Below, piece by piece: positions 1 to 64,000 of a stretch of DNA of 64,000 nt. The notes beneath the pieces are model-generated. The model saw only the letters and a list, made by a program, of their open reading frames with translations. It was not told the DNA's origin and did no database searches. Each line of letters opens with the position of its first letter. Positions within the stretch are counted from its first letter, which is position 1. The translations under genes and the position numbers were made by a program. This DNA comes from Promethearchaeota archaeon (GTDB taxonomy: Archaea; Asgardarchaeota; Lokiarchaeia; Sigyniarchaeales; SOKP01): the NCBI GenBank assembly GCA_030606485.1, contig JAUWGH010000009.1:1-64000 (forward strand), written 5' to 3'.

Positions 1-1320
1 AATATCATCTGGATGTATTAAATCTAATCGGGTTTTTCCCAACATATCATCGTTAGAATAACCTAGAATTTTCAAATAAGTTTCCTCATTAATATATTCG
101 TGTTCGAATTTTTGATTAAGAATTGTGATTAAATCATTTGCATTTTCAGAGATAAGGCGATATTTCTTTTCAGATTCTTTTAATTTTTGTTCTGTCTTCT
201 TACGCTCAGTAATATCACGAACAATGGTGATGATTTGGGAGACTTCTCCCTTGCTTAAAATAGGTATCTTTATTGTTTCAGTAAAGATTTCCATGTTCTT
301 GATTTTAATGCTATCAATTATTAGTAGAGGCTCCCCAGTAGCAAAAACTTGTTTATATTCATTTATAGAGCGATCTAGCAGGAAGGGAAAAGCATCAAAT
401 ACTTTTTGACCGATTATCTCTACATTAATATCCAATTCATTAATCCATTGTTTAAATGCAGTGTTAGTCCAAATTATCCGTAAATCTTTATCAACGACAT
501 GTATTGGGTCCATCATTGAGTTGAGAATTGTGCGATATTGCTGTTCCGACTCAATTAACTTAATTTCAATCATCTTGCGCTCGGTAACATCACTAATCAC
601 ACATCTTAATCCCGTAATTCTTCCTTCTTTATAAATTGGTCGAGAATTTATTCTACCATAAAATTTAGTACCATCCTTTTTTAATAGTAGATAATCGATA
701 GGTTCGATAATTTCTCCATTAAAAACTTTTTTCATATTTTTACTTGCCTTTTCCAAATCTTCGGGAGCAATCATTTGAATTACTTTCAAACCTTTATTAA
801 AATCTTCTTGGGAATACCCAAATAGTACAAATGCAATTGAATTAGCATATGTTATCTCTAATTTAGTATTGATCTCGGCAACTATATCAGGTAATAATTC
901 GACCAATTCTCTATATTTTTCTTCGGCTTCTTTTAATTTTTGCTCAGTATTCTTACGCTCGGTGATGTCTATAATGACTTCAGCAACTTTATCAATGGTT
1001 CCATCAGGATTTGGAAATGGAGATGAAATCAATTCATAACTTTTTCCATCAGGTGTTGTTATTTCTGCATTCTCTACCTGATTATTTTTTATTGCTTTTA
1101 CCATGGGACAGAAATCGCATGGTTTTTCAAGGTCCATATATTTTTCATAACATTTTTCTCCTGTAAAATCACCATATCTTTCTATTAAAAATTGATTTTG
1201 AAACAGAATTTTATAATCAATACTAACAATATCAATACCAATCCCTACATAAGTTAATCCTTCTATTAAAGAACGATATTTTTCTTCTGATTCTTCTAAT
1301 TTTTTCTCTCTATTATTCAT
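1..1320 (-). CDS. Multi-PAS-domain signalling protein, C-terminal part runs off the left edge
   Basis: Open minus frame from ATG at 1318-1320 to the window edge. Translation shows repeated PAS linkers ITERKNTEQKLKEAEEKYRELVE, VTERKMIEIKLIESEQQYRTI and ITERKKTEQKLKESEKKYRLI, plus CDFCPM. Absent from the ORF track because it has no stop inside the window. Confidence 0.85.
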   Translation of the reverse strand, partial: MNNREKKLEESEEKYRSLIEGLTYVGIGIDIVSIDYKILFQNQFLIERYGDFTGEKCYEKYMDLEKPCDFCPMVKAIKNNQVENAEITTPDGKSYELISSPFPNPDGTIDKVAEVIIDITERKNTEQKLKEAEEKYRELVELLPDIVAEINTKLEITYANSIAFVLFGYSQEDFNKGLKVIQMIAPEDLEKASKNMKKVFNGEIIEPIDYLLLKKDGTKFYGRINSRPIYKEGRITGLRCVISDVTERKMIEIKLIESEQQYRTILNSMMDPIHVVDKDLRIIWTNTAFKQWINELDINVEIIGQKVFDAFPFLLDRSINEYKQVFATGEPLLIIDSIKIKNMEIFTETIKIPILSKGEVSQIITIVRDITERKKTEQKLKESEKKYRLISENANDLITILNQKFEHEYINEETYLKILGYSNDDMLGKTRLDLIHPDDI

Positions 1321-1551
1321 TTTTAAACACAAATTTTGACTTTAATAGAATTTATGGAATTCTTCCTTCCCTTAAAATAAATTAAGATTAGACTATTATA
1401 TAGATTCATAATTAATTTTCAAATATTGTCTTAAGATTATAAATTTAAGAATATAATCTTAATTTTTACTTAAATAACTATTTAAAAGGAGTTGCAAAAT
1501 GGCTTAAACGCCTTATATCATTTGTTCTTAAAAAAATTATTTTTAAATTAT

Positions 1552-2007
1552 TTATAAATTAGTCATTTCTTTTTCAATGTTATCTTGCCAATGTGGATCA
1601 ATGCAGTCAAATGCTTCTAGAGTTAAACTTTTAATCTCTGTATCGTTTGAATTAAATAAAATATTTAAATATGCTAAAGCCCTTTTATCACCAATTTTCA
1701 TTAGGCTTTCAATAATATAAAATAAGCGCATTTTATCTATAAATTCTCTATCAACTTCCCTTTTTAAAACTTCTATAATACTCATCGTTGCCTTGGGATT
1801 CCCAATTCTGCCCAATGCTTCAATAATTCTATTTATTACCGAAGGATTCTTTTCGGATTTAAGTGCTTTTACTAATAAATTAACGGCTCGCCCATCTCTC
1901 ATATAGCCGAGGTTTCTTGCAGCATATGCTCTATCTTCCCATTTTTCTTCATTGAAAAGTCTCCTTAGATTTTCATTGAAATCATGATCTCGCGGTTTTT
2001 TATTCAA
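1552..2007 (-). CDS. HEAT-repeat protein
   Basis: Repeated EDRAYAARNLGYMRDGRAVNLLVKALKSEKNP / IIEALGRIGNPKA helical units. Confidence 0.75.
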   Translation of the reverse strand: MNKKPRDHDFNENLRRLFNEEKWEDRAYAARNLGYMRDGRAVNLLVKALKSEKNPSVINRIIEALGRIGNPKATMSIIEVLKREVDREFIDKMRLFYIIESLMKIGDKRALAYLNILFNSNDTEIKSLTLEAFDCIDPHWQDNIEKEMTNL

Positions 2008-2391
2008 CTCAGATCAACTATCTCATTAAAACAATTAGAATTTCGTATTTATAATTTATAAATTATATAAAATTGGAAAATAACAGATAAATATTTTACG
2101 GGATTTTTGGATTATTTTAATTACTAGAACATAATAGGGCAAGAGTATTAAAATTTTTAATACTATCATGGAATATTTGGATTATGTCAATTTATTATTA
2201 TAAGTAAAAATTGTTATTTTTCTGAAATTTTCTTGAAAATAAAATAAAATTGTTGATGAAATTGAAAGCTTTACTGTATTTTTTAAAAATATCTTTTTAC
2301 AAACCAATTAATTGCATTATCTAAATTAAAAAAATATTTTATTGATTCTTAATTATTACATATAAATTAAAATATTTATACAGTAGGGAGT

Positions 2392-3879
2392 TTGGATAAT
2401 TTGAGTGAAATTTTTGATATTATTATTATTGGAGCTGGCCCAGGAGGTTATCATACTGCAATTAGAGCTTCTCAATATGGAGCTAAAGTAGCTATTATCG
2501 AGAAAAACAAAGTTGGAGGCACATGTCTTAATGTTGGATGCATACCTACAAAAGCACTTTATGCTTCCGCAAAACTTATTGAAGATATTGAGGAAAAAGG
2601 AGCGAATTTTGGAATAAATATTAGTGATGTTTCATTAAATTTTGGACAAGCGGTAAAACGAAAGAATAAAGTTGTAGTGGAATTAGTTCAGGGTATAGAA
2701 GGACTTTTAAAAATGTGGAAAGTCGAAATCTATTACGGATTTGGTTCTTTAAGCGGAGGAAATCCAGAAAGTGGTTATCTAGTTTCGGTGAAGAGTGATG
2801 ATTCGATTATAACAATTAAAGGAAAGAGAATCATAATTGCTACTGGAAGCTGCCCTGCAATGATTCCGGCATTTAATATTGATCATGAGCGAATTTTATC
2901 TAGTGATGATATTCTTGCTCCAAATTTTAAAATAGTTCCCAAAAGTCTTTTAGTAATTGGAGGCGGAGTGATTGGTTGTGAATTTTCAAATATATTTAAT
3001 CAATTTGGCTCAAAAGTTACTATTCTCGAATATTTGCCCACAATTCTTGCAACAGAAGAACCGATGATTGTGAAAGAATTAAAATCAAAATTTAATGAAT
3101 TAGGTATTGAAATTTATCAGAATCAAAATGTTATTAATATAGAGAATACAGGTTCTGGAGTAAAAGCTACGACTTGTTCCGCTTCTGTTCCTAGAGATCA
3201 AATTGAATCTGCAGAAAAATCATATTATGAAGCAGAATATTGTCTCGTTTCTATAGGCAGAGCTAAATTGTCTGCTAATTTGGGTTTAGAAAAATTCAAA
3301 ATAGAAATCGAACGAGGTGCAATTAAAGTAGATCCAAACACTTTAGAAACAAGTGTAAAAGGAATTTATGCTATTGGTGATGTAATTCCTGGGATCATGC
3401 TTGCACATGTTGCAAGTTATGAGGGAGATATCGCCATTGCAAATGCATTATCAAGCCTCGGAGGTTTCGATATACATCCCAGAGAAACAGATTATTCTAT
3501 TGTACCTGCTACCATCTTTACGAGCCCGGAAATTGGTTCAGTTGGAATGAGGAGAAAGTCGCTGAAAGATAGAGGATTAGACACTTTTATGGGACGATTT
3601 ACCTATGCTGCTTTAGGAAAGGCAAAATGTATGGGAGAGGATAAAGGTTTCATTATGGTGCTTGCCGATAAAGAAACAGATGAAATTTTGGGGGCATCTT
3701 GCATTGGTGCTGAAGCACCAGAACTGATTGCTGAAATCACCCTCGCTATGAAAAATAATTTAACTACTCATCAAATTGCCGAGACAATTCACAGTCATCC
3801 AACAATTTCGGAAATGGTTCTTGAAGGTGTTGAAGATGTCCATGGTATGGCTGTGCATAAAAAAGGACGAAGAAGATAA
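2392..3879 (+). CDS. lpdA: Dihydrolipoamide dehydrogenase (TTG start)
   Basis: IIGAGPGGYHTAIRASQYG, GGTCLNVGCIPTKALY redox-active disulfide, AIGDV and C-terminal HSHPTISEMVLE. Confidence 0.92.
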   Translation: MDNLSEIFDIIIIGAGPGGYHTAIRASQYGAKVAIIEKNKVGGTCLNVGCIPTKALYASAKLIEDIEEKGANFGINISDVSLNFGQAVKRKNKVVVELVQGIEGLLKMWKVEIYYGFGSLSGGNPESGYLVSVKSDDSIITIKGKRIIIATGSCPAMIPAFNIDHERILSSDDILAPNFKIVPKSLLVIGGGVIGCEFSNIFNQFGSKVTILEYLPTILATEEPMIVKELKSKFNELGIEIYQNQNVINIENTGSGVKATTCSASVPRDQIESAEKSYYEAEYCLVSIGRAKLSANLGLEKFKIEIERGAIKVDPNTLETSVKGIYAIGDVIPGIMLAHVASYEGDIAIANALSSLGGFDIHPRETDYSIVPATIFTSPEIGSVGMRRKSLKDRGLDTFMGRFTYAALGKAKCMGEDKGFIMVLADKETDEILGASCIGAEAPELIAEITLAMKNNLTTHQIAETIHSHPTISEMVLEGVEDVHGMAVHKKGRRR

Positions 3880-3996
3880 TGCAGAAAAAACGTAATGGTT
3901 GTTTTTTAAAATAAACTTTTTTAATTTTTATTTTAAAATTTTTAAAAATAATTAATTACTTTTTATTACAATCTAAAAAAAAATTGGAACCAAAAA

Positions 3997-4887
3997 ATGG
4001 ATTCTTCTCTCTATTTGGTGGGTATTTCATTTGCAATATTATCAGGGATTATTAATAATTTCGGTATAATATTACAAAAAAAAGTTGTAAATGAAATTAG
4101 AGCTGAAGTAAAATTTGGAAGAGCTCTAATTAAAAATCCGCTATGGTTATTTGGATTAATTATTCAGTTGGGAATAGGAACAATCTTTTTTCTATTAGCA
4201 CAAGTTTATATTGGTCCCGCTCTAATTCCTGGATTAATGGCTTCTGGTTTAATTATTCTTGCATTTGGCTCTGTTAAAATTATTGGAGAGACTCTAAAAA
4301 GAGATGAAATTATTGGAATATTACTAATGATTGGAGCAATTTTCTTACTCGGAATTAGTGGATTATCTATAAATATATCTGAACAAAATTTATTGGATCT
4401 GATGTTTCTCATCAGAATAATTATTTTTACTTCAATAATAATCATTTCTGCTATAATTTGTGAAATTCTTCAAAGAAAAATTGAAAAATATAGTGGGATT
4501 TTGCTCTCTATTTTCTCAGGATTAATGTTTTCTCTCTCCAATTTTTGGGTAAGCCTATTATTGGGGACCATTATTAATGTATTTCAAGGTATTTATAGTC
4601 TAGGAGAATTAATATTGTTTATTTGTTCCTCATTGATTTTAATAGCAACCAATTTTGTTGGTATATTAAAAATACAGGAATCTTTTAAAGTTGCTCAGGC
4701 TAGTAATATGATTCCAATTCAACAAGTTCCAATTCAAATTACATCTATATTTATATATCTCTTAATTTTTCTCTTACAACCCCCAAGTATCATGTCTATT
4801 ATTTTTTTAATCTTAGGGATTTGTCTTATTCTTATAAGTTCGTTTTTATTGGGAAAGCGACAGGCTCAATTAGAAAAAATCAAATAA
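3997..4887 (+). CDS. Multi-TM transporter, NIPA/DMT-like
   Basis: About 9 hydrophobic segments; N-terminus SGIINNFGIILQKKVV resembles the NIPA family. Confidence 0.6.
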   Translation: MDSSLYLVGISFAILSGIINNFGIILQKKVVNEIRAEVKFGRALIKNPLWLFGLIIQLGIGTIFFLLAQVYIGPALIPGLMASGLIILAFGSVKIIGETLKRDEIIGILLMIGAIFLLGISGLSINISEQNLLDLMFLIRIIIFTSIIIISAIICEILQRKIEKYSGILLSIFSGLMFSLSNFWVSLLLGTIINVFQGIYSLGELILFICSSLILIATNFVGILKIQESFKVAQASNMIPIQQVPIQITSIFIYLLIFLLQPPSIMSIIFLILGICLILISSFLLGKRQAQLEKIK

Positions 4888-4900
4888 TTACTTGGATCTA

Positions 4901-5056
4901 TTATGGTGCCGTTATTTTCTTTCTAACATAATTTTTTAGAATTCGCTCCCATTTTTGAGCCAAATCATCTAAACCTGTTTTTCTAAAAAGTATTACAGAA
5001 TCAGCAAGTATTTTCCTTACTGAGTTATTAAAATAAAACTTTTCTTGATTAATCAT
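4901..5056 (-). CDS. Small hypothetical protein, 51 aa
   Basis: ATG-initiated minus frame MINQEKFYFNNSVRKILADSVILFRKTGLDDLAQKWERILKNYVRKKITAP, below the ORF track length cutoff. Confidence 0.4.
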   Translation of the reverse strand: MINQEKFYFNNSVRKILADSVILFRKTGLDDLAQKWERILKNYVRKKITAP

Positions 5057-5155
5057 GTAGAAAAAATTAAGACAATCTTAAAAAAAATAAAATATTATTT
5101 AGGTAATACTTTTAATTTAACTCATTAATTATTACAATAAATAAATAATAGAAAT

Positions 5156-5593
5156 ATGGTTAAAATGGGAAGAACAATAGAATTTGAAACAGTTACAAGA
5201 GATCTAAATTTTTCTAATGAAATGATTCAAAAAGGCTTTTTTAATAATGTTGCTTTTGAGAAAGAAGAAGAAATTACTCATGACTTTATTCATTCTCTCG
5301 ATATTTTGTCAGATAATTTATTGGATAAAATAGAAACAAAAGTATATTTCCATTTTAAGTTAAAAATAGAACCAAATGTAGCTGTAATTGATTTTGATGG
5401 AGATCTTATATTGGAATCAGAACAGCAACGTAAAATTGATAAATTAATAAAAAAGAGGGCAGATTTTCTAAAAGATTTTCTGAATAATTTTATACTAAAA
5501 AATTCATATTATCACCCTGAAAAAATCGCAAATCTAAACGCCATTCCTTTTCCCCAAGCTGATTTAATATTGAAAAGTTTAGGAATTTCCTAA
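5156..5593 (+). CDS. Hypothetical protein
   Basis: 145-aa ORF in a region without a competing frame. Confidence 0.6.
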   Translation: MVKMGRTIEFETVTRDLNFSNEMIQKGFFNNVAFEKEEEITHDFIHSLDILSDNLLDKIETKVYFHFKLKIEPNVAVIDFDGDLILESEQQRKIDKLIKKRADFLKDFLNNFILKNSYYHPEKIANLNAIPFPQADLILKSLGIS

Positions 5594-5663
5594 TATCTTC
5601 CAATGAAATTTATCGGAATGATTTTTATATTAAGGTGCAATATTGAAGAAAAATAAAAATTTT

Positions 5664-6797
5664 TTAAAGAGGAAGATGTTTTAAAGCATCTTCCGCCCTT
5701 TTGGTTTTCATTCGGCTAAAACTAATTATTTTTGCAAGCATTTTTGATTTTTCTACGGATGTATTGAGTTCTGGAGGCTCTTCAATATATCCTTTATCTA
5801 TTGCAAGTTTATATATTTTTTCACCTAGATCTGTGCGAATTATTGAAGTAGTAAAACCATCTTTAGAACCTAAGCCACCGAATGATATGTCTGAATAGAA
5901 ATTAGAGAAATTCTTACACACTGAACATGCGTGGCGCATAATATCATGAAGTTCAGAAAATTCAATGTATAATGGCTGGTCTTTTCCTTTAAGATTAATA
6001 ATCAAATAGTCTTTTATATTCATTTTTTCAACATCATTAAAGGAAAAATCAAACTGTTCTTCCATTTTTTTTCTTGCTGTCTCATTAAATTTAAAATTTT
6101 CATAGCAAAATAATCCAAGAGTGTATTTTATTATATGAGCGGGCAAAATGCTTAACTCTTGCATCTTTCTAATAGAGTGAATTTGACACGGAACTCCCAC
6201 TACAGCGATATTCATAAGATCTCTATCAACAACATGTTTTAATTTAGATATTGTAGGAACAAAAGTATTATATTGTCCTAGCCCAGAAATAGGTCCCATT
6301 AAATCAAATTTTGTTCCTGCAGCTTCTATTAATTCTTCTTTTGTTGTTGCAAGGAATGGTTCTCTCTGAAATGGATTTATCCTTTTTGAAACAAGAGCAC
6401 CGTCAATTAAATTATTTTCCAACATCGCAATAAGAATGGAAGTCACAACTCCTCCATCGGTTCCTGCTTTTTGAATTTCTAGATTCGTAGCCTTACCCGT
6501 AACAATTTTAAGCCAATTTCCTATTGGTAGTTTAAACTTATATCTCTCATTTAACTCTTTGTTTAACTCGTGAATCTCTGGACAAATTAGATAACAAATA
6601 CCACAATGTAGGCAATTATCTTTATCGATATATTGTGGAGGACCATCCTCACTCATTTTAATTGCACCTAAATCAGCAGCAGAACAAAAACTGACGCAAC
6701 CTCCACATTCTCCACAAATTCCTATATCATGAACCTCCTTTATAAGGTCTTCAAAAGATTTAGGAACAACTTCCTTTGTATTTAGATTTTCATTCAT
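5664..6797 (-). CDS. FrhB/FpoF-like coenzyme F420 hydrogenase/dehydrogenase beta subunit family
   Basis: CGECGGCVSFC and CLHCGICYLICPE clusters; GTDGGVVTSILIAMLE and VGVPCQIHSIRKMQ are FrhB family motifs. Confidence 0.8.
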   Translation of the reverse strand: MNENLNTKEVVPKSFEDLIKEVHDIGICGECGGCVSFCSAADLGAIKMSEDGPPQYIDKDNCLHCGICYLICPEIHELNKELNERYKFKLPIGNWLKIVTGKATNLEIQKAGTDGGVVTSILIAMLENNLIDGALVSKRINPFQREPFLATTKEELIEAAGTKFDLMGPISGLGQYNTFVPTISKLKHVVDRDLMNIAVVGVPCQIHSIRKMQELSILPAHIIKYTLGLFCYENFKFNETARKKMEEQFDFSFNDVEKMNIKDYLIINLKGKDQPLYIEFSELHDIMRHACSVCKNFSNFYSDISFGGLGSKDGFTTSIIRTDLGEKIYKLAIDKGYIEEPPELNTSVEKSKMLAKIISFSRMKTKRAEDALKHLPL

Positions 6798-6818
6798 AAT
6801 TCATTTCATTTTTTTCTT

Positions 6819-7664
6819 TTAATATTCTTTTGGTAATTTATTTAATTCTGCTTGGGAAAATACAGGTCCATCTAAACATACAAATTTATTCCCTACGTTA
6901 CATCTTCCGCACTTACCTATCCCACATTTCATTCTCATCTCTAAAGATAATAATATTTGCTCATCGGAGAATTTTAACTCTTTTAAAACATCTATTGTAG
7001 TTTTTATCATAATAGGTGGGCCACAAACTATTGCAACGGCATTTTCTGGGGCTGGTGATACTTCTTTAACGATAGGCGCAACAAAGCCAACTTTTCTCGT
7101 CCAACCTTCTTGTTCCCTATCTATAGTTAAAACGACATTAATATCATCTCTTTTTTCCCATTCTTCTAAAATGTCTCCATACAAAACCTCACCAGACTCT
7201 CGATTTCCATAAATAACGGTTATATCACCATAATTTTTCCTGTTATCTTCGTGTGATGCAAATATAGTTAGGGATCTTAATGTGGAAAATGCAAATCCAC
7301 CTCCAATTATTACTATGTTTTTTCCCTTCATTTCTTCAACGGGCCAGCCATTTCCTAGGGGACCTCTTATTCCGACAATATCTCCTACTTCTAAATTATG
7401 AAGTGCTGTTGTAACCTCGCCTGCTTTTTTTACTGTAAATTTTATCGAACCTATTTCTGTGGGAGATGAAGCTATTCCTATAGGGCATTCTCCTACTCCA
7501 AATACACTTAATTCTGCAAACTGACCAGCAACATAATCGAATTTTTTATAGTCCTCTTCATTATTGAAAACAAATTCAAATGTCTTTATATCATTTACTT
7601 CATTTTCTCTAACGATTGACTTTATTGTGGTCAATACTGGTATATACAGACTTTCTAATTGCAT
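6819..7664 (-). CDS. FAD/NAD(P)-binding oxidoreductase, FlxA / sulfhydrogenase-gamma-like
   Basis: GQFAELSVFGVGECPIGIASSP FAD-binding site, GGGFAFSTLRSL, CGPPIMIKTT, C-terminal MKCGIGKCGRCNVG [2Fe-2S] site. Confidence 0.8.
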   Translation of the reverse strand: MQLESLYIPVLTTIKSIVRENEVNDIKTFEFVFNNEEDYKKFDYVAGQFAELSVFGVGECPIGIASSPTEIGSIKFTVKKAGEVTTALHNLEVGDIVGIRGPLGNGWPVEEMKGKNIVIIGGGFAFSTLRSLTIFASHEDNRKNYGDITVIYGNRESGEVLYGDILEEWEKRDDINVVLTIDREQEGWTRKVGFVAPIVKEVSPAPENAVAIVCGPPIMIKTTIDVLKELKFSDEQILLSLEMRMKCGIGKCGRCNVGNKFVCLDGPVFSQAELNKLPKEY

Positions 7665-7714
7665 TTTTTAAATCATCTTTTTTTCTATCTTGTAATTTGA
7701 ATTAAGTTTTTTAT

Positions 7715-8755
7715 TTATACCTCTGTTTTAGAGGATATATTTTCAACAGATGTGAATATATTTCTAATATCACTATTCACAGGACAGTTAATGATACATC
7801 TCCCACATCCAACGCACCCAATTATATTGTAATTTTTCGGATAATAGTTAAATTTATGATAAATTCTCTGTCTTACTCTAGGTAGTTTAGTTGTTCTGGG
7901 ATTATGTCCAGAAGTCTCAAGTGTAAATAAAGGAAATTGGCAAGTATCCCATATTCTGATCCTTCTTCCGGATCCATCTTGCTTATTTTCATCGAGTACA
8001 TCAAAACAATGGCATGTAGGACAAAGATAGGTACAAGTTCCGCAACCTATACATCCTTGAGATTCTATTTTCCACATTGGATGGTCAAATAAACCTTCTA
8101 ATTTGGTATGAATACTATCTAAACCTTCAATAACGGGAATTGCACTTTCGATATCCTTTTGTAATTTTTCTATCTTAGCTAAATCACCCTTGTCCGCCTC
8201 TGTTAGTGATTTAATTTTTTTAATTAATGCTTCTCCTTTATCTGTACTTGATTCGAGATAATAATTATCTTTAAATTCTGTAATTAGGATATCTACGGAC
8301 TCTTTATTGAAAGGACCTCCATTAACTGAAGTGCAGAAGCATGAAGTTCGTGGTTCCAAGCAACCCATTCCAATTAAAGTTATGTTTTTTAATCGATTCA
8401 AAACATTTGGGTCTTTATATTTCCCAAATGAGAAGAAATTCTTGAATAATGAAAAACCCATAGAATCACACGGTCTTATTCCAAATATTACTGTCTTTTC
8501 GTATGGTGGGTTTTCTATAATCTTTACGCCTTTTCCCTCCTTTTTATAGGAAAACAGAGTGTCAATCATGGGAAAAAGCACGCTTTTTGCAGGAATTTTC
8601 GAATTTGAATAATCTAAACAAATTTCTTTTGCATCAGTAATCTCCTTAAACAATACTACACCTTCTTCTTTAACTGGACCAAATACTTTGAACTCTTTCT
8701 GTAATTCTTTTATGAGATCAGATATTTTTTCTTTTGATATCATTTTTTGCACCAT
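7715..8755 (-). CDS. 4Fe-4S protein, FlxC / hydrogenase-beta-like
   Basis: CIGCGTCTYLCPTCHCFDV and CVGCGRCIINCPVNSDI clusters; FGIRPCDSMGF. Confidence 0.75.
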   Translation of the reverse strand: MVQKMISKEKISDLIKELQKEFKVFGPVKEEGVVLFKEITDAKEICLDYSNSKIPAKSVLFPMIDTLFSYKKEGKGVKIIENPPYEKTVIFGIRPCDSMGFSLFKNFFSFGKYKDPNVLNRLKNITLIGMGCLEPRTSCFCTSVNGGPFNKESVDILITEFKDNYYLESSTDKGEALIKKIKSLTEADKGDLAKIEKLQKDIESAIPVIEGLDSIHTKLEGLFDHPMWKIESQGCIGCGTCTYLCPTCHCFDVLDENKQDGSGRRIRIWDTCQFPLFTLETSGHNPRTTKLPRVRQRIYHKFNYYPKNYNIIGCVGCGRCIINCPVNSDIRNIFTSVENISSKTEV

Positions 8756-8769
8756 TTCTTTACCTCCAT

Positions 8770-9747
8770 TTAATCCTCTTCTATCATAAATTCCTGTTTA
8801 TCGTCAAATTTATGAGTGCCCATAGGTGGAGGGGCTTCTAAATTTATTCCACTTTCGAAATCAAATCTCTCCTTAACAATTTTTTCTAACTTTCTCGTAA
8901 TAAAATTCAAGTCTATACCCATGGGGCAGACGCTACTGCACGCTCCACAAGAAACGCATCTTCCAGCAACATGAAAGGCGCGAATCATGTGGAAAATGAA
9001 ATTATCGGAAATATCTGCGGTTTTTCCAAACCAAACTGGTTTGTTCTGATCAATAAAACATAAGCTACAATAACACATAGGGCATGCTTCTCTGCACGCA
9101 TAACATCTAATGCATCTGTTTAATTCTTTTTTAAAGTATTCCATTTTATCATTGGAACTTTTTGACTCGATCTCATTTAAATCCTTGAAATCATCTTTTG
9201 GTGGTTTTTCGGGTTTTTTATTCCCAATAATTATGTCAGAAATTGGTGGGATTTTATAGTGGCAAGTTATACATAGTTGATTTATATAATCTTGTAAAGG
9301 AAGTGTTTTATTGAAGTCTTTTCCCTTAATGATAATTTTATTATCTTCAATATTGGCTTCAATTATTTCTTTATCTCCAATTTCAACCATGATTTTTGCT
9401 CTATTTAAAACACCTTCGCATGGTATTCCAATTATTGTGATATTTTCTTTGTTTAGCTGTTTTTCTACTATTAAATGAACAATAGCGCGTCCTACGCAAC
9501 CTTTTGAAATTATCCCAATCTTTCTATCATCGTTCTTCGCTAGATACTTTGCGAGGTTTAAATCACAACTTTGGTTCCAAACTAGCATATCTGTTTGGCT
9601 TGCATCAGTAATAAAACAAGGTCCAGAGCGAAGTGGAATAGATCCTTTTGTGTATCCAATAATTAGATCAACTTTTTCTTCTTCCAATAATTTCTTTGCA
9701 GTTTCTCTAATAGATTTTTCTATGTCGTCTATTATGTTTATCACCAT
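8770..9747 (-). CDS. 4Fe-4S protein, FlxB-like
   Basis: CIRCYACREACPMCYC and CVSCGACSSVCPMGID clusters; N-terminal FrhB/FdhB-like region. Confidence 0.7.
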   Translation of the reverse strand: MVINIIDDIEKSIRETAKKLLEEEKVDLIIGYTKGSIPLRSGPCFITDASQTDMLVWNQSCDLNLAKYLAKNDDRKIGIISKGCVGRAIVHLIVEKQLNKENITIIGIPCEGVLNRAKIMVEIGDKEIIEANIEDNKIIIKGKDFNKTLPLQDYINQLCITCHYKIPPISDIIIGNKKPEKPPKDDFKDLNEIESKSSNDKMEYFKKELNRCIRCYACREACPMCYCSLCFIDQNKPVWFGKTADISDNFIFHMIRAFHVAGRCVSCGACSSVCPMGIDLNFITRKLEKIVKERFDFESGINLEAPPPMGTHKFDDKQEFMIEED

Positions 9748-10187
9748 TTTTTATTAAATATTTTATTAGGACCTACTGATTTTACATTTTCAACAGTTTT
9801 TCGTACAATTTTTGCAAATCTTTCTCCTTCAGCAGCAGAAACCAAGGTAAAATTGAGTCTTTCGGGTTCAATTCCTAAAAATATCATTAAATCTCTTAAA
9901 ATCGCAAACCTTCTTCTTGCAATATAATTACCAGAGATATAATGACAATCGCCAGGATGACATCCTGAGACAAGAATACCGTCCCAACCATAAGCTAGGC
10001 TTTTTATTATGAAGAATGGGTTAATTCGACCTGTACAAGGCACGCGAACAACTCTAATGTTTGGAGGATATTGAATTCGACTGACTCCCGCTAAATCGGC
10101 ACCTGCATACGAACACCAATTGCATAAGAAAGCAATTATTTTAGGTTTCCACTCCTCTGTTGATTTTTCTTTACTTTTATCAGTCAT
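9741..10187 (-). CDS. mvhD: MvhD/FlxD-type iron-sulfur subunit
   Basis: FLCNWCSYAGADLAGVSRIQYPPNIRVVRVPCTGRI, GCHPGDCHY. Confidence 0.88.
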   Translation of the reverse strand: MTDKSKEKSTEEWKPKIIAFLCNWCSYAGADLAGVSRIQYPPNIRVVRVPCTGRINPFFIIKSLAYGWDGILVSGCHPGDCHYISGNYIARRRFAILRDLMIFLGIEPERLNFTLVSAAEGERFAKIVRKTVENVKSVGPNKIFNKKW

Positions 10188-10190
10188 TTT

Positions 10191-13100
10191 TTATTCCCTC
10201 CCCATTATCATAGCAAATATTTGCTCACCTGTAAATCCTAATATATCGATTGCGGAGCATCTGCAATTCCCAGAACATGCTCCACAACCTTTACATAGAG
10301 CTTCATTAATAACTGCAATTGTTCCAAATCGACGATCTTCTTGAAGCTCAATTGCGTTATAAGCACAGTTGAGAACACACAGACCACAACCAGTGCACCT
10401 AGTTGGATCTATTCGAGCAATCTTTCCTTCAGCCTCAATTTTATCTTTTGATAATATTGTACATGCTCTTGAAACAGTTGCTTTAGCTTGAGAAATACAA
10501 TCTTCTATCGGTTTTGGTGCGTGAGCTAAACCTGCTACAAAAACTCCTTCGGTAGCAAAATCAACAGGTCTTAACTTAACATGAGCCTCTAAAAAGAAAT
10601 TATCATCATTCAATGGTACCTTTAATTGCATTGCTAACTCTTCATTTTCATCTCTCGAACAGACAATACCTACACTTAATGCCAATAAGTCTGCCTTAAT
10701 CGAAATATCCCCAATATCTGGTTTTTTAACAATAATATTCAAATCTCCATTCTCTATCTTTACTTCAGGTTCTTGATTATCATTGTATTGAATAAATAAA
10801 ACTCCCGCTTGACGAGCTTTTTGATAATACTTCTCTTTAAAACCATAAGTTCTAATATCTCTAAATAAAATGGTAATGTTAATTTCTGGGTTCAATTCCT
10901 TTATTTTTAATGCATTCTTAATTGCTTCAGCACAACACATTTTACTACAATAAGGATGTTCTTCATTTCTTGAACCTACACATTGAATCATTACAATTGA
11001 TTTAACATCTTTAAGTTCATTTGGACTTTTATAGATTTTTTCTTCTAATTCTGATTGTCTTATTATTCTTGGATCTTTACCATATAGATATTCAGTTGGT
11101 AAATATTCACTCGCACCTGTAGCAACAATAACCACGCCATGATCAAATTCCGCAGGAATCTTTTTCTCTCCATGTGTTATTGTAGTATGAAAGTTGCCTA
11201 CAAATCCATCAATGGCTTCAATATGGGTACTTGTATATAAATTGAGATTCTTTTGGCTCTTTACTTTCGTGATTAAATCATTTAGATATTCTTGTACATT
11301 CCCTCCTTCAAGTGTACTATAGATTTCGCGAGAAATGCCTCCTAATTCGTTTTTCTTTTCGATTAGATAAGTTTCATAACCTTGTTTAGCGAAATCTAAT
11401 GCAGCAACCATTCCTGTGATTCCTCCACCAATTACTAAGACCTTTTTTATAACATCTAAGGTCATTCTTTCCAACGGAAAAATTCTTCTTGCTTTATTAA
11501 CTGCCATTCTAACTAAATCTTTTGCTTTTTCAGTTGCATTTTCTGGTTCATGCATATGAACCCAAGAACACTGATCTCTAATATTTGTCATTTGAAAAAG
11601 GTATCTGTTTAATCCAGCTTCTCTAATTGTTTCTTGAAATAATGATTCATGGGTTCTAGGAGTACAGGATGCAACAATAACGCGATTAAGATTATGCTCC
11701 TTTATCTTTTCTTTAATAATTGTCTGAGTATCAGCTGAGCAAGTATATAAATTTCTATCTGCCATAACTACATTATGAAGCTTACTTGCATATTCTGTGA
11801 CAGCAGGAACATCCACATACCCACCAATATTAATTCCACAATGGCAAACAAATACACCTATTCTTGGTGGCTGTCCTCTTACGTCAATTTCATCTGGGAG
11901 TTCCTTTTTTGTAATTAAGGTATTTTTTACATCAGATAATAATACATTAACTGCTCCTGCAGCAGCACTTGCTTGAGTAACAGTTTCAGGAATGTCTTTT
12001 GGTCCTTGAAAAGCTCCACATACATATATTCCTGGCCTTGATGATTCTATTGGGTTAAATAAATTAGTTTCGCAAAAATTATATTCATTTAATTTAATAT
12101 TAAATGCCTTAGCAATCTTTTTCGCATCTTTAGGGGGATTTAATCCTACAGATAAAACTAACATATTAAAGATTTCTTCAACAACTTCGCCATTCTCAGT
12201 CTCATATCTAATTTTTAGATCCTTGGATTCTGGAATCTCTAAAATTGAAGATATTCTACTTTTTATATATCTAACGCCATATTGATGTTTCGCCCTTTCT
12301 ATATATTTATCAAAATCTTTACCATATGCCCGAATATCCATGCAAAAAATTGTTGGGTTGATTACATTAAAATGTTCCTTAGCAATTACTGCTTCTTTTG
12401 CAGTATACATACAACAAACTGAAGAACAATATGGTTGCCCTCTTTTTAAATCTCTCGAACCAACACATTGAAGAAATGCAATTTTTTCTGGAATATCTCC
12501 ATCAGATAAACGCAAAACTTTTCCTGCAAAGGGCCCACTTGCACTTAAAATACGTTCAAATTCGATACTGGTTACTACATTTTTATATTTTCCATAACCA
12601 TATTCCTTTATTGATTCTGGTTCAAATTCATCAAAACCTGGTGCTAAAATGATGGCTCCTACATTAATCTCGTTTTCCCTATCTTCTTGATCATATTCTA
12701 CTGCTCCTGCTTTACAGACACCTTCACATACTCCACAACCAATACATTTTGCAAGATCTATTGAAAAAACCAAGGGAACTGCTTGGGGGTATTCAACAGA
12801 AATTGCTTTACATTTAGCTAATCCTTCATTAAACACATCTATAGCTTCTATAGGACATTTTGATGCACATACTCCACATCCAGTACATTTTTCTTGATTG
12901 ATATATAATGCCCTTTTTAATAATTTTACAATAAAATTACCAGCTTCTCCACTAACCTCTTTAATATCAGCATTAATAATCAATTCAATATTATGATGTC
13001 TTCCTGTTTCAACCAATTTGGGTGAAACAATACACATAGCACAGTCATTTGTTGGAAAAGTTTTATCTAATTGAGCCATTACACCACCAATACTTGTGGT

Positions 13101-13208
13101 AGATTCTACCAAATAAACTTTATAACCAGATTCACCTAAATCTAGAGATGCTTGACTTCCACCTATACCTGCTCCAATGATTAACACAGATCCAATTTTA
13201 TCCATCAT
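10191..13208 (-). CDS. hdrA: Heterodisulfide reductase subunit A, fused long form (1005 aa)
   Basis: GAGIGGSQASLDLGESG, FPTNDCAMCIVSPKL, several CxxCxxCxxxCP, internal second HdrA half CHCGINIGGYVDVP. Confidence 0.9.
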   Translation of the reverse strand: MMDKIGSVLIIGAGIGGSQASLDLGESGYKVYLVESTTSIGGVMAQLDKTFPTNDCAMCIVSPKLVETGRHHNIELIINADIKEVSGEAGNFIVKLLKRALYINQEKCTGCGVCASKCPIEAIDVFNEGLAKCKAISVEYPQAVPLVFSIDLAKCIGCGVCEGVCKAGAVEYDQEDRENEINVGAIILAPGFDEFEPESIKEYGYGKYKNVVTSIEFERILSASGPFAGKVLRLSDGDIPEKIAFLQCVGSRDLKRGQPYCSSVCCMYTAKEAVIAKEHFNVINPTIFCMDIRAYGKDFDKYIERAKHQYGVRYIKSRISSILEIPESKDLKIRYETENGEVVEEIFNMLVLSVGLNPPKDAKKIAKAFNIKLNEYNFCETNLFNPIESSRPGIYVCGAFQGPKDIPETVTQASAAAGAVNVLLSDVKNTLITKKELPDEIDVRGQPPRIGVFVCHCGINIGGYVDVPAVTEYASKLHNVVMADRNLYTCSADTQTIIKEKIKEHNLNRVIVASCTPRTHESLFQETIREAGLNRYLFQMTNIRDQCSWVHMHEPENATEKAKDLVRMAVNKARRIFPLERMTLDVIKKVLVIGGGITGMVAALDFAKQGYETYLIEKKNELGGISREIYSTLEGGNVQEYLNDLITKVKSQKNLNLYTSTHIEAIDGFVGNFHTTITHGEKKIPAEFDHGVVIVATGASEYLPTEYLYGKDPRIIRQSELEEKIYKSPNELKDVKSIVMIQCVGSRNEEHPYCSKMCCAEAIKNALKIKELNPEINITILFRDIRTYGFKEKYYQKARQAGVLFIQYNDNQEPEVKIENGDLNIIVKKPDIGDISIKADLLALSVGIVCSRDENEELAMQLKVPLNDDNFFLEAHVKLRPVDFATEGVFVAGLAHAPKPIEDCISQAKATVSRACTILSKDKIEAEGKIARIDPTRCTGCGLCVLNCAYNAIELQEDRRFGTIAVINEALCKGCGACSGNCRCSAIDILGFTGEQIFAMIMGRE

Positions 13209-13978
13209 AAAGCCTCCTTTAATGCATGATAGTAAGGGGTAATCCCATCTATTCTATTAAAATCGATAAGATTTCTAGCCTTTAATGAAACAATATGTTC
13301 TAAAATTAAACTTGATTCGATACTCAATGATTTTGATAAATTTTTTACTGAAAGTGGTTCCTTTTCAAGTTTTATTAATATTTTATTACGTAAAAATTCT
13401 GAATTGAGAGCATCATCTATTATTTTTTCATATTCTTCAAATTCAATGATTTCTTCATAGACATTTCCAAACTCTGTAATAGCTCGTTCCCTTCCAACTA
13501 AAGTACGTAATCTATTATCAGATAAAGTTCTTTTTATAGCTTCTAAATCTTCTTTTAATTTTTGATTAGGTTTTGAACCACTAAATGGAGAAGGTCCTTC
13601 ATTTTTAATTTGTTTAGTAAATTCTGATACAACTTGACCAAATCTTACACCTTCAGAAGCAGAAACCCACTCAAGGCGAAATCTACCAGAAAGACCAATT
13701 AATTGTAATGCTTTAGAAAGCAAATCTAATTTCATTTTTTCTTCATAATTTCCATCTATATAATGGCAGTCTCCAAGATGACACCCCATTACAATGACCC
13801 CATCTAATCCAGTAGCCAAAGCTTCAATTACAAATACCGGGTCAACTCTTCCACTACACATCACCCTAATAACTCTAATATTGGGTGGATATTGGACTCT
13901 ACTCACCCCTGCAAGATCTGCTCCTGCATACGAGCACCAATTACATAAAAAGCCTAATATATTTGGTTCAAAGCTCAT
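13205..13978 (-). CDS. MvhD-like iron-sulfur subunit with C-terminal winged-helix-like extension
   Basis: FLCNWCSYAGADLAGVSRVQYPPNIRVIRVMCSGRV, GCHLGDCHY; C-term ILIKLEKEPLSVKNLSKSLSIESSLILEHIVSLKARNLI; ATGA overlap with the downstream hdrA. Confidence 0.85.
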   Translation of the reverse strand: MSFEPNILGFLCNWCSYAGADLAGVSRVQYPPNIRVIRVMCSGRVDPVFVIEALATGLDGVIVMGCHLGDCHYIDGNYEEKMKLDLLSKALQLIGLSGRFRLEWVSASEGVRFGQVVSEFTKQIKNEGPSPFSGSKPNQKLKEDLEAIKRTLSDNRLRTLVGRERAITEFGNVYEEIIEFEEYEKIIDDALNSEFLRNKILIKLEKEPLSVKNLSKSLSIESSLILEHIVSLKARNLIDFNRIDGITPYYHALKEAL

Positions 13979-13981
13979 TTT

Positions 13982-15637
13982 TTATTTACCTCCTGAAGCT
14001 AAAATTTGAGCTAAAATTTGTTTAGTAGTGAAATGGTGATTAGTTATTGCCTTTTCAGGACAAGTAGCCCCACATAGGCCACACCCTTTACAGCTTGCTT
14101 CTGTAACATGAGCTATTCCATTATCATCCATAGAAATTGCATTATATGGACAAATTTTGATACAAATTCCACAACCTACGCATAAATCCTCATCTACTTC
14201 AGCAATAGCACCTTCGACCTCTAAAACATCCTTTGATATAATAGTGCTTGCTCTAGATGCTGCTGCATAAGCTTGAGAAATAGCCTCTGGAATATCTGCT
14301 GGCCAATGAGCAGAACCACAAACATATATTCCATCCGTAGCAAAATCTACGGGACGTAACTTTACATGAGCTTCTAAAAAAAAGTGATTTTCTTCTAATG
14401 GGACCTTTAACATTTTTGCTAAATCTTCTGAATCAGGGTTTGCAATTAAAGGAGTTGATAACACGATCATATCATATGGTATGCTAATATCCTGATTCAA
14501 ATAATCATTATATACTTCAATATTGCTTTCTTTAACAATTGGAACTTTTTCCGGTATATATCTAATAAAAGTAATCCCTTTTTCTCTTGCTTTTCTATAA
14601 TATTCTTCATAAGTGGTTCCTTGAGTTTGAATATCTCGAAATATTATGGATATATTGGCATCTGGTTTCAGTTCCTTAATTAACATAGCATTTTTTAATG
14701 CAGTCATGCAACAAATATTGGAACAATATCGTCTTTCTTCATTTCTAGCCCCAACACATTGAATCATTACAATATTTTTAACATTAATTTTATTTTCTTT
14801 TAATAATTGTTCTAATTCTAATTGAGTAATGATTGTTGAGCCATTATACCCAAATAATCCTTCCGGTTTAAGAACTTGAGCTCCAGTAGCCACTATAATA
14901 ATACCTGTATCTATGTCATAAATTCCATCTCTCCTTTTTACTGAAACTTTATAATTTCCTATAAATCCTTCAATTTTTACTGGTTCAGTAGAAGTTATTA
15001 CTTTAATTTTTTGATGATTTTCAACCAAATTCCTTACTTCTAATACCTTTGATGCATCATCATGAGTTGGATACAATTTATAGAGGTATCTTAGTAATCC
15101 CCCCAATTCTGGCTCTTTTTCAATTAAAATTACCTTAAATTCTTGATTTGCTAAATTAAGGGCGGCCGTCATTCCAGCAATACCTCCTCCAATAATTAAA
15201 GCAGTTGGATTTATATCTATCTGAAATTTTTCTAATGGTTGCAATAATAATGCTTTGGCTACCCCCATTTCAATTAAAATCTTTGCTTTTTCAGTTGCTG
15301 CTTCCGTCTCTTTCATATGAACCCAACTGCATTGATCACGGATATTAACCATTTCAAATAGATAAGGATTTAAACCAGCTTCCTGACAAATACTTCTAAA
15401 TAAAGGTTCATGAGTTCGAGGAGTACAAGAGGCAACTATTACACGATTTAAGTCATGTTCTTCTATTTTTTCTTTAATTAGAGATAAACCAACCTCTGAA
15501 CAAGAATAAAGATTATCTGTGGCAAAAGTTACATTTGGTAAGGTTTTTGCATATTCCACTAAACTTGGAACATCCAAAAACCCTCCTATATTTGTTCCAC
15601 AATGACAAATAAAAACACCCATTTTTATATCTTCCAT
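13982..15637 (-). CDS. HdrA-like, C-terminal-half homologue
   Basis: VFICHCGTNIGGFLDVPSLVEYAK, GGGIAGMTAALNLANQ, two C-terminal 4Fe-4S motifs; parallels the second half of the 1005-aa HdrA. Confidence 0.87.
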   Translation of the reverse strand: MEDIKMGVFICHCGTNIGGFLDVPSLVEYAKTLPNVTFATDNLYSCSEVGLSLIKEKIEEHDLNRVIVASCTPRTHEPLFRSICQEAGLNPYLFEMVNIRDQCSWVHMKETEAATEKAKILIEMGVAKALLLQPLEKFQIDINPTALIIGGGIAGMTAALNLANQEFKVILIEKEPELGGLLRYLYKLYPTHDDASKVLEVRNLVENHQKIKVITSTEPVKIEGFIGNYKVSVKRRDGIYDIDTGIIIVATGAQVLKPEGLFGYNGSTIITQLELEQLLKENKINVKNIVMIQCVGARNEERRYCSNICCMTALKNAMLIKELKPDANISIIFRDIQTQGTTYEEYYRKAREKGITFIRYIPEKVPIVKESNIEVYNDYLNQDISIPYDMIVLSTPLIANPDSEDLAKMLKVPLEENHFFLEAHVKLRPVDFATDGIYVCGSAHWPADIPEAISQAYAAASRASTIISKDVLEVEGAIAEVDEDLCVGCGICIKICPYNAISMDDNGIAHVTEASCKGCGLCGATCPEKAITNHHFTTKQILAQILASGGK

Positions 15638-15639
15638 TT

Positions 15640-16938
15640 TTAACCCTCTCTTATAGCATTTTCAGCTGCTTTAGCTGCAGCACCACTTGCATCTATAACT
15701 GAATTTGGAATGTCCATCGGCCCTCTACAACATCCACATATATAAATTCCTTTTTTAGAGGAATCTAATGGTAAATATGCATTAGAAAGAAAGAAATTAT
15801 TTTTATCTAGATCAATTCCCAAAATGTTAGCCAATTCAGGTGTATCTTTATTAGGAATCATACTAGTTGCTAATATTACTAAATCAACAGGAAACTTTTT
15901 CATTTTTGAAGTATTCATATCTTCATAAATAATAATTGGGTTTTTATCATCATCCTCAATAATTTTTGCTACCTTTCCTTTAATGTATTTAATTCCATAT
16001 TCTTTTTGCCCTCTTTCAATATATTCCCGAAAACCTTTACCCCCTGCCCTTAAATCTATATAAAAAATAAAAGATTGAATTGAATTATCATGCTCGTAAG
16101 CAATCATGGCTTCCTTTGTTGTATACATACAACAAACAGAAGAACAATAAGGATTATATTTCATGTCTCTTGAACCTACACAATTTATAAAGGCGAGTTT
16201 CTTCGGTTCTTTTCTGTCTGAAGATCTTATCAAATGTCCCTTTAATGGCCCAGATGCACAAATCATTCTTTCAAATTCTAAACCAGTAACTACATTTGGT
16301 AAATGTTTATAACCTAGATTTACCAATGGAGAAGGGTCAAAAGGCTCGTATCCAGTCGCAACAATAATTGATTTTACATTAAGATTGACTTCAGAATCCT
16401 TTTGTTCAAAATCGATTGCTTCTCTCTCACATACTTTTTCACAAATTCTGCATGCATCCTTAGTTAAATATAAACATTTTTCTGGATCAATAGCCATTAT
16501 TGAAGGGACACCTTGAAGAAAATAGATATAAATTGCCCTTCTTTTTCTTAAAAATACATCAAATTCATCATCAACTCTCATTGGGCATTTTTCAATACAA
16601 ATACCACAATTAATACATTCTTCCGCCTTGATATAACGTGCATGTTGAAGTAATTTTGCTTTAAAATTTCCAGCCTTTCCTGTAATTTCTTTTACCTCAG
16701 CTAATGTATGTAATGTTATATTTGGGTGACGATAACATTCTGCGAGTTTTGGAGCCAAAATACAAATCGAACAGTCATTTGTTGGGAATGTTTTATCAAG
16801 TTGGGCCATTCTACCGCCAATACAAGGTTTTTTTTCAACTAATTCAACTTTTATTCCTCTTTCAGCGAGATCAAGAGAAGCTTGAATCCCGGCTATTCCT
16901 CCACCAATCACTAAGACACTATTTGAATTTTCTCCCAC
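15640..16938 (-). CDS. HdrA-like, N-terminal-half homologue
   Basis: GGGIAGIQASLDLAERG, FPTNDCSICILAPKLAECYRHPN, CINCGICIEKCP; parallels the first half of the 1005-aa HdrA. Confidence 0.87.
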   Translation of the reverse strand: MGENSNSVLVIGGGIAGIQASLDLAERGIKVELVEKKPCIGGRMAQLDKTFPTNDCSICILAPKLAECYRHPNITLHTLAEVKEITGKAGNFKAKLLQHARYIKAEECINCGICIEKCPMRVDDEFDVFLRKRRAIYIYFLQGVPSIMAIDPEKCLYLTKDACRICEKVCEREAIDFEQKDSEVNLNVKSIIVATGYEPFDPSPLVNLGYKHLPNVVTGLEFERMICASGPLKGHLIRSSDRKEPKKLAFINCVGSRDMKYNPYCSSVCCMYTTKEAMIAYEHDNSIQSFIFYIDLRAGGKGFREYIERGQKEYGIKYIKGKVAKIIEDDDKNPIIIYEDMNTSKMKKFPVDLVILATSMIPNKDTPELANILGIDLDKNNFFLSNAYLPLDSSKKGIYICGCCRGPMDIPNSVIDASGAAAKAAENAIREG

Positions 16939-16960
16939 TATAATGCACCATAATAAAAAT

Positions 16961-17851
16961 TTATTTATTTGGAGATTCTAAAATATTAATTTTTTGTAAT
17001 AAATTATTAACCCTTACACGGTGAAATTTGAGACCGATTTCTTCACCTTTAATTCCTAAGGCAAGAGCTATTAATTCAGTTAAATAAAAAACTGGGAACT
17101 TAAAATCTGTATTAAGATTTTTATTAAGTTCTCTTTGATTGAAATCAAATTGTTGATAACATGCAGGACAAACACAAACTATACAATCAGCACCAGACTT
17201 TTTTATGCTCTCAAGTTTATTTAATAATAATTTTTGTGAAAGTTCTTTATCACTTTTTTCAAGTGGATTTCCACAACAATCTTTTTTTAATTCATAATCT
17301 ACTGGTTCGGCTCCAAGTGCTTCAACTATTACATCCAAGGTTGTTGGCTCAAATGGATCATCCCATTGTATGATCTCAGATGGACGTAGATAATGACAAC
17401 CAGGGTGACATGCAACTTTCAAATCCTTTAGTGGTTTAATTATATTCTCTTTAATTAAATCAAGATTCTCAAATAATACTTGGGCAAAATGCTTAATATT
17501 AATATTACCTTGATATTTTTTACCAATCTTATTTAATATTGAATTAATTTCTTTCTTTTCTTCAGGGTCATTATTTAAAATATGTTGCACAGTTTTAAGA
17601 GTTTCTGTACAACCCGAGCATAGACTTAAAACATCACTATTATCATTCTCATAAAGACTTAAATTTCTGGCTCCTAGAGCTAACCAACTCTTATGGTCTA
17701 GTGCAGCAACTCCTGTTGGATCAGGACAACAGGAATATTGAGTCTGATCAGAAACATTAATACCAAGTTTATCAAATATTTTTCGAGCTGAGGCTTCTAA
17801 ATAAGGTAATCTTCCTGGAATAACACAACCAAAAAAATATTTATATGTCAT
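16961..17851 (-). CDS. hdrB: Heterodisulfide reductase subunit B
   Basis: Two CCG-type motifs (YSCCPDP..CSGC and CHPGCHYLRP..KKDCCGNPL..CPAC). Confidence 0.88.
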   Translation of the reverse strand: MTYKYFFGCVIPGRLPYLEASARKIFDKLGINVSDQTQYSCCPDPTGVAALDHKSWLALGARNLSLYENDNSDVLSLCSGCTETLKTVQHILNNDPEEKKEINSILNKIGKKYQGNINIKHFAQVLFENLDLIKENIIKPLKDLKVACHPGCHYLRPSEIIQWDDPFEPTTLDVIVEALGAEPVDYELKKDCCGNPLEKSDKELSQKLLLNKLESIKKSGADCIVCVCPACYQQFDFNQRELNKNLNTDFKFPVFYLTELIALALGIKGEEIGLKFHRVRVNNLLQKINILESPNK

Positions 17852-17857
17852 TTTTTA

Positions 17858-18388
17858 CTACATCCCTCCTTTTTCTGTTTTTGAATATCCATTTGTATTA
17901 ATTTTCTTTTCAAAATTTGTAGCTTCTAATAATTTTCCTATTTCTTCTATGTTTGCTGATTCAACACTTGGAAGCCCCAATTGCTGTCTTCGCCTAATTA
18001 TCGGTGTAGTTAAAGGAATTGCTAAACCATACTCTAAAATTGCATTTCCTTGAACATTATAAGCTTCGGGATAATTTCCTGTTAGAACAATTTTATTTTT
18101 TAGATTATCAAATATTTCTGTTAAAAATACGTTTTGAGGACATTCCTCTACACACATCTGGCATGTACTACATAACCATACATTTGGCTTTTGATCTTTT
18201 ATTAATAATTCTTTCAGACCTAATAATGATTCTTCAATAATTTTTCGAGGATTATATTCACCTTCAGTGACTAAAGCAACAGGACACGCACTTGAGCATG
18301 TTCCACATTGATAACAATAATTTAAGGAGAAATCATCTTTTACAATCTCTTTACGAAATTCAAAATCTACCTTTAACATAACCATCAA
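17858..18388 (-). CDS. hdrC: Heterodisulfide reductase subunit C
   Basis: CYQCGTCSSACPVA and CSTCQMCVEECPQNV; next to hdrB. Confidence 0.88.
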   Translation of the reverse strand: MMVMLKVDFEFRKEIVKDDFSLNYCYQCGTCSSACPVALVTEGEYNPRKIIEESLLGLKELLIKDQKPNVWLCSTCQMCVEECPQNVFLTEIFDNLKNKIVLTGNYPEAYNVQGNAILEYGLAIPLTTPIIRRRQQLGLPSVESANIEEIGKLLEATNFEKKINTNGYSKTEKGGM

Positions 18389-18918
18389 ACTTAATTCTAT
18401 TAATTTTTGATTAAATATTATTTAGGAAATTCACAAATACAATTATTGCATATTTTTTTTAAAACTCTTTTAATATTAAAGAGTTTTATTATTTTTGATA
18501 AAATATCTTTTACATTTATTTAATTTTTATATTTTTATTATTTTAGATTCTTCTATTTAATAGTTTTGTGTAATTATATATATATTTTTCTTAAATATTA
18601 ATGAACTCCATATACAAATTTATGGAAATTACTGAGATCGTACATTCTTTTTAGCAAATAGTTTCTAATTTTTACTTTTTTAATTATTTTGAAGGAAATT
18701 TTAAATTATTATAAAAAACAAATATATTATAAAGATTAATGATAGAAATCCAAAAAATACTCGTTTGAAATTCTTAGCATTTTAATTGGTATATTATTGA
18801 TAAGATAATAAAAACATTAGAAAAAAATTATAATAAACTAAAATACAAATAAATAAAATAGTTAAAATTATTATTTTCTTGATTTTTATAAAAAATACTT
18901 AAAATAAACAAATTTAAT

Positions 18919-19881
18919 ATGGATATCAAAAAATTACAAACAATTCTTAAAAATTATCGAGCGGATCTTAATCTCATTGCTGTTGCAGTAGTTGATCAAA
19001 ATGGATTCATCATTGCTTCTGAGATGAAAAATGCAGACGAAGATGATACTGTAATTGGTGCAACGACAGGTTTAATTGATTCTTATTTTGAAAGAATTAA
19101 AAAGGAGTTTGGATCTAAAGCAGGATTTTTTAATATTACTTCAACAGAAGATAAAAAATTCGCATATTGTGGTGCTGGAACCGATGTAATATTAACCAGT
19201 ATTTCATTTAAGGATATTCCTGATATTAAATTGAAAGTCTATTCGCTACATATCGCTGAAAAGGTTAAAAGGATACTTAATGGTGAGGAAAATATCTCAA
19301 CAGAAATTTCAGAAATTGTAAAAGTAATGGGGAATATGAAAGAGGGGAAATTACCAAAGGGAGTATTTACATCGAAACTTATTGTTACTGGTGATTTTCA
19401 AGTTGGAAAAACTAGTTTGATCAGACGATATGTTGAAAATAAGTTTTCAGAAAGTTATATATCTACTATTGGTGTTGATATATCGAAGAAATCAGTAAAT
19501 TTAAGTGGAGACTGTACGATAAATTTTATTATTTGGGATATTGGAGGTCAAATTACTCAGATGGCCCCCTATAGAAGTAGATTCTATCATGGGACTAACA
19601 CAGTTTTTATTGTTCTTGATCGTACAAGAAGGTCAACCTTGGATGGTATAAATAAATGGTATAAAGATATGAAAAACACAATTACTGACATAAAAAAGAT
19701 TCCTATAGTTCTCATTGGTAATAAATCAGATCTAATAGAAAATATTGAAATTACGAGTGAAGATATGAAAAGAAAAGCTGAAGAGTATGGTTTTTATTTT
19801 ATTGAAACAAGTGCTAAAACTGGAGAAAATGTTTCTGATGCTTTCAATTATATTGCTTATCGTATTATGGAGCGCATTTAA
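18919..19881 (+). CDS. Roadblock/LC7-like domain fused to Ras-superfamily GTPase
   Basis: N-term LIAVAVVDQNGFIIAS; G1 GDFQVGKTS, G3 WDIGGQ, G4 IGNKSD, G5 ETSAK. Confidence 0.88.
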   Translation: MDIKKLQTILKNYRADLNLIAVAVVDQNGFIIASEMKNADEDDTVIGATTGLIDSYFERIKKEFGSKAGFFNITSTEDKKFAYCGAGTDVILTSISFKDIPDIKLKVYSLHIAEKVKRILNGEENISTEISEIVKVMGNMKEGKLPKGVFTSKLIVTGDFQVGKTSLIRRYVENKFSESYISTIGVDISKKSVNLSGDCTINFIIWDIGGQITQMAPYRSRFYHGTNTVFIVLDRTRRSTLDGINKWYKDMKNTITDIKKIPIVLIGNKSDLIENIEITSEDMKRKAEEYGFYFIETSAKTGENVSDAFNYIAYRIMERI

Positions 19882-19977
19882 TTGTGTTTTTTTCATTCTA
19901 ATAAACAATTTTATTATTTTTATAATTAATTATATATATAAGGCTTATCAAAAAAAATTGGAGGTGGATTAAAGAGA

Positions 19978-20895
19978 GTGCTGAAAGTTCTTTTTAACAA
20001 CATTTGCATAACTTGAGATAACCGGGGATATTTATTCGGATTTTCTATTAGAGAAATTTCATATAAGGGGAGACGGTTATTTTATCTGGGGAAGGAAGAA
20101 TTTTCAGGTCCTTGGTTAAGATTTAAAAGATCTGATCTTAAAGGAACTGAGGCTTCAGTATTTTTGAAAAACGTCGAGCCAACTCCAATTTATAAGTTAA
20201 TAAACACAAAAACGGGGGGGTCAATTGATCGAGTTACTATAGATCTAGATCTCAATGAATACTTAAAAAAGAAGATACGTGATACAAATAGATTAAGGAA
20301 TAATTTAGATCTTTCTAAATCCATCTATATTAGAAAATATATTGATGTATTTCAATTTAAACAACCTTATAATATCGCTTTTTTCACGTTTAAAAATATT
20401 GCTCCATTCAAATTGGACGATGTATCTTTCTATATGTTTCTCGATTTTGATATCAATGGATTAGATGGATTTGATAATGATTTAGGCGTATTCGATGAAG
20501 AAGAAGGAATTATTTTCCAATATGATGATACCAATACTTATGCTGGTTTCTGTTCTATTAAACAACCTAGTAGTTTTGAAGTGTCAAATTCCAATAAAAT
20601 GTTATCGCGAGCAAAATCAATTCAATTAAATAATATTATTGAAGATAAACCTGGTGAAAAAACTTCTGCACTTGCATGGAATTTAGGAACATTGAATAAG
20701 GGAGAATTACTACAAATTCCTATTATTATATCTGGTGGATTAAGCAAGGAAGAATTATTGTCAAATCTAAAAGAAGGCAAAAAAAGAGCTAACTCATTAA
20801 TTCCACAGGTATTAAAATCGATAAATTCGCGAGTAAGACAAATTCAAGATGAAAAATTTGTAAAAATGAATGAAACCACTACAGAAGAGTGCTAA
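19978..20895 (+). pseudogene. Hypothetical protein with in-frame TGA at 20014-20016; intact remainder is the listed ORF 20164..20895
   Basis: SD-like GGAGGTG precedes GTG 19978. Frame LKVLFNNICIT*DNRGYLFGFSIREISYKGRRLFYLGKEEFSGPWLRFKRSDL continues into the downstream ORF. Confidence 0.5.
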
Positions 20896-21153
20896 GGTTT
20901 TCAAGTTTATAAAAAATCCAATTAATGATTCAATTAATTAAAACATTTGTATTTAATTGATAAAAGGCTGGCCTAGCTCTGGATTTTATAAAAATTTTCT
21001 TTTTTATAAATTAAATTTTTTTTCTCAAAATTAAAAATAAATACTGTGTTGATTTAAAACAGCAAAAATAATATTTATCAAGTAACAATTTTAAAGTATT
21101 AAATAGAAGGTGAATTAATAAAAATTTAAATAATTGACAAGAGTTAATTTAAG

Positions 21154-22092
21154 ATGAAAAAAAAATATCCGGCAATTTTGTCTATTTTAATTACTCTATT
21201 TATATTATGGATATATTTTTTCTCAAATTGGGATCAAATTCTTGTTAATTTAATCATTTTAAATGTCATAATTTTTATATTACGTTTTGTTTTTATTCGT
21301 TTAGCAAATTTAGTTTTAAAACGTCGTATTTACATAGTTGTTATTTCAGCTAGTTTTAATATTGTTTGGATCTTCTTCATATTCTGGTTATTGTTTGTAA
21401 TATCTTCTGATCTTGTAGTTTCTCTTGTTTCTTTTTTAGTAGTTGCAATTTCTTTAACTTTAAAAAATATAATTAACAATATTGCATCTGGTGCAATAAT
21501 ATTGGCAACAGAACCATTTGATGTTGGTGATTTAATCGAAACAAGTGAAGTTCAAGGAGCAGTAAATGAAATTTCATTGAATTATACTAAAATTAAGGAG
21601 TTTGATGGTGTAATTACGTATATACCAAATAAAGATGTTTTAAATAAATCTTTAAAAAAATTTACTTATAGAAAATTAAAGCCAATTGAACAATTAATGG
21701 ATGAAGAAACTCAAACTAAGAAGAAAAAATATAAAAAATATTTGAAGAACATTGATAAGTTATTATTGAGGGAAGAAAAGATAACAAAATATACTAAAAC
21801 TGTAGAAATATTATCTAAAATAGATCCAAATAAACTTGAAAATTTATTATCACCAGTTTTTGACAAATATGAAAAAATTTTTGGGATTAGGCCAGAATAT
21901 ATTATTGAAACCACTGGTTTTCGATGTGTTACAACATTTTATTTAATGGCTAAAAGACCCCTGCTAATTTTGCAATACACAGATAATTTTCTGAAAGAAT
22001 GCATTTTTCAATTATATCACGATGATGTTTTTGATGGGTGGGAATCTTATATACAAGATGAACTTAAATTGAAATCTAAAGGGGGGGGCTAA
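21154..22092 (+). CDS. MscS-like mechanosensitive channel protein
   Basis: TM segments then IINNIASGAIILATEPFDVGDLIETSEVQGAVNEISLNYTKI. Confidence 0.78.
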   Translation: MKKKYPAILSILITLFILWIYFFSNWDQILVNLIILNVIIFILRFVFIRLANLVLKRRIYIVVISASFNIVWIFFIFWLLFVISSDLVVSLVSFLVVAISLTLKNIINNIASGAIILATEPFDVGDLIETSEVQGAVNEISLNYTKIKEFDGVITYIPNKDVLNKSLKKFTYRKLKPIEQLMDEETQTKKKKYKKYLKNIDKLLLREEKITKYTKTVEILSKIDPNKLENLLSPVFDKYEKIFGIRPEYIIETTGFRCVTTFYLMAKRPLLILQYTDNFLKECIFQLYHDDVFDGWESYIQDELKLKSKGGG

Positions 22093-22099
22093 ATAATTT

Positions 22100-22999
22100 A
22101 TGGCGATTTTCAATTCTGATTTAGAAGCAATTATTTTTATTATAATTATTACTATTTCATTGATTTTTATTGATAAAGTTATTTCTTTTTTTCTGGATAA
22201 AAGTAAAAAGGTATCTATTCAACAAAAAAATGGAATCTATTTTATTATAAGGACCATTTCGGTAATTATAGTAATTTTCTTTGTTCTAGAAGGATTTCCT
22301 TCATTTGAACTTATTGATCCAACTTATAAGGCAATCCTTACAAGTGTCACAAGTACAGCGATAGCATTTGCATCAAGTGAAATTTTTGCTAATTTTATGG
22401 CTGGATTTGTTTTAATCGCGATCGGACCATTTGATATTGGAGATATTGTAAAAATAGATACTGATAAAGGAATAGTAAGATCTATATCTATGACTAAAGT
22501 TATTCTTGAAACTTTTGACAACATATTTATTGTAAAATCAAATAGTGAAGTTATTTCTTCAAAAATTGTCAATTATACAACTAAATTAAGGAATATTAAA
22601 CGATATGTGGATTTTAAAAAGAAAGTTCAAAGCCCCCAAGATAAGGGAGATATTCGTATAAAAATGAAAACAAATATGGATGAAATAGTTGAAAAAAATA
22701 CTAACTTAATGGCTTTTTTTAGATCATTTTCTAGGAGACAAAATCCAGATTTACATACCTATACATTTAGAATGCATTTTCAATATGAAAAATTTCGAAT
22801 AAAATTAGATAAAGTCGAAGGATTATGTACAAAATATAAAAAAAAATTTGGTTTTAAACCAAGATACAATATCATTGGTTTTAGCTCTCACATCATTATT
22901 AAATTTCGAATATTATCTTTAGATCCAAAAAAGATTCTTGAAAATAAACCTAAATTTACCAACGACCTCTATAAAATCATTTTTAGTCATAATATGTAA
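22100..22999 (+). CDS. MscS-like mechanosensitive channel protein (second copy)
   Basis: IAFASSEIFANFMAGFVLIAIGPFDIGDIVKIDTDKGIVRSISMTKVILETFDN. Confidence 0.78.
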   Translation: MAIFNSDLEAIIFIIIITISLIFIDKVISFFLDKSKKVSIQQKNGIYFIIRTISVIIVIFFVLEGFPSFELIDPTYKAILTSVTSTAIAFASSEIFANFMAGFVLIAIGPFDIGDIVKIDTDKGIVRSISMTKVILETFDNIFIVKSNSEVISSKIVNYTTKLRNIKRYVDFKKKVQSPQDKGDIRIKMKTNMDEIVEKNTNLMAFFRSFSRRQNPDLHTYTFRMHFQYEKFRIKLDKVEGLCTKYKKKFGFKPRYNIIGFSSHIIIKFRILSLDPKKILENKPKFTNDLYKIIFSHNM

Positions 23000-23121
23000 T
23001 TGCTTATTGTAAAAAACACGCTTTAAAGAAAAATTGAGAGGAACAAAAAATTATTTAAAATTTAATTATACTTCTCTTCATTATTCTAATTATATAATAA
23101 AATTGACTAAGAATTTTCATT

Positions 23122-25929
23122 ATGAATGCTAAAAAAATTGTAATAACTCCTGAAACTCATTGGGACCGTGAAACTTTATATATTTGAGATATAAAGCACG
23201 ATTGGTATCTTCCTTTTCAGGAATATCGAGCAAGGCTTGTTCAGCTTATGGATCGACTATTAGAAATTTTAAGGAAGGATAAAAATTATTCTAATTTTAC
23301 ATTAGATGGACAAACCATCCCAGTTTTAGATTATTTAGAAGTAAAACCCCAAAAGAGAGAAGAAATAGAAAAATATGTAAAAGAAGGGCGATTATCAATA
23401 GGCCCATTCTTCATTCTACCAGATGAGTTTTTAATTAGTGGAGAATCATTGATAAGAAATTTAATGTTAGGGCATAAAATTGCCAGATCTTTCGGAAGAA
23501 TAATGAAAGCAGGATATATTCCAGACCCATTTGGGCACATTGCACAGCTTCCACAAATTTTAAGCGGTTTTGAATTACCATCCTTTTTATTTATGAGAGG
23601 TTTTGGTAATGAATTTGAAGAAAACAACCTTAATATGGAATTTAATTGGCAAGCTCCGGGTAATGCTGCCTCAATTTTAGCGATACATTTAATAATGGGC
23701 TATGGTTCAATTGCCAATATAAATACAAATATATATAACGGAAAATATAAAAACGCTCTAAGACAAATTAGAAGGCGAGTTAAGAATTTAGAAAAGTATA
23801 TTGCTTCTGATGTAGTTTTATTGAATAATGGTTCAGATCATTTGTATGCACAACCTGAAATCTCTACAATTGTGAGTCAATGGAATGAGGAATATGGTAA
23901 AGATAAAGTTTTAGTCCAACAAGATTTCGAATATTATATTAATGAAGTCTTAAAATTCAATCCTAAATTGAACACATATCAAGGAGAATTGAGATGGGGG
24001 AGATATTTTCATTTATTATCAGGTGTTTTTTCAGCCAGAATGTGGATAAAGCAACAAAATACTGAAATTGAATATTTATATGAAAAATACGCAGAACCAT
24101 TCTCTACAATGGCTTGGGCATTGGATAATACTAGTTCTTTTGAATATCCAAAGGATTATTTATGGACAGGATGGAAATGGTTGATAAAAAATCATCCACA
24201 TGATAGTATTTGTGGGTGTAGTATTGATGAAGTCCATCAAGAAATGAAAACAAGATTTCAATGGGCAGATCAAATTGGAAATGAAATTTTAAAGGACTCC
24301 TTTTTAGAAATTGTTAAACAAGTAAATTTGGACAAAACCAGGGATAAAAAAATTGCTTTATTTGTTCTTAATCCTCTCCCATGGCATCGAAAGGATATTA
24401 CATTTTTTGATTTAATAATTCCTATAAAGGAAAAGTCAGAACAATATCCAGATCCTGTGAGATTAATTGATAATAACGGAAAGGAAATTCCGACACAGAA
24501 CTTTTTGATTGAAGAACAACCAAGATACACAGAAGAACATAATAGTACTTATCGTTTCACATTTTTAGCAGATGTCCCGGCATTAGGGTATAAAGTTTAT
24601 TATTTTATTTTGGGAGAAAGTCCAAAAGACCAAAATAATCAAGGAAATTCACTCTTAAAAGCAGAAAAGAACGCTTTAGAAAACAAATATTATAAAATTA
24701 CAATCAATGAGGATGGAGCATTAGATGTATTAGATAAAGAATGTGGTAAAGAATATAAAAATATATGTATCTTCGAAGATGTTGGAGATTGGGGCGATGA
24801 GTATGATTATTCATGGCCAAAAAGTGGCACAGGAGATAGACGAATATTATCAACTAGTTTTAAAGATTGGAAATATAATCTTGTTGTGAAAGGACCTACC
24901 CAAATAACTGGTAAAATTGAATACACTTTCAATCTTCCCGTATCATTATCTAAAGATCGTTCTGAACGAGCCAAGGAATTAATTAACAATCAATTGTCTC
25001 TCTATATTACTCTTTATGAAGATATAAAGAGAATTGATTTCAAGGTAGAATATAATAATGATAGCAAAGATCATCGATTACGAGTTCTCTTTCCCACAGG
25101 CATTAAGAGTAAGGTAGTTCATGCAGATGGACATTTTTATGTAGTTCCAAGAAATGTGGAGTTACCTAATGATGAAAGATGGGCCCAAAAAGCACTTGGA
25201 ACCAATCATGAAAAAGATTTTGTTGCTGTTAATGATAATAGGACATGTATAGCTGTTTTGAACAAGGGTTTACCTGAATATGAGGCAATACAGAATAAAG
25301 ATGGAATAATAACTCTTGCAATAACATTACTAAGGTGTGTTGAGTGGTTATCAAGGACAGATTTAGCTACTCGTGCATCAAATGCAGGTCCCGATTTAAA
25401 AACACCTGAAGCACAGTGTTTAGGAGACCATACTTTTGAATTTTCACTGGTAATCCAAGAAGGTTTAGGTGATTGGTTAAATTCAAGAATTCACATTTAT
25501 GGTAAAGAATTCAATTGTCCCTTAATTACATTTCTTCCTTCAAGTGTAAATTCAATGTATCATGCATTAAATAAAATCCTTTTCTTAGGAATGACTTTTT
25601 TAAAATTGGAATTACAACATAAATCAAAAAATCTTCCTTTAAGCTTTAGCTTTCTAAAAATTGACAACCCAAATGTGCAATTATCTGCCTTAAAAAAGGC
25701 TGAAAATGGAGATTATTTAATAGTTCGACTTATAAATATATCAAACAATACTGAAAAGGCAAAACTTAGTTTTTATAATAATATTAAAAATATTGAAATT
25801 CTAAATCTTTTAGAAGAGCAACCAACTAATAGAATAAAAGCAACAATTTTTCAAATCGACACAAATCAATTGGAAATTATATTAGAACCCCATGTATTAG
25901 CTAATATTAAGGTAATAATTTCAAAATGA
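23122..25929 (+). CDS. GH38-type alpha-mannosidase, predicted join(23122..23172,23203..25929)
   Basis: ATG 23122 gives MNAKKIVITPETHWDRE, then a 30-nt insert with TGA, then WYLPFQEYRARLVQLMDRLLEI in the same frame; GYIPDPFGHIAQLPQIL and HPHDSICGCSIDEVH downstream. Confidence 0.85.
23173..23202 (+). other. Predicted 30-nt BHB intron in a protein-coding gene
   Basis: CGTG(23167-70)/CACG(23197-200) 4-bp central helix, 3-nt bulges AAA (71-73) and ATT (201-203), 8-bp inner helix CTTTATAT/ATATAAAG, loop ATTTGAG. Excision restores HWDREWYLPF and removes the TGA. Confidence 0.8.
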
Positions 25930-25974
25930 ATTTCTTATAATTCTCTTTTTATAATATATAACTAGAGGAGGAAT

Positions 25975-27519
25975 ATGTCAAAAAAGAAACCTATGTCTAA
26001 CGTCAATCAGTTTATTTCTTTTGTTGAAACTCCTCCTGAAATATCTAAATTAATGGTAACATTAACTAATCAACCCAAAGATTGTCATATCTTGGATAGT
26101 GGTTGCGGTAAAGGCATTTTTTTAAAGAATTTAATATCATCTGGCTTTACTAACATTGATGGAATTGAAATAGATCCGGGTTTATGTGATTATCTTAGGT
26201 CATCTTTTAAGGACATTGAGTTATATAATGAAGATTTTTTAATTTGGAAAAGTCCTAAAAAGTATAATGTGATTATTGGAAATCCCCCTTATTCACATTA
26301 TAATTCTTTACCAAAGAAAATTCAAAAAGAAGTTTTTTCTTTAACAAAAACTGGAGAATCCGATATTTATTATGCCTTTATTATTAAATCAATTGAATTA
26401 CTCAGGGAAAATGGAGAATTGATCTATATAGTTCCTTATCAATTCTTTTATAATACTCATGCAGAAATTGTAAGGAAAAAAATTTTAGAAAATGGCTATT
26501 TTGAAATTTTAATTGATCTTGACGAAGTTAGACTATTTGAGGGGGAATACCCCGAAACTATTATTTTTAAATTTGTTAAAACAGAAAATAGAAGTTATAA
26601 AAACATTGAAGTATTTCGAATAAAACATAGGAAAGCAAGACCAGAAAATATTTTTAAGAAATTTATTGAATCTCTCAAAGAAAAAAAGGAGAATGAACTT
26701 TTTTTCTACTACACTAAACTAAATTTTGGTAATTATAGAGAAATTTGGTCTTCATATCCTTCAATTGATATTCCAGAATATAAGAAATTAAAAGATCTTG
26801 CCTTTGTTGGAGTTGGATTAGTTTCTGGTTTTGATAAGGCGTTTAGGATTAAAATAAATGAAGATAAATATTATAATGAAAGAGAAAAGAACTTAATTTT
26901 TAATTTTATTAAAGCTATGAATTGTAAAGGTTTTAGGGTCGAAGGTTTTGAGAAATATATTCTGATGGATGAAAAAATAAAAGATGAAATATATCTAAGT
27001 AAAAATTATCCAAATATCTATAAAAAGATGGTTGAATTTAAAGAACAAATGTCCACTAGATATATGCCGAATCATAAAAAATGGTTTCATTGGCAAGCCT
27101 TGAGAAATAAAATGACTTTAGATAAATATATGGAATTGCCAAAAATTTTTGTCCCAACATTGGATCGAAGTAAAGTAAATAGATTTAGTTTTAGTGATAT
27201 GAAAGCTTATCCTTCAGGTGATGTGTTAGTGATTATTCCGTTTAAAATAGATCCCTACTTTTTACTTGGATATTTGAACAGTGTTTTTTTTCGACAGTAT
27301 TATTTATCTCACGGTGCGAAAAGAGGTTATAGAATTGCTTTTACCCAGAGAATTATGTCAAACATAAAAATTCCTGTATTTGAAAATGAAGAATTAAAAA
27401 ATATAGCGAATTTAACTAGAGAAATACTTAATAACAATGATTTTAATAAACGAAAATCTATTGATGATATTATTAATAATGCATTGGAAAAAATGAAGCA
27501 ATTAGACAAAAGTAAATAA
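25975..27519 (+). CDS. Eco57I-type N6-adenine DNA methyltransferase
   Basis: LDSGCGKGIFLKNL SAM site, VIIGNPPYSHYNSL catalytic motif, C-terminal target-recognition-like region. Confidence 0.83.
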   Translation: MSKKKPMSNVNQFISFVETPPEISKLMVTLTNQPKDCHILDSGCGKGIFLKNLISSGFTNIDGIEIDPGLCDYLRSSFKDIELYNEDFLIWKSPKKYNVIIGNPPYSHYNSLPKKIQKEVFSLTKTGESDIYYAFIIKSIELLRENGELIYIVPYQFFYNTHAEIVRKKILENGYFEILIDLDEVRLFEGEYPETIIFKFVKTENRSYKNIEVFRIKHRKARPENIFKKFIESLKEKKENELFFYYTKLNFGNYREIWSSYPSIDIPEYKKLKDLAFVGVGLVSGFDKAFRIKINEDKYYNEREKNLIFNFIKAMNCKGFRVEGFEKYILMDEKIKDEIYLSKNYPNIYKKMVEFKEQMSTRYMPNHKKWFHWQALRNKMTLDKYMELPKIFVPTLDRSKVNRFSFSDMKAYPSGDVLVIIPFKIDPYFLLGYLNSVFFRQYYLSHGAKRGYRIAFTQRIMSNIKIPVFENEELKNIANLTREILNNNDFNKRKSIDDIINNALEKMKQLDKSK

Positions 27520-27530
27520 TTACTTAAAAA

Positions 27531-27695
27531 CATATTGATATTATTGGACATGCATCAAAAAAGGATATTAGTTTAGCAATAGAAACAATTAATCCATATA
27601 TTATAATTCCTGTCCATACAGATAATCCTATTTGATTTGTTGACAATTTTGATAAAGTAGTCCCTGTAAAAGAAGGTTATTCTTTTAAATTATAA
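27531..27695 (+). pseudogene. C-terminal remnant of a metallo-beta-lactamase/RNase J-like protein
   Basis: Frame HIDIIGHASKKDISLAIETINPYIIIPVHTDNPI*FVDNFDKVVPVKEGYSFKL; GHAS and IIPVHTDNP motifs, no N-terminal domain, internal TGA at 27633-27635. Confidence 0.6.
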
Positions 27696-27864
27696 AGTAA
27701 TTGCTAATTACCAAAAAATAAAATTTAATCTTGGATATTATTATTATAATCTTAAAAATGTTTTAAAATTGTAATCCAAAAAAAGCATTTATTAAAAATA
27801 AAAGTTAAAAACTTATATGAAAAGGAATTTATTACTATAAAGCGTTAAGGATTAAAAGGTTAAT

Positions 27865-29727
27865 ATGTCACAATCTCAAAATATAGCTAGATTGGATTTT
27901 ATAAATTTTCCTCAGAAAATTTTAATTCCTAATCAAGATTTTCAGTTGAATTTTCAAATTACAAATAATTCTGCAAATTCAGAACTTTATAAATTAATTA
28001 TTAGTGTAGAGAATTTAGATATTATACAATCCGAAGAGTTTGCTAAAGGTTTACAATTTAAGGGGAATGAAACTCAGCAGTTTAAAATAAATTTACGCCC
28101 TAAAATTGATGGACAAGGTAAAATAACATTTAATATAACTCATCTGAAAACTGTTCAATACACCGTTAAAGTGCAAAAAATAAGAGAGATTGTATCAATA
28201 AGTAAAATTAATGAGATTTTTGGTAAAGAATACATTTCTTCATCAGATATGGAGGATCTTTTCTTCAAAGATGAGTTTGTAGTAAATATGAGTGATATTG
28301 AAATTCAAGAAGCTCTTAATATATTGGATCTACCCGATGAACCCCCTGTTGCATCAGAATATAGTGAAGAACTTTCCTCTCCATTTTGTCCTCCCGAACA
28401 AAAAAATATCATAATTAAAAAAATTGCAAAAGCCTACTTTACGAAAAAGGAACTTGTAAAATCATTTAAAATAATTGAAAGATTATCAGATGTTAATGAG
28501 CGATGGAATTTATACTCTGATTTGGTTAGAGCATATGCATTTATTAATGTTAAAGAAGCCGTTGATTATGCTGGTGTGATTCCTGATAAGAAAAAAAAAG
28601 ATAATTTGCTTAAAAATATTGCATTAGATATAATTTCAATTGATGCTGAACAAGCAAGTCAAATTGCATTACTAATTGATGACTCTAAATTAAAAGAAAC
28701 ACTCTTATCAGAAATATTATTCAAATGTGTAAAGGGAGAACCTTTATTAGCTATAAAAATATCAAATCTTATTGAAGATTTAACTTTAAGGATATTAGTT
28801 TTATTTGAAATTTGTTCTGCATTATTAGCGCAAAATAATAAATCAAAAGTATTAGAACTTTTACAACTAATTTTAAAGACGCTTCTTATTGAAAAATCTG
28901 TTAATTTAGCAGAAAATAAGTTTAATAATTTTAATTTTCATCTATTTATAAATTCTATTCATGCTATTGCTGAATTGGATTCTCCAAAATCTGCTGATGC
29001 CTACATAAAATCACTTAAAGATAAAAAATTGAGAAAAAAAATCAAAAAGGATCTATTTGAGGTAATTTATAAAATGGTTGATGAGACACGCACAAGAATT
29101 GATCCAATCATTGTGATTAATCAATATTTCCTGATAAATACATATTCTTCAACTATTTTTGGGGAATTATCAAATTTTGCAAATATGGATGGTAATATAA
29201 GTGAAAATATATTATCTAAAAATTTTAATTTTAAAATATTAGTATTTTGTCTATTTGGGTATTCATTTCATACATTTCCCTTTTTTGATAGGATTTATAA
29301 TGAATTAAAGAAAGAAAACAGTAATTTATTTGCATATTACACATTACCCGTAAAAGGAAAGCATAATGAAAGTGATTCTATCATAATAAAAAAAACAATT
29401 AAACATTTTTTCAAATCAAATTTTTCACAAATGAATAATGATATTTATCTTTTCAATTTGGATTTCATTCCGTATTTAAATGCACCCACAATTATTATGG
29501 AGTCTGATCCCACTATAAATAATTCGATTCAATCAAAAATAAACAGTAAATTGGGAAATAAAATAAGTTTTATTCTCGATAATGGAGTTTTTAAAGGTGG
29601 GGATATCCCAAAAATTTTAAAATCCATATTTACTAACAACAATTTTAAAATTATCAATTTAGTATTATCTTATGAAATACTAAATAATTATATTTTATTT
29701 AAGGACTTTCTTAAGGCATTGTTATAA
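27865..29727 (+). CDS. Hypothetical protein: N-terminal beta-rich region plus helical repeats
   Basis: 620-aa ORF; N-term resembles an Ig-like fold, then repeated ISIDAEQASQIALLIDD / VNVKEAVDYAGVIPD units. Confidence 0.65.
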   Translation: MSQSQNIARLDFINFPQKILIPNQDFQLNFQITNNSANSELYKLIISVENLDIIQSEEFAKGLQFKGNETQQFKINLRPKIDGQGKITFNITHLKTVQYTVKVQKIREIVSISKINEIFGKEYISSSDMEDLFFKDEFVVNMSDIEIQEALNILDLPDEPPVASEYSEELSSPFCPPEQKNIIIKKIAKAYFTKKELVKSFKIIERLSDVNERWNLYSDLVRAYAFINVKEAVDYAGVIPDKKKKDNLLKNIALDIISIDAEQASQIALLIDDSKLKETLLSEILFKCVKGEPLLAIKISNLIEDLTLRILVLFEICSALLAQNNKSKVLELLQLILKTLLIEKSVNLAENKFNNFNFHLFINSIHAIAELDSPKSADAYIKSLKDKKLRKKIKKDLFEVIYKMVDETRTRIDPIIVINQYFLINTYSSTIFGELSNFANMDGNISENILSKNFNFKILVFCLFGYSFHTFPFFDRIYNELKKENSNLFAYYTLPVKGKHNESDSIIIKKTIKHFFKSNFSQMNNDIYLFNLDFIPYLNAPTIIMESDPTINNSIQSKINSKLGNKISFILDNGVFKGGDIPKILKSIFTNNNFKIINLVLSYEILNNYILFKDFLKALL

Positions 29728-29742
29728 AGGCGTAATAAAAAA

Positions 29743-31494
29743 ATGGCAAAAGGGAAAAAAGAGAAAAAGAAAAAGAAAGAAGATGAAGGACCCTCAAGTG
29801 CTGGGTTATTTTCAGCTCTTAGTGGAGGGGCAGAAAAAAGAGATATTTCTGACTCAAATACTCTATTTCAAGCCAATATAGCATCTTTCTCAGATTTTAA
29901 AAAAGGAAAAAAGCATGTTGATGCAAAAAGCATTTCTAAAGTTAAACGTGCAACATTTGGCTCTAAAGTTGAAAAAAAAGATAAATTATCTGTTGGAACT
30001 GATTATCAAGAAGTTATTCTTCCAGAGATCCCATGGGGTGAAATGCTTGCAGATATAAGTAATTGGACGCCACTCCCTTTTACGCATGGGATCGAGATGG
30101 AGCTTATAATCTGTGATGATGATGGGAATTATCCTCCTGGTGATGAAATGGTTTTTAGAATGAAAGAAATTGTTAAAGAATCTATAAAAATAATGAATGA
30201 AATTATCTATGAGGGGCGAGAGGATTTTTTACCAATGCCTGATTATATTCGAGGGAAAATCATGCAAGCTCCCTTTGGAAAGGATGATATCGAAAAAGGG
30301 CATGTAATGAATATTTCATATAATCTTCAAGGAACCGAATTAAATATTGATAGTTTTGGAAGAGATGGAAATGTCACTGCCATTACTTATATTTTAGAAT
30401 TAGTCACTCCCCCCTGTGAATACGTCGAAGAATTAGCTTATTGGTCCTCAACATTATTTTTATTGGCAAAAAAAACACTTCCCAGAGATTTGCATATAGT
30501 AGCTTCTGCCATAAATCCTACATCAAAAGAATATCAGAGAGGTTTATCGCAAGCAGATCATCATCATTTAGGTGATTTTAGTTCCGAATTAGAAAAAATG
30601 CAAATTTATTGTATGATAAGAAATTTCATACCTCATCTTATTGCATTATCAACTAATTCCCCTATTATGAATAATAGGCCTACAGATGTTATCAAAATAA
30701 TCAATAATAGAATAACTGCTCCTAACTGTGTTCGTTCTTTAAGATTAAAATATAATTTAACTATGTTGTCCAGTAACGATCCCAATTTTTTTATGCCTTA
30801 TCTTAGTGAAGGTGGTGAAAAAGGGCTTAATTACTTTTTACAAGTAGTTAATAAAGCTAGTAGAGAAGATGGACGATTTCAAGATATTTTTCCATTTACT
30901 GATTGGGGAACTATTGAAATAAGAGCAATGGATGCACAGATTTCAATTTGTAGAAGAATTGGATTAGGATTACTTGTTCAAGCACTATGTTATAAAGCTA
31001 GAAAATTATATCAAAACAAACAATGGGTTCCAGATGCAGGTTCTGAAACACTTGCCTTTAATCGTGCGAGCGTAATTAACAGAGGGTTAATCGCCCTATT
31101 TAAACCAATAAATCTAACAAAGGAAACACTAGTAGAATATGATCCTGAATTTGCTGAAGCATATCTTGGACCTGATGATAATCCTAATCGCTATATGTTT
31201 CAAGCAGTTCAAAGGATGTTCATATATCTTAAACCGGAATTGAAAGAATTGGGTTTTTTATATTCTCCTTTTTTAAAGCCACTCTTACAATCAGTTTTTG
31301 GAAATGTTTCATATGCTGAACCCCCAATAACTGAAGCAGAATATCAATTAAGTCTTTTTCAGTATAAAATAGATAATGACCAATTTCCAGATGTTCTTGA
31401 AGATTTAATCTATTTTACTATTGAATATTGTCAAGATCCCTTAAATCAGCCTTTAACGGGAACTTTAATTCTACCGAAAGAAATGAGAGAATAA
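29743..31494 (+). CDS. Glutamate-cysteine ligase-like (GCS2 / carboxylate-amine ligase family)
   Basis: THGIEMELIICDDDG, LELVTPPCEYVEEL, HIVASAINPT, GTIEIRAMDAQ; Lys-rich N-terminal tail. Confidence 0.7.
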   Translation: MAKGKKEKKKKKEDEGPSSAGLFSALSGGAEKRDISDSNTLFQANIASFSDFKKGKKHVDAKSISKVKRATFGSKVEKKDKLSVGTDYQEVILPEIPWGEMLADISNWTPLPFTHGIEMELIICDDDGNYPPGDEMVFRMKEIVKESIKIMNEIIYEGREDFLPMPDYIRGKIMQAPFGKDDIEKGHVMNISYNLQGTELNIDSFGRDGNVTAITYILELVTPPCEYVEELAYWSSTLFLLAKKTLPRDLHIVASAINPTSKEYQRGLSQADHHHLGDFSSELEKMQIYCMIRNFIPHLIALSTNSPIMNNRPTDVIKIINNRITAPNCVRSLRLKYNLTMLSSNDPNFFMPYLSEGGEKGLNYFLQVVNKASREDGRFQDIFPFTDWGTIEIRAMDAQISICRRIGLGLLVQALCYKARKLYQNKQWVPDAGSETLAFNRASVINRGLIALFKPINLTKETLVEYDPEFAEAYLGPDDNPNRYMFQAVQRMFIYLKPELKELGFLYSPFLKPLLQSVFGNVSYAEPPITEAEYQLSLFQYKIDNDQFPDVLEDLIYFTIEYCQDPLNQPLTGTLILPKEMRE

Positions 31495-31513
31495 ATATTA
31501 GGTATCTTTAAAA

Positions 31514-33073
31514 ATGTTAACTGTTAAAATTGAAAGCACAAAAAGAACACATATAAAAAATTTATTTGTTATAGATGCACATTCACACATTGGCGAAGAT
31601 GTAGATGGAGCCACAATGATGAATCCTCTTGCTCCTGGTTCTGGAACTTTTGATTTCTGGGCAAATGTACAAGCAAAATTAATTGAAGAATGGAATAAAA
31701 CAGGAGAAAAAACTTTCCAAACTATATTAGACGGTGAATCAGTTAAATTAACTTTCGATTTTGAACCTATACCTTTTATTAAAAAAACTTTTGAAAATTT
31801 ACAAACGTTAAATGGAAATTTTTCGGATATTAAAGAAAAAATAAGATATGCTACATTTATTGACCAAGCTGTAGTTTTTCCCTTTCAGGATACTTTTAGA
31901 AATAAGCGACCAGAAGCCATGTATCGCGCAAGTAATATTAATACATCAAGATTCACAACACGTTTTCCATTTTCATTTAAATTGATTGGATATTGTCGTG
32001 TTAACCCAATGGAAGGTGATAAAGCGGTAAATGAAGTTAAATATGGTAATGAAGTTTTAGGTCTAAGAGGGTTAAAACTGCATCCTCGATCTGAAGGCTA
32101 TATTGATCATGTAAATACACAAAAAACGATTAATGTCTTAATTGAGGCCGCAAAACATTCGATGCCTACTCTTTTTGATACTAGAGGAAGGCAAACTATC
32201 CTAGATATACGAGATCTTGTAACTAACACGCGTAATATAATACAAAAATCACATCCAGAACTATTATCCCATCTTAAAGTCATAATAGGTCATTGTGCCC
32301 AAGGGAACGTTGATGATTATGAAGTCTATGACGCAATAATACAACCAAATACAGTTGGAGAATTATCAATGCTTCATGGTTCAGGAGCAGGAAATTTCTT
32401 TAAAAGTTTTAGAAATTGGTATATAAAAAATAATAAAGAAAAAATCACTAGAAAAAAATGGTCTGAATTTTTGCTTTATGGCTCTGATTATCCATATTTT
32501 GGGGATGTCCACGCTGAGAAGTTAATAATTTATATTATCAATAAACAATTTTTTGATTCTGGTGGAACCTTAAAGGATGTCGAAAATATTTTAGGATTGA
32601 ACCTTATTAAACTTCTACCAGAATATAATTTACCTCAAATAGAGAAAAATAATGTAATGGTTAAATCGACTCTTATACCAAATATCCAATTGGGCCAAGT
32701 TAAACCTCAAGATAATATACCGTTAAACATTGGCACAAAAATAATCGCCAAACTATTATCTGATAACACAATTGACATCTCTAAGCTATGTTTCCAATTT
32801 AAAGAATCTTATGAAAATTTTAATAATGAAGTACTATTGAAAACGGTTTCTAAAACATCACCAAATAAAACAACCAATTTATTGTTCATGAATTTACTTC
32901 AAAATCAACTTGCAATCCTCACTCCTCTTAAAAAGGATGTAAAATGGAATAAATTTGGATATAAATACTTCAATATTGAAGATCATGAGCTTTTTAATTC
33001 AGTCCTTAGCAATAGCTATCCCACTAACGACATTAACCAAGCAACACATATAATCTCTCAAATATTTCAATAA
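31514..33073 (+). CDS. Amidohydrolase family protein (TIM-barrel) with extra C-terminal domain
   Basis: FVIDAHSHIGED, LRGLKLHPRSEGY, VIIGHCAQG, LLYGSDYPYFG. Confidence 0.75.
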   Translation: MLTVKIESTKRTHIKNLFVIDAHSHIGEDVDGATMMNPLAPGSGTFDFWANVQAKLIEEWNKTGEKTFQTILDGESVKLTFDFEPIPFIKKTFENLQTLNGNFSDIKEKIRYATFIDQAVVFPFQDTFRNKRPEAMYRASNINTSRFTTRFPFSFKLIGYCRVNPMEGDKAVNEVKYGNEVLGLRGLKLHPRSEGYIDHVNTQKTINVLIEAAKHSMPTLFDTRGRQTILDIRDLVTNTRNIIQKSHPELLSHLKVIIGHCAQGNVDDYEVYDAIIQPNTVGELSMLHGSGAGNFFKSFRNWYIKNNKEKITRKKWSEFLLYGSDYPYFGDVHAEKLIIYIINKQFFDSGGTLKDVENILGLNLIKLLPEYNLPQIEKNNVMVKSTLIPNIQLGQVKPQDNIPLNIGTKIIAKLLSDNTIDISKLCFQFKESYENFNNEVLLKTVSKTSPNKTTNLLFMNLLQNQLAILTPLKKDVKWNKFGYKYFNIEDHELFNSVLSNSYPTNDINQATHIISQIFQ

Positions 33074-33202
33074 TGCATTTAGAATTTATAAACAGTTAAA
33101 GATTTTGAATTTGAGAATTTAAAATACTATATATTTTCAAATTACTTATTTGGTTTAAATCTTACAAAGAAAATAAGAGATAAAACCGAGATTTACACTT
33201 AC

Positions 33203-34231
33203 CTATTCTTTTTTTAATTCTTTTAATTTTTTTTCCTTATCCTTATCAATAAAGGTTTTTTGAAGAAATTCTTCTTTAATTTGTTCAATTTCTTTAGATT
33301 TTTCCAGTTGAGCTTTTAATTGTAAAATTTTCTCCTTCTCTTTTATGAAGAATTCTAAATATTTTTTTTGTTTATCTTTTAGCTCTTTAATTAATTGATT
33401 AATCTTAGGAATTTCAGTATCCCAATTGATTTCTTTAAATTTTTCAATTGCATGTTGATATTTTTCCAAAGCTTCATTAAATTGGTTTTTTTCTTCGAGA
33501 TTAGATGCTTCACCTAATAAATCGTATGCTTCTGAACTTAATTTTTCTTCTTTTTTCTTTTGTTGCTGAAAAATATCAAATTTATGCTTCTTCATTTCTG
33601 CGGACATTTTTCGGAAATCTTGACGTTGCATGAGAAATTCTTTCTCTTTTTCTATTATCTCTTGTCTCATCCTTTCTTCTTTCATTTTAGCTTCCCATTG
33701 TCTTAAAATGACCTCTTTTTTTTCATTTAATTCCTTAATCAATATATGAATTTTTGGAATTTCAGTTAACCAATTGATTTCTTTAAATTTTTCTATTGCT
33801 AACATATATTTCTCCAGAGACTGATCAAATTGATTGGATTGGACTAAAATTGACCCTTTTTCTAAGAGATTATATGCTTCTGCACTTATCGCTTCTTCTT
33901 TTTTTCGTTTTCTCTCAAACTCAGCCAATTGTTCTTCTTTTGTTAAAATTACTTTTTCAATAACTTCACTTTCTTGTTCTACTTTTTGAAGATATTGTTC
34001 CTGCTTATTGCTTGCTTCATCCAATAGTTTTTCAACCTTTTCAACCTCATTTTCAAAACCACCAATATTCTTCATTAATTTAATTGCATTTTTATAATAG
34101 TTGATACCTTCAATGAATCTATTTAAATCAACTAATTGAATCCCCTTTTTAATTAATATGAACAATTGCTCTAAGGTGTTATCCTCAGACCTTTCAGAAT
34201 TATTATTATTAAAATCTTTAGAATTTTTCAA
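33203..34231 (-). CDS. Coiled-coil protein with three TPR-like repeats
   Basis: Repeated AYxLLxxxxxLxxxNQFxxxLEKYxxAIEKFKEINWxTEIPKIxxLIKEL module. Confidence 0.65.
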   Translation of the reverse strand: MKNSKDFNNNNSERSEDNTLEQLFILIKKGIQLVDLNRFIEGINYYKNAIKLMKNIGGFENEVEKVEKLLDEASNKQEQYLQKVEQESEVIEKVILTKEEQLAEFERKRKKEEAISAEAYNLLEKGSILVQSNQFDQSLEKYMLAIEKFKEINWLTEIPKIHILIKELNEKKEVILRQWEAKMKEERMRQEIIEKEKEFLMQRQDFRKMSAEMKKHKFDIFQQQKKKEEKLSSEAYDLLGEASNLEEKNQFNEALEKYQHAIEKFKEINWDTEIPKINQLIKELKDKQKKYLEFFIKEKEKILQLKAQLEKSKEIEQIKEEFLQKTFIDKDKEKKLKELKKE

Positions 34232-34701
34232 TAAAATTCACTATCTTTTTACAATTTCATTTTGTCCATCTTAAATTATCAGTAATTGACCTTTAACCGA
34301 CAATAATAATATATATGTATTACTTTTATACCTCTAAATTAAATTTGGAAAAAGAATCTAGTTATATATGTGAGCAAACACGATAACTATTTACGGAATA
34401 ATCCGTTATTTTCTTTTTCACAATTAAATATAACTAGGTTTCTTAATAAAAATGTTATGGTTCCGATCATAAACTCTATTTGTAAGCCTCTTTAAAACCA
34501 AAAACAGTATAAATTAGCCGAATATCCAATTACGATACTTTTCAATGCTTTATGTGGTTTTAGATAAAATTAAAGGGTTAAAATCTTTGAAAGAAAATTA
34601 AATTGAAATGGAACTAAAAATTTTTTATGCTATAATTAACATTTAAACATAATTTCCTTTATATCTATTTTAAGATAAAAATTGAAAAAATAGAAAAAGA
34701 C

Positions 34702-35160
34702 TTATTCTGGAGTAATTTCATCCAAATCTGATAAATCCAACCCAGAATCCATCTCAGAGGGCATCTCTGCTAAGAATTCATCTAGTAGTTCTTTTAGCTC
34801 TTCCCCACTACGTTTTAAAATTAGCCTAATTAGACCAAGATTTACTTCTGGATCCGATATTAAAGTTAGAACCCCACGCCCACAGGAGCTCGCAAATATT
34901 TTACCATTAGCGAATTCGGAAGTGACAATTTCTAAAAGCCCTAATTCAAGGTTCTTACCTTGTTCCTCAGAAGCACAAAATACTGCACTCGCAATAGCAC
35001 CGATACCGTCAACATCGGTGGGGAAATACGAGAATTTTGATACACTGGCGATTGTTAAGCCCGTTCTATCGACTAGAATAACTTTTTTAATTCCACTTTC
35101 AGATTTAATTATTTTACTAAGGATTTTATCAAAACTTTTTGTATCAAGAGAAATTTGAAT
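34702..35160 (-). CDS. Roadblock/LC7 domain protein, apparent ATT start
   Basis: Open minus frame absent from the track: (M)QISLDTKSFDKILSKIIKSESGIKKVILVDRTGLTIASVSKFSYFPTDVDGIGAIASAVFCASEEQGKNLELGLLEIVTSEFANGKIFASSCGRGVLTLISDPEVNLGLIRLILKRSGEELKELLDEFL..ITPE*. Confidence 0.78.
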   Translation of the reverse strand: MQISLDTKSFDKILSKIIKSESGIKKVILVDRTGLTIASVSKFSYFPTDVDGIGAIASAVFCASEEQGKNLELGLLEIVTSEFANGKIFASSCGRGVLTLISDPEVNLGLIRLILKRSGEELKELLDEFLAEMPSEMDSGLDLSDLDEITPE

Positions 35161-35438
35161 ACATCTCCGAGATTTATTTCATTAATTAAAACTTAAGGAA
35201 ATTTTCTTAATAATATAAAGGCAATTTATTATATAAAAATTTATTCTTATAAATGATTGAGATTTTCGCTATATTACTCCTTATAGTATAATTAGGGTTT
35301 GAAAAATATTATATTGTCTTATGAAATGTATTTATTTTTAAAAATTCATTAATTTTTTCTCAATTTGGTCCTTGAAAAATAAATATTCTAACTATTTACT
35401 ATAATGAAATTAATTGTATTGTATAAATGATATTAAAT

Positions 35439-36629
35439 CTATAGATAATCATTTTTGACACGCGTAAATATTGTGAGTATAATTATTGAGATTCCGATTA
35501 TTATAAAAAACGCGTAAATGTTCCACATTACTATAATTCCAATAAAAGGATAAATAATTGCTTGGATAAGACTTCCAAACATATTCACAGTGCTAAGAAT
35601 AGTTGCCCGATTTTCAGATTCAACTTGACTGTTAATTCCATTTACGTATAATAAGTATCTAGGATAACCAAATGCTACAATAATCAAAATAATTACAATG
35701 CCTAATAATACATTGGTGGTTAATCCTAAAAAGATATATGAGAAGCCAGTTATTAAATTAAACAAAATTAAAAGTCTGATTTTACTTTTAAACCATTTTC
35801 CAAACTTTGGTAATAAATTAATGAAAATTACATTAACAATATTCATCATAGAAGAAATAATACCAAAAAATAAAATATGAACATTAATTTCTTGTAGATA
35901 AGGCTGATAAGTCCAAAATAAGAGAAATATTAACACATTTATGAGTAATCTGTCAAAACATAGAATTCTTAATATTTTATTTTTTTTAAGTTCTTTAAAA
36001 CCATCCTTTATTATATTCAAATACCTTTCTGATTTGTATTCTTCTTTATAGATGGGTTCTTTGAATGTTAATGACGCAATAAACGCTCCCATATAAACAA
36101 ATGCTAAACACGTCATAGCAAATTGTAATGAAATAAATACTGCAATAATTGACCCAATTGGAGCAGAAAGGGTTAATGCAATCAAATTCATTGTTCGATT
36201 TCTTGCTAAAATTTTTGGTAATTTGTCTTCTTTTCCCAACTTTTTCAATGTATTATATAAAAAAGCTTCTTCAGTGCCTGACATTAATGCTAAACCAAGA
36301 CCCCAAAAAGTCTCTGCAAAAATAAATAATAGAAAATTTGGAATAATACTATATAGAATCGCTGCAAATGCTATGGAAAGTGCAGATAACGATAACGCAG
36401 GTTTTCTCCCAATGAAATCAGCAATGGCTCCTGATGGAATTTCAAGAAGAAAAATTACGAATGTAAAATAACTTTGCAATAACATTATCTCAAAAAATGT
36501 AAGTTGACCCCAATCAGTCATATATGGGATATATATGCCCCTAACTGTATGTATCCCTAAAATTAAATTGAATATATATGATTTACGTATATTTGCTTTA
36601 TATTTTTCATTATTTACTTCTAATTGCAT
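35439..36629 (-). CDS. MFS transporter
   Basis: About 11-12 TM segments; EIPSGAIADFIGRKPALSLS MFS loop motif. Confidence 0.82.
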   Translation of the reverse strand: MQLEVNNEKYKANIRKSYIFNLILGIHTVRGIYIPYMTDWGQLTFFEIMLLQSYFTFVIFLLEIPSGAIADFIGRKPALSLSALSIAFAAILYSIIPNFLLFIFAETFWGLGLALMSGTEEAFLYNTLKKLGKEDKLPKILARNRTMNLIALTLSAPIGSIIAVFISLQFAMTCLAFVYMGAFIASLTFKEPIYKEEYKSERYLNIIKDGFKELKKNKILRILCFDRLLINVLIFLLFWTYQPYLQEINVHILFFGIISSMMNIVNVIFINLLPKFGKWFKSKIRLLILFNLITGFSYIFLGLTTNVLLGIVIILIIVAFGYPRYLLYVNGINSQVESENRATILSTVNMFGSLIQAIIYPFIGIIVMWNIYAFFIIIGISIIILTIFTRVKNDYL

Positions 36630-36762
36630 TTTATTACCATTTAATCATACATAAAAATTAAATAAAATTTTTCATTTTTTTTTATAAGAAATAAACTTCT
36701 CGTAATTAAATTAATTATTTACGCTTTATTAGTTTTAATTAACATTCTTAAAATGAAATTAG

Positions 36763-36975
36763 TTGAAAACCTTTATGAAAGATCAAAAAGAAAAATTAAA
36801 AAAGTATATACAATATTGGAACGACCATAATTCTTCACATTTGGAAAAATTAAATATTCGAATTGAAATGGCAATTGAATTGGGTTTGAATGAAGTGGCT
36901 GAAAAAATGAAAGAAGCGGTTGAATTTATGAATAAGGCTAATGAAATGCTATTAGAAGCGTTTAAAATGGTATAA
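36763..36975 (+). CDS. Small helical hypothetical protein
   Basis: 70-aa ORF with amphipathic helix pattern. Confidence 0.5.
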   Translation: MKTFMKDQKEKLKKYIQYWNDHNSSHLEKLNIRIEMAIELGLNEVAEKMKEAVEFMNKANEMLLEAFKMV

Positions 36976-37110
36976 TATTGTAAAAATATTTAGTATTAAT
37001 GTCTATAATATAAATGGTTTAAGATTCTTTAAGATAGAGATAAAATATTTATTAAGATTAAACAATTTATAATAATAGCATTGGAATAGGAAAATATTAT
37101 AAAAAAAGAT

Positions 37111-37207
37111 GCCTCAGTTGCTTAGCCGGTAGAGCGTTGCCTTGGTATCAAATCCGCAGGTTTAAACAGAAAGGCAAAGGTCGCGGGTCCGATTCCCGCC
37201 TGAGGCT
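37111..37207 (+). tRNA. tRNA-Thr (GGT) with predicted 24-nt intron at 37/38 (37148..37171)
   Basis: GCCTCAG/CTGAGGC acceptor, D arm GCTTAGCCGGTAGAGC, anticodon stem TTGCC/GGCAA with TTGGTA|intron|A, T arm GCGGGTCCGATTCCCGC. Confidence 0.88.
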
Positions 37208-37221
37208 CAATATTCGAGGAA

Positions 37222-37359
37222 GTCGGTGTGGCTAAGCTTGGTTAGTAAAGCGCTAAAAAGCGTTAGCGCCAACAAGCGCCAGACTCATAATCTCTTATAA
37301 AGAATTGGGTCAGAAAATAAGACATCTGGAGATCGCGGGCTCGAATCCCGCCACCGACA
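37222..37359 (+). tRNA. tRNA-Met (CAT; tRNA-Ile2 not excluded) with two predicted introns (about 37253..37278 and 37290..37323)
   Basis: GTCGGTG/CACCGAC acceptor, mature arm CCAGA CTCATAA TCTGG after removing both inserts, T arm GCGGGCTCGAATCCCGC. Confidence 0.82.
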
Positions 37360-37428
37360 CTTTTTTTATATTATTCTACATATCCTCAAACATTAACTTT
37401 TAATAATCGGTAATCAATATTTTTTGAT

Positions 37429-38991
37429 ATGGATAATCTAAATAAAATCTCCTTTTTGAATAAGATTTCCAGTTCCCAAATGGCTTCAGAGGATAATAAT
37501 TCTGAATGGTTAGGTATTCCCAAGAATTTATTAATGGAATGTGCAGGTTATTCATTCACTCAAAAGATTATTAAACATTATAATTTGAAGCCATATCAAC
37601 GAGTTGTTATATTTTCTGGCCTTGGTAATAATGGTGGTGATAGTTTTGTAATTGCTCGTCATTTATCGAGTATGAAAATATATGTCGATTTAATTTTAGT
37701 GGGATTACCTGAGAAAATAAGAACGGAGGAATCGCGATTAAATTGGAATATTATTCAAAATTTAAGTTTAACTATTCAAATTAGAATTATAAAAGATTCA
37801 TCTGAATTTAAAAAACTTCAAGTAGAATTAAATAAAATTAAAATTGACTTAATAATTGATGGACTGCTAGGAACTGGCATTAAAGGAAAGATACGAGAAC
37901 CAATATCTTCTGCTATTGATATAATTAATGATTTTCAACCTCAAGGAAAAAGAATAGCCTCTATTGACGTTCCCTCTGGAATGAATCCAGATACTGGAAA
38001 TATTTTAGATAAAGCAGTTAAAGCTGATTTTGTTGTGACCTTCCATAAATTAAAAAAAGGGCTGAATGAAAACACAGAATATGTAAAAAAAGTTGAAGTA
38101 AGTCCAATTGGAATACCGCTTGAGGCAAATCTTTTCGTTGGTAAGGGCGACTTGATACCAACAGTTAAAATTCACCCCGAATCTTCGCATAAAGGCGAAA
38201 ATGGAAAAGTATTAGTAATTGGAGGAAGTAAAGAATATTCTGGGGCACCCGCATTAGCATCTTTAGCAGCAATTAAAATGGGAGTTGATTTAGTAAGAAC
38301 TTTTGTACCAGGTTCAATTTCTGAAATTGTAAAAAAATATTCCCCTAATTTGATCGTAAATTACGGGAGTGGAGATTATATTTCTATTGAACATTTATCT
38401 TCTCTAAAAGAATTGATTGAATGGGCTGATGTAATTTTATTAGGACCAGGAATGGGAATTAATGGTATTACTCAAGAAGCGGTTTTAAAAATATTAACAT
38501 TTTTAGCCGATATAAATAAATCTTGTGTTATTGATGCAGATGCATTAAAATTAATTAAAAATAACCTTGAATTAATACAACATTCTAATATAATATTAAC
38601 ACCGCATGAAGGAGAATTAAAAATAATGACTGGAATATCTCTACCACCTATGAAAAATCTAATTGAAAGGTTAGAGAATGTCTCAAGAGTCGCAAAAAGA
38701 TATGGAGCGACATTTTTAGTTAAAGGGAAATATGATCTAATATCTAACGGTATTGAGAGAAAAATTAATCAAACAGGATGTTCCCAAATGACCGTAGGTG
38801 GAACTGGTGATGTCCTTGCAGGATTGTGTGCCGCATTTATGTCTGTAAATAATAGCGCTTTCAACTCAGCATGTTCAGCGGCTTTTTTAAATGGATTAGC
38901 TGGAGAATTGTGTTTAGAGGAAGTTGGAGATTTTTTCACATCCCTCGATATGATAAATAAGATTCCAGCAACTCTAAAAAAATTATTATAA
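37429..38991 (+). CDS. nnr: Bifunctional NAD(P)H-hydrate epimerase/dehydratase
   Basis: GLGNNGGDSFVIARHL, LLGTGIKG, PSGMNPDTG; second domain LGPGMGI, VIDADALKL, LTPHEGEL, GGTGDVLAG. Confidence 0.92.
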   Translation: MDNLNKISFLNKISSSQMASEDNNSEWLGIPKNLLMECAGYSFTQKIIKHYNLKPYQRVVIFSGLGNNGGDSFVIARHLSSMKIYVDLILVGLPEKIRTEESRLNWNIIQNLSLTIQIRIIKDSSEFKKLQVELNKIKIDLIIDGLLGTGIKGKIREPISSAIDIINDFQPQGKRIASIDVPSGMNPDTGNILDKAVKADFVVTFHKLKKGLNENTEYVKKVEVSPIGIPLEANLFVGKGDLIPTVKIHPESSHKGENGKVLVIGGSKEYSGAPALASLAAIKMGVDLVRTFVPGSISEIVKKYSPNLIVNYGSGDYISIEHLSSLKELIEWADVILLGPGMGINGITQEAVLKILTFLADINKSCVIDADALKLIKNNLELIQHSNIILTPHEGELKIMTGISLPPMKNLIERLENVSRVAKRYGATFLVKGKYDLISNGIERKINQTGCSQMTVGGTGDVLAGLCAAFMSVNNSAFNSACSAAFLNGLAGELCLEEVGDFFTSLDMINKIPATLKKLL

Positions 38992-39109
38992 GATTCATTA
39001 ATCTCCAATCTTTTTGGTACATAAAATTTTATATATTTTTAAATTATTATAATAAATAGTAAAGAATAAAAAAATAAACATTATAAGTATAATAAGGGAT
39101 GGGGTTAAA

Positions 39110-39931
39110 ATGGTACAAGTCTTTAAAATTTTAGATACTGGGGAAACTGAAGAAATTAAAGATACTGGGAGTCCAATTAAGGATATTCTAGACAGTTCTG
39201 AAGTATTTATTATAATCAGCGAACATCGTGATAAAACAATTTGGTTATGGAAAGGTGCAAAATCATCGGTCAGAAGAAAATTTATAGGAGCCCAGAAGTC
39301 GCAGGACATTCGAGGACAAGTTGGAATGCAATATTCAGTGTTTCCCGTAGACCAAGGCGAGGAAAAACCCGATATCATAAAAGCTATTGGCGGCAATCCT
39401 AGTGAAGGATTTGCGAGAGAAATTAAAGATGATAGTGATGGAATAGAGACTCATCCTTTAAGGCAAAAACAAATTTTTGAACCACCAAGACCAGCAGAAG
39501 GGATGAAAATCGGACCGTCACCTCAGGCTCAAGCTGGAATAGGACCTTTATATACTGGAGAGGAATCCATGTCTCGATATTTAGAACCAACTACTGTTGA
39601 TTTTAAATTTGTGATGCAAAAATTAGAAGAAATTGCTACTCCAGAAGGGTTCGAACGAGAATTGATAATTATTGGCTCCCAAACCTTTGCAGTTATCGAA
39701 AAAGTTCAAACATTTTTGGGCAGAAAACAAGTTGAGAAGGTTATAGAGCGTATTAGTTCAATCCCCGAAGGTGTTTTTTTTGCTGAAGGTTATACGCCTC
39801 GAATTTTATCAGAAAATGGAAAAGTATTGGCCATAGAATTTTTAAAAAAATCAAATAGTAATGAAAATAATAGTCCTAATAAAAAGAACATCTTGAAAAA
39901 TCAAATAAAGCAACAATTAGGTTCATCTTAA
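39110..39931 (+). CDS. Gelsolin-like domain protein
   Basis: LDSSEVFIIISEHRDKTIWLWKGAKSSVRRKFIGAQKSQDIRGQVG; the end of the protein has a second region QTFAVIEKVQTFLGRKQVEKVIERISSIPEGVFFAEGYTPRIL. Confidence 0.72.
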   Translation: MVQVFKILDTGETEEIKDTGSPIKDILDSSEVFIIISEHRDKTIWLWKGAKSSVRRKFIGAQKSQDIRGQVGMQYSVFPVDQGEEKPDIIKAIGGNPSEGFAREIKDDSDGIETHPLRQKQIFEPPRPAEGMKIGPSPQAQAGIGPLYTGEESMSRYLEPTTVDFKFVMQKLEEIATPEGFERELIIIGSQTFAVIEKVQTFLGRKQVEKVIERISSIPEGVFFAEGYTPRILSENGKVLAIEFLKKSNSNENNSPNKKNILKNQIKQQLGSS

Positions 39932-40028
39932 TAACAGGAATTAAAATAAAAGATATTTACAAAAAAATATTAAGTCATTTTAATTAATATTTCATAAAAT
40001 TAATTAAATTTCAAAATAAAATCTAATA

Positions 40029-40421
40029 ATGAGCGATTTAACACCACAAGAAGCTCAGAATTTATCCGAGTTCTTAGGAAATATCACCGAACATACTGAT
40101 TTAGAAGCATTGGCGTTAGTTACACGAGAAGGTTTAAGACTTGCTTTTTCATGCGTATCGGGATATAATATCAATCCGGATTTATTTTCGTCTATGAGCG
40201 CTGTAGTTATGAAAAGCGGGGAAGATGCTATTCAAGGACTTGAATATAATAATTTACTTGAAGTAATTCTTCGAGGCGATAACGCCTTTATAATTTTAAG
40301 CAACGCTGGACGATTTTTCCTAATGGGTGCAAGTAGAGAGATTAAAGATTTAGGAAAAATAGTTTCGGTTTTTAGATATTATGCTAAAGAAATCTCTAAA
40401 AGGTATCCAAAATTATCTTAA
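40029..40421 (+). CDS. Roadblock/LC7 domain protein
   Basis: LEALALVTREGLRLAFSC, MSAVVMKSGEDAIQGLEYNNLLEVILRGDNAFIILSNAG. Confidence 0.8.
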   Translation: MSDLTPQEAQNLSEFLGNITEHTDLEALALVTREGLRLAFSCVSGYNINPDLFSSMSAVVMKSGEDAIQGLEYNNLLEVILRGDNAFIILSNAGRFFLMGASREIKDLGKIVSVFRYYAKEISKRYPKLS

Positions 40422-40678
40422 AATTTCCTAATTCTTTAATTATTTAAGGAAAATAATGTTGTTGTAAATCGCGCTAATCTTGTTAATTTTATAACTTTTT
40501 TTAAAAGACACGAGACATATATTTCAAAATTTTATTAATAATGAGAAGAGGTCCGTTTAAAATTTTTTATTGATTAAAAATAAATTATAAATATAATAAT
40601 TCTAACATTTTATACTAATGAATATTTATTATGTTCTAAAAGGAATAAAATAATGAGTAATATTTTGAAGGGTTAATC

Positions 40679-42844
40679 ATGTCTAAAGAACCATTAATAT
40701 TATTTGTTGAGGTTTTTGATTCAGATTCTGAGAAAGTAATTACCTCTAATGAGAATCTTGAAAAATTGGGTGTTAAGACTGGAGATATAGTTGAAGTTAT
40801 AGATATGGATACAAATAAAACTATACCAGCATTTATTGAGGGCTCTCCGGATGTTTTAGAATTCGCCGGTAAATTTTCCAAAATAATAATAAACAATTTA
40901 AATTTTAAAGGAGTAGAATTAGGTATTCGAGTAAAAAGTGATATTAAAATCGTTCCTGAGCCCACTCCATCCAAAATAATTTCAGTCCCAGAAACCCCTT
41001 CCGCAGAAATAAAACCACCTAAAATTGAATTCGCAATAGGACAACCACAACCAACAACGCCTAAAATACCCACTTATGCACCTCCAAAACCAAAGGAACC
41101 AACTCCTGGAATTACTCCTCCACCCTCCCCACCTGGATTAACTCCAACCCCTCCACCGCCTTCACAACCATCACCAACATATGCACCTCCAAAACCACAA
41201 ATGCCAACACCTGGATTAACCCCCCCACCACAACCACCACAATTAGACCAATTAGGAATCCAACCAAATGGATTACCCAAAACTGAAATAACACCTACTT
41301 ACCCTAATCAAATTGATATATATGCTCTGCAGACTCAAAAAAGTGGAATAATTTTAACACCAAAAGTAGTCGATGATATTGAAGGAAGGGTTCAGTTAAG
41401 TGAAAATAATCTCAGAAAATTAGGATTAGGTGTAGGAATGTTAATTGCATGGGAAGATCCTTTGACACGATCTGTAGGTTCAGCGAGAATTTCTATGGGT
41501 CTTAATGTTACAGATAATCAAATCATAATGGATCAAAATACAAAGGAAGATACTAATATCCTCTCTGATCAAATTGTAGTTTATTCTACTGAACCACCCA
41601 TTCAGAAAATGGAGCAAATTTCCCTAGAAGTTAATTCAAAACCTGAACTTAATGGTTTTTGTCAAGTCAGCCCTAGGATAATGCATTCATTATCTGTGCA
41701 ACCTGGTGATATATTTGCTTTTGAAGACGAATTAACTGGCGCTATTGGAGCCGCAAAAGTTCAAATTAATGAAAGAATGCCTTCCAATCAAATTATTATT
41801 GATACTGAGATATTAGAAGCATCCGGAATCGGTAGTTATGAAGTTATTGTAAGGAAAAACCTAAGGCAAATTATAAATCTACAATCAATAAATTTAGGTA
41901 TAAGCCCAATTAAAGGAGAAAATATGTGGGAACTCGTAAGTACAATACGTAAAAGCGTTGATGCCTTAAAAAGTTGGCTTATGAATTATATAATATTTAA
42001 AGGAATTAAATTACGATGGAATGCAGCTAATATTGCATGTTCTGTCATTGATTGTATACCTGATTTGACAGGAGATATTTTTGCGCAAATAACTCCAGAT
42101 ACTACACTAAGCTTGAGTCCAACGGGGCTTATTCCGTTTAATGCAATATTAATTATTGACATTAGTAGGAGTATGATGGCGCGCGATGTAGAAATTAGAA
42201 ATATTGCTCCTGCAATCGAAGGAATTAAGGCAGCTATGTATTCCCCAGAAATTCAAGAATTTCTGAAGAAATTTAAGGAAGGTATATCAGTTCCACGTCG
42301 AATAGCAGCCGCTTTTGCAGCAGTTCTATTCTTAAGTGAGAAAGTTGGAAGAGGATTTGGAGAAAAAGTGAGTGTTATACGTTTTGCAGATGAATCTCAA
42401 GTATTACCCTTCCAAGGAGGGCTGTATATGGACTCTGCCAGCGGAGAAAAGGGAATTCTTGAAGATTGTGCTCGAATGATTGTTGATAGGATTGGAAACG
42501 CTTATGGTCAAGCAACAAATATGGGTGCCGCTATGCTTGCAGGAAGGGAAGTTCTCTACACATTTGAACAAATAAATCCTGATCAGCCAACTATGATAGT
42601 TATTTTGACTGATGGTGTTCCTACCGATGTAGATAATTTTCTTGAAGCTATTAAACAATTCAGTGAAAACCCAAATGTTGTAATATACATTGTAGGTCTA
42701 GGAAATCCTGATGATAAGTTAATGAATAGAGCTGCTAATTTATGCGGTGGAGAATACTTTAAACCTAATGATGCCGGGGAATTATTAATTTGGTATAGTA
42801 AACGCGCACGAGATTTAACAGTGAAACTTAAAGCTCATAAATAG
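40679..42844 (+). CDS. vWA-domain protein with beta-barrel-like modules and a polyproline linker
   Basis: AILIIDISRSMMARDV (MIDAS DxSxS), VILTDGVPTD; Pro-rich 41073-41240; modules LEKLGVKTGDIVEVID, LRKLGLGVGMLIAWED, MHSLSVQPGDIFAFED. Confidence 0.8.
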   Translation: MSKEPLILFVEVFDSDSEKVITSNENLEKLGVKTGDIVEVIDMDTNKTIPAFIEGSPDVLEFAGKFSKIIINNLNFKGVELGIRVKSDIKIVPEPTPSKIISVPETPSAEIKPPKIEFAIGQPQPTTPKIPTYAPPKPKEPTPGITPPPSPPGLTPTPPPPSQPSPTYAPPKPQMPTPGLTPPPQPPQLDQLGIQPNGLPKTEITPTYPNQIDIYALQTQKSGIILTPKVVDDIEGRVQLSENNLRKLGLGVGMLIAWEDPLTRSVGSARISMGLNVTDNQIIMDQNTKEDTNILSDQIVVYSTEPPIQKMEQISLEVNSKPELNGFCQVSPRIMHSLSVQPGDIFAFEDELTGAIGAAKVQINERMPSNQIIIDTEILEASGIGSYEVIVRKNLRQIINLQSINLGISPIKGENMWELVSTIRKSVDALKSWLMNYIIFKGIKLRWNAANIACSVIDCIPDLTGDIFAQITPDTTLSLSPTGLIPFNAILIIDISRSMMARDVEIRNIAPAIEGIKAAMYSPEIQEFLKKFKEGISVPRRIAAAFAAVLFLSEKVGRGFGEKVSVIRFADESQVLPFQGGLYMDSASGEKGILEDCARMIVDRIGNAYGQATNMGAAMLAGREVLYTFEQINPDQPTMIVILTDGVPTDVDNFLEAIKQFSENPNVVIYIVGLGNPDDKLMNRAANLCGGEYFKPNDAGELLIWYSKRARDLTVKLKAHK

Positions 42845-43048
42845 ATATAAATAAAATAACATTAATTAATCAAATTATAATTTTTCTCTTAAATTCTTAT
42901 AATTTTACTTATGTAAAGGCATTCTTCTACTCTACTTATTTTTAAAGGAATTTATTGAGAAAAAATTTTTTTATTTAAATGATTAAGTAATATTATTAAA
43001 CAAGTTTGAAGAATTTCTATTAATAAATAATATAAGATTTTATAAAAA

Positions 43049-43450
43049 ATGAAAGAAGCACGTATTCTTAATATTGATACGAGAGGAAGAATAGTAATCC
43101 CAAATATCTTCCGAAAATCGTTAGGGATCGAGGATGCAACCCAAATAATGATGATAGCAGATAGTGAGAAGAAAGAAATCCGAATCTATCCCGTAGGTTG
43201 GAGTGGAGAAAAAGATACCGTTAAATTTAAAATTTATATGAATGATGTTGCGGGTTCATTAGCACTAATTGCAAAAACCATAGGTGAATTAAAAATCTCT
43301 CTTATTTACGGTGAAGCAATCGTTATTGAGAAAGGAAAATTAGCGATATGGAACGTAATTGCACCTATTCCTGAAGGTTTAAATATTGAAAAAATAATTG
43401 AAACATTAATTCAAAGAGGAAAAGCTCAGAAAATTGAGATAATTGAATAA
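43049..43450 (+). CDS. AbrB/SpoVT-type DNA-binding protein with C-terminal ACT-like region
   Basis: LNIDTRGRIVIPNIFRKSLGIEDATQIMMIAD swapped-hairpin motif; FKIYMNDVAGSLALIAKTIGEL. Confidence 0.72.
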   Translation: MKEARILNIDTRGRIVIPNIFRKSLGIEDATQIMMIADSEKKEIRIYPVGWSGEKDTVKFKIYMNDVAGSLALIAKTIGELKISLIYGEAIVIEKGKLAIWNVIAPIPEGLNIEKIIETLIQRGKAQKIEIIE

Positions 43451-43536
43451 TAAACAAGCGTTAAAATAAAAAATATAAAATATGATTATATCAATAGAAT
43501 ATTTTTTTTAAAGAATTATAAAAAATTAGAATTATT

Positions 43537-44229
43537 ATGGCTAAGAAGAAGATTAAAAAAGAAAAATCAGAAAAGGAAGAAGATTTAAGTGAGCCAGAAG
43601 CTAAGCAAGATGGACTTAGTTTTTTAGAGACCGCTTTGAAAAAAAGTAAAGATAGCAAAAAAACTTTAGAAGAATTTATACTAGGAAAAGCAGAGTCAAA
43701 AATGGAAGAAACTGCAAATGAGGAATATGATAATATCGAGATAACCCCACAATTGACATCTGAAACCAGTCAGGATAAGAAAACGACATCTGAGGAGTCG
43801 GGAATAAAGATCGAGGTTTTAGAGGATTTTAAAGAAATTGAAGATTTATCAACAACACCTCATAGAGAAGAATTGAATTTATATGAGAATATGGGTGGGT
43901 TTTTCGATGAATTATTTAGTAGTTTTAATAATAGATACACAAGATGGGAGAATTCTACTGGAATGATTTTATCCATTTTACGAAAAATGAGAAAAATAAC
44001 AAAAAAAAACACAGAACAACTGATAAATTCAATAGCAAATTTACTTGCAAAAACTCAAAAAGGATTAACTGATTTTGAAATAAAACGTAATGAAATCGAA
44101 AAAATTTCGAATACTAATTTTACCAATATTTCTAAAGATTTTAAAAAAATATTAGGCCTTCTAGAATTACAGATTCAAGAATATCAATTAAAAAAAGAAG
44201 TCTCGGAGCTTTTCCTTAAACCTTCATAA
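43537..44229 (+). CDS. Hypothetical acidic/coiled-coil protein
   Basis: 230-aa charged, low-complexity N-terminus and helical C-terminus. Confidence 0.6.
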   Translation: MAKKKIKKEKSEKEEDLSEPEAKQDGLSFLETALKKSKDSKKTLEEFILGKAESKMEETANEEYDNIEITPQLTSETSQDKKTTSEESGIKIEVLEDFKEIEDLSTTPHREELNLYENMGGFFDELFSSFNNRYTRWENSTGMILSILRKMRKITKKNTEQLINSIANLLAKTQKGLTDFEIKRNEIEKISNTNFTNISKDFKKILGLLELQIQEYQLKKEVSELFLKPS

Positions 44230-44347
44230 ATAGAGTATTGAATTCATTAAATAATATTTCTTAGTTCTCCTAGAAACCAAGAATTTCATAATTTTTGGGG
44301 GTGTTAATAACAAGGTTTTTTTAAGCATAAATTTCATATTAAATAAT

Positions 44348-45550
44348 ATGGAAAATGAGAAAGAAGAGTTTTTGCGTCCCCTAATCTTAGACATAGGTTC
44401 TGCTAATTTTCGGTTAGGTTTTGCGGGAGACGATCTTCCAGATATTATAGTTCCAAGTATATATGCGGATATAACAGATCCAATATATAAATCAGATAAT
44501 ATTTCTGGATTAAAGGATATATTTGTTTCTAAGAATACAGAAAAACATCTATATGGAATGGAGGCGTTAAAATATAAGGATATTTTGAATAATCATCAAT
44601 TTGTAATAGAAAAAAATTATAATGTCTTGAAAAAATTCTTTTTATATTATTATCATCAATTGGAAATAGAACAGAACTATTTTTTTCAACAGCCATTAAT
44701 TATTTTATTTCCTTTTACCAGCTCAGAAAATGATAAAAAAAAATTGCAACAGATATTTTTAGATGAATTAAATTTTCCAAAAATTAATTTTATTAGTTTT
44801 TCTGATTGTATTTTATCTGCTTTAGGTAAAAATACAGGGGTTGTTATCAATATAGGGGAACAAAATTCATTTGTATCAACATATTTACATGGATATAGTA
44901 ATTTCTCAGCCCGTGAATTTTTTCCAATTGCAGGAAAGGATCTTACAGAATATTTAATGGATTTAATATTATTCAATAAAAAATACAAAATAAATTATAT
45001 AGATCAATGGATTGCACGAGAAATAAAAAATAAATCTTCAATATGTGTTTTTAATCCTAAAGAAACAAAAAAAAAAATTAAAGAAGGATTAAGTTCTTTT
45101 GACCAAGAAATTCAATTACCTGATGGATATATTTTTACGATTAACTTCGAAAGAATAATGATTTCTGAACCTTTATTTAATCCAAATGTGATTCATTTAG
45201 ACACAGTTGAATTACCAAAATTGGTTGCAGAACTTGTAAAAACATGGAATAGGAATGATTGGCTGGAATTACTTCAAAATATTGTTCTTTGTGGGGGGAC
45301 TAGTCTAATTAAAGATCTTGGTAAAAGATTAAAATTGGAAATCGGAAAGTTTTTTTCCAAAAAAATAAAAGATGAGATAAAAGTTATTACACCAACAGGC
45401 AGAGAAAATATGGGATGGATTGGTGCTTCCATTTTATATTCACGTGGATTATTTTCGAAAGGATGGATTGAAAATCCGAATAATCAAAATGAAATTAAAA
45501 ATGATGAAGTTTTATCCCAGCCCCCTTCTAACGCAGTAGATGAGGATTAA
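44348..45550 (+). CDS. Actin/Arp-like protein (divergent Asgard actin family)
   Basis: PLILDIGSANFRLGFAGDDLPDIIVPS (phosphate 1), GVVINIGEQNSFVSTYLHG (phosphate 2), IVLCGGTSLIKDLGKRL (adenosine), ENMGWIGASILYSRG. Confidence 0.87.
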   Translation: MENEKEEFLRPLILDIGSANFRLGFAGDDLPDIIVPSIYADITDPIYKSDNISGLKDIFVSKNTEKHLYGMEALKYKDILNNHQFVIEKNYNVLKKFFLYYYHQLEIEQNYFFQQPLIILFPFTSSENDKKKLQQIFLDELNFPKINFISFSDCILSALGKNTGVVINIGEQNSFVSTYLHGYSNFSAREFFPIAGKDLTEYLMDLILFNKKYKINYIDQWIAREIKNKSSICVFNPKETKKKIKEGLSSFDQEIQLPDGYIFTINFERIMISEPLFNPNVIHLDTVELPKLVAELVKTWNRNDWLELLQNIVLCGGTSLIKDLGKRLKLEIGKFFSKKIKDEIKVITPTGRENMGWIGASILYSRGLFSKGWIENPNNQNEIKNDEVLSQPPSNAVDED

Positions 45551-45600
45551 AATGTCAAATATAATTGATTTTAATAAATTTTAAAGGAGTTAATAAGAAT

Positions 45601-48174
45601 ATGCTCTCTCAAAATGAAAAAAGCCAAGAATTTTTCAAAAATTTTGAAAAGCAAATAATCCAAGGTCGAAAATTGTTAAAGTTAGGAAATCATAAGTGGG
45701 CAGATAAGTTATTCACAAAACTATATCTTGATATTCAAAAAGCAGATTGGATAAACCTTCAAAAAAAAGACCAATTAAATGAAATTTTAAATAATTCTTG
45801 GGATAAATATATACAATCTTTAGTTGCACAAACTGAGGAGGGTACAATTTTTGATGTTATAAAATATTATGATTCTTATAATCGTTATTTTGGTTTTTTG
45901 GCAAAACAAGGTAAATATTATGAATTACTACATCACGGAAAAAATCTTATCAAATCTTATATTAATCAACCAGATATTTCAATTAATGGTTTAACAAGAT
46001 TAGTCAACTCTCTTTCAAACATTATGAAAGATGAGGGAAATTATTATGAACTACTTAAATATCAAATCCTATCCATATACCTCCAAAAATCATTTTCTCC
46101 ATCAACTCTATATTATTTTTCTATGAATTATTTATGGGAATTTTTAAAAAAAATTGAACCTTCAAAGAGACCTCTATTACTATATATTTTTTTGGAAAAT
46201 ATTGGAATCTCATATCAATTAAAGGAGAATTCCGATGAATTCATACAAGAGATAAATCATATTATAGTAAATAGATTACGCACCGAATTAAAAAATGAAT
46301 TTTCTCTTTTATCTAGAATAAGAATAAACGATAAAAATTTTAATGAGATCTTCTCAGATTTAGAAAATTTATTGATGTATCTAAATGATATCGGGGAATC
46401 TAATTGGATATTAAGTTTAATTGAAAATATATTTCTAAAAATTATTCAATACGATTCTTTTGATAATGCTGTTGAATATATAAAGAAATACTTATATTTT
46501 TTACTAAAAAGAAATCGATTTGAGATATCATTTAATGTATATAAGTTTTTAGGGAATTATTTTAAAGAATTCCATGAAAATGAATATAATTTTCTTTTAA
46601 TTGAACATTGGGCTGATGCTTGCAAAAATTTTAGAGATCTAAAAGAAAAAAAATATCTTTTGAGATCTTTAGAAGAATTACAAAAAAATATTTCTACTCC
46701 TTCAAATACTAAACAAATAGTGCATTACTTTTATGTCTATAATTTTATTTGGAGGCTAAAAACTAAATTTATTACACCTGAAAAATTTGAATTTTGGAAT
46801 TCAATGTTTTATAGAGCATTTTTTGAAGAACAGGATATAAATTTAAGCGAAAATATAATTAAATTTTTATCCAAAAAAATACAACCATTATTGACAAATT
46901 TACAAGAATTTCGAAATATATGTTCACTGGAGCTTGAAAATATGCCTTTTTTCGATCAACAAGACGAAGGATTACTTAATATATTTGACGAAAAAGAAAA
47001 TCTGAAAATCAAAAATCTCTTAATAAGAATTAGAGATAATGGAGAAATAAACTTTTCTGGAAAATTCGAGGATTCACAAGAATTTCAGGATGTAATTATT
47101 GATGAATATTGGAACGATGATTATTTAATTAAAATTTATAATGATCTTTTTTGGAATATAGAAGTTGAAAAAGATATAACATTTGTAGATTTTGGAAAAC
47201 TTCTGTATTTATCTCTTCCAAAAAAACTTAGAAATATATTTTTAAAATTGAAACAAGATTGTACAGATCATATTCCTCACATATTTTTAATGCTTGATAA
47301 TATAACTATACCGTTTGATTTAATCCACGATGGGTCTGGATTCACTTCATTGAAATATTCTATTGGATACTCTCTTGGAGAACCTGATTTAAGAGGAATT
47401 AATTCGAAAATACCTGTTTTGCCTTTAGATCAATTGAAACAAAAATTTAATATATTAATTTTTGGGAGTTTAAATTTAATGCTTCCATCAAAATGGGATG
47501 ATGCCACAAAAAATAATGTGTTAATGTATCCCTTTAATGAAGGTGTAAATGAGTTAAATCATATTATCCAATATTTCCGTGAATCTTCTTTCGTTGATCA
47601 TATGGAATATTATATACAAGAAAATTTAACACGAGAAAATATTTTAAATAGTATAATCTCAGGCACTAATGACATCATTCATATCATTGGAAATTTATTT
47701 TATTCAACCGAGAATCCAAAAAATAGTTATTTTATTACTAATGATTATCAAACAGTTTCTATTTCAGATATTAATTATGCTATAAAAAAGACTACTACTA
47801 CCAAAAAACCATTCATTTTCTTTAATGTACGTATTTTCAATCTTTTGGGAGATCAATTACCATCAAATTTAAAGGTTATTTCTAAGATAATTCAAAATTT
47901 CGATCAAAACGAGATAACTGGAATTATTGTAAGAATTTTATACGAATTTAACGATAATACAAGGCAATTAATTTCAAATATATATAATAATCTAACTGAT
48001 GGGTTTAGTCAAGGAATTTCTGTATTGAAAGCCCGACAAAAAATTCTTCTAAATAAAGTTGCATCAAATGTTGACCAAAAAGAAATAGATATACAACAAG
48101 ACATGAATGTAGAATCAATCATCGCCTTTAATTCATTTCTTCTTTTTGGAAAGCCTTGGAAAATGCTTGAATAA
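45601..48174 (+). CDS. Large protein with degenerate CHAT-like C-terminal domain; start 45601 preferred over 45565
   Basis: AAAGGAG SD before ATG 45601; C-term IPFDLIHDGSGF..NDIIHIIGNLF..KPFIFFNVRI..EITGIIVRILYEFND..ISNIYNNLTDGFSQGISVLKARQ. Confidence 0.6.
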   Translation: MLSQNEKSQEFFKNFEKQIIQGRKLLKLGNHKWADKLFTKLYLDIQKADWINLQKKDQLNEILNNSWDKYIQSLVAQTEEGTIFDVIKYYDSYNRYFGFLAKQGKYYELLHHGKNLIKSYINQPDISINGLTRLVNSLSNIMKDEGNYYELLKYQILSIYLQKSFSPSTLYYFSMNYLWEFLKKIEPSKRPLLLYIFLENIGISYQLKENSDEFIQEINHIIVNRLRTELKNEFSLLSRIRINDKNFNEIFSDLENLLMYLNDIGESNWILSLIENIFLKIIQYDSFDNAVEYIKKYLYFLLKRNRFEISFNVYKFLGNYFKEFHENEYNFLLIEHWADACKNFRDLKEKKYLLRSLEELQKNISTPSNTKQIVHYFYVYNFIWRLKTKFITPEKFEFWNSMFYRAFFEEQDINLSENIIKFLSKKIQPLLTNLQEFRNICSLELENMPFFDQQDEGLLNIFDEKENLKIKNLLIRIRDNGEINFSGKFEDSQEFQDVIIDEYWNDDYLIKIYNDLFWNIEVEKDITFVDFGKLLYLSLPKKLRNIFLKLKQDCTDHIPHIFLMLDNITIPFDLIHDGSGFTSLKYSIGYSLGEPDLRGINSKIPVLPLDQLKQKFNILIFGSLNLMLPSKWDDATKNNVLMYPFNEGVNELNHIIQYFRESSFVDHMEYYIQENLTRENILNSIISGTNDIIHIIGNLFYSTENPKNSYFITNDYQTVSISDINYAIKKTTTTKKPFIFFNVRIFNLLGDQLPSNLKVISKIIQNFDQNEITGIIVRILYEFNDNTRQLISNIYNNLTDGFSQGISVLKARQKILLNKVASNVDQKEIDIQQDMNVESIIAFNSFLLFGKPWKMLE

Positions 48175-48258
48175 ATTGTTAGCCAGAGAAACAAAAATAA
48201 TTTAAATATTCAAAATTAATAAAACATAATAAATAAAATAAAAAACAATGAAATTCGT

Positions 48259-48789
48259 ATGGATAGAATATCACAATTAAGATTAGAAAATACTAAATTA
48301 AGAGATAAGGTTAATGACCTCGAACAAAAAATTATCTCCATTGTCGGTCTAATTGAACTTTTTCCTTCCGGAATTGAAGGTAAAAAAGAAGCACTAAATG
48401 AGAAAATTTCATCAGTTATAAATTCAACTGCTTCTAGTTTAAAAATAATAACCCCTAAAATTGGACCTTTCTATTATGAAGATATTTTAAATGTAGCTAA
48501 TAGGGGAATCCCCGTGCTTATGATAATTAATGACAGAAGGTTTATACCACCAGAATTTCAAAAATATTACGATGATTTAAAAACTAAATCCAATGTAAGT
48601 ATTGTGAATAACCCTAATGTAAAATATCTCTTAGTTATGAATGATAAAGAAGTTGTATTCAGTGCAGCATCCTTAGTTAAAAAAGAATTATCTAATTCTA
48701 TTTTAATAGGAACTCATGTAAAAGAAAAAAATAAATTAGCGAGAATTGAACAGATCTTCTTGAATATGCTTCCATCCTTTATGAGATAA
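48259..48789 (+). CDS. Coiled coil plus PLD-like/TrmB-C-like domain protein
   Basis: SSLKIITPKIGPFYYEDILNVANRGIPVLMIINDRR...NVKYLLVMNDKEVVFSAASL. Confidence 0.55.
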   Translation: MDRISQLRLENTKLRDKVNDLEQKIISIVGLIELFPSGIEGKKEALNEKISSVINSTASSLKIITPKIGPFYYEDILNVANRGIPVLMIINDRRFIPPEFQKYYDDLKTKSNVSIVNNPNVKYLLVMNDKEVVFSAASLVKKELSNSILIGTHVKEKNKLARIEQIFLNMLPSFMR

Positions 48790-48888
48790 TGCCCATAAAA
48801 AAAAATTTTTAAAATACATCATTTAATTCCTAAATTTAAATCAGTAATTTTATTTTACAATTGGAATATTTAAATGAACGCCCTTTTT

Positions 48889-51800
48889 TTAAAATTCTTT
48901 TAATATAGATTCCCCTTCGCGTGAATTTAAAATACCTAATCCAATTTCTCGAATTATTTCCAATTTTCCCTCTATCAACATAAATATATTATCTAATTTG
49001 ATTTTTTGATTTTTGGAAATATAATTTTCAATAATTTTACTACTTTCCTTTGATAATTTTGCAATCTCTAAATGAGATTTAATCTTATTAAATCTAGGAA
49101 TGTTAAAATATAAAGGTCTTTTATGATGATGTCGAGTATCTCTTATAATTTTTACACTTTCAAATAAATCAGGAATGTTTAACATCCCACATAGATAATG
49201 TGCCTCATTTTCATTTTCCGTACTATAATAATAACATGTTGAATCGATGAATTTTCTTCCATCAGGGTCGTATATAACACTGGCAACTAAATTTTTTGCA
49301 TTGGGAAAAATTACTTTATATTTGCCTTTTTGATTTTTTTTTACCTTTGGAAGATTATTTGCAGTATGTGGGCTACATAATTTATTTCTAAAATTAATTC
49401 CGATTTTAAACAGATCCTTTTTAGTCTGTTGCTCATAAATTTTACTTATTAATTTCCAATGTTTTCTACTGAAAGGTCCCAAATTTTCAAAATTATATTG
49501 ATATTCTTTATCTAAAGGTAAAAAAATAGAATAAGTTCCACAATAAAACGGATAAAGTTTTCTTGAAAGAGTTGCTTCGAAAATATTTGTTATTTCAACT
49601 CTTTCTCTTTGATAATGGGCCTTTTTCCAAAATCCTTTTGCTTGTGGTGATATCCATGGTTCAATTATTGCAATATTTCCATTCTGAATTAATTTAATAA
49701 TGTGACAGTAAAGTAAAGACTTTGGGATTAGATCAGCCCCTTGAACAAATTTTGGATGATAGTAAGAGGTATAAATTGGAAGTAATTTGTCTTTTTCTTT
49801 AGGTTTTATTAATTTTTTAACTGAATATTTTTTTCCTCTTTCTTTTTGTGAATATGCCCATGGTTCCAAATAATATTGTTCTATTAATCGCATACTTTCT
49901 GAATCCAAGTAATTACAATGACATGGATATTTCTGAAAAACTGTAGTTATATCATCCTTTTTACTTTCATTAAATTTTGCAAAAAAGCAACAACAATCAA
50001 TATTAAAAACTAGATCATTAAAAATAAAAAATTCTATTTCATAAAAATTATCAAATCTCCGGGCAAATTCATTTTGAGAAGAAACTATTAAGGATCGGGG
50101 CATTACAAAAGCAATTTTACTAGAACCCTCTTTTTTAAGATATAAACTAGGAATTTTGTATAGAAAAATAACGGCTTCTTCGATATTAGTAATATTCTCA
50201 GATCCCGGTAAAATATTATATTGTTTGGAAATTAGCTTCAAATTTCGTTTTAAGTCAGAATTTGCATCTTTATAAGTTAACCAAGGGGGATTAGTTATTA
50301 TTAGATCCATTTTCTCCTTTAACAATAACATTCGAATTCCAACTAAATTATTCAAAATATATAACCAAATATGGTCTTTATCGAGTTGCTTTAAATCATA
50401 TAATTGGTTAAAAAAATTAAATAATACTTCTTTTATCAAAGTGTTAGTAGAACCTATTTTTGAATTAAAGAAGGATAGTTCATCTTTATTATTTAAAAAT
50501 TCAATTGCAGCATCCCATGTATCTTCGAAATTTTCAAATTCTTCCCAGACATTATAAATTAATTTTACTAATTTCCTAAAAATACCAATAGATTTTAAAG
50601 ATAAAGCTTCCTCAGGGATTTTTAATTCTTTTTTATCATCGATTGTATTAATACAAAAATTGTAATAATTACCTAATAATATATCAGATTGTTTAGAAAA
50701 TTCTATTGGATCAATAGAATTACATAGATATACATTTATTGATATTTCTTCAATCCATTTTCTTCGAGATTTAAAATATAAAATCAAATTTGCTTTTGAG
50801 GTTAATATTGCAATAGGATTAATGTCAAAACCATAGATTTTATTAACTGATTCAAACCATTTCTTAGTGGGTTTTGCACCTTCTTCTAATTCAAATAAGC
50901 TATCAATTTTTTTTAATAATTCAATTAAAAAAGTTCCACTTCCACAAGATGAATCTAATACAGCATCACCTAAAGTATAAGATTTTTCCACCATTCGTTT
51001 TGCTAATTTTTCTGGAGTATAATATTCACCTAATTGATGTCTAACTCCAGCAATGATCATTTCTTGATAAATTGTTCTAAAGATATCCGTTGCTTCAAAT
51101 TTCATTAATTTTAATTTATCAAACAACTCATCGCATACTCCTGAAACATTGATAACCCAACGGAAAAAATCATAATGAAATAAGGAAATACCTATTGTTT
51201 CAAAATAATTTTCTAAATCCATAAAATAATCTCTGGAATACTCATCAGGTTTTATGAATTCCTTGTATAGTATTAATTTTATTAAAGTACTCAAATATGA
51301 ATGTCTCAAAAAGAGTTCTTTTCCTATTTTCTCGTCATGATAAGCCATACGGAAATTATTTTTCCATTGCTGGAAACAAACAGTATTTTGTCCCTTATGT
51401 TCATCAAAATGGTTTTCTAATCGTGCTAAATATAATATATAGAGAGGGGAATTAACTCCAAATAATATTGCAAATTGTTCAGCATTTAAAACTCTCGGTT
51501 CAAGAAGACATTGAATTAAAGATCTTATAGATTTTTTATTTAGTTCTTGTTGCTGATGTAGTACCAAATGTTCATCATAATACCAGATAAATTCATCAGA
51601 TATCACAATTAAAAGTGAAGGGAAGGATGCATTTAATTTTCGATATTCCTCAATATATTGTTTCCCTTTGGAGCCAATCCAATTTTCTAACTCCTTTTTT
51701 GAAATTTTATATTTAAAATCAATAATTATATCTCCTATTAATGAATCAGGTCTTCCACTTAGCAATTTTTGCTGTTCTTGATAATTAAGTTCAAATTTAT

Positions 51801-51894
51801 CAAATAAACTTTCAAACCAGTGTTCTATAGTATGCTCATTTAAGGCTCTTCTTAAAGGACTGATATCAAAATCTTTATCATAACTTGAAATCAT
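48889..51894 (-). CDS. Type IIG-like restriction-modification protein (nuclease-like N-term plus N6-adenine methyltransferase)
   Basis: N-term SGRPDSLIGDIIIDFKYK (PD-(D/E)xK-like); LGEYYTPEKLAKRMVEKSY, VLDSSCGSGTFLIELL, LIITNPPWLTYKDAN; C-terminal specificity-like region. Confidence 0.8.
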   Translation of the reverse strand: MISSYDKDFDISPLRRALNEHTIEHWFESLFDKFELNYQEQQKLLSGRPDSLIGDIIIDFKYKISKKELENWIGSKGKQYIEEYRKLNASFPSLLIVISDEFIWYYDEHLVLHQQQELNKKSIRSLIQCLLEPRVLNAEQFAILFGVNSPLYILYLARLENHFDEHKGQNTVCFQQWKNNFRMAYHDEKIGKELFLRHSYLSTLIKLILYKEFIKPDEYSRDYFMDLENYFETIGISLFHYDFFRWVINVSGVCDELFDKLKLMKFEATDIFRTIYQEMIIAGVRHQLGEYYTPEKLAKRMVEKSYTLGDAVLDSSCGSGTFLIELLKKIDSLFELEEGAKPTKKWFESVNKIYGFDINPIAILTSKANLILYFKSRRKWIEEISINVYLCNSIDPIEFSKQSDILLGNYYNFCINTIDDKKELKIPEEALSLKSIGIFRKLVKLIYNVWEEFENFEDTWDAAIEFLNNKDELSFFNSKIGSTNTLIKEVLFNFFNQLYDLKQLDKDHIWLYILNNLVGIRMLLLKEKMDLIITNPPWLTYKDANSDLKRNLKLISKQYNILPGSENITNIEEAVIFLYKIPSLYLKKEGSSKIAFVMPRSLIVSSQNEFARRFDNFYEIEFFIFNDLVFNIDCCCFFAKFNESKKDDITTVFQKYPCHCNYLDSESMRLIEQYYLEPWAYSQKERGKKYSVKKLIKPKEKDKLLPIYTSYYHPKFVQGADLIPKSLLYCHIIKLIQNGNIAIIEPWISPQAKGFWKKAHYQRERVEITNIFEATLSRKLYPFYCGTYSIFLPLDKEYQYNFENLGPFSRKHWKLISKIYEQQTKKDLFKIGINFRNKLCSPHTANNLPKVKKNQKGKYKVIFPNAKNLVASVIYDPDGRKFIDSTCYYYSTENENEAHYLCGMLNIPDLFESVKIIRDTRHHHKRPLYFNIPRFNKIKSHLEIAKLSKESSKIIENYISKNQKIKLDNIFMLIEGKLEIIREIGLGILNSREGESILKEF

Positions 51895-52155
51895 TAATTT
51901 TTATCCATGTTTATTATTTGTAAGATTGGTTTATAATAATATTAAAATTCATAACAAAATTGTCAATAACTAGTAGAAGAAATCATAAAATACATGGATA
52001 TTACATAAATTGTCAAAAAAAGAGATATTTGTATTATTAATTAAATCAAAAAAGCGACACAAATTAAAATATACTAAGAAAATATTTGTTTTTTAACAAT
52101 TTATTATTTCTTTTCTCTCTATTTATTTAAATCTTTCATCTTATAATTTTATTTC

Positions 52156-52557
52156 ATGTTAAATAAATTAGATCAAGAATATACGGAATTAATATTAGAT
52201 GATCTTAATGAACAAACATTAAATGAAAATTTAGAATCATTTCTTCTTGAAAATATTAAATACCTCTTAATAAGAGAGAATTTTATTTCAAGTAAAAATC
52301 ACTTCAAATTTTTAATAGTCAATGGCTCAGTAATTCCTGATTTTAAAAATGGTTTTTATGAAGGAAAATTTTTAATACAACAACTTAATACATCAAGATC
52401 TATAGCGTATGGTGATTTTTCAACAACTATAAAATTATTAGATAATGAAACCGTTGAGATTCTTGATATGATTGTTGGGCTATATCCAAAAGATTTTTAT
52501 TATGGTATAAACCATCTTTCTAAAATTAACTTTCATATTCTATTTCAGAATTGGTAA
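52156..52557 (+). CDS. Hypothetical protein
   Basis: 133-aa ATG ORF. Confidence 0.5.
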   Translation: MLNKLDQEYTELILDDLNEQTLNENLESFLLENIKYLLIRENFISSKNHFKFLIVNGSVIPDFKNGFYEGKFLIQQLNTSRSIAYGDFSTTIKLLDNETVEILDMIVGLYPKDFYYGINHLSKINFHILFQNW

Positions 52558-52692
52558 GACATATGTTATTTTAATTAACTTTTATTAAAGTTAATGTTCT
52601 AACGATAAAAATAAAAATTAATATTGTTTTAAAAGAATTTAATAAAATTGTTCAAAAAATAATCTAACTAATTTAAATAGAAAATTGAAAGA

Positions 52693-53313
52693 CTAGGCAG
52701 TTTCTTGCTCGGGCATTTCACCCTGAAGCTTCTTATAATGATTTAATACCCCTTGACGTGCAGCATAAACAAATCCCCGCTTCACATTAACTCCAGTAAT
52801 AGCTATCGTCTCATAGATTAGCGTTTGATTTAACTTTGCTTTATCAAGAACCTCACGAATTTTATTTATCTCTACAATATCTTCTAAATCCCGTTTATTT
52901 GCACAAACAACAAGTGGAACTTCCGCTGGGTCTGAAAAACTTTTAGAAATTAATCTATCTCCATAAAATTGTAATAATTCTTTTAAACTCCATATATTTT
53001 CTTCCCACTGGTCGATTAAACTGTCCCAAAAGAAGAGGATACAATCAGTTCCTTTGAGGACCGTTCGTCTCTGGAATTTGTGGCGTCTCTGGCCGGCGAC
53101 GGTATAAACTTGAAACACCACATTGCTTACTCGGGCTACTACTCTATCAAAGAACAATGTACGACCAGTTGGATCAGCTATCTGCTGCATATCACCTGAA
53201 GCAAGTCCCTCTTTCTTGTATACCCATTCTAAGGCAGTTGTTTTTCCTCCTAAAGATGGACCCCAGAATACAACTTTGAAAACCAGTGTTCCATCCCCGC
53301 GACGACTTGGAAT
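52693..53313 (-). CDS. MglA/Arf-like small GTPase, apparent ATT start
   Basis: Track ORF starts at 53190, but the frame upstream encodes IPSRRGDGTLVFKVVFWGPSLGGKTTALEWVYKKEGLASGD (P-loop), then DPTGRTLFFDR, VYTVAGQ and CANKRDL. AGGAGAGGA precedes ATT at 53313. Confidence 0.85.
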   Translation of the reverse strand: MPSRRGDGTLVFKVVFWGPSLGGKTTALEWVYKKEGLASGDMQQIADPTGRTLFFDRVVARVSNVVFQVYTVAGQRRHKFQRRTVLKGTDCILFFWDSLIDQWEENIWSLKELLQFYGDRLISKSFSDPAEVPLVVCANKRDLEDIVEINKIREVLDKAKLNQTLIYETIAITGVNVKRGFVYAARQGVLNHYKKLQGEMPEQETA

Positions 53314-53402
53314 ATTTAATCCTCTCCTATTAAAAATTTTTCATTTATTAATTTTGATAAAGAAAATTGTTATAAAATTTATAATAATTCTCTTAAATTA
53401 AT

Positions 53403-53870
53403 GTTATCTAAATTATATTAATTTAATATTGTTTAAAGTATTTAAATAATATCTACTAATAAGATATCTCAAAATTTGAGTCTGAAGGTTAGGTATCTTC
53501 TCATGATTGATGATAGCAAAGATGAAATCTTTAATTTGTGATTCTTCAGTTAATTCACCATACTTCTGCGTACTAATAACAAATAGATCTTAATAGTTGT
53601 ATTTCGGCAACGTTAGCTAATCGAGTGGTCTCTCTTCATCAATAAAAAAATATTCAAGGTGTCCATCGATAATAATTTATTTAATCATATTTAATGAACT
53701 GTTAAGAAACCTCTCAAATTTTTTATTGAAGATATCCGAGTGTGTTATACCTCCGTTCGAAAATTTCTGAGTCACAATCACTGTTTGTATTGTAAGTATA
53801 ATATTCACGGTTATTATAGAAATAAAAAGCACTCGAACCTAATTTATAGTCAAGATTTAAGTTATCAAAA
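53403..53870 (-). pseudogene. Degenerate minus-strand coding remnant
   Basis: One frame with three stops: ..VTQKFSNGGITHSDIFNKKFERFLNSSLNMIK*IIIDGHLEYFFIDEERPLD*LTLPKYNY*DLFVISTQKYGELTEESQIKDFIFAIINHEKIPNLQTQILRYLISRYYLNTLNNIKLI. Confidence 0.45.
53415..53535. repeat. Imperfect direct repeat, left copy
   Basis: TTTAATATTGTTTAAAGTATTTAAATAAT...AATAAGATATCTCAAAATTTGAGTCTGAAGGTTAGGTATCTTCTCATGATTGATGATAGCAAAGATGAAA, about 85% by eye to the right copy. Confidence 0.8.
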
Positions 53871-54146
53871 TCTATCCCAGTCATTGCATTGGCAACTAAA
53901 GTATTCGTATCTAGATTTATACTTAAAATATATGATAATGCACCCTAATATTTTATAATGGAGTTGCAATTAATGAATTAACGTTTTATACTACATCTTG
54001 TTGGTGAGTGATAAAAATTTTAAGAATAAAGATAACTTGTATTTAATAAACAAAAAAAGAAATCTTTATATGTTCAGACAAGAAAAATTAAATGAAATAA
54101 AATAAATTTAAATAAATTAAATTAAAAAAAAAAAAAATGAAATAAA

Positions 54147-54932
54147 ATGAGGAAAGGAATTACAGCAATAGTAATAATAGTTTGTATAGTAGCAGGGTTC
54201 GCTGCTGGATGGCTTTTTTCCGCATTTCTCCCGGGGCTAACACAAGTATCGCTAGTTGATCAGATTAAGGCGCGAGGTTATATCATTGTTGGAACTAGTT
54301 CTGATTGGCCACCCTTCGAGGTATTCAACACGACTACGCAAGAGTTGGAAGGCTTTGACATCGACATATCAGAATTGGTTGCAGCAGAACTCGGTGTTAC
54401 TGTTCAATGGAGCGACATGGACTTTGACTCACTGATAGGTGCTTGTACTGGAGGCACAATCGATATGGTTGCGGCTGCAATAATGGTCACACCAGAACGT
54501 GCAGAAGTTCTCGCGCATTCCGTGCCCTACATTCGTGTAAACGAATTAATCATCGTTAGAGGTGATTCAATCCTTACGATTACTAAATTAGAGGATTTAG
54601 CAGCTCTTCCGGCCAAATCAGTCGGCTGCCAATCGGGTACTACACAAGAGGACGAATTGATAGACGCTGGTGTAGATTATGCGTCATATGTTAGTGCTCT
54701 TTTGATGCTCGCCGACCTAGACGCTGGCGGTATCGATGTAGCATTCATAGACGAGCCAGTCTTAGGTCAGTATATGGCATACGGCTTCAAGTCCATTTTT
54801 AGCGTACCAGCTGAACCTACAGCGTTATGGTGTAAATGGGAAGAACCGGAATTAATGGCGGCGATCAATAAAGCCCTCCTTGAAGCCTATAAAGACGGGA
54901 CGATAGATGCTCTTATCGCAAAGTGGTTTTAG
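54147..54932 (+). CDS. Amino-acid ABC transporter substrate-binding protein
   Basis: N-terminal signal/TM, IIVGTSSDWPPFEVFN, EGFDIDISELVAAELG, SVGCQSGTTQED. Confidence 0.9.
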   Translation: MRKGITAIVIIVCIVAGFAAGWLFSAFLPGLTQVSLVDQIKARGYIIVGTSSDWPPFEVFNTTTQELEGFDIDISELVAAELGVTVQWSDMDFDSLIGACTGGTIDMVAAAIMVTPERAEVLAHSVPYIRVNELIIVRGDSILTITKLEDLAALPAKSVGCQSGTTQEDELIDAGVDYASYVSALLMLADLDAGGIDVAFIDEPVLGQYMAYGFKSIFSVPAEPTALWCKWEEPELMAAINKALLEAYKDGTIDALIAKWF

Positions 54933-54938
54933 GGGTGA

Positions 54939-55628
54939 TTGATGGTGGAGACGCCAGATCTCCCTTCTATTTTTTTTTATATTCTCGTGAATGGATTACC
55001 CTTAACCTTACTACTCACTGCCCTAGGTCTTTTGGGGGGCTTTTTCCTGGGTTTATCGCTGGCAATCATGCGCGTTTATGGAGGTAAAGACCTTGATTTG
55101 GTATCGAGCGGCTACGGGAAGGTATTGCGTGGCATCCCACTTTTGGTTTTGATCTACATCTTCGTCTTTGGAATACCTGGTATATTTTGGTTTATAGACC
55201 CACTTATGAGACCGCTTTTCGGCGTAATTTTGGCGCTTGCTCTTCGCAGTGGGGCTTACCAATCTCAGCTTTTTCGCGGGGCTATTTTATCCGTGGACCC
55301 GGGGCAGATGATGGCTGCTCGTGCGATGGGGATGAGCCAGTTCCAAGCTTTCCGACACATTGTGTTGCCCCAAGCCCTACGGCTGGCAATACCTAGCTGG
55401 TCTAACGAGTATGCGGTGGTCATCAAGGATTCGTCCTACGCCTACGCGGTTGGAATTATTGAGATGCTAAAGGTGGCATTTCGTGTATCTGCTAATTACC
55501 CACTGCTCTGGGCTCCAACGATGGGTGTTGTTGCGATTCTATACTTTATCTTTACTTATCCTATAACAAGGATATTTGGCGAACGACAAACCAAGAAACT
55601 TAAGAAGTTGGGAATGGGAGGTGGTTAG
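54939..55628 (+). CDS. Amino-acid ABC transporter permease
   Basis: [59 protein letters not shown]. Confidence 0.9.
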
Positions 55629-55642
55629 ATATCGTTAAATCT

Positions 55643-56422
55643 GTGCTACGTATAGTTGATGGTTGGAAGTCATATGGGGATTTACAGGTCCTTAAGGGAG
55701 TCTCATTCGAGGTGGGGGAGCAAGAGGTCAAGGTCATCTTTGGACCAAGTGGCTCTGGCAAGAGCACATTGCTTCGTTGCATCAACATGCTGGACCCACT
55801 AGACAAGGGTGAAGTACATCTCCGTGAACAGAATCTTATGGCACCTGGAATCAATCTTAATGCGATACGGGCGAGAATCGGCATGGTATTCCAACATTTT
55901 AATCTGTTCGCCCACCTTAAAGCGATAGATAATGTCAGTATCGGTCTTCGTCAGGTCAAAAAGCTACCAAAGGAGGAGGCTCGCGCAAAGGCATTGGAGA
56001 TGTTAAATCGTGTCAAGATGGCGGAGTGGGTTGATCACTATCCTGCACAACTATCCGGTGGCCAACAACAACGTGTGGGCATTGCACGTGCTTTGTCCAT
56101 GGAACCCGATGTAATTTTGTTTGACGAGCCTACATCTGCCTTGGATCCTGAACTGATAGGCGAAGTGCTTCAAGTGATGTTAGACATCGCTAAATCGGGT
56201 ACTACAATGATAGTCGTCACCCACGAAATGGGATTTGCTAGAGCCGTAGCATCAGAAATGCTCTTCCTCGATAATGGAGTCATTGTAGAACGGGGAACCC
56301 CCCAGCACTTCTTCGTCTCGCCCAAATCCGAGCGGGTAAAACAGTTTCTCAAACAGCTTGATATTTTATACGGAAGCCATAAAGAACTTCTGAAGCGGTC
56401 AAACGAGGAGGAAAGCAAGTAA
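55643..56422 (+). CDS. Amino-acid ABC transporter ATP-binding protein
   Basis: Walker [25 protein letters not shown], Walker [15 protein letters not shown]. Confidence 0.95.
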
Positions 56423-57198
56423 TGTTTCAAGTACTCCCTCAACCGATAGAGGATATTCTCCGTGTACTGGAGTACTGGGATCATATCCTCGCAGGGTTCC
56501 TAACTACGATGGAATTGTATGGAGGGGCGATTGTGATGGGCTTTTTCCTTGGTCTTCTGCTCGCTCTTCTCCGCCAGTATGGGGGGTTTATTATTTCACG
56601 GATTGCTACCGGGTACATTGAATTTATACGTGGTACACCCTTACTCGCGCAGTTGTTCTTCATTTACTTTCTCCCCTACAGCATGAATGCTATTTTAGAG
56701 GCACAAGGTCTTTTCCCCATACCTATTGGGAAGTGGAGTTTCCAAACCGACATTATAATCCTCGACCGGATTATCACTTACACAATCTTTGATCACCGAA
56801 TGCTTGTCGGTCTCCTCACGTTAGCTCTTAATAGTGCAGCCTATCAGGCTGAATACATCCGTGGAGCCATTAAATCTGTTGGGACCGGTCAATTATTAGC
56901 TGCCCAATCGCTGGGTATGTCTCGTCTGGCCAGTATTCGTCATGTCGTGTTACCACAGGCTCTGCGTCGTGTTATTCCTGCGTGGTCCAACGAAGCTGCT
57001 TATCTTCCGAAGTACACCGTTGTTGTATTTTTCATTGGAGTGGTGGACCTCTTTGGCAAGGCGCATTTTATCGTTGCAAATATTTTTCGCACACTCACCA
57101 CATATTGCATAATCGCTCTCATTTTTCTAGCTCTGATCACAATTATCTCCAAGGTACTAGACTTTGTCCACAAACGGACAAGTATTCCAGGTTTGTAG
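56422..57198 (+). CDS. Amino-acid ABC transporter permease
   Basis: IRGTPLLAQLFFIYF, AAYQAEYIRGAIKSVGTGQLLAAQSLGMSRLASIRHVVLPQALR. Confidence 0.92.
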   Translation: MFQVLPQPIEDILRVLEYWDHILAGFLTTMELYGGAIVMGFFLGLLLALLRQYGGFIISRIATGYIEFIRGTPLLAQLFFIYFLPYSMNAILEAQGLFPIPIGKWSFQTDIIILDRIITYTIFDHRMLVGLLTLALNSAAYQAEYIRGAIKSVGTGQLLAAQSLGMSRLASIRHVVLPQALRRVIPAWSNEAAYLPKYTVVVFFIGVVDLFGKAHFIVANIFRTLTTYCIIALIFLALITIISKVLDFVHKRTSIPGL

Positions 57199-57519
57199 TT
57201 TGTCCAAGAATCTATTTACTATTAAACAGAATGAGCATACGCAGTTTATAGTTATCGATGTAATCTTAAAGATATTTCTAAATTTCAATATTTTAATTTT
57301 GAACCTTAAGATAAAATAAATAGCGATATGTTTGAAGATATGTTCTACCCAAATTTTATTATAAAATTAAAACCTGTAGTAAAGGGATTAATTTACAAAT
57401 ACCTTAACTTTCGATGATTTGTATTTGGAAAAAAATTTATAAGAAGTGAAATTGTTAGAGTTAATAATTAAGAAATAACTAAATCCATAATCAGATGGTG
57501 GTTTTACATATCTGAAATA

Positions 57520-58488
57520 ATTACTCTCAAAAAAATCGAGGATGCACAAAAGAGAATCAGTGATTTTATCAAGAGAACACCTCTTATCTATTCGGAGTTT
57601 ATTAGTGAGCTATGTAATGGCACAGTCTATCTTAAGTTGGAGAACCAACAACTCACCAACGCTTTCAAGATACGAGGAGCATTTAACCTAATGATGCAAT
57701 TAAGTACAGAAGAGAGGTCTCGTGGTGTTGTTACCGCTTCATCAGGGAATCATGCATTGGCAGTAGCCTTAGCTGCAAAACATTTAGGCATCTTTGCCAT
57801 AATTGTAGTTCCGACGAATGTATCAAAAGCCAAGCTAAACAAGATGAAGGAGTATGATATCAAAGTTATTCAAGAAGGAGACTTCGAAGAGATCTATACA
57901 AAAGCAAGAGAGATATCTACCAGCGAGGGTCTAACCTACATCAGTTCGTACAATGATCTAGAGGTTATAGCAGGTCAAGGAACAATAGGTCTTGAAATCT
58001 ATGAAGAGATTGGACGGGTAGATTCAATCATTGTTCCTGTTGGTGGAGGAAGCTTGATTTCTGGTATTGCCATTGCAGTAAAATCTTTTAATCCTAATAC
58101 CAGGATAATAGGGGTTCAGACAGGGGGAGCTTCCACAATGTATGAGTCTTGGAAAGCTAGAAGAGTGGTAAGCGTCGAAGAGTATCATACATTAGCGGAA
58201 GGTCTATTGGGTGGTCTTGATCCCGAAGCTATCACCCTAGAATTGATACAAAAATATGTAGATGAGTTAGTCTTAGTAAAAGAGAGAAGTATTGAAGAAG
58301 CAATCCGCCTTTTATGGAAGAAAGAGGGGCAGATCGTTGAAGGAGCAGGAGCAACGACCATTGCCCATATTCTAGAAGAAAAACGAAAATTCGTAAAAAA
58401 GAAGGTGGTAGCCGTAGTGAGTGGGGGAAACATCGAAGACTCCTTATTTCAAGAGATTTTAAGTACAGAACAGACTAGTAAAGATTGA
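57520..58488 (+). CDS. Threonine dehydratase (PLP), apparent non-canonical start
   Basis: Frame extends upstream of the track start as ITLKKIEDAQKRISDFIKRTPLIYSEFISELCNGTVYLKLENQQLTNAFKIRGAFN; ASSGNHALAVALAA, VPVGGGSLISGI. Confidence 0.85.
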   Translation: MTLKKIEDAQKRISDFIKRTPLIYSEFISELCNGTVYLKLENQQLTNAFKIRGAFNLMMQLSTEERSRGVVTASSGNHALAVALAAKHLGIFAIIVVPTNVSKAKLNKMKEYDIKVIQEGDFEEIYTKAREISTSEGLTYISSYNDLEVIAGQGTIGLEIYEEIGRVDSIIVPVGGGSLISGIAIAVKSFNPNTRIIGVQTGGASTMYESWKARRVVSVEEYHTLAEGLLGGLDPEAITLELIQKYVDELVLVKERSIEEAIRLLWKKEGQIVEGAGATTIAHILEEKRKFVKKKVVAVVSGGNIEDSLFQEILSTEQTSKD

Positions 58489-58521
58489 AAAACCCTTAAA
58501 TTATTATTAACTAAGATAAAA

Positions 58522-58642
58522 TATATAAATTTAACATTATTTAAAGCTTTTAAATAATTTCCACCAATAAGATATCTTAAATTTGAATCTGAAGGTTAGA
58601 CATTTTCTTATGATTGATGATAGCAAAGATGAAACTTTAATT
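58522..58642. repeat. Imperfect direct repeat, right copy
   Basis: Matches the 53415-53535 copy; overlaps the 5' end of the phosphodiesterase ORF. Confidence 0.8.
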
Positions 58643-59137
58643 GGTTTGATAGCAGATACACACATCCCTTCCCGATGTGCAGAAATTCCTAAAATAATTA
58701 TTGATGATTTTTTAGATAAGGGAGTAGATTATGTGTTTCATTTAGGCGACTTTACTGAGTATCGTGTGTATGAAGGGTTGCAAGATATATTTGGAAAGGA
58801 AAAGGTTATTGGAATTAGGGGGAATATGGATGATTCGAAGATAAATTCAAAATTGCCTGAACGCATAGAATTAACCGCGTATGGACATAATATTTTATTA
58901 TTACATGGCTGGGGTGGTCCTAATATGGTGATACGACGTCTAAAGAAACATGTTGATTTGGATAAATACCATATTATATTATTTGGACATATACACAAGC
59001 CATTAACCGAGAAGGTTGATAATCAATATTTTATTAATCCTGGGACCCCAACAGATAAAAAATTCACGGACATTAACTCATATGGTTTTTTAACTTTATC
59101 AAAGGAGAAAATCGAACCTAAAATTTGTTATTTATAA
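58610..59137 (+). CDS. YfcE/MJ0936-type metallophosphoesterase
   Basis: LIGLIADTHIPSR, VFHLGDFTEY, GIRGNMD, LLLHGWG, FGHIHKP, FINPGTP. Confidence 0.9.
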   Translation: MIDDSKDETLIGLIADTHIPSRCAEIPKIIIDDFLDKGVDYVFHLGDFTEYRVYEGLQDIFGKEKVIGIRGNMDDSKINSKLPERIELTAYGHNILLLHGWGGPNMVIRRLKKHVDLDKYHIILFGHIHKPLTEKVDNQYFINPGTPTDKKFTDINSYGFLTLSKEKIEPKICYL

Positions 59138-59366
59138 TTTTTTAAATATCTCAAATTGAATTAATATTTAGATTTTTTTTCCATTTGTATCATTTTTTAA
59201 TTTATTCTATAGTAATATTTAAATTGTGATAAAAATCGGTCTCCTATTATTTTTTAAATTAATTAAAAATTGAGATATTAAACATTTTAAAAAAAATATT
59301 GCTTAATTAAATATTTTTATTCCAAAATTTAACGAATTTTTTAAAAAGTAAAGATAAAGTGGTTTT

Positions 59367-60329
59367 ATGACTGAATATGGTATAGAAACATTTGATCTCA
59401 CAAAAATTTATGATGGTACTTTATTAGCTGTGGATGAATTGAATCTTAAAATTCCAAAGGGAAAAATATTTGGATTTTTAGGACCAAATGGAGCTGGAAA
59501 AACAACAACAATTAAAATGCTCTCAACTATTTTGCCGATTACTAAAGGTACTGCTCAAATTCTTGGTTATGATTTAATAAAAGAGCGAAAAAATATACGG
59601 AAATTAATCGGAGTTTGCCCTCAAGAATTAGTTTTATGGGATAAACTAACAGCACGTGAAAATATTCAATTAATCGCTAAGATGCATAAAATCCACCCCA
59701 CAGATTATAAGGAACGAGCAGATGAATTGCTTGGTAAAATGAATCTGCTTGATCGAGCCGATGATTTAACTGAAAAATATTCAGGTGGTATGAAACGCAG
59801 AATTAATGTACTTATGGCGGTTATACATGAACCTGAGGTAATCTTTTTTGACGAACCAACTGCAGGTTTAGATCCTCAATCTAGACGCGTTGTGTGGGAT
59901 TTCATTAAGGATTTTGAAAAAGAAAATAAAACAATAATATTAACTACTCACAACATGGAAGAAGCAGATGATCTTTCAGATGAACTTGCGATTATTGATT
60001 ATGGAAAGATTATTGCAGAAGGAACACCTCAGGAACTCAAAGGAAAAATCGGACGTGGTGATATAATCGGGTTTCGATTGTTAGATGATAAACTCGAATT
60101 TAGAGAAAAAGTTGTGGAAGATTTAGAACAAAATCCAGCAGTTCTATGGGCAAAATCACTTGGGAAAGAACGAGTTTCATTTAGTGCATTAGATGGTTTA
60201 CGAAAAATTTCAGGCTTTTATGATGAATTAGAGTCGAAATTTGGAGTAAAAATGCATGATTTAGTTATCAGACAAAATACTTTAGAAGATGTATTTTTAG
60301 ATTTAACTGGGAGGACTTTACGCGATTAG
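59367..60329 (+). CDS. ABC-2 type transporter ATP-binding protein
   Basis: GPNGAGKTTTIKML, KYSGGMKRRINVLMA, VIFFDEPTAGLDPQSRR. Confidence 0.93.
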   Translation: MTEYGIETFDLTKIYDGTLLAVDELNLKIPKGKIFGFLGPNGAGKTTTIKMLSTILPITKGTAQILGYDLIKERKNIRKLIGVCPQELVLWDKLTARENIQLIAKMHKIHPTDYKERADELLGKMNLLDRADDLTEKYSGGMKRRINVLMAVIHEPEVIFFDEPTAGLDPQSRRVVWDFIKDFEKENKTIILTTHNMEEADDLSDELAIIDYGKIIAEGTPQELKGKIGRGDIIGFRLLDDKLEFREKVVEDLEQNPAVLWAKSLGKERVSFSALDGLRKISGFYDELESKFGVKMHDLVIRQNTLEDVFLDLTGRTLRD

Positions 60330-60341
60330 GAGGTGGATAAT

Positions 60342-61535
60342 ATGAATAAAGATGTATCAAAGAAAAGAAAACCTATGGGAAAAATATTAGGTAATTTACG
60401 CCGATTTATGGGAATTGTGAATAAATTTCTCAAGTCAAGTTATAGGGATAAACCATTGTATTTCTGGGTTTTTGGATATCCATTATTATTTATGTTTATT
60501 TACTATATTGCATTCGGGGGAACAACTAGACCGACTTATACAATTGCAATTATTAATTATGACAGTTTGGTAATGGAGGGGCAAGCAGAAAATGAAATTA
60601 TTGATTTTAGCTCTATTTTTATTATAAATCTTTTTAATCCAGAAAATTCTGACAGCAACCTCAGTGAAACATTTGTGCTTCAAAACGATTTAACTGAAGC
60701 TGAAGGAATTAGAGCTATTCAAGCAGATACTATAGATGCTTTAATTATAATTCCAAAAAATTTTAGCGAAATTATACATGGAGTAATCGAAGGTGAAGCG
60801 CCTTCTATAATTATATATACAAGCCCAGATCCTATGGAGAAAGACATAATTCCAAGTATTTTTGATGGAATAATCAACAATCTTATCTTAGCATATAATA
60901 ATATTGAAGAATTATCGATATCTCATTTAATAACTGGAGATGTTTTTGATCCTTTTGATTGGATAATGCCTGGAATGGTTATTGCAGGTATTACTGTAGC
61001 AATAATGAATGTTGCAACCTTATTTGCAAGAGAAATGGAAAAAGGTTTGATGGAGAGGTTAGACACTACTCCAGTTCCTCGATCTGTACAACTTTTAGGT
61101 GGAGGAGCCGCACAAATTATTTTTAGTTCTGTACAAGGTTTAATTCTTATGCTATGTTTATTGTTGTTTGGTGTTCAAGTTGCAGGAAATGCTGATTGGA
61201 TAGCCGCTTTTGTGAATGTTATAGTAACTGCATATATGTGCATAGGGTGTGGATTAATTGTCGCCGCTCTTGTTAGAAATGCGGATAGTGCAGGAGGAAT
61301 AGCTTGGATAATTATTTTACCTTTTCAATTTTTTGGTAATTTAATAATGAGTTTGGGTGATACATTATTTAATAGAATATTTCCAACTTATTATGCAGGT
61401 CGTGCGATGCGAAATGTATTAATCGACGGATTTGGACTTATAGAAATATTGCCTGATCTCCTAACGATTTTTATTTTTGGCACAGTTTTCATCCTAATTG
61501 CCCTATTAATTTTCAAAAAACGTAGAAAACTTTGA
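60342..61535 (+). CDS. ABC-2 type transporter permease
   Basis: TM segments; FDWIMPGMVIAGITVAIMNVATLFAREMEKGLMERLDTTPV. Confidence 0.87.
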   Translation: MNKDVSKKRKPMGKILGNLRRFMGIVNKFLKSSYRDKPLYFWVFGYPLLFMFIYYIAFGGTTRPTYTIAIINYDSLVMEGQAENEIIDFSSIFIINLFNPENSDSNLSETFVLQNDLTEAEGIRAIQADTIDALIIIPKNFSEIIHGVIEGEAPSIIIYTSPDPMEKDIIPSIFDGIINNLILAYNNIEELSISHLITGDVFDPFDWIMPGMVIAGITVAIMNVATLFAREMEKGLMERLDTTPVPRSVQLLGGGAAQIIFSSVQGLILMLCLLLFGVQVAGNADWIAAFVNVIVTAYMCIGCGLIVAALVRNADSAGGIAWIIILPFQFFGNLIMSLGDTLFNRIFPTYYAGRAMRNVLIDGFGLIEILPDLLTIFIFGTVFILIALLIFKKRRKL

Positions 61536-61551
61536 AGGAGGTTGCTTATAA

Positions 61552-62256
61552 ATGAAAATCCTTAAAAAATTACTATTAATATGGCTACTATGTGGTTTAA
61601 TTTTAACTTTTGAACTAAAAATGACAAAATCTATAGAAACACAGATTTCTGATAATGTTTATGATACAGAATCTATTTCGACAATGAGTGGAAAAATAGA
61701 AGATGTTGGTGTTGACATTACGATTAATTTAACCTATTATTTAAAGTATTATTTTGATACAAAACCTAATTTTACTCTATTTGTTTATATTTCTCAACTT
61801 AATGGATATCTAGTTCCTAAATATATTCAAATATTCTATAAACTAAGTAAAGGTGAGACCTATCAGTTCTTAAACATACTTGGTGGAATTGCATACCAAA
61901 CACAACCTTTTCTCTATAATTTCAATTCTTCCAGTACATCAAATGTGGGTGAAAATAAATCTGCGAATGTGTGGATACGATTTGGTTATTCTATAAATGG
62001 CACGGAATTTGCTCAATATGAAACAGTAAATAAGACAGAAAATCAAGTTGAAATTGTTTGTTTAGAGGATTCAGAAGCGGATTCAGATGAAGACAAAATA
62101 TGGTTTCTATGGTTTCCTCTAGAACCTTATGAATTTATAATTGTTATTGTCGTTATTGCATCAGTGGTTATACTTTCAATAATAATAGTTAAGCTGAAAA
62201 AGAAAAAATCAAAACAAATGAATAATAAAAATATTGAAGAAAAAAATATGAACTAA
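61552..62256 (+). CDS. Membrane-anchored extracellular hypothetical protein
   Basis: N-terminal signal-like helix and C-terminal TM EFIIVIVVIASVVILSIIIVKL followed by Lys tail. Confidence 0.6.
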   Translation: MKILKKLLLIWLLCGLILTFELKMTKSIETQISDNVYDTESISTMSGKIEDVGVDITINLTYYLKYYFDTKPNFTLFVYISQLNGYLVPKYIQIFYKLSKGETYQFLNILGGIAYQTQPFLYNFNSSSTSNVGENKSANVWIRFGYSINGTEFAQYETVNKTENQVEIVCLEDSEADSDEDKIWFLWFPLEPYEFIIVIVVIASVVILSIIIVKLKKKKSKQMNNKNIEEKNMN

Positions 62257-62298
62257 AATTAAAATTTAATTAATTTTTTTTTTCCAATAATCTATAAT

Positions 62299-64000
62299 TT
62301 ATGATTTAAATTTGTCGTTTGCTACTTCTATGCATTTTCCTATAGTAACGACCTCATCATCCTCATGAAGATCCATTGCTTTAACTCCTTGTGTGACTCT
62401 GTGGCTAACTCTAATTGAATCACAATGGATTCTTATTACTTGTCCTTTTTTTGTGCCTATTAATAACTCTTGCCCTGCAGCCCGTTGTATTGCGATTACT
62501 TCATCATCCTTCGATTTAAAATGAATATTTATAACTCCTTTTGCGTTTCTTGAGGTTTTTCTGTATTCTTTAATCGAACTGCATTTTCCTTTTCCTTTTT
62601 TAGTTAAAGTGAGAATTTTAGTTTTCTCATCTGTTAATAAAGCACCGATCACCTCATCATTTTCACGTAATTTTATACCCCTCACGCCCATTGCTGTCCT
62701 TCCTAGATTTTTAAGTTGTTTAACGTCAAATCTAGCGGCATAACCATTTTTTGTTCCAATAAAAACATCTTTATTCTCATCTTCGAGTTTTAATACTGTT
62801 ATCAACTCATCATCTGGTCTGATTTTGATTGCAATTATTCCACTTTTAGAAATTTTTGAGAAATATTTTAATAAAGTTTTCTTGACTAACCCATTTTTAG
62901 ATACAAAAATAAGTTTATCATCTTCTGAGAATTTACTGATCGGAATCATATGGGCGATTTTTTCATTTTCTTTTAAATTTAGTAATCTAATGATTGAACG
63001 ACCTTTAGATGTTCGTGTTTGTTTTGGAAGGTTATAACATCTTAAGGAATAAATTCGTCCCTTACTAGTAAAAAATAGGATAAAATCATGAGTAACACAT
63101 GAGAAAATATCTTTTATGAAATCTTCCTCGTCCATTTTCATAATTTTTTTTCCTTTACCGCCCCGATGTTGTAGTTGATAAACTTCTGTTGGGATTCGTT
63201 TAATATATTGATTGCTAGTAAGTATAACAATAGTTGATTTAACTTTAATTAAATCTAGCCGTGTAATCTCTTTTTGATGAGATAAATCTATGATCTGTGT
63301 TCTACGTTTATCACCAAACTTTTTGGATAATTCTATTAACTCATTTTTTATAATTTTGTATCTTATTTTTTCATCTGCAATAATTTCTTCAAGTTCTTTT
63401 ATTTTAATGATTAAGTCTTTTTTATCATCTACCAGTTTTTGTCTTTCTAGGCTTGTTAATCTTGAAAGTCTCATAGCTAAAATTGCCTCAGATTGAATTT
63501 TGGTTAGACTATATTTTGTTATCAATTTTTTATTTGCTTCTGCTGCGTCTTTAGAACTTTTTATTATTTGAATGATGCTATCAATATCATCGAGAGCAAT
63601 TAATAAACCTTCAATTTTATGTAATTTCTTTTTAGCCTCATCTCGGTCAAATACAGAACGTTTATATATAACTCTTTCTCTATGATTTAAATATTCTTTA
63701 ATTAATTCAAGTAAATTTAGGATTTTGGGTTGTAATCCTTTATTTATAAGTGTTAAATTAATTATATTAAATGAATCTTGGAGTTTTGTTTTGTTATAGA
63801 GAATATTTTCAACAAGTTTAGGTTCTCCATCCTTGGAGAGTTCAATAACTATTCTCATACCCTTTTGATCTGACTCATCCCTTAAGACTTTAATATCTGG
63901 CATGACTTTATTGCGAATGAGTTTTGCAATTGACTGCATAAGAGATGTTTTATTTACTAAATAAGGAATTTCTGTTATTACAACTGCTGTTTTATCTTTT
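62299..64000 (-). CDS. gyrA: DNA gyrase/topoisomerase IV subunit A, C-terminal part; continues past the right edge
   Basis: Frame reads on past 63939 as KDKTAVVITEIPYLVNKTSLMQSIAKLI; GyrA C-terminal blades QHRGGKGKK, KTRTSKGRSI-like, GRTAMGVRGIKL. Confidence 0.87.
   Translation of the reverse strand, partial: KDKTAVVITEIPYLVNKTSLMQSIAKLIRNKVMPDIKVLRDESDQKGMRIVIELSKDGEPKLVENILYNKTKLQDSFNIINLTLINKGLQPKILNLLELIKEYLNHRERVIYKRSVFDRDEAKKKLHKIEGLLIALDDIDSIIQIIKSSKDAAEANKKLITKYSLTKIQSEAILAMRLSRLTSLERQKLVDDKKDLIIKIKELEEIIADEKIRYKIIKNELIELSKKFGDKRRTQIIDLSHQKEITRLDLIKVKSTIVILTSNQYIKRIPTEVYQLQHRGGKGKKIMKMDEEDFIKDIFSCVTHDFILFFTSKGRIYSLRCYNLPKQTRTSKGRSIIRLLNLKENEKIAHMIPISKFSEDDKLIFVSKNGLVKKTLLKYFSKISKSGIIAIKIRPDDELITVLKLEDENKDVFIGTKNGYAARFDVKQLKNLGRTAMGVRGIKLRENDEVIGALLTDEKTKILTLTKKGKGKCSSIKEYRKTSRNAKGVINIHFKSKDDEVIAIQRAAGQELLIGTKKGQVIRIHCDSIRVSHRVTQGVKAMDLHEDDEVVTIGKCIEVANDKFKS

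Follow-up and report, generated by a model that had tools for sequence, protein, structure and literature searches.

How can a gene for a GH38 alpha-mannosidase specify its enzyme when an insert with a stop codon divides the active-site motif? The gene lies in a stretch of 64,000 nucleotides (the window) of a Lokiarchaeia genome (G000, contig C7, 3.75 Mb). Exon 1, from ATG 23122, reads MNAKKIVITPETHWDRE and is followed at 23173-23202 by a 30-nt insert with an in-frame TGA, after which the same frame resumes from 23203 as WYLPFQEYRARLVQLMD, also given as WYLPFQEYRARL. The zinc-site motif of the enzyme is split as HWDRE/W (here and below, a slash marks a point of insertion or cutting), and the joined exons encode HWDREWYLPF. 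A first-pass annotation had read the insert as a bulge-helix-bulge (BHB) intron that would be removed by a cut between the second and third nucleotides of each bulge. Its description of the sequence proved accurate, both for the insert and the resumed frame and for the pairing it drew (CGTG/CACG, two bulges, an inner helix and a 7-nt loop), and it was right that the outer helix is weak. The features of the locus are as follows.

23122..23172, + strand: exon 1 of the GH38 alpha-mannosidase gene, 17 codons (...PETHWDRE) with a native-type 5' end; from sequence and orthologue comparison.
23173..23202, + strand: predicted 30-nt BHB intron with in-frame TGA, ACTTTATATATTTGAGATATAAAGCACGAT; lacking in L005 and L006, at the same site in 23 other loci, supported by covariation.
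23167..23170, + strand: 5' strand of the central helix, CGTG, exonic (codon CGT and the G of GAA); from codon constraint.
23171..23173, + strand: 5' bulge AAA, predicted cut AA/A (23172/23173); from the geometry common to all sites.
23174..23181, + strand: 5' strand of the inner helix, CTTTATAT; from covariation and fold.
23182..23188, + strand: 7-nt loop ATTTGAG, which holds the TGA stop; from sequence.
23189..23196, + strand: 3' strand of the inner helix, ATATAAAG; from covariation and fold.
23197..23200, + strand: 3' strand of the central helix, CACG, intronic; paired in 19 of 19 aligned introns.
23201..23203, + strand: 3' bulge ATT, predicted cut AT/T (23202/23203); from the geometry common to all sites.
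23203..25929, + strand: exon 2, the remainder of the GH38 alpha-mannosidase; Pfam PF01074, PF09261, PF07748 and PF17677.

The listed open reading frame begins at 23248, as the first-pass annotation had expected of gene callers, and the N-terminus of the PF01074 domain is lost from it: the predicted spliced product (925 aa) matches this profile from position 1 with 122 bits, the unspliced one only from position 53 with 91.5 bits. The HWD motif contains zinc ligands of the GH38 fold, so a protein started at 23248 would be without them. Just upstream of the gene (21154-22999) are two tandem membrane-protein genes resembling small mechanosensitive (MscS-like) channels, a segment that is absent upstream of GH38 in the sister genome L005.

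The structure of this single sequence is not sufficient evidence for an intron. The pairing of CGTG (23167-23170) with CACG (23197-23200), together with the AAA bulge, the 8-bp inner stem and the 7-nt loop, is the minimum-energy fold of the local 54 nt, but the window fold taken alone is not beyond chance (z-scores of -0.70 and -0.85), and each strand of the AT-rich 64 kb has about 100 places that satisfy the BHB geometry alone, most of them chance matches. The outer helix is reduced to a C-G pair beside a mismatch; relaxed BHB motifs are known substrates (PMC12397907). An exon-exon fold rivals the central helix in some carriers, and an alternative exon-exon pairing is also found in the consensus. 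No Rfam intron model matched in the window, and a group I or II intron was rejected, the 30 nt containing no ribozyme core. Given that the single-sequence structure is within chance expectation, the case for an intron rests on comparison with relatives.

This comparison, which the first-pass annotation had proposed as a check, shows that L005 (94% identical) and L006 (92% identical) encode an uninterrupted HWDREWYLPF and have exactly 30 nt fewer. In every full-length orthologue inspected across 82 genomes of the order, the insert is either absent or located between the same two codons. A covariance model recovered the insert in eight of 232 Asgard genomes, in GH38 in every case, and a pattern scan of metagenomes added 16 contigs with an insert at the identical site. 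This pattern by design demanded GACCGTGAA and CAYG flanks and left out the inner stem, except for the bases that define the site. The carriers thus number 24 loci (the window and 23 others) from independent assemblies. A match in a viral contig (L053) was discarded as a chance match within a 3988-aa ORF. Comparison of 106 kb of the window contig with the sister genome G014 yielded no other convincing intron-like indel; one 14-nt indel was discounted since it falls in a repetitive region.

The constraint on the carriers is on RNA pairing. Compensatory changes occur at five of the eight pairs of the inner stem (14 cells), a result matched by none of 500 shuffles, and the 3' strand of the central helix is CACG or CATG and is paired in all 19 distinct 30-nt GH38 introns aligned, although the search pattern required CAYG. 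The exonic strand is constrained at the level of codons: GAC CGT GAA (GACCGTGAA) is used by 8/8 homology-found intron-containing GH38 genes versus 0/40 intronless ones (Fisher 2.7e-9, uncorrected for kinship), the native form of the site being GATAGAGAATGG and the recoded form GACCGTGAATGG. Stem covariation was another check set by the first-pass annotation, and one observation that would have refuted it, a conserved peptide without the stem, is the reverse of what the carriers preserve.

Equivalent introns are predicted in other genes. In CobA/BtuR (PF02572), a BHB intron of 29-31 nt interrupts FGRGK/GKTT in 16 genomes and breaks the frame in nine of them. In a DeoC/LacD-family aldolase (PF01791), seven genomes have a 32-nt intron at GVD/MGRN and two have a 30-nt intron at a second site, VDHG/YFG. 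EF-1alpha has introns of 31-33 nt at GHIDHGK/ST in five genomes and further 30-nt sites (G041, G038; L203, L206) at HLNLV/IIGHID and within APGHADFVKNM. Over the four gene families, inserted copies in Lokiarchaeia total approximately 56; the search for further host genes was not exhaustive, and four is a minimum. At every site in all four families a cut between bulge nucleotides 2 and 3 restores the conserved motif, as had been claimed for GH38 and holds in every carrier there. A given breakpoint would satisfy the BHB criterion by chance with a probability of about 0.006, and stem covariation holds in the CobA and aldolase sets as well. The breakpoints L275 (CobA of G051), L208 (EF-1alpha of G052) and L255 revealed either no BHB or no insertion where one was expected. 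EF-1alpha is a single-copy gene in each interrupted genome, which implies that splicing or an equivalent process must occur unless an intact copy went unassembled.

The GH38 introns are associated with a gene for a LAGLIDADG homing endonuclease. This gene is found upstream at nine of 23 intron-containing and none of 36 intronless GH38 loci (p = 6.5e-5; p = 0.003 among the loci whose flank extends 1.3 kb or more), on the opposite strand and with its start about 100-220 nt before the motif. The copy in L094 is intact and encodes 403 aa (PF14528, 34.9 bits versus a cutoff of 22.5). The gene is also intact in L092 and L097 and is broken by frame changes in L090 (9670-10855) and L100, so that decaying and intact copies coexist. 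Beyond the endonuclease gene, L094, L097 and L123 retain the 5' end of an intronless GH38 gene that stops directly after HWDRE, and L090 has a stub of the same type that is two codons longer. From these stubs we deduce that the element occupies precisely the position of the intron and that the present promoter, exon 1 and intron of the gene came with it. The window copy, like most intron-containing copies, has no linked endonuclease gene, and no stub is visible in the window. Carriers without the endonuclease form two classes, one with an element-like upstream arm (e.g., L088, L093 and L098) and one with a native-type arm (the window, L028, L033 and L039); in the window, the 150 nt upstream of exon 1 are closest to the intronless relatives L005 and L006. 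Carriers of the second class have the structure expected after recombination of a stub with the new exon 1.

The distribution of the introns is similarly consistent with mobility. A quick GH38 tree places no fewer than 11 switches between intron presence and absence on its supported branches. Where the two genes of a sister pair differ in whether they have the intron, their divergence is approximately 3-7% downstream of it and rises abruptly there, to 16-32% in exon 1 and up to approximately 50% further upstream. The introns of L033 and L039 agree at 30 of 30 positions even though the two proteins are only 65% identical and synonymous substitutions between the genes have reached saturation, whereas the introns of close GH38 genes differ, a combination that fits simple vertical descent poorly. 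As expected of a homing element, close relatives have unoccupied sites and the intron has spread horizontally.

The other host genes repeat this arrangement in part. Several CobA, aldolase and EF-1alpha introns have neighboring endonuclease genes; in the CobA loci of G038 and G035 both the endonuclease gene and the stub are retained (CobA gene-end stubs: L142 and L157), and in the aldolase locus L168 the 3' end is duplicated as a stub. The short stretches available for the EF-1alpha sites L203 and L206 have no endonuclease gene alongside. Relatives of the endonuclease are present in 47 of 232 Asgard genomes, several with duplicated gene ends on both flanks. In the window's own genome (L153, G000:C10:872000-879000), a LAGLIDADG endonuclease gene lies between duplicate phosphohexomutase-like 3' ends (...LYFRPSGTGPDVRFYIFGK...), an arrangement also seen in L164 (G012). 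The main phosphohexomutase-like gene at L153 is continuous and intron-free; gene-end replacement can thus work without an intron, which is not an obligatory part of it. Similar helicase-like C-terminal sequences (DRAYRIGQTSNVNVYKFITLGTIEEKI) flank the endonuclease gene at L162 (G019:C95:22000-29000), which suggests that this putative helicase gene is another host of gene-end replacement.

What can be read from the DNA itself comprises the insert, its stem and covariation, the codon constraint, the linked endonuclease genes, the stubs, the patchy spread and the recurrence in other genes. On this basis we consider it very likely that the insert is a BHB pre-mRNA intron derived as the end piece of a mobile homing-endonuclease element, of which the window would hold an endonuclease-less scar. 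For the window the origin from an element is inferred, since the endonuclease is seen at nine relatives only. That the intron is real and the endonuclease a bystander, the intron being old or moved by other means such as homologous recombination or cDNA, is a minor possibility that we cannot dismiss, given that the endonuclease gene is missing at most intron-containing loci and that genes in these genomes are mosaic, such that recombination alone could move introns. It leaves unaccounted for, however, a subfamily of endonucleases (>55% identical) that in the searched Asgard genomes is confined to intron-containing GH38 loci, stubs that terminate at the intron site itself, and the recurrence of gene-end duplication at CobA and aldolase.

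The enzymes that a BHB intron would need are encoded in the window's genome. Two proteins of the EndA family are present: EndA alpha, which is closest to the Aeropyrum endonuclease chains 3p1z and 3ajv, has Tyr, His and Lys at the aligned positions, and EndA beta is a paralogue without the His. These sequences meet the criterion for a hetero-oligomeric EndA, although assembly as a tetramer is only presumed, and such enzymes have been linked to relaxed BHB substrates and to cbf5 pre-mRNA (PMC2738675, PMC12397907). Two EndA genes occur in nearly all genomes of the order; in G026 no match to EndA alpha was found at the search threshold. A gene for RtcB is also present. The window further contains two adjacent intron-containing tRNA genes (37111-37207 and 37222-37359) whose insertions are shown by Rfam, those of the latter lying in the D-arm and the anticodon loop. 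Both genes were missed by ARAGORN at default settings, and neither intron was recovered by BHB scanning and ARAGORN.

In the absence of RNA or enzyme data splicing remains an inference, yet the 30-nt insert of the window is almost certainly cut from the mRNA by the tRNA-splicing enzymes. EndA alpha/beta would cut both 3-nt bulges and RtcB would join the exons, which would restore HWDREWYLPF and an active GH38 enzyme. Translational bypassing, in which the ribosome hops the hairpin and the RNA stays intact, is exemplified by T4 gene 60 and by the byp elements of yeast mitochondria, which are short mobile hairpin inserts. The Lokiarchaeal inserts share with byps the form of short hairpins within coding sequence, but we regard bypassing as very improbable. 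Their pairing includes exon sequence across a 3-nt bulge and locks exon codons, the cuts at bulge positions 2/3 restore the motif at all sites found with exon joins in differing codon phases, inspection by eye reveals no recurrent take-off or landing codon at the junctions, and both EndA and RtcB are encoded.

A pseudogene, frameshift or assembly error would explain why gene callers give a truncated ORF from 23248, but we give this explanation almost no credence. The inserts occur at the same site and with near-identical length in 24 loci of many assemblies, which excludes a single-assembly artefact, another refutation that the first-pass annotation had allowed for. Like inserts interrupt the single-copy EF-1alpha of several genomes, and both exons of intron-containing GH38 genes are under purifying selection (window versus L098, dN 0.037 and dS 0.255). 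Readthrough or recoding of the stop, with a 10-residue peptide kept, can be discarded even though 23 of the 24 GH38 inserts have a length divisible by three, because the L085 insert is 29 nt and frame-breaking, the CobA, aldolase and EF-1alpha genes contain introns that disrupt the frame (29, 31 and 32 nt), and the stop (TGA, TAA or TAG at codon 3, 4, 5 or 6) varies in type and position within an unconserved peptide. An in-frame stop or broken frame is found in 24 of 24 GH38 inserts. Most of the stops are TGA or TAA and fall in the hairpin loop, although their position shifts, and their retention hints at selection against translation of unspliced message.

For the origin of the intron from a homing element we propose the following mechanism, in which RNA splicing, the specificity of DNA cleavage, immunity and the order of events are all inferred. 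An empty allele would be recognized by the endonuclease at its conserved active-site codons and would acquire a copy of the element during repair, placing the LAGLIDADG gene at the conserved codons E/W of GH38. The element would bring a substitute 5' end composed of a promoter, an exon 1 recoded to GAC CGT GAA and the mini-intron, leaving the old 5' end as a dead stub. By dividing the endonuclease's own target the mini-intron may render the occupied allele immune (neither target nor cleavage has been demonstrated), and RNA splicing would keep the host gene functional. Recombination of the stub with the new exon 1 is one way in which the endonuclease gene could later disappear, and an intron scar would remain. 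The first-pass annotation, whose intron reading is supported, had missed the change of the 5' end with intron state, the endonuclease genes and the other host genes.

Lokiarchaeia are relatives of the ancestor of eukaryotes, and approximately 56 copies of these introns are apparently removed by the tRNA-splicing machinery, with homing endonucleases that rebuild the genes they break as the proposed source. We think it likely that they represent an undescribed class of selfish element in Lokiarchaea that combines an endonuclease gene outside the intron, a duplicated gene end and a target-masking, RNA-erasable BHB mini-intron of 29-33 nt, and that would have made coding introns common and essential genes such as EF-1alpha dependent on splicing; there is a fair chance that the combined element merits a class of its own. 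With the introns naturally present in some genomes and absent from others, mRNA splicing in archaea and the gain and loss of introns can be put to the test. For metagenome-assembled genomes we advise caution, because gene callers truncate active-site motifs and can split the phylogenetic marker EF-1alpha. Our literature search, which largely did not extend to subscription papers and preprints, turned up no description of introns in protein-coding genes of Asgard archaea, and novelty is unproven.

Inteins and mobile group I and group II introns also sit in conserved active-site codons, and their insertion destroys the target of the endonuclease. The Lokiarchaeal mini-introns share this choice of site and, by inference, this destruction of the target, but they have neither protein splicing nor a ribozyme, for which 30 nt is too short, and would rely on the tRNA-splicing enzymes of the host. 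Introns in archaeal coding sequence were previously known essentially from cbf5 alone (PMC7714728, PMC2738675). The cbf5 gene of Crenarchaeota contains BHB pre-mRNA introns (PMC2738675), which have in common with the Lokiarchaeal introns an archaeal coding gene as host, a relaxed BHB, a cut at bulge positions 2/3 (predicted for the Lokiarchaeal introns), a linked hetero-oligomeric EndA and patchy gain and loss. The Lokiarchaeal introns are found in another phylum and in other genes, are only 29-33 nt long and occupy several host genes and sites, and they add adjoining LAGLIDADG endonuclease genes, duplicated gene ends and movement between genera. In Haloferax, HVO_1309 has a 46-nt BHB intron that is removed by EndA, cbf5 being called the sole other mRNA case in 2020 (PMC7714728); this intron is in the 5' UTR, unlike the Lokiarchaeal introns, which are in coding sequence. 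BHB introns of archaeal rRNA are associated with LAGLIDADG homing endonucleases (mentioned in PMC6125680), but there the endonuclease is inside the intron of an rRNA gene, whereas the Lokiarchaeal endonuclease is outside the 30-nt intron, behind the rebuilt end of a protein gene. The mORF gene hybrids of fungal mitochondria (Allomyces atp6; Glomus atp6, atp9, cox2 and nad3; PMC3630166) resemble the Lokiarchaeal elements in that an endonuclease element supplies a substitute gene end and the native end remains as a stub, a criterion met by GH38 in L090, L094, L097 and L123, CobA in L142 and L157, and aldolase in L168. The mORFs are mitochondrial, replace 3' ends and have no BHB intron, whereas the Lokiarchaeal elements are chromosomal, replace mostly 5' ends and place at the junction a mini-intron that is predicted to be spliced from the RNA.
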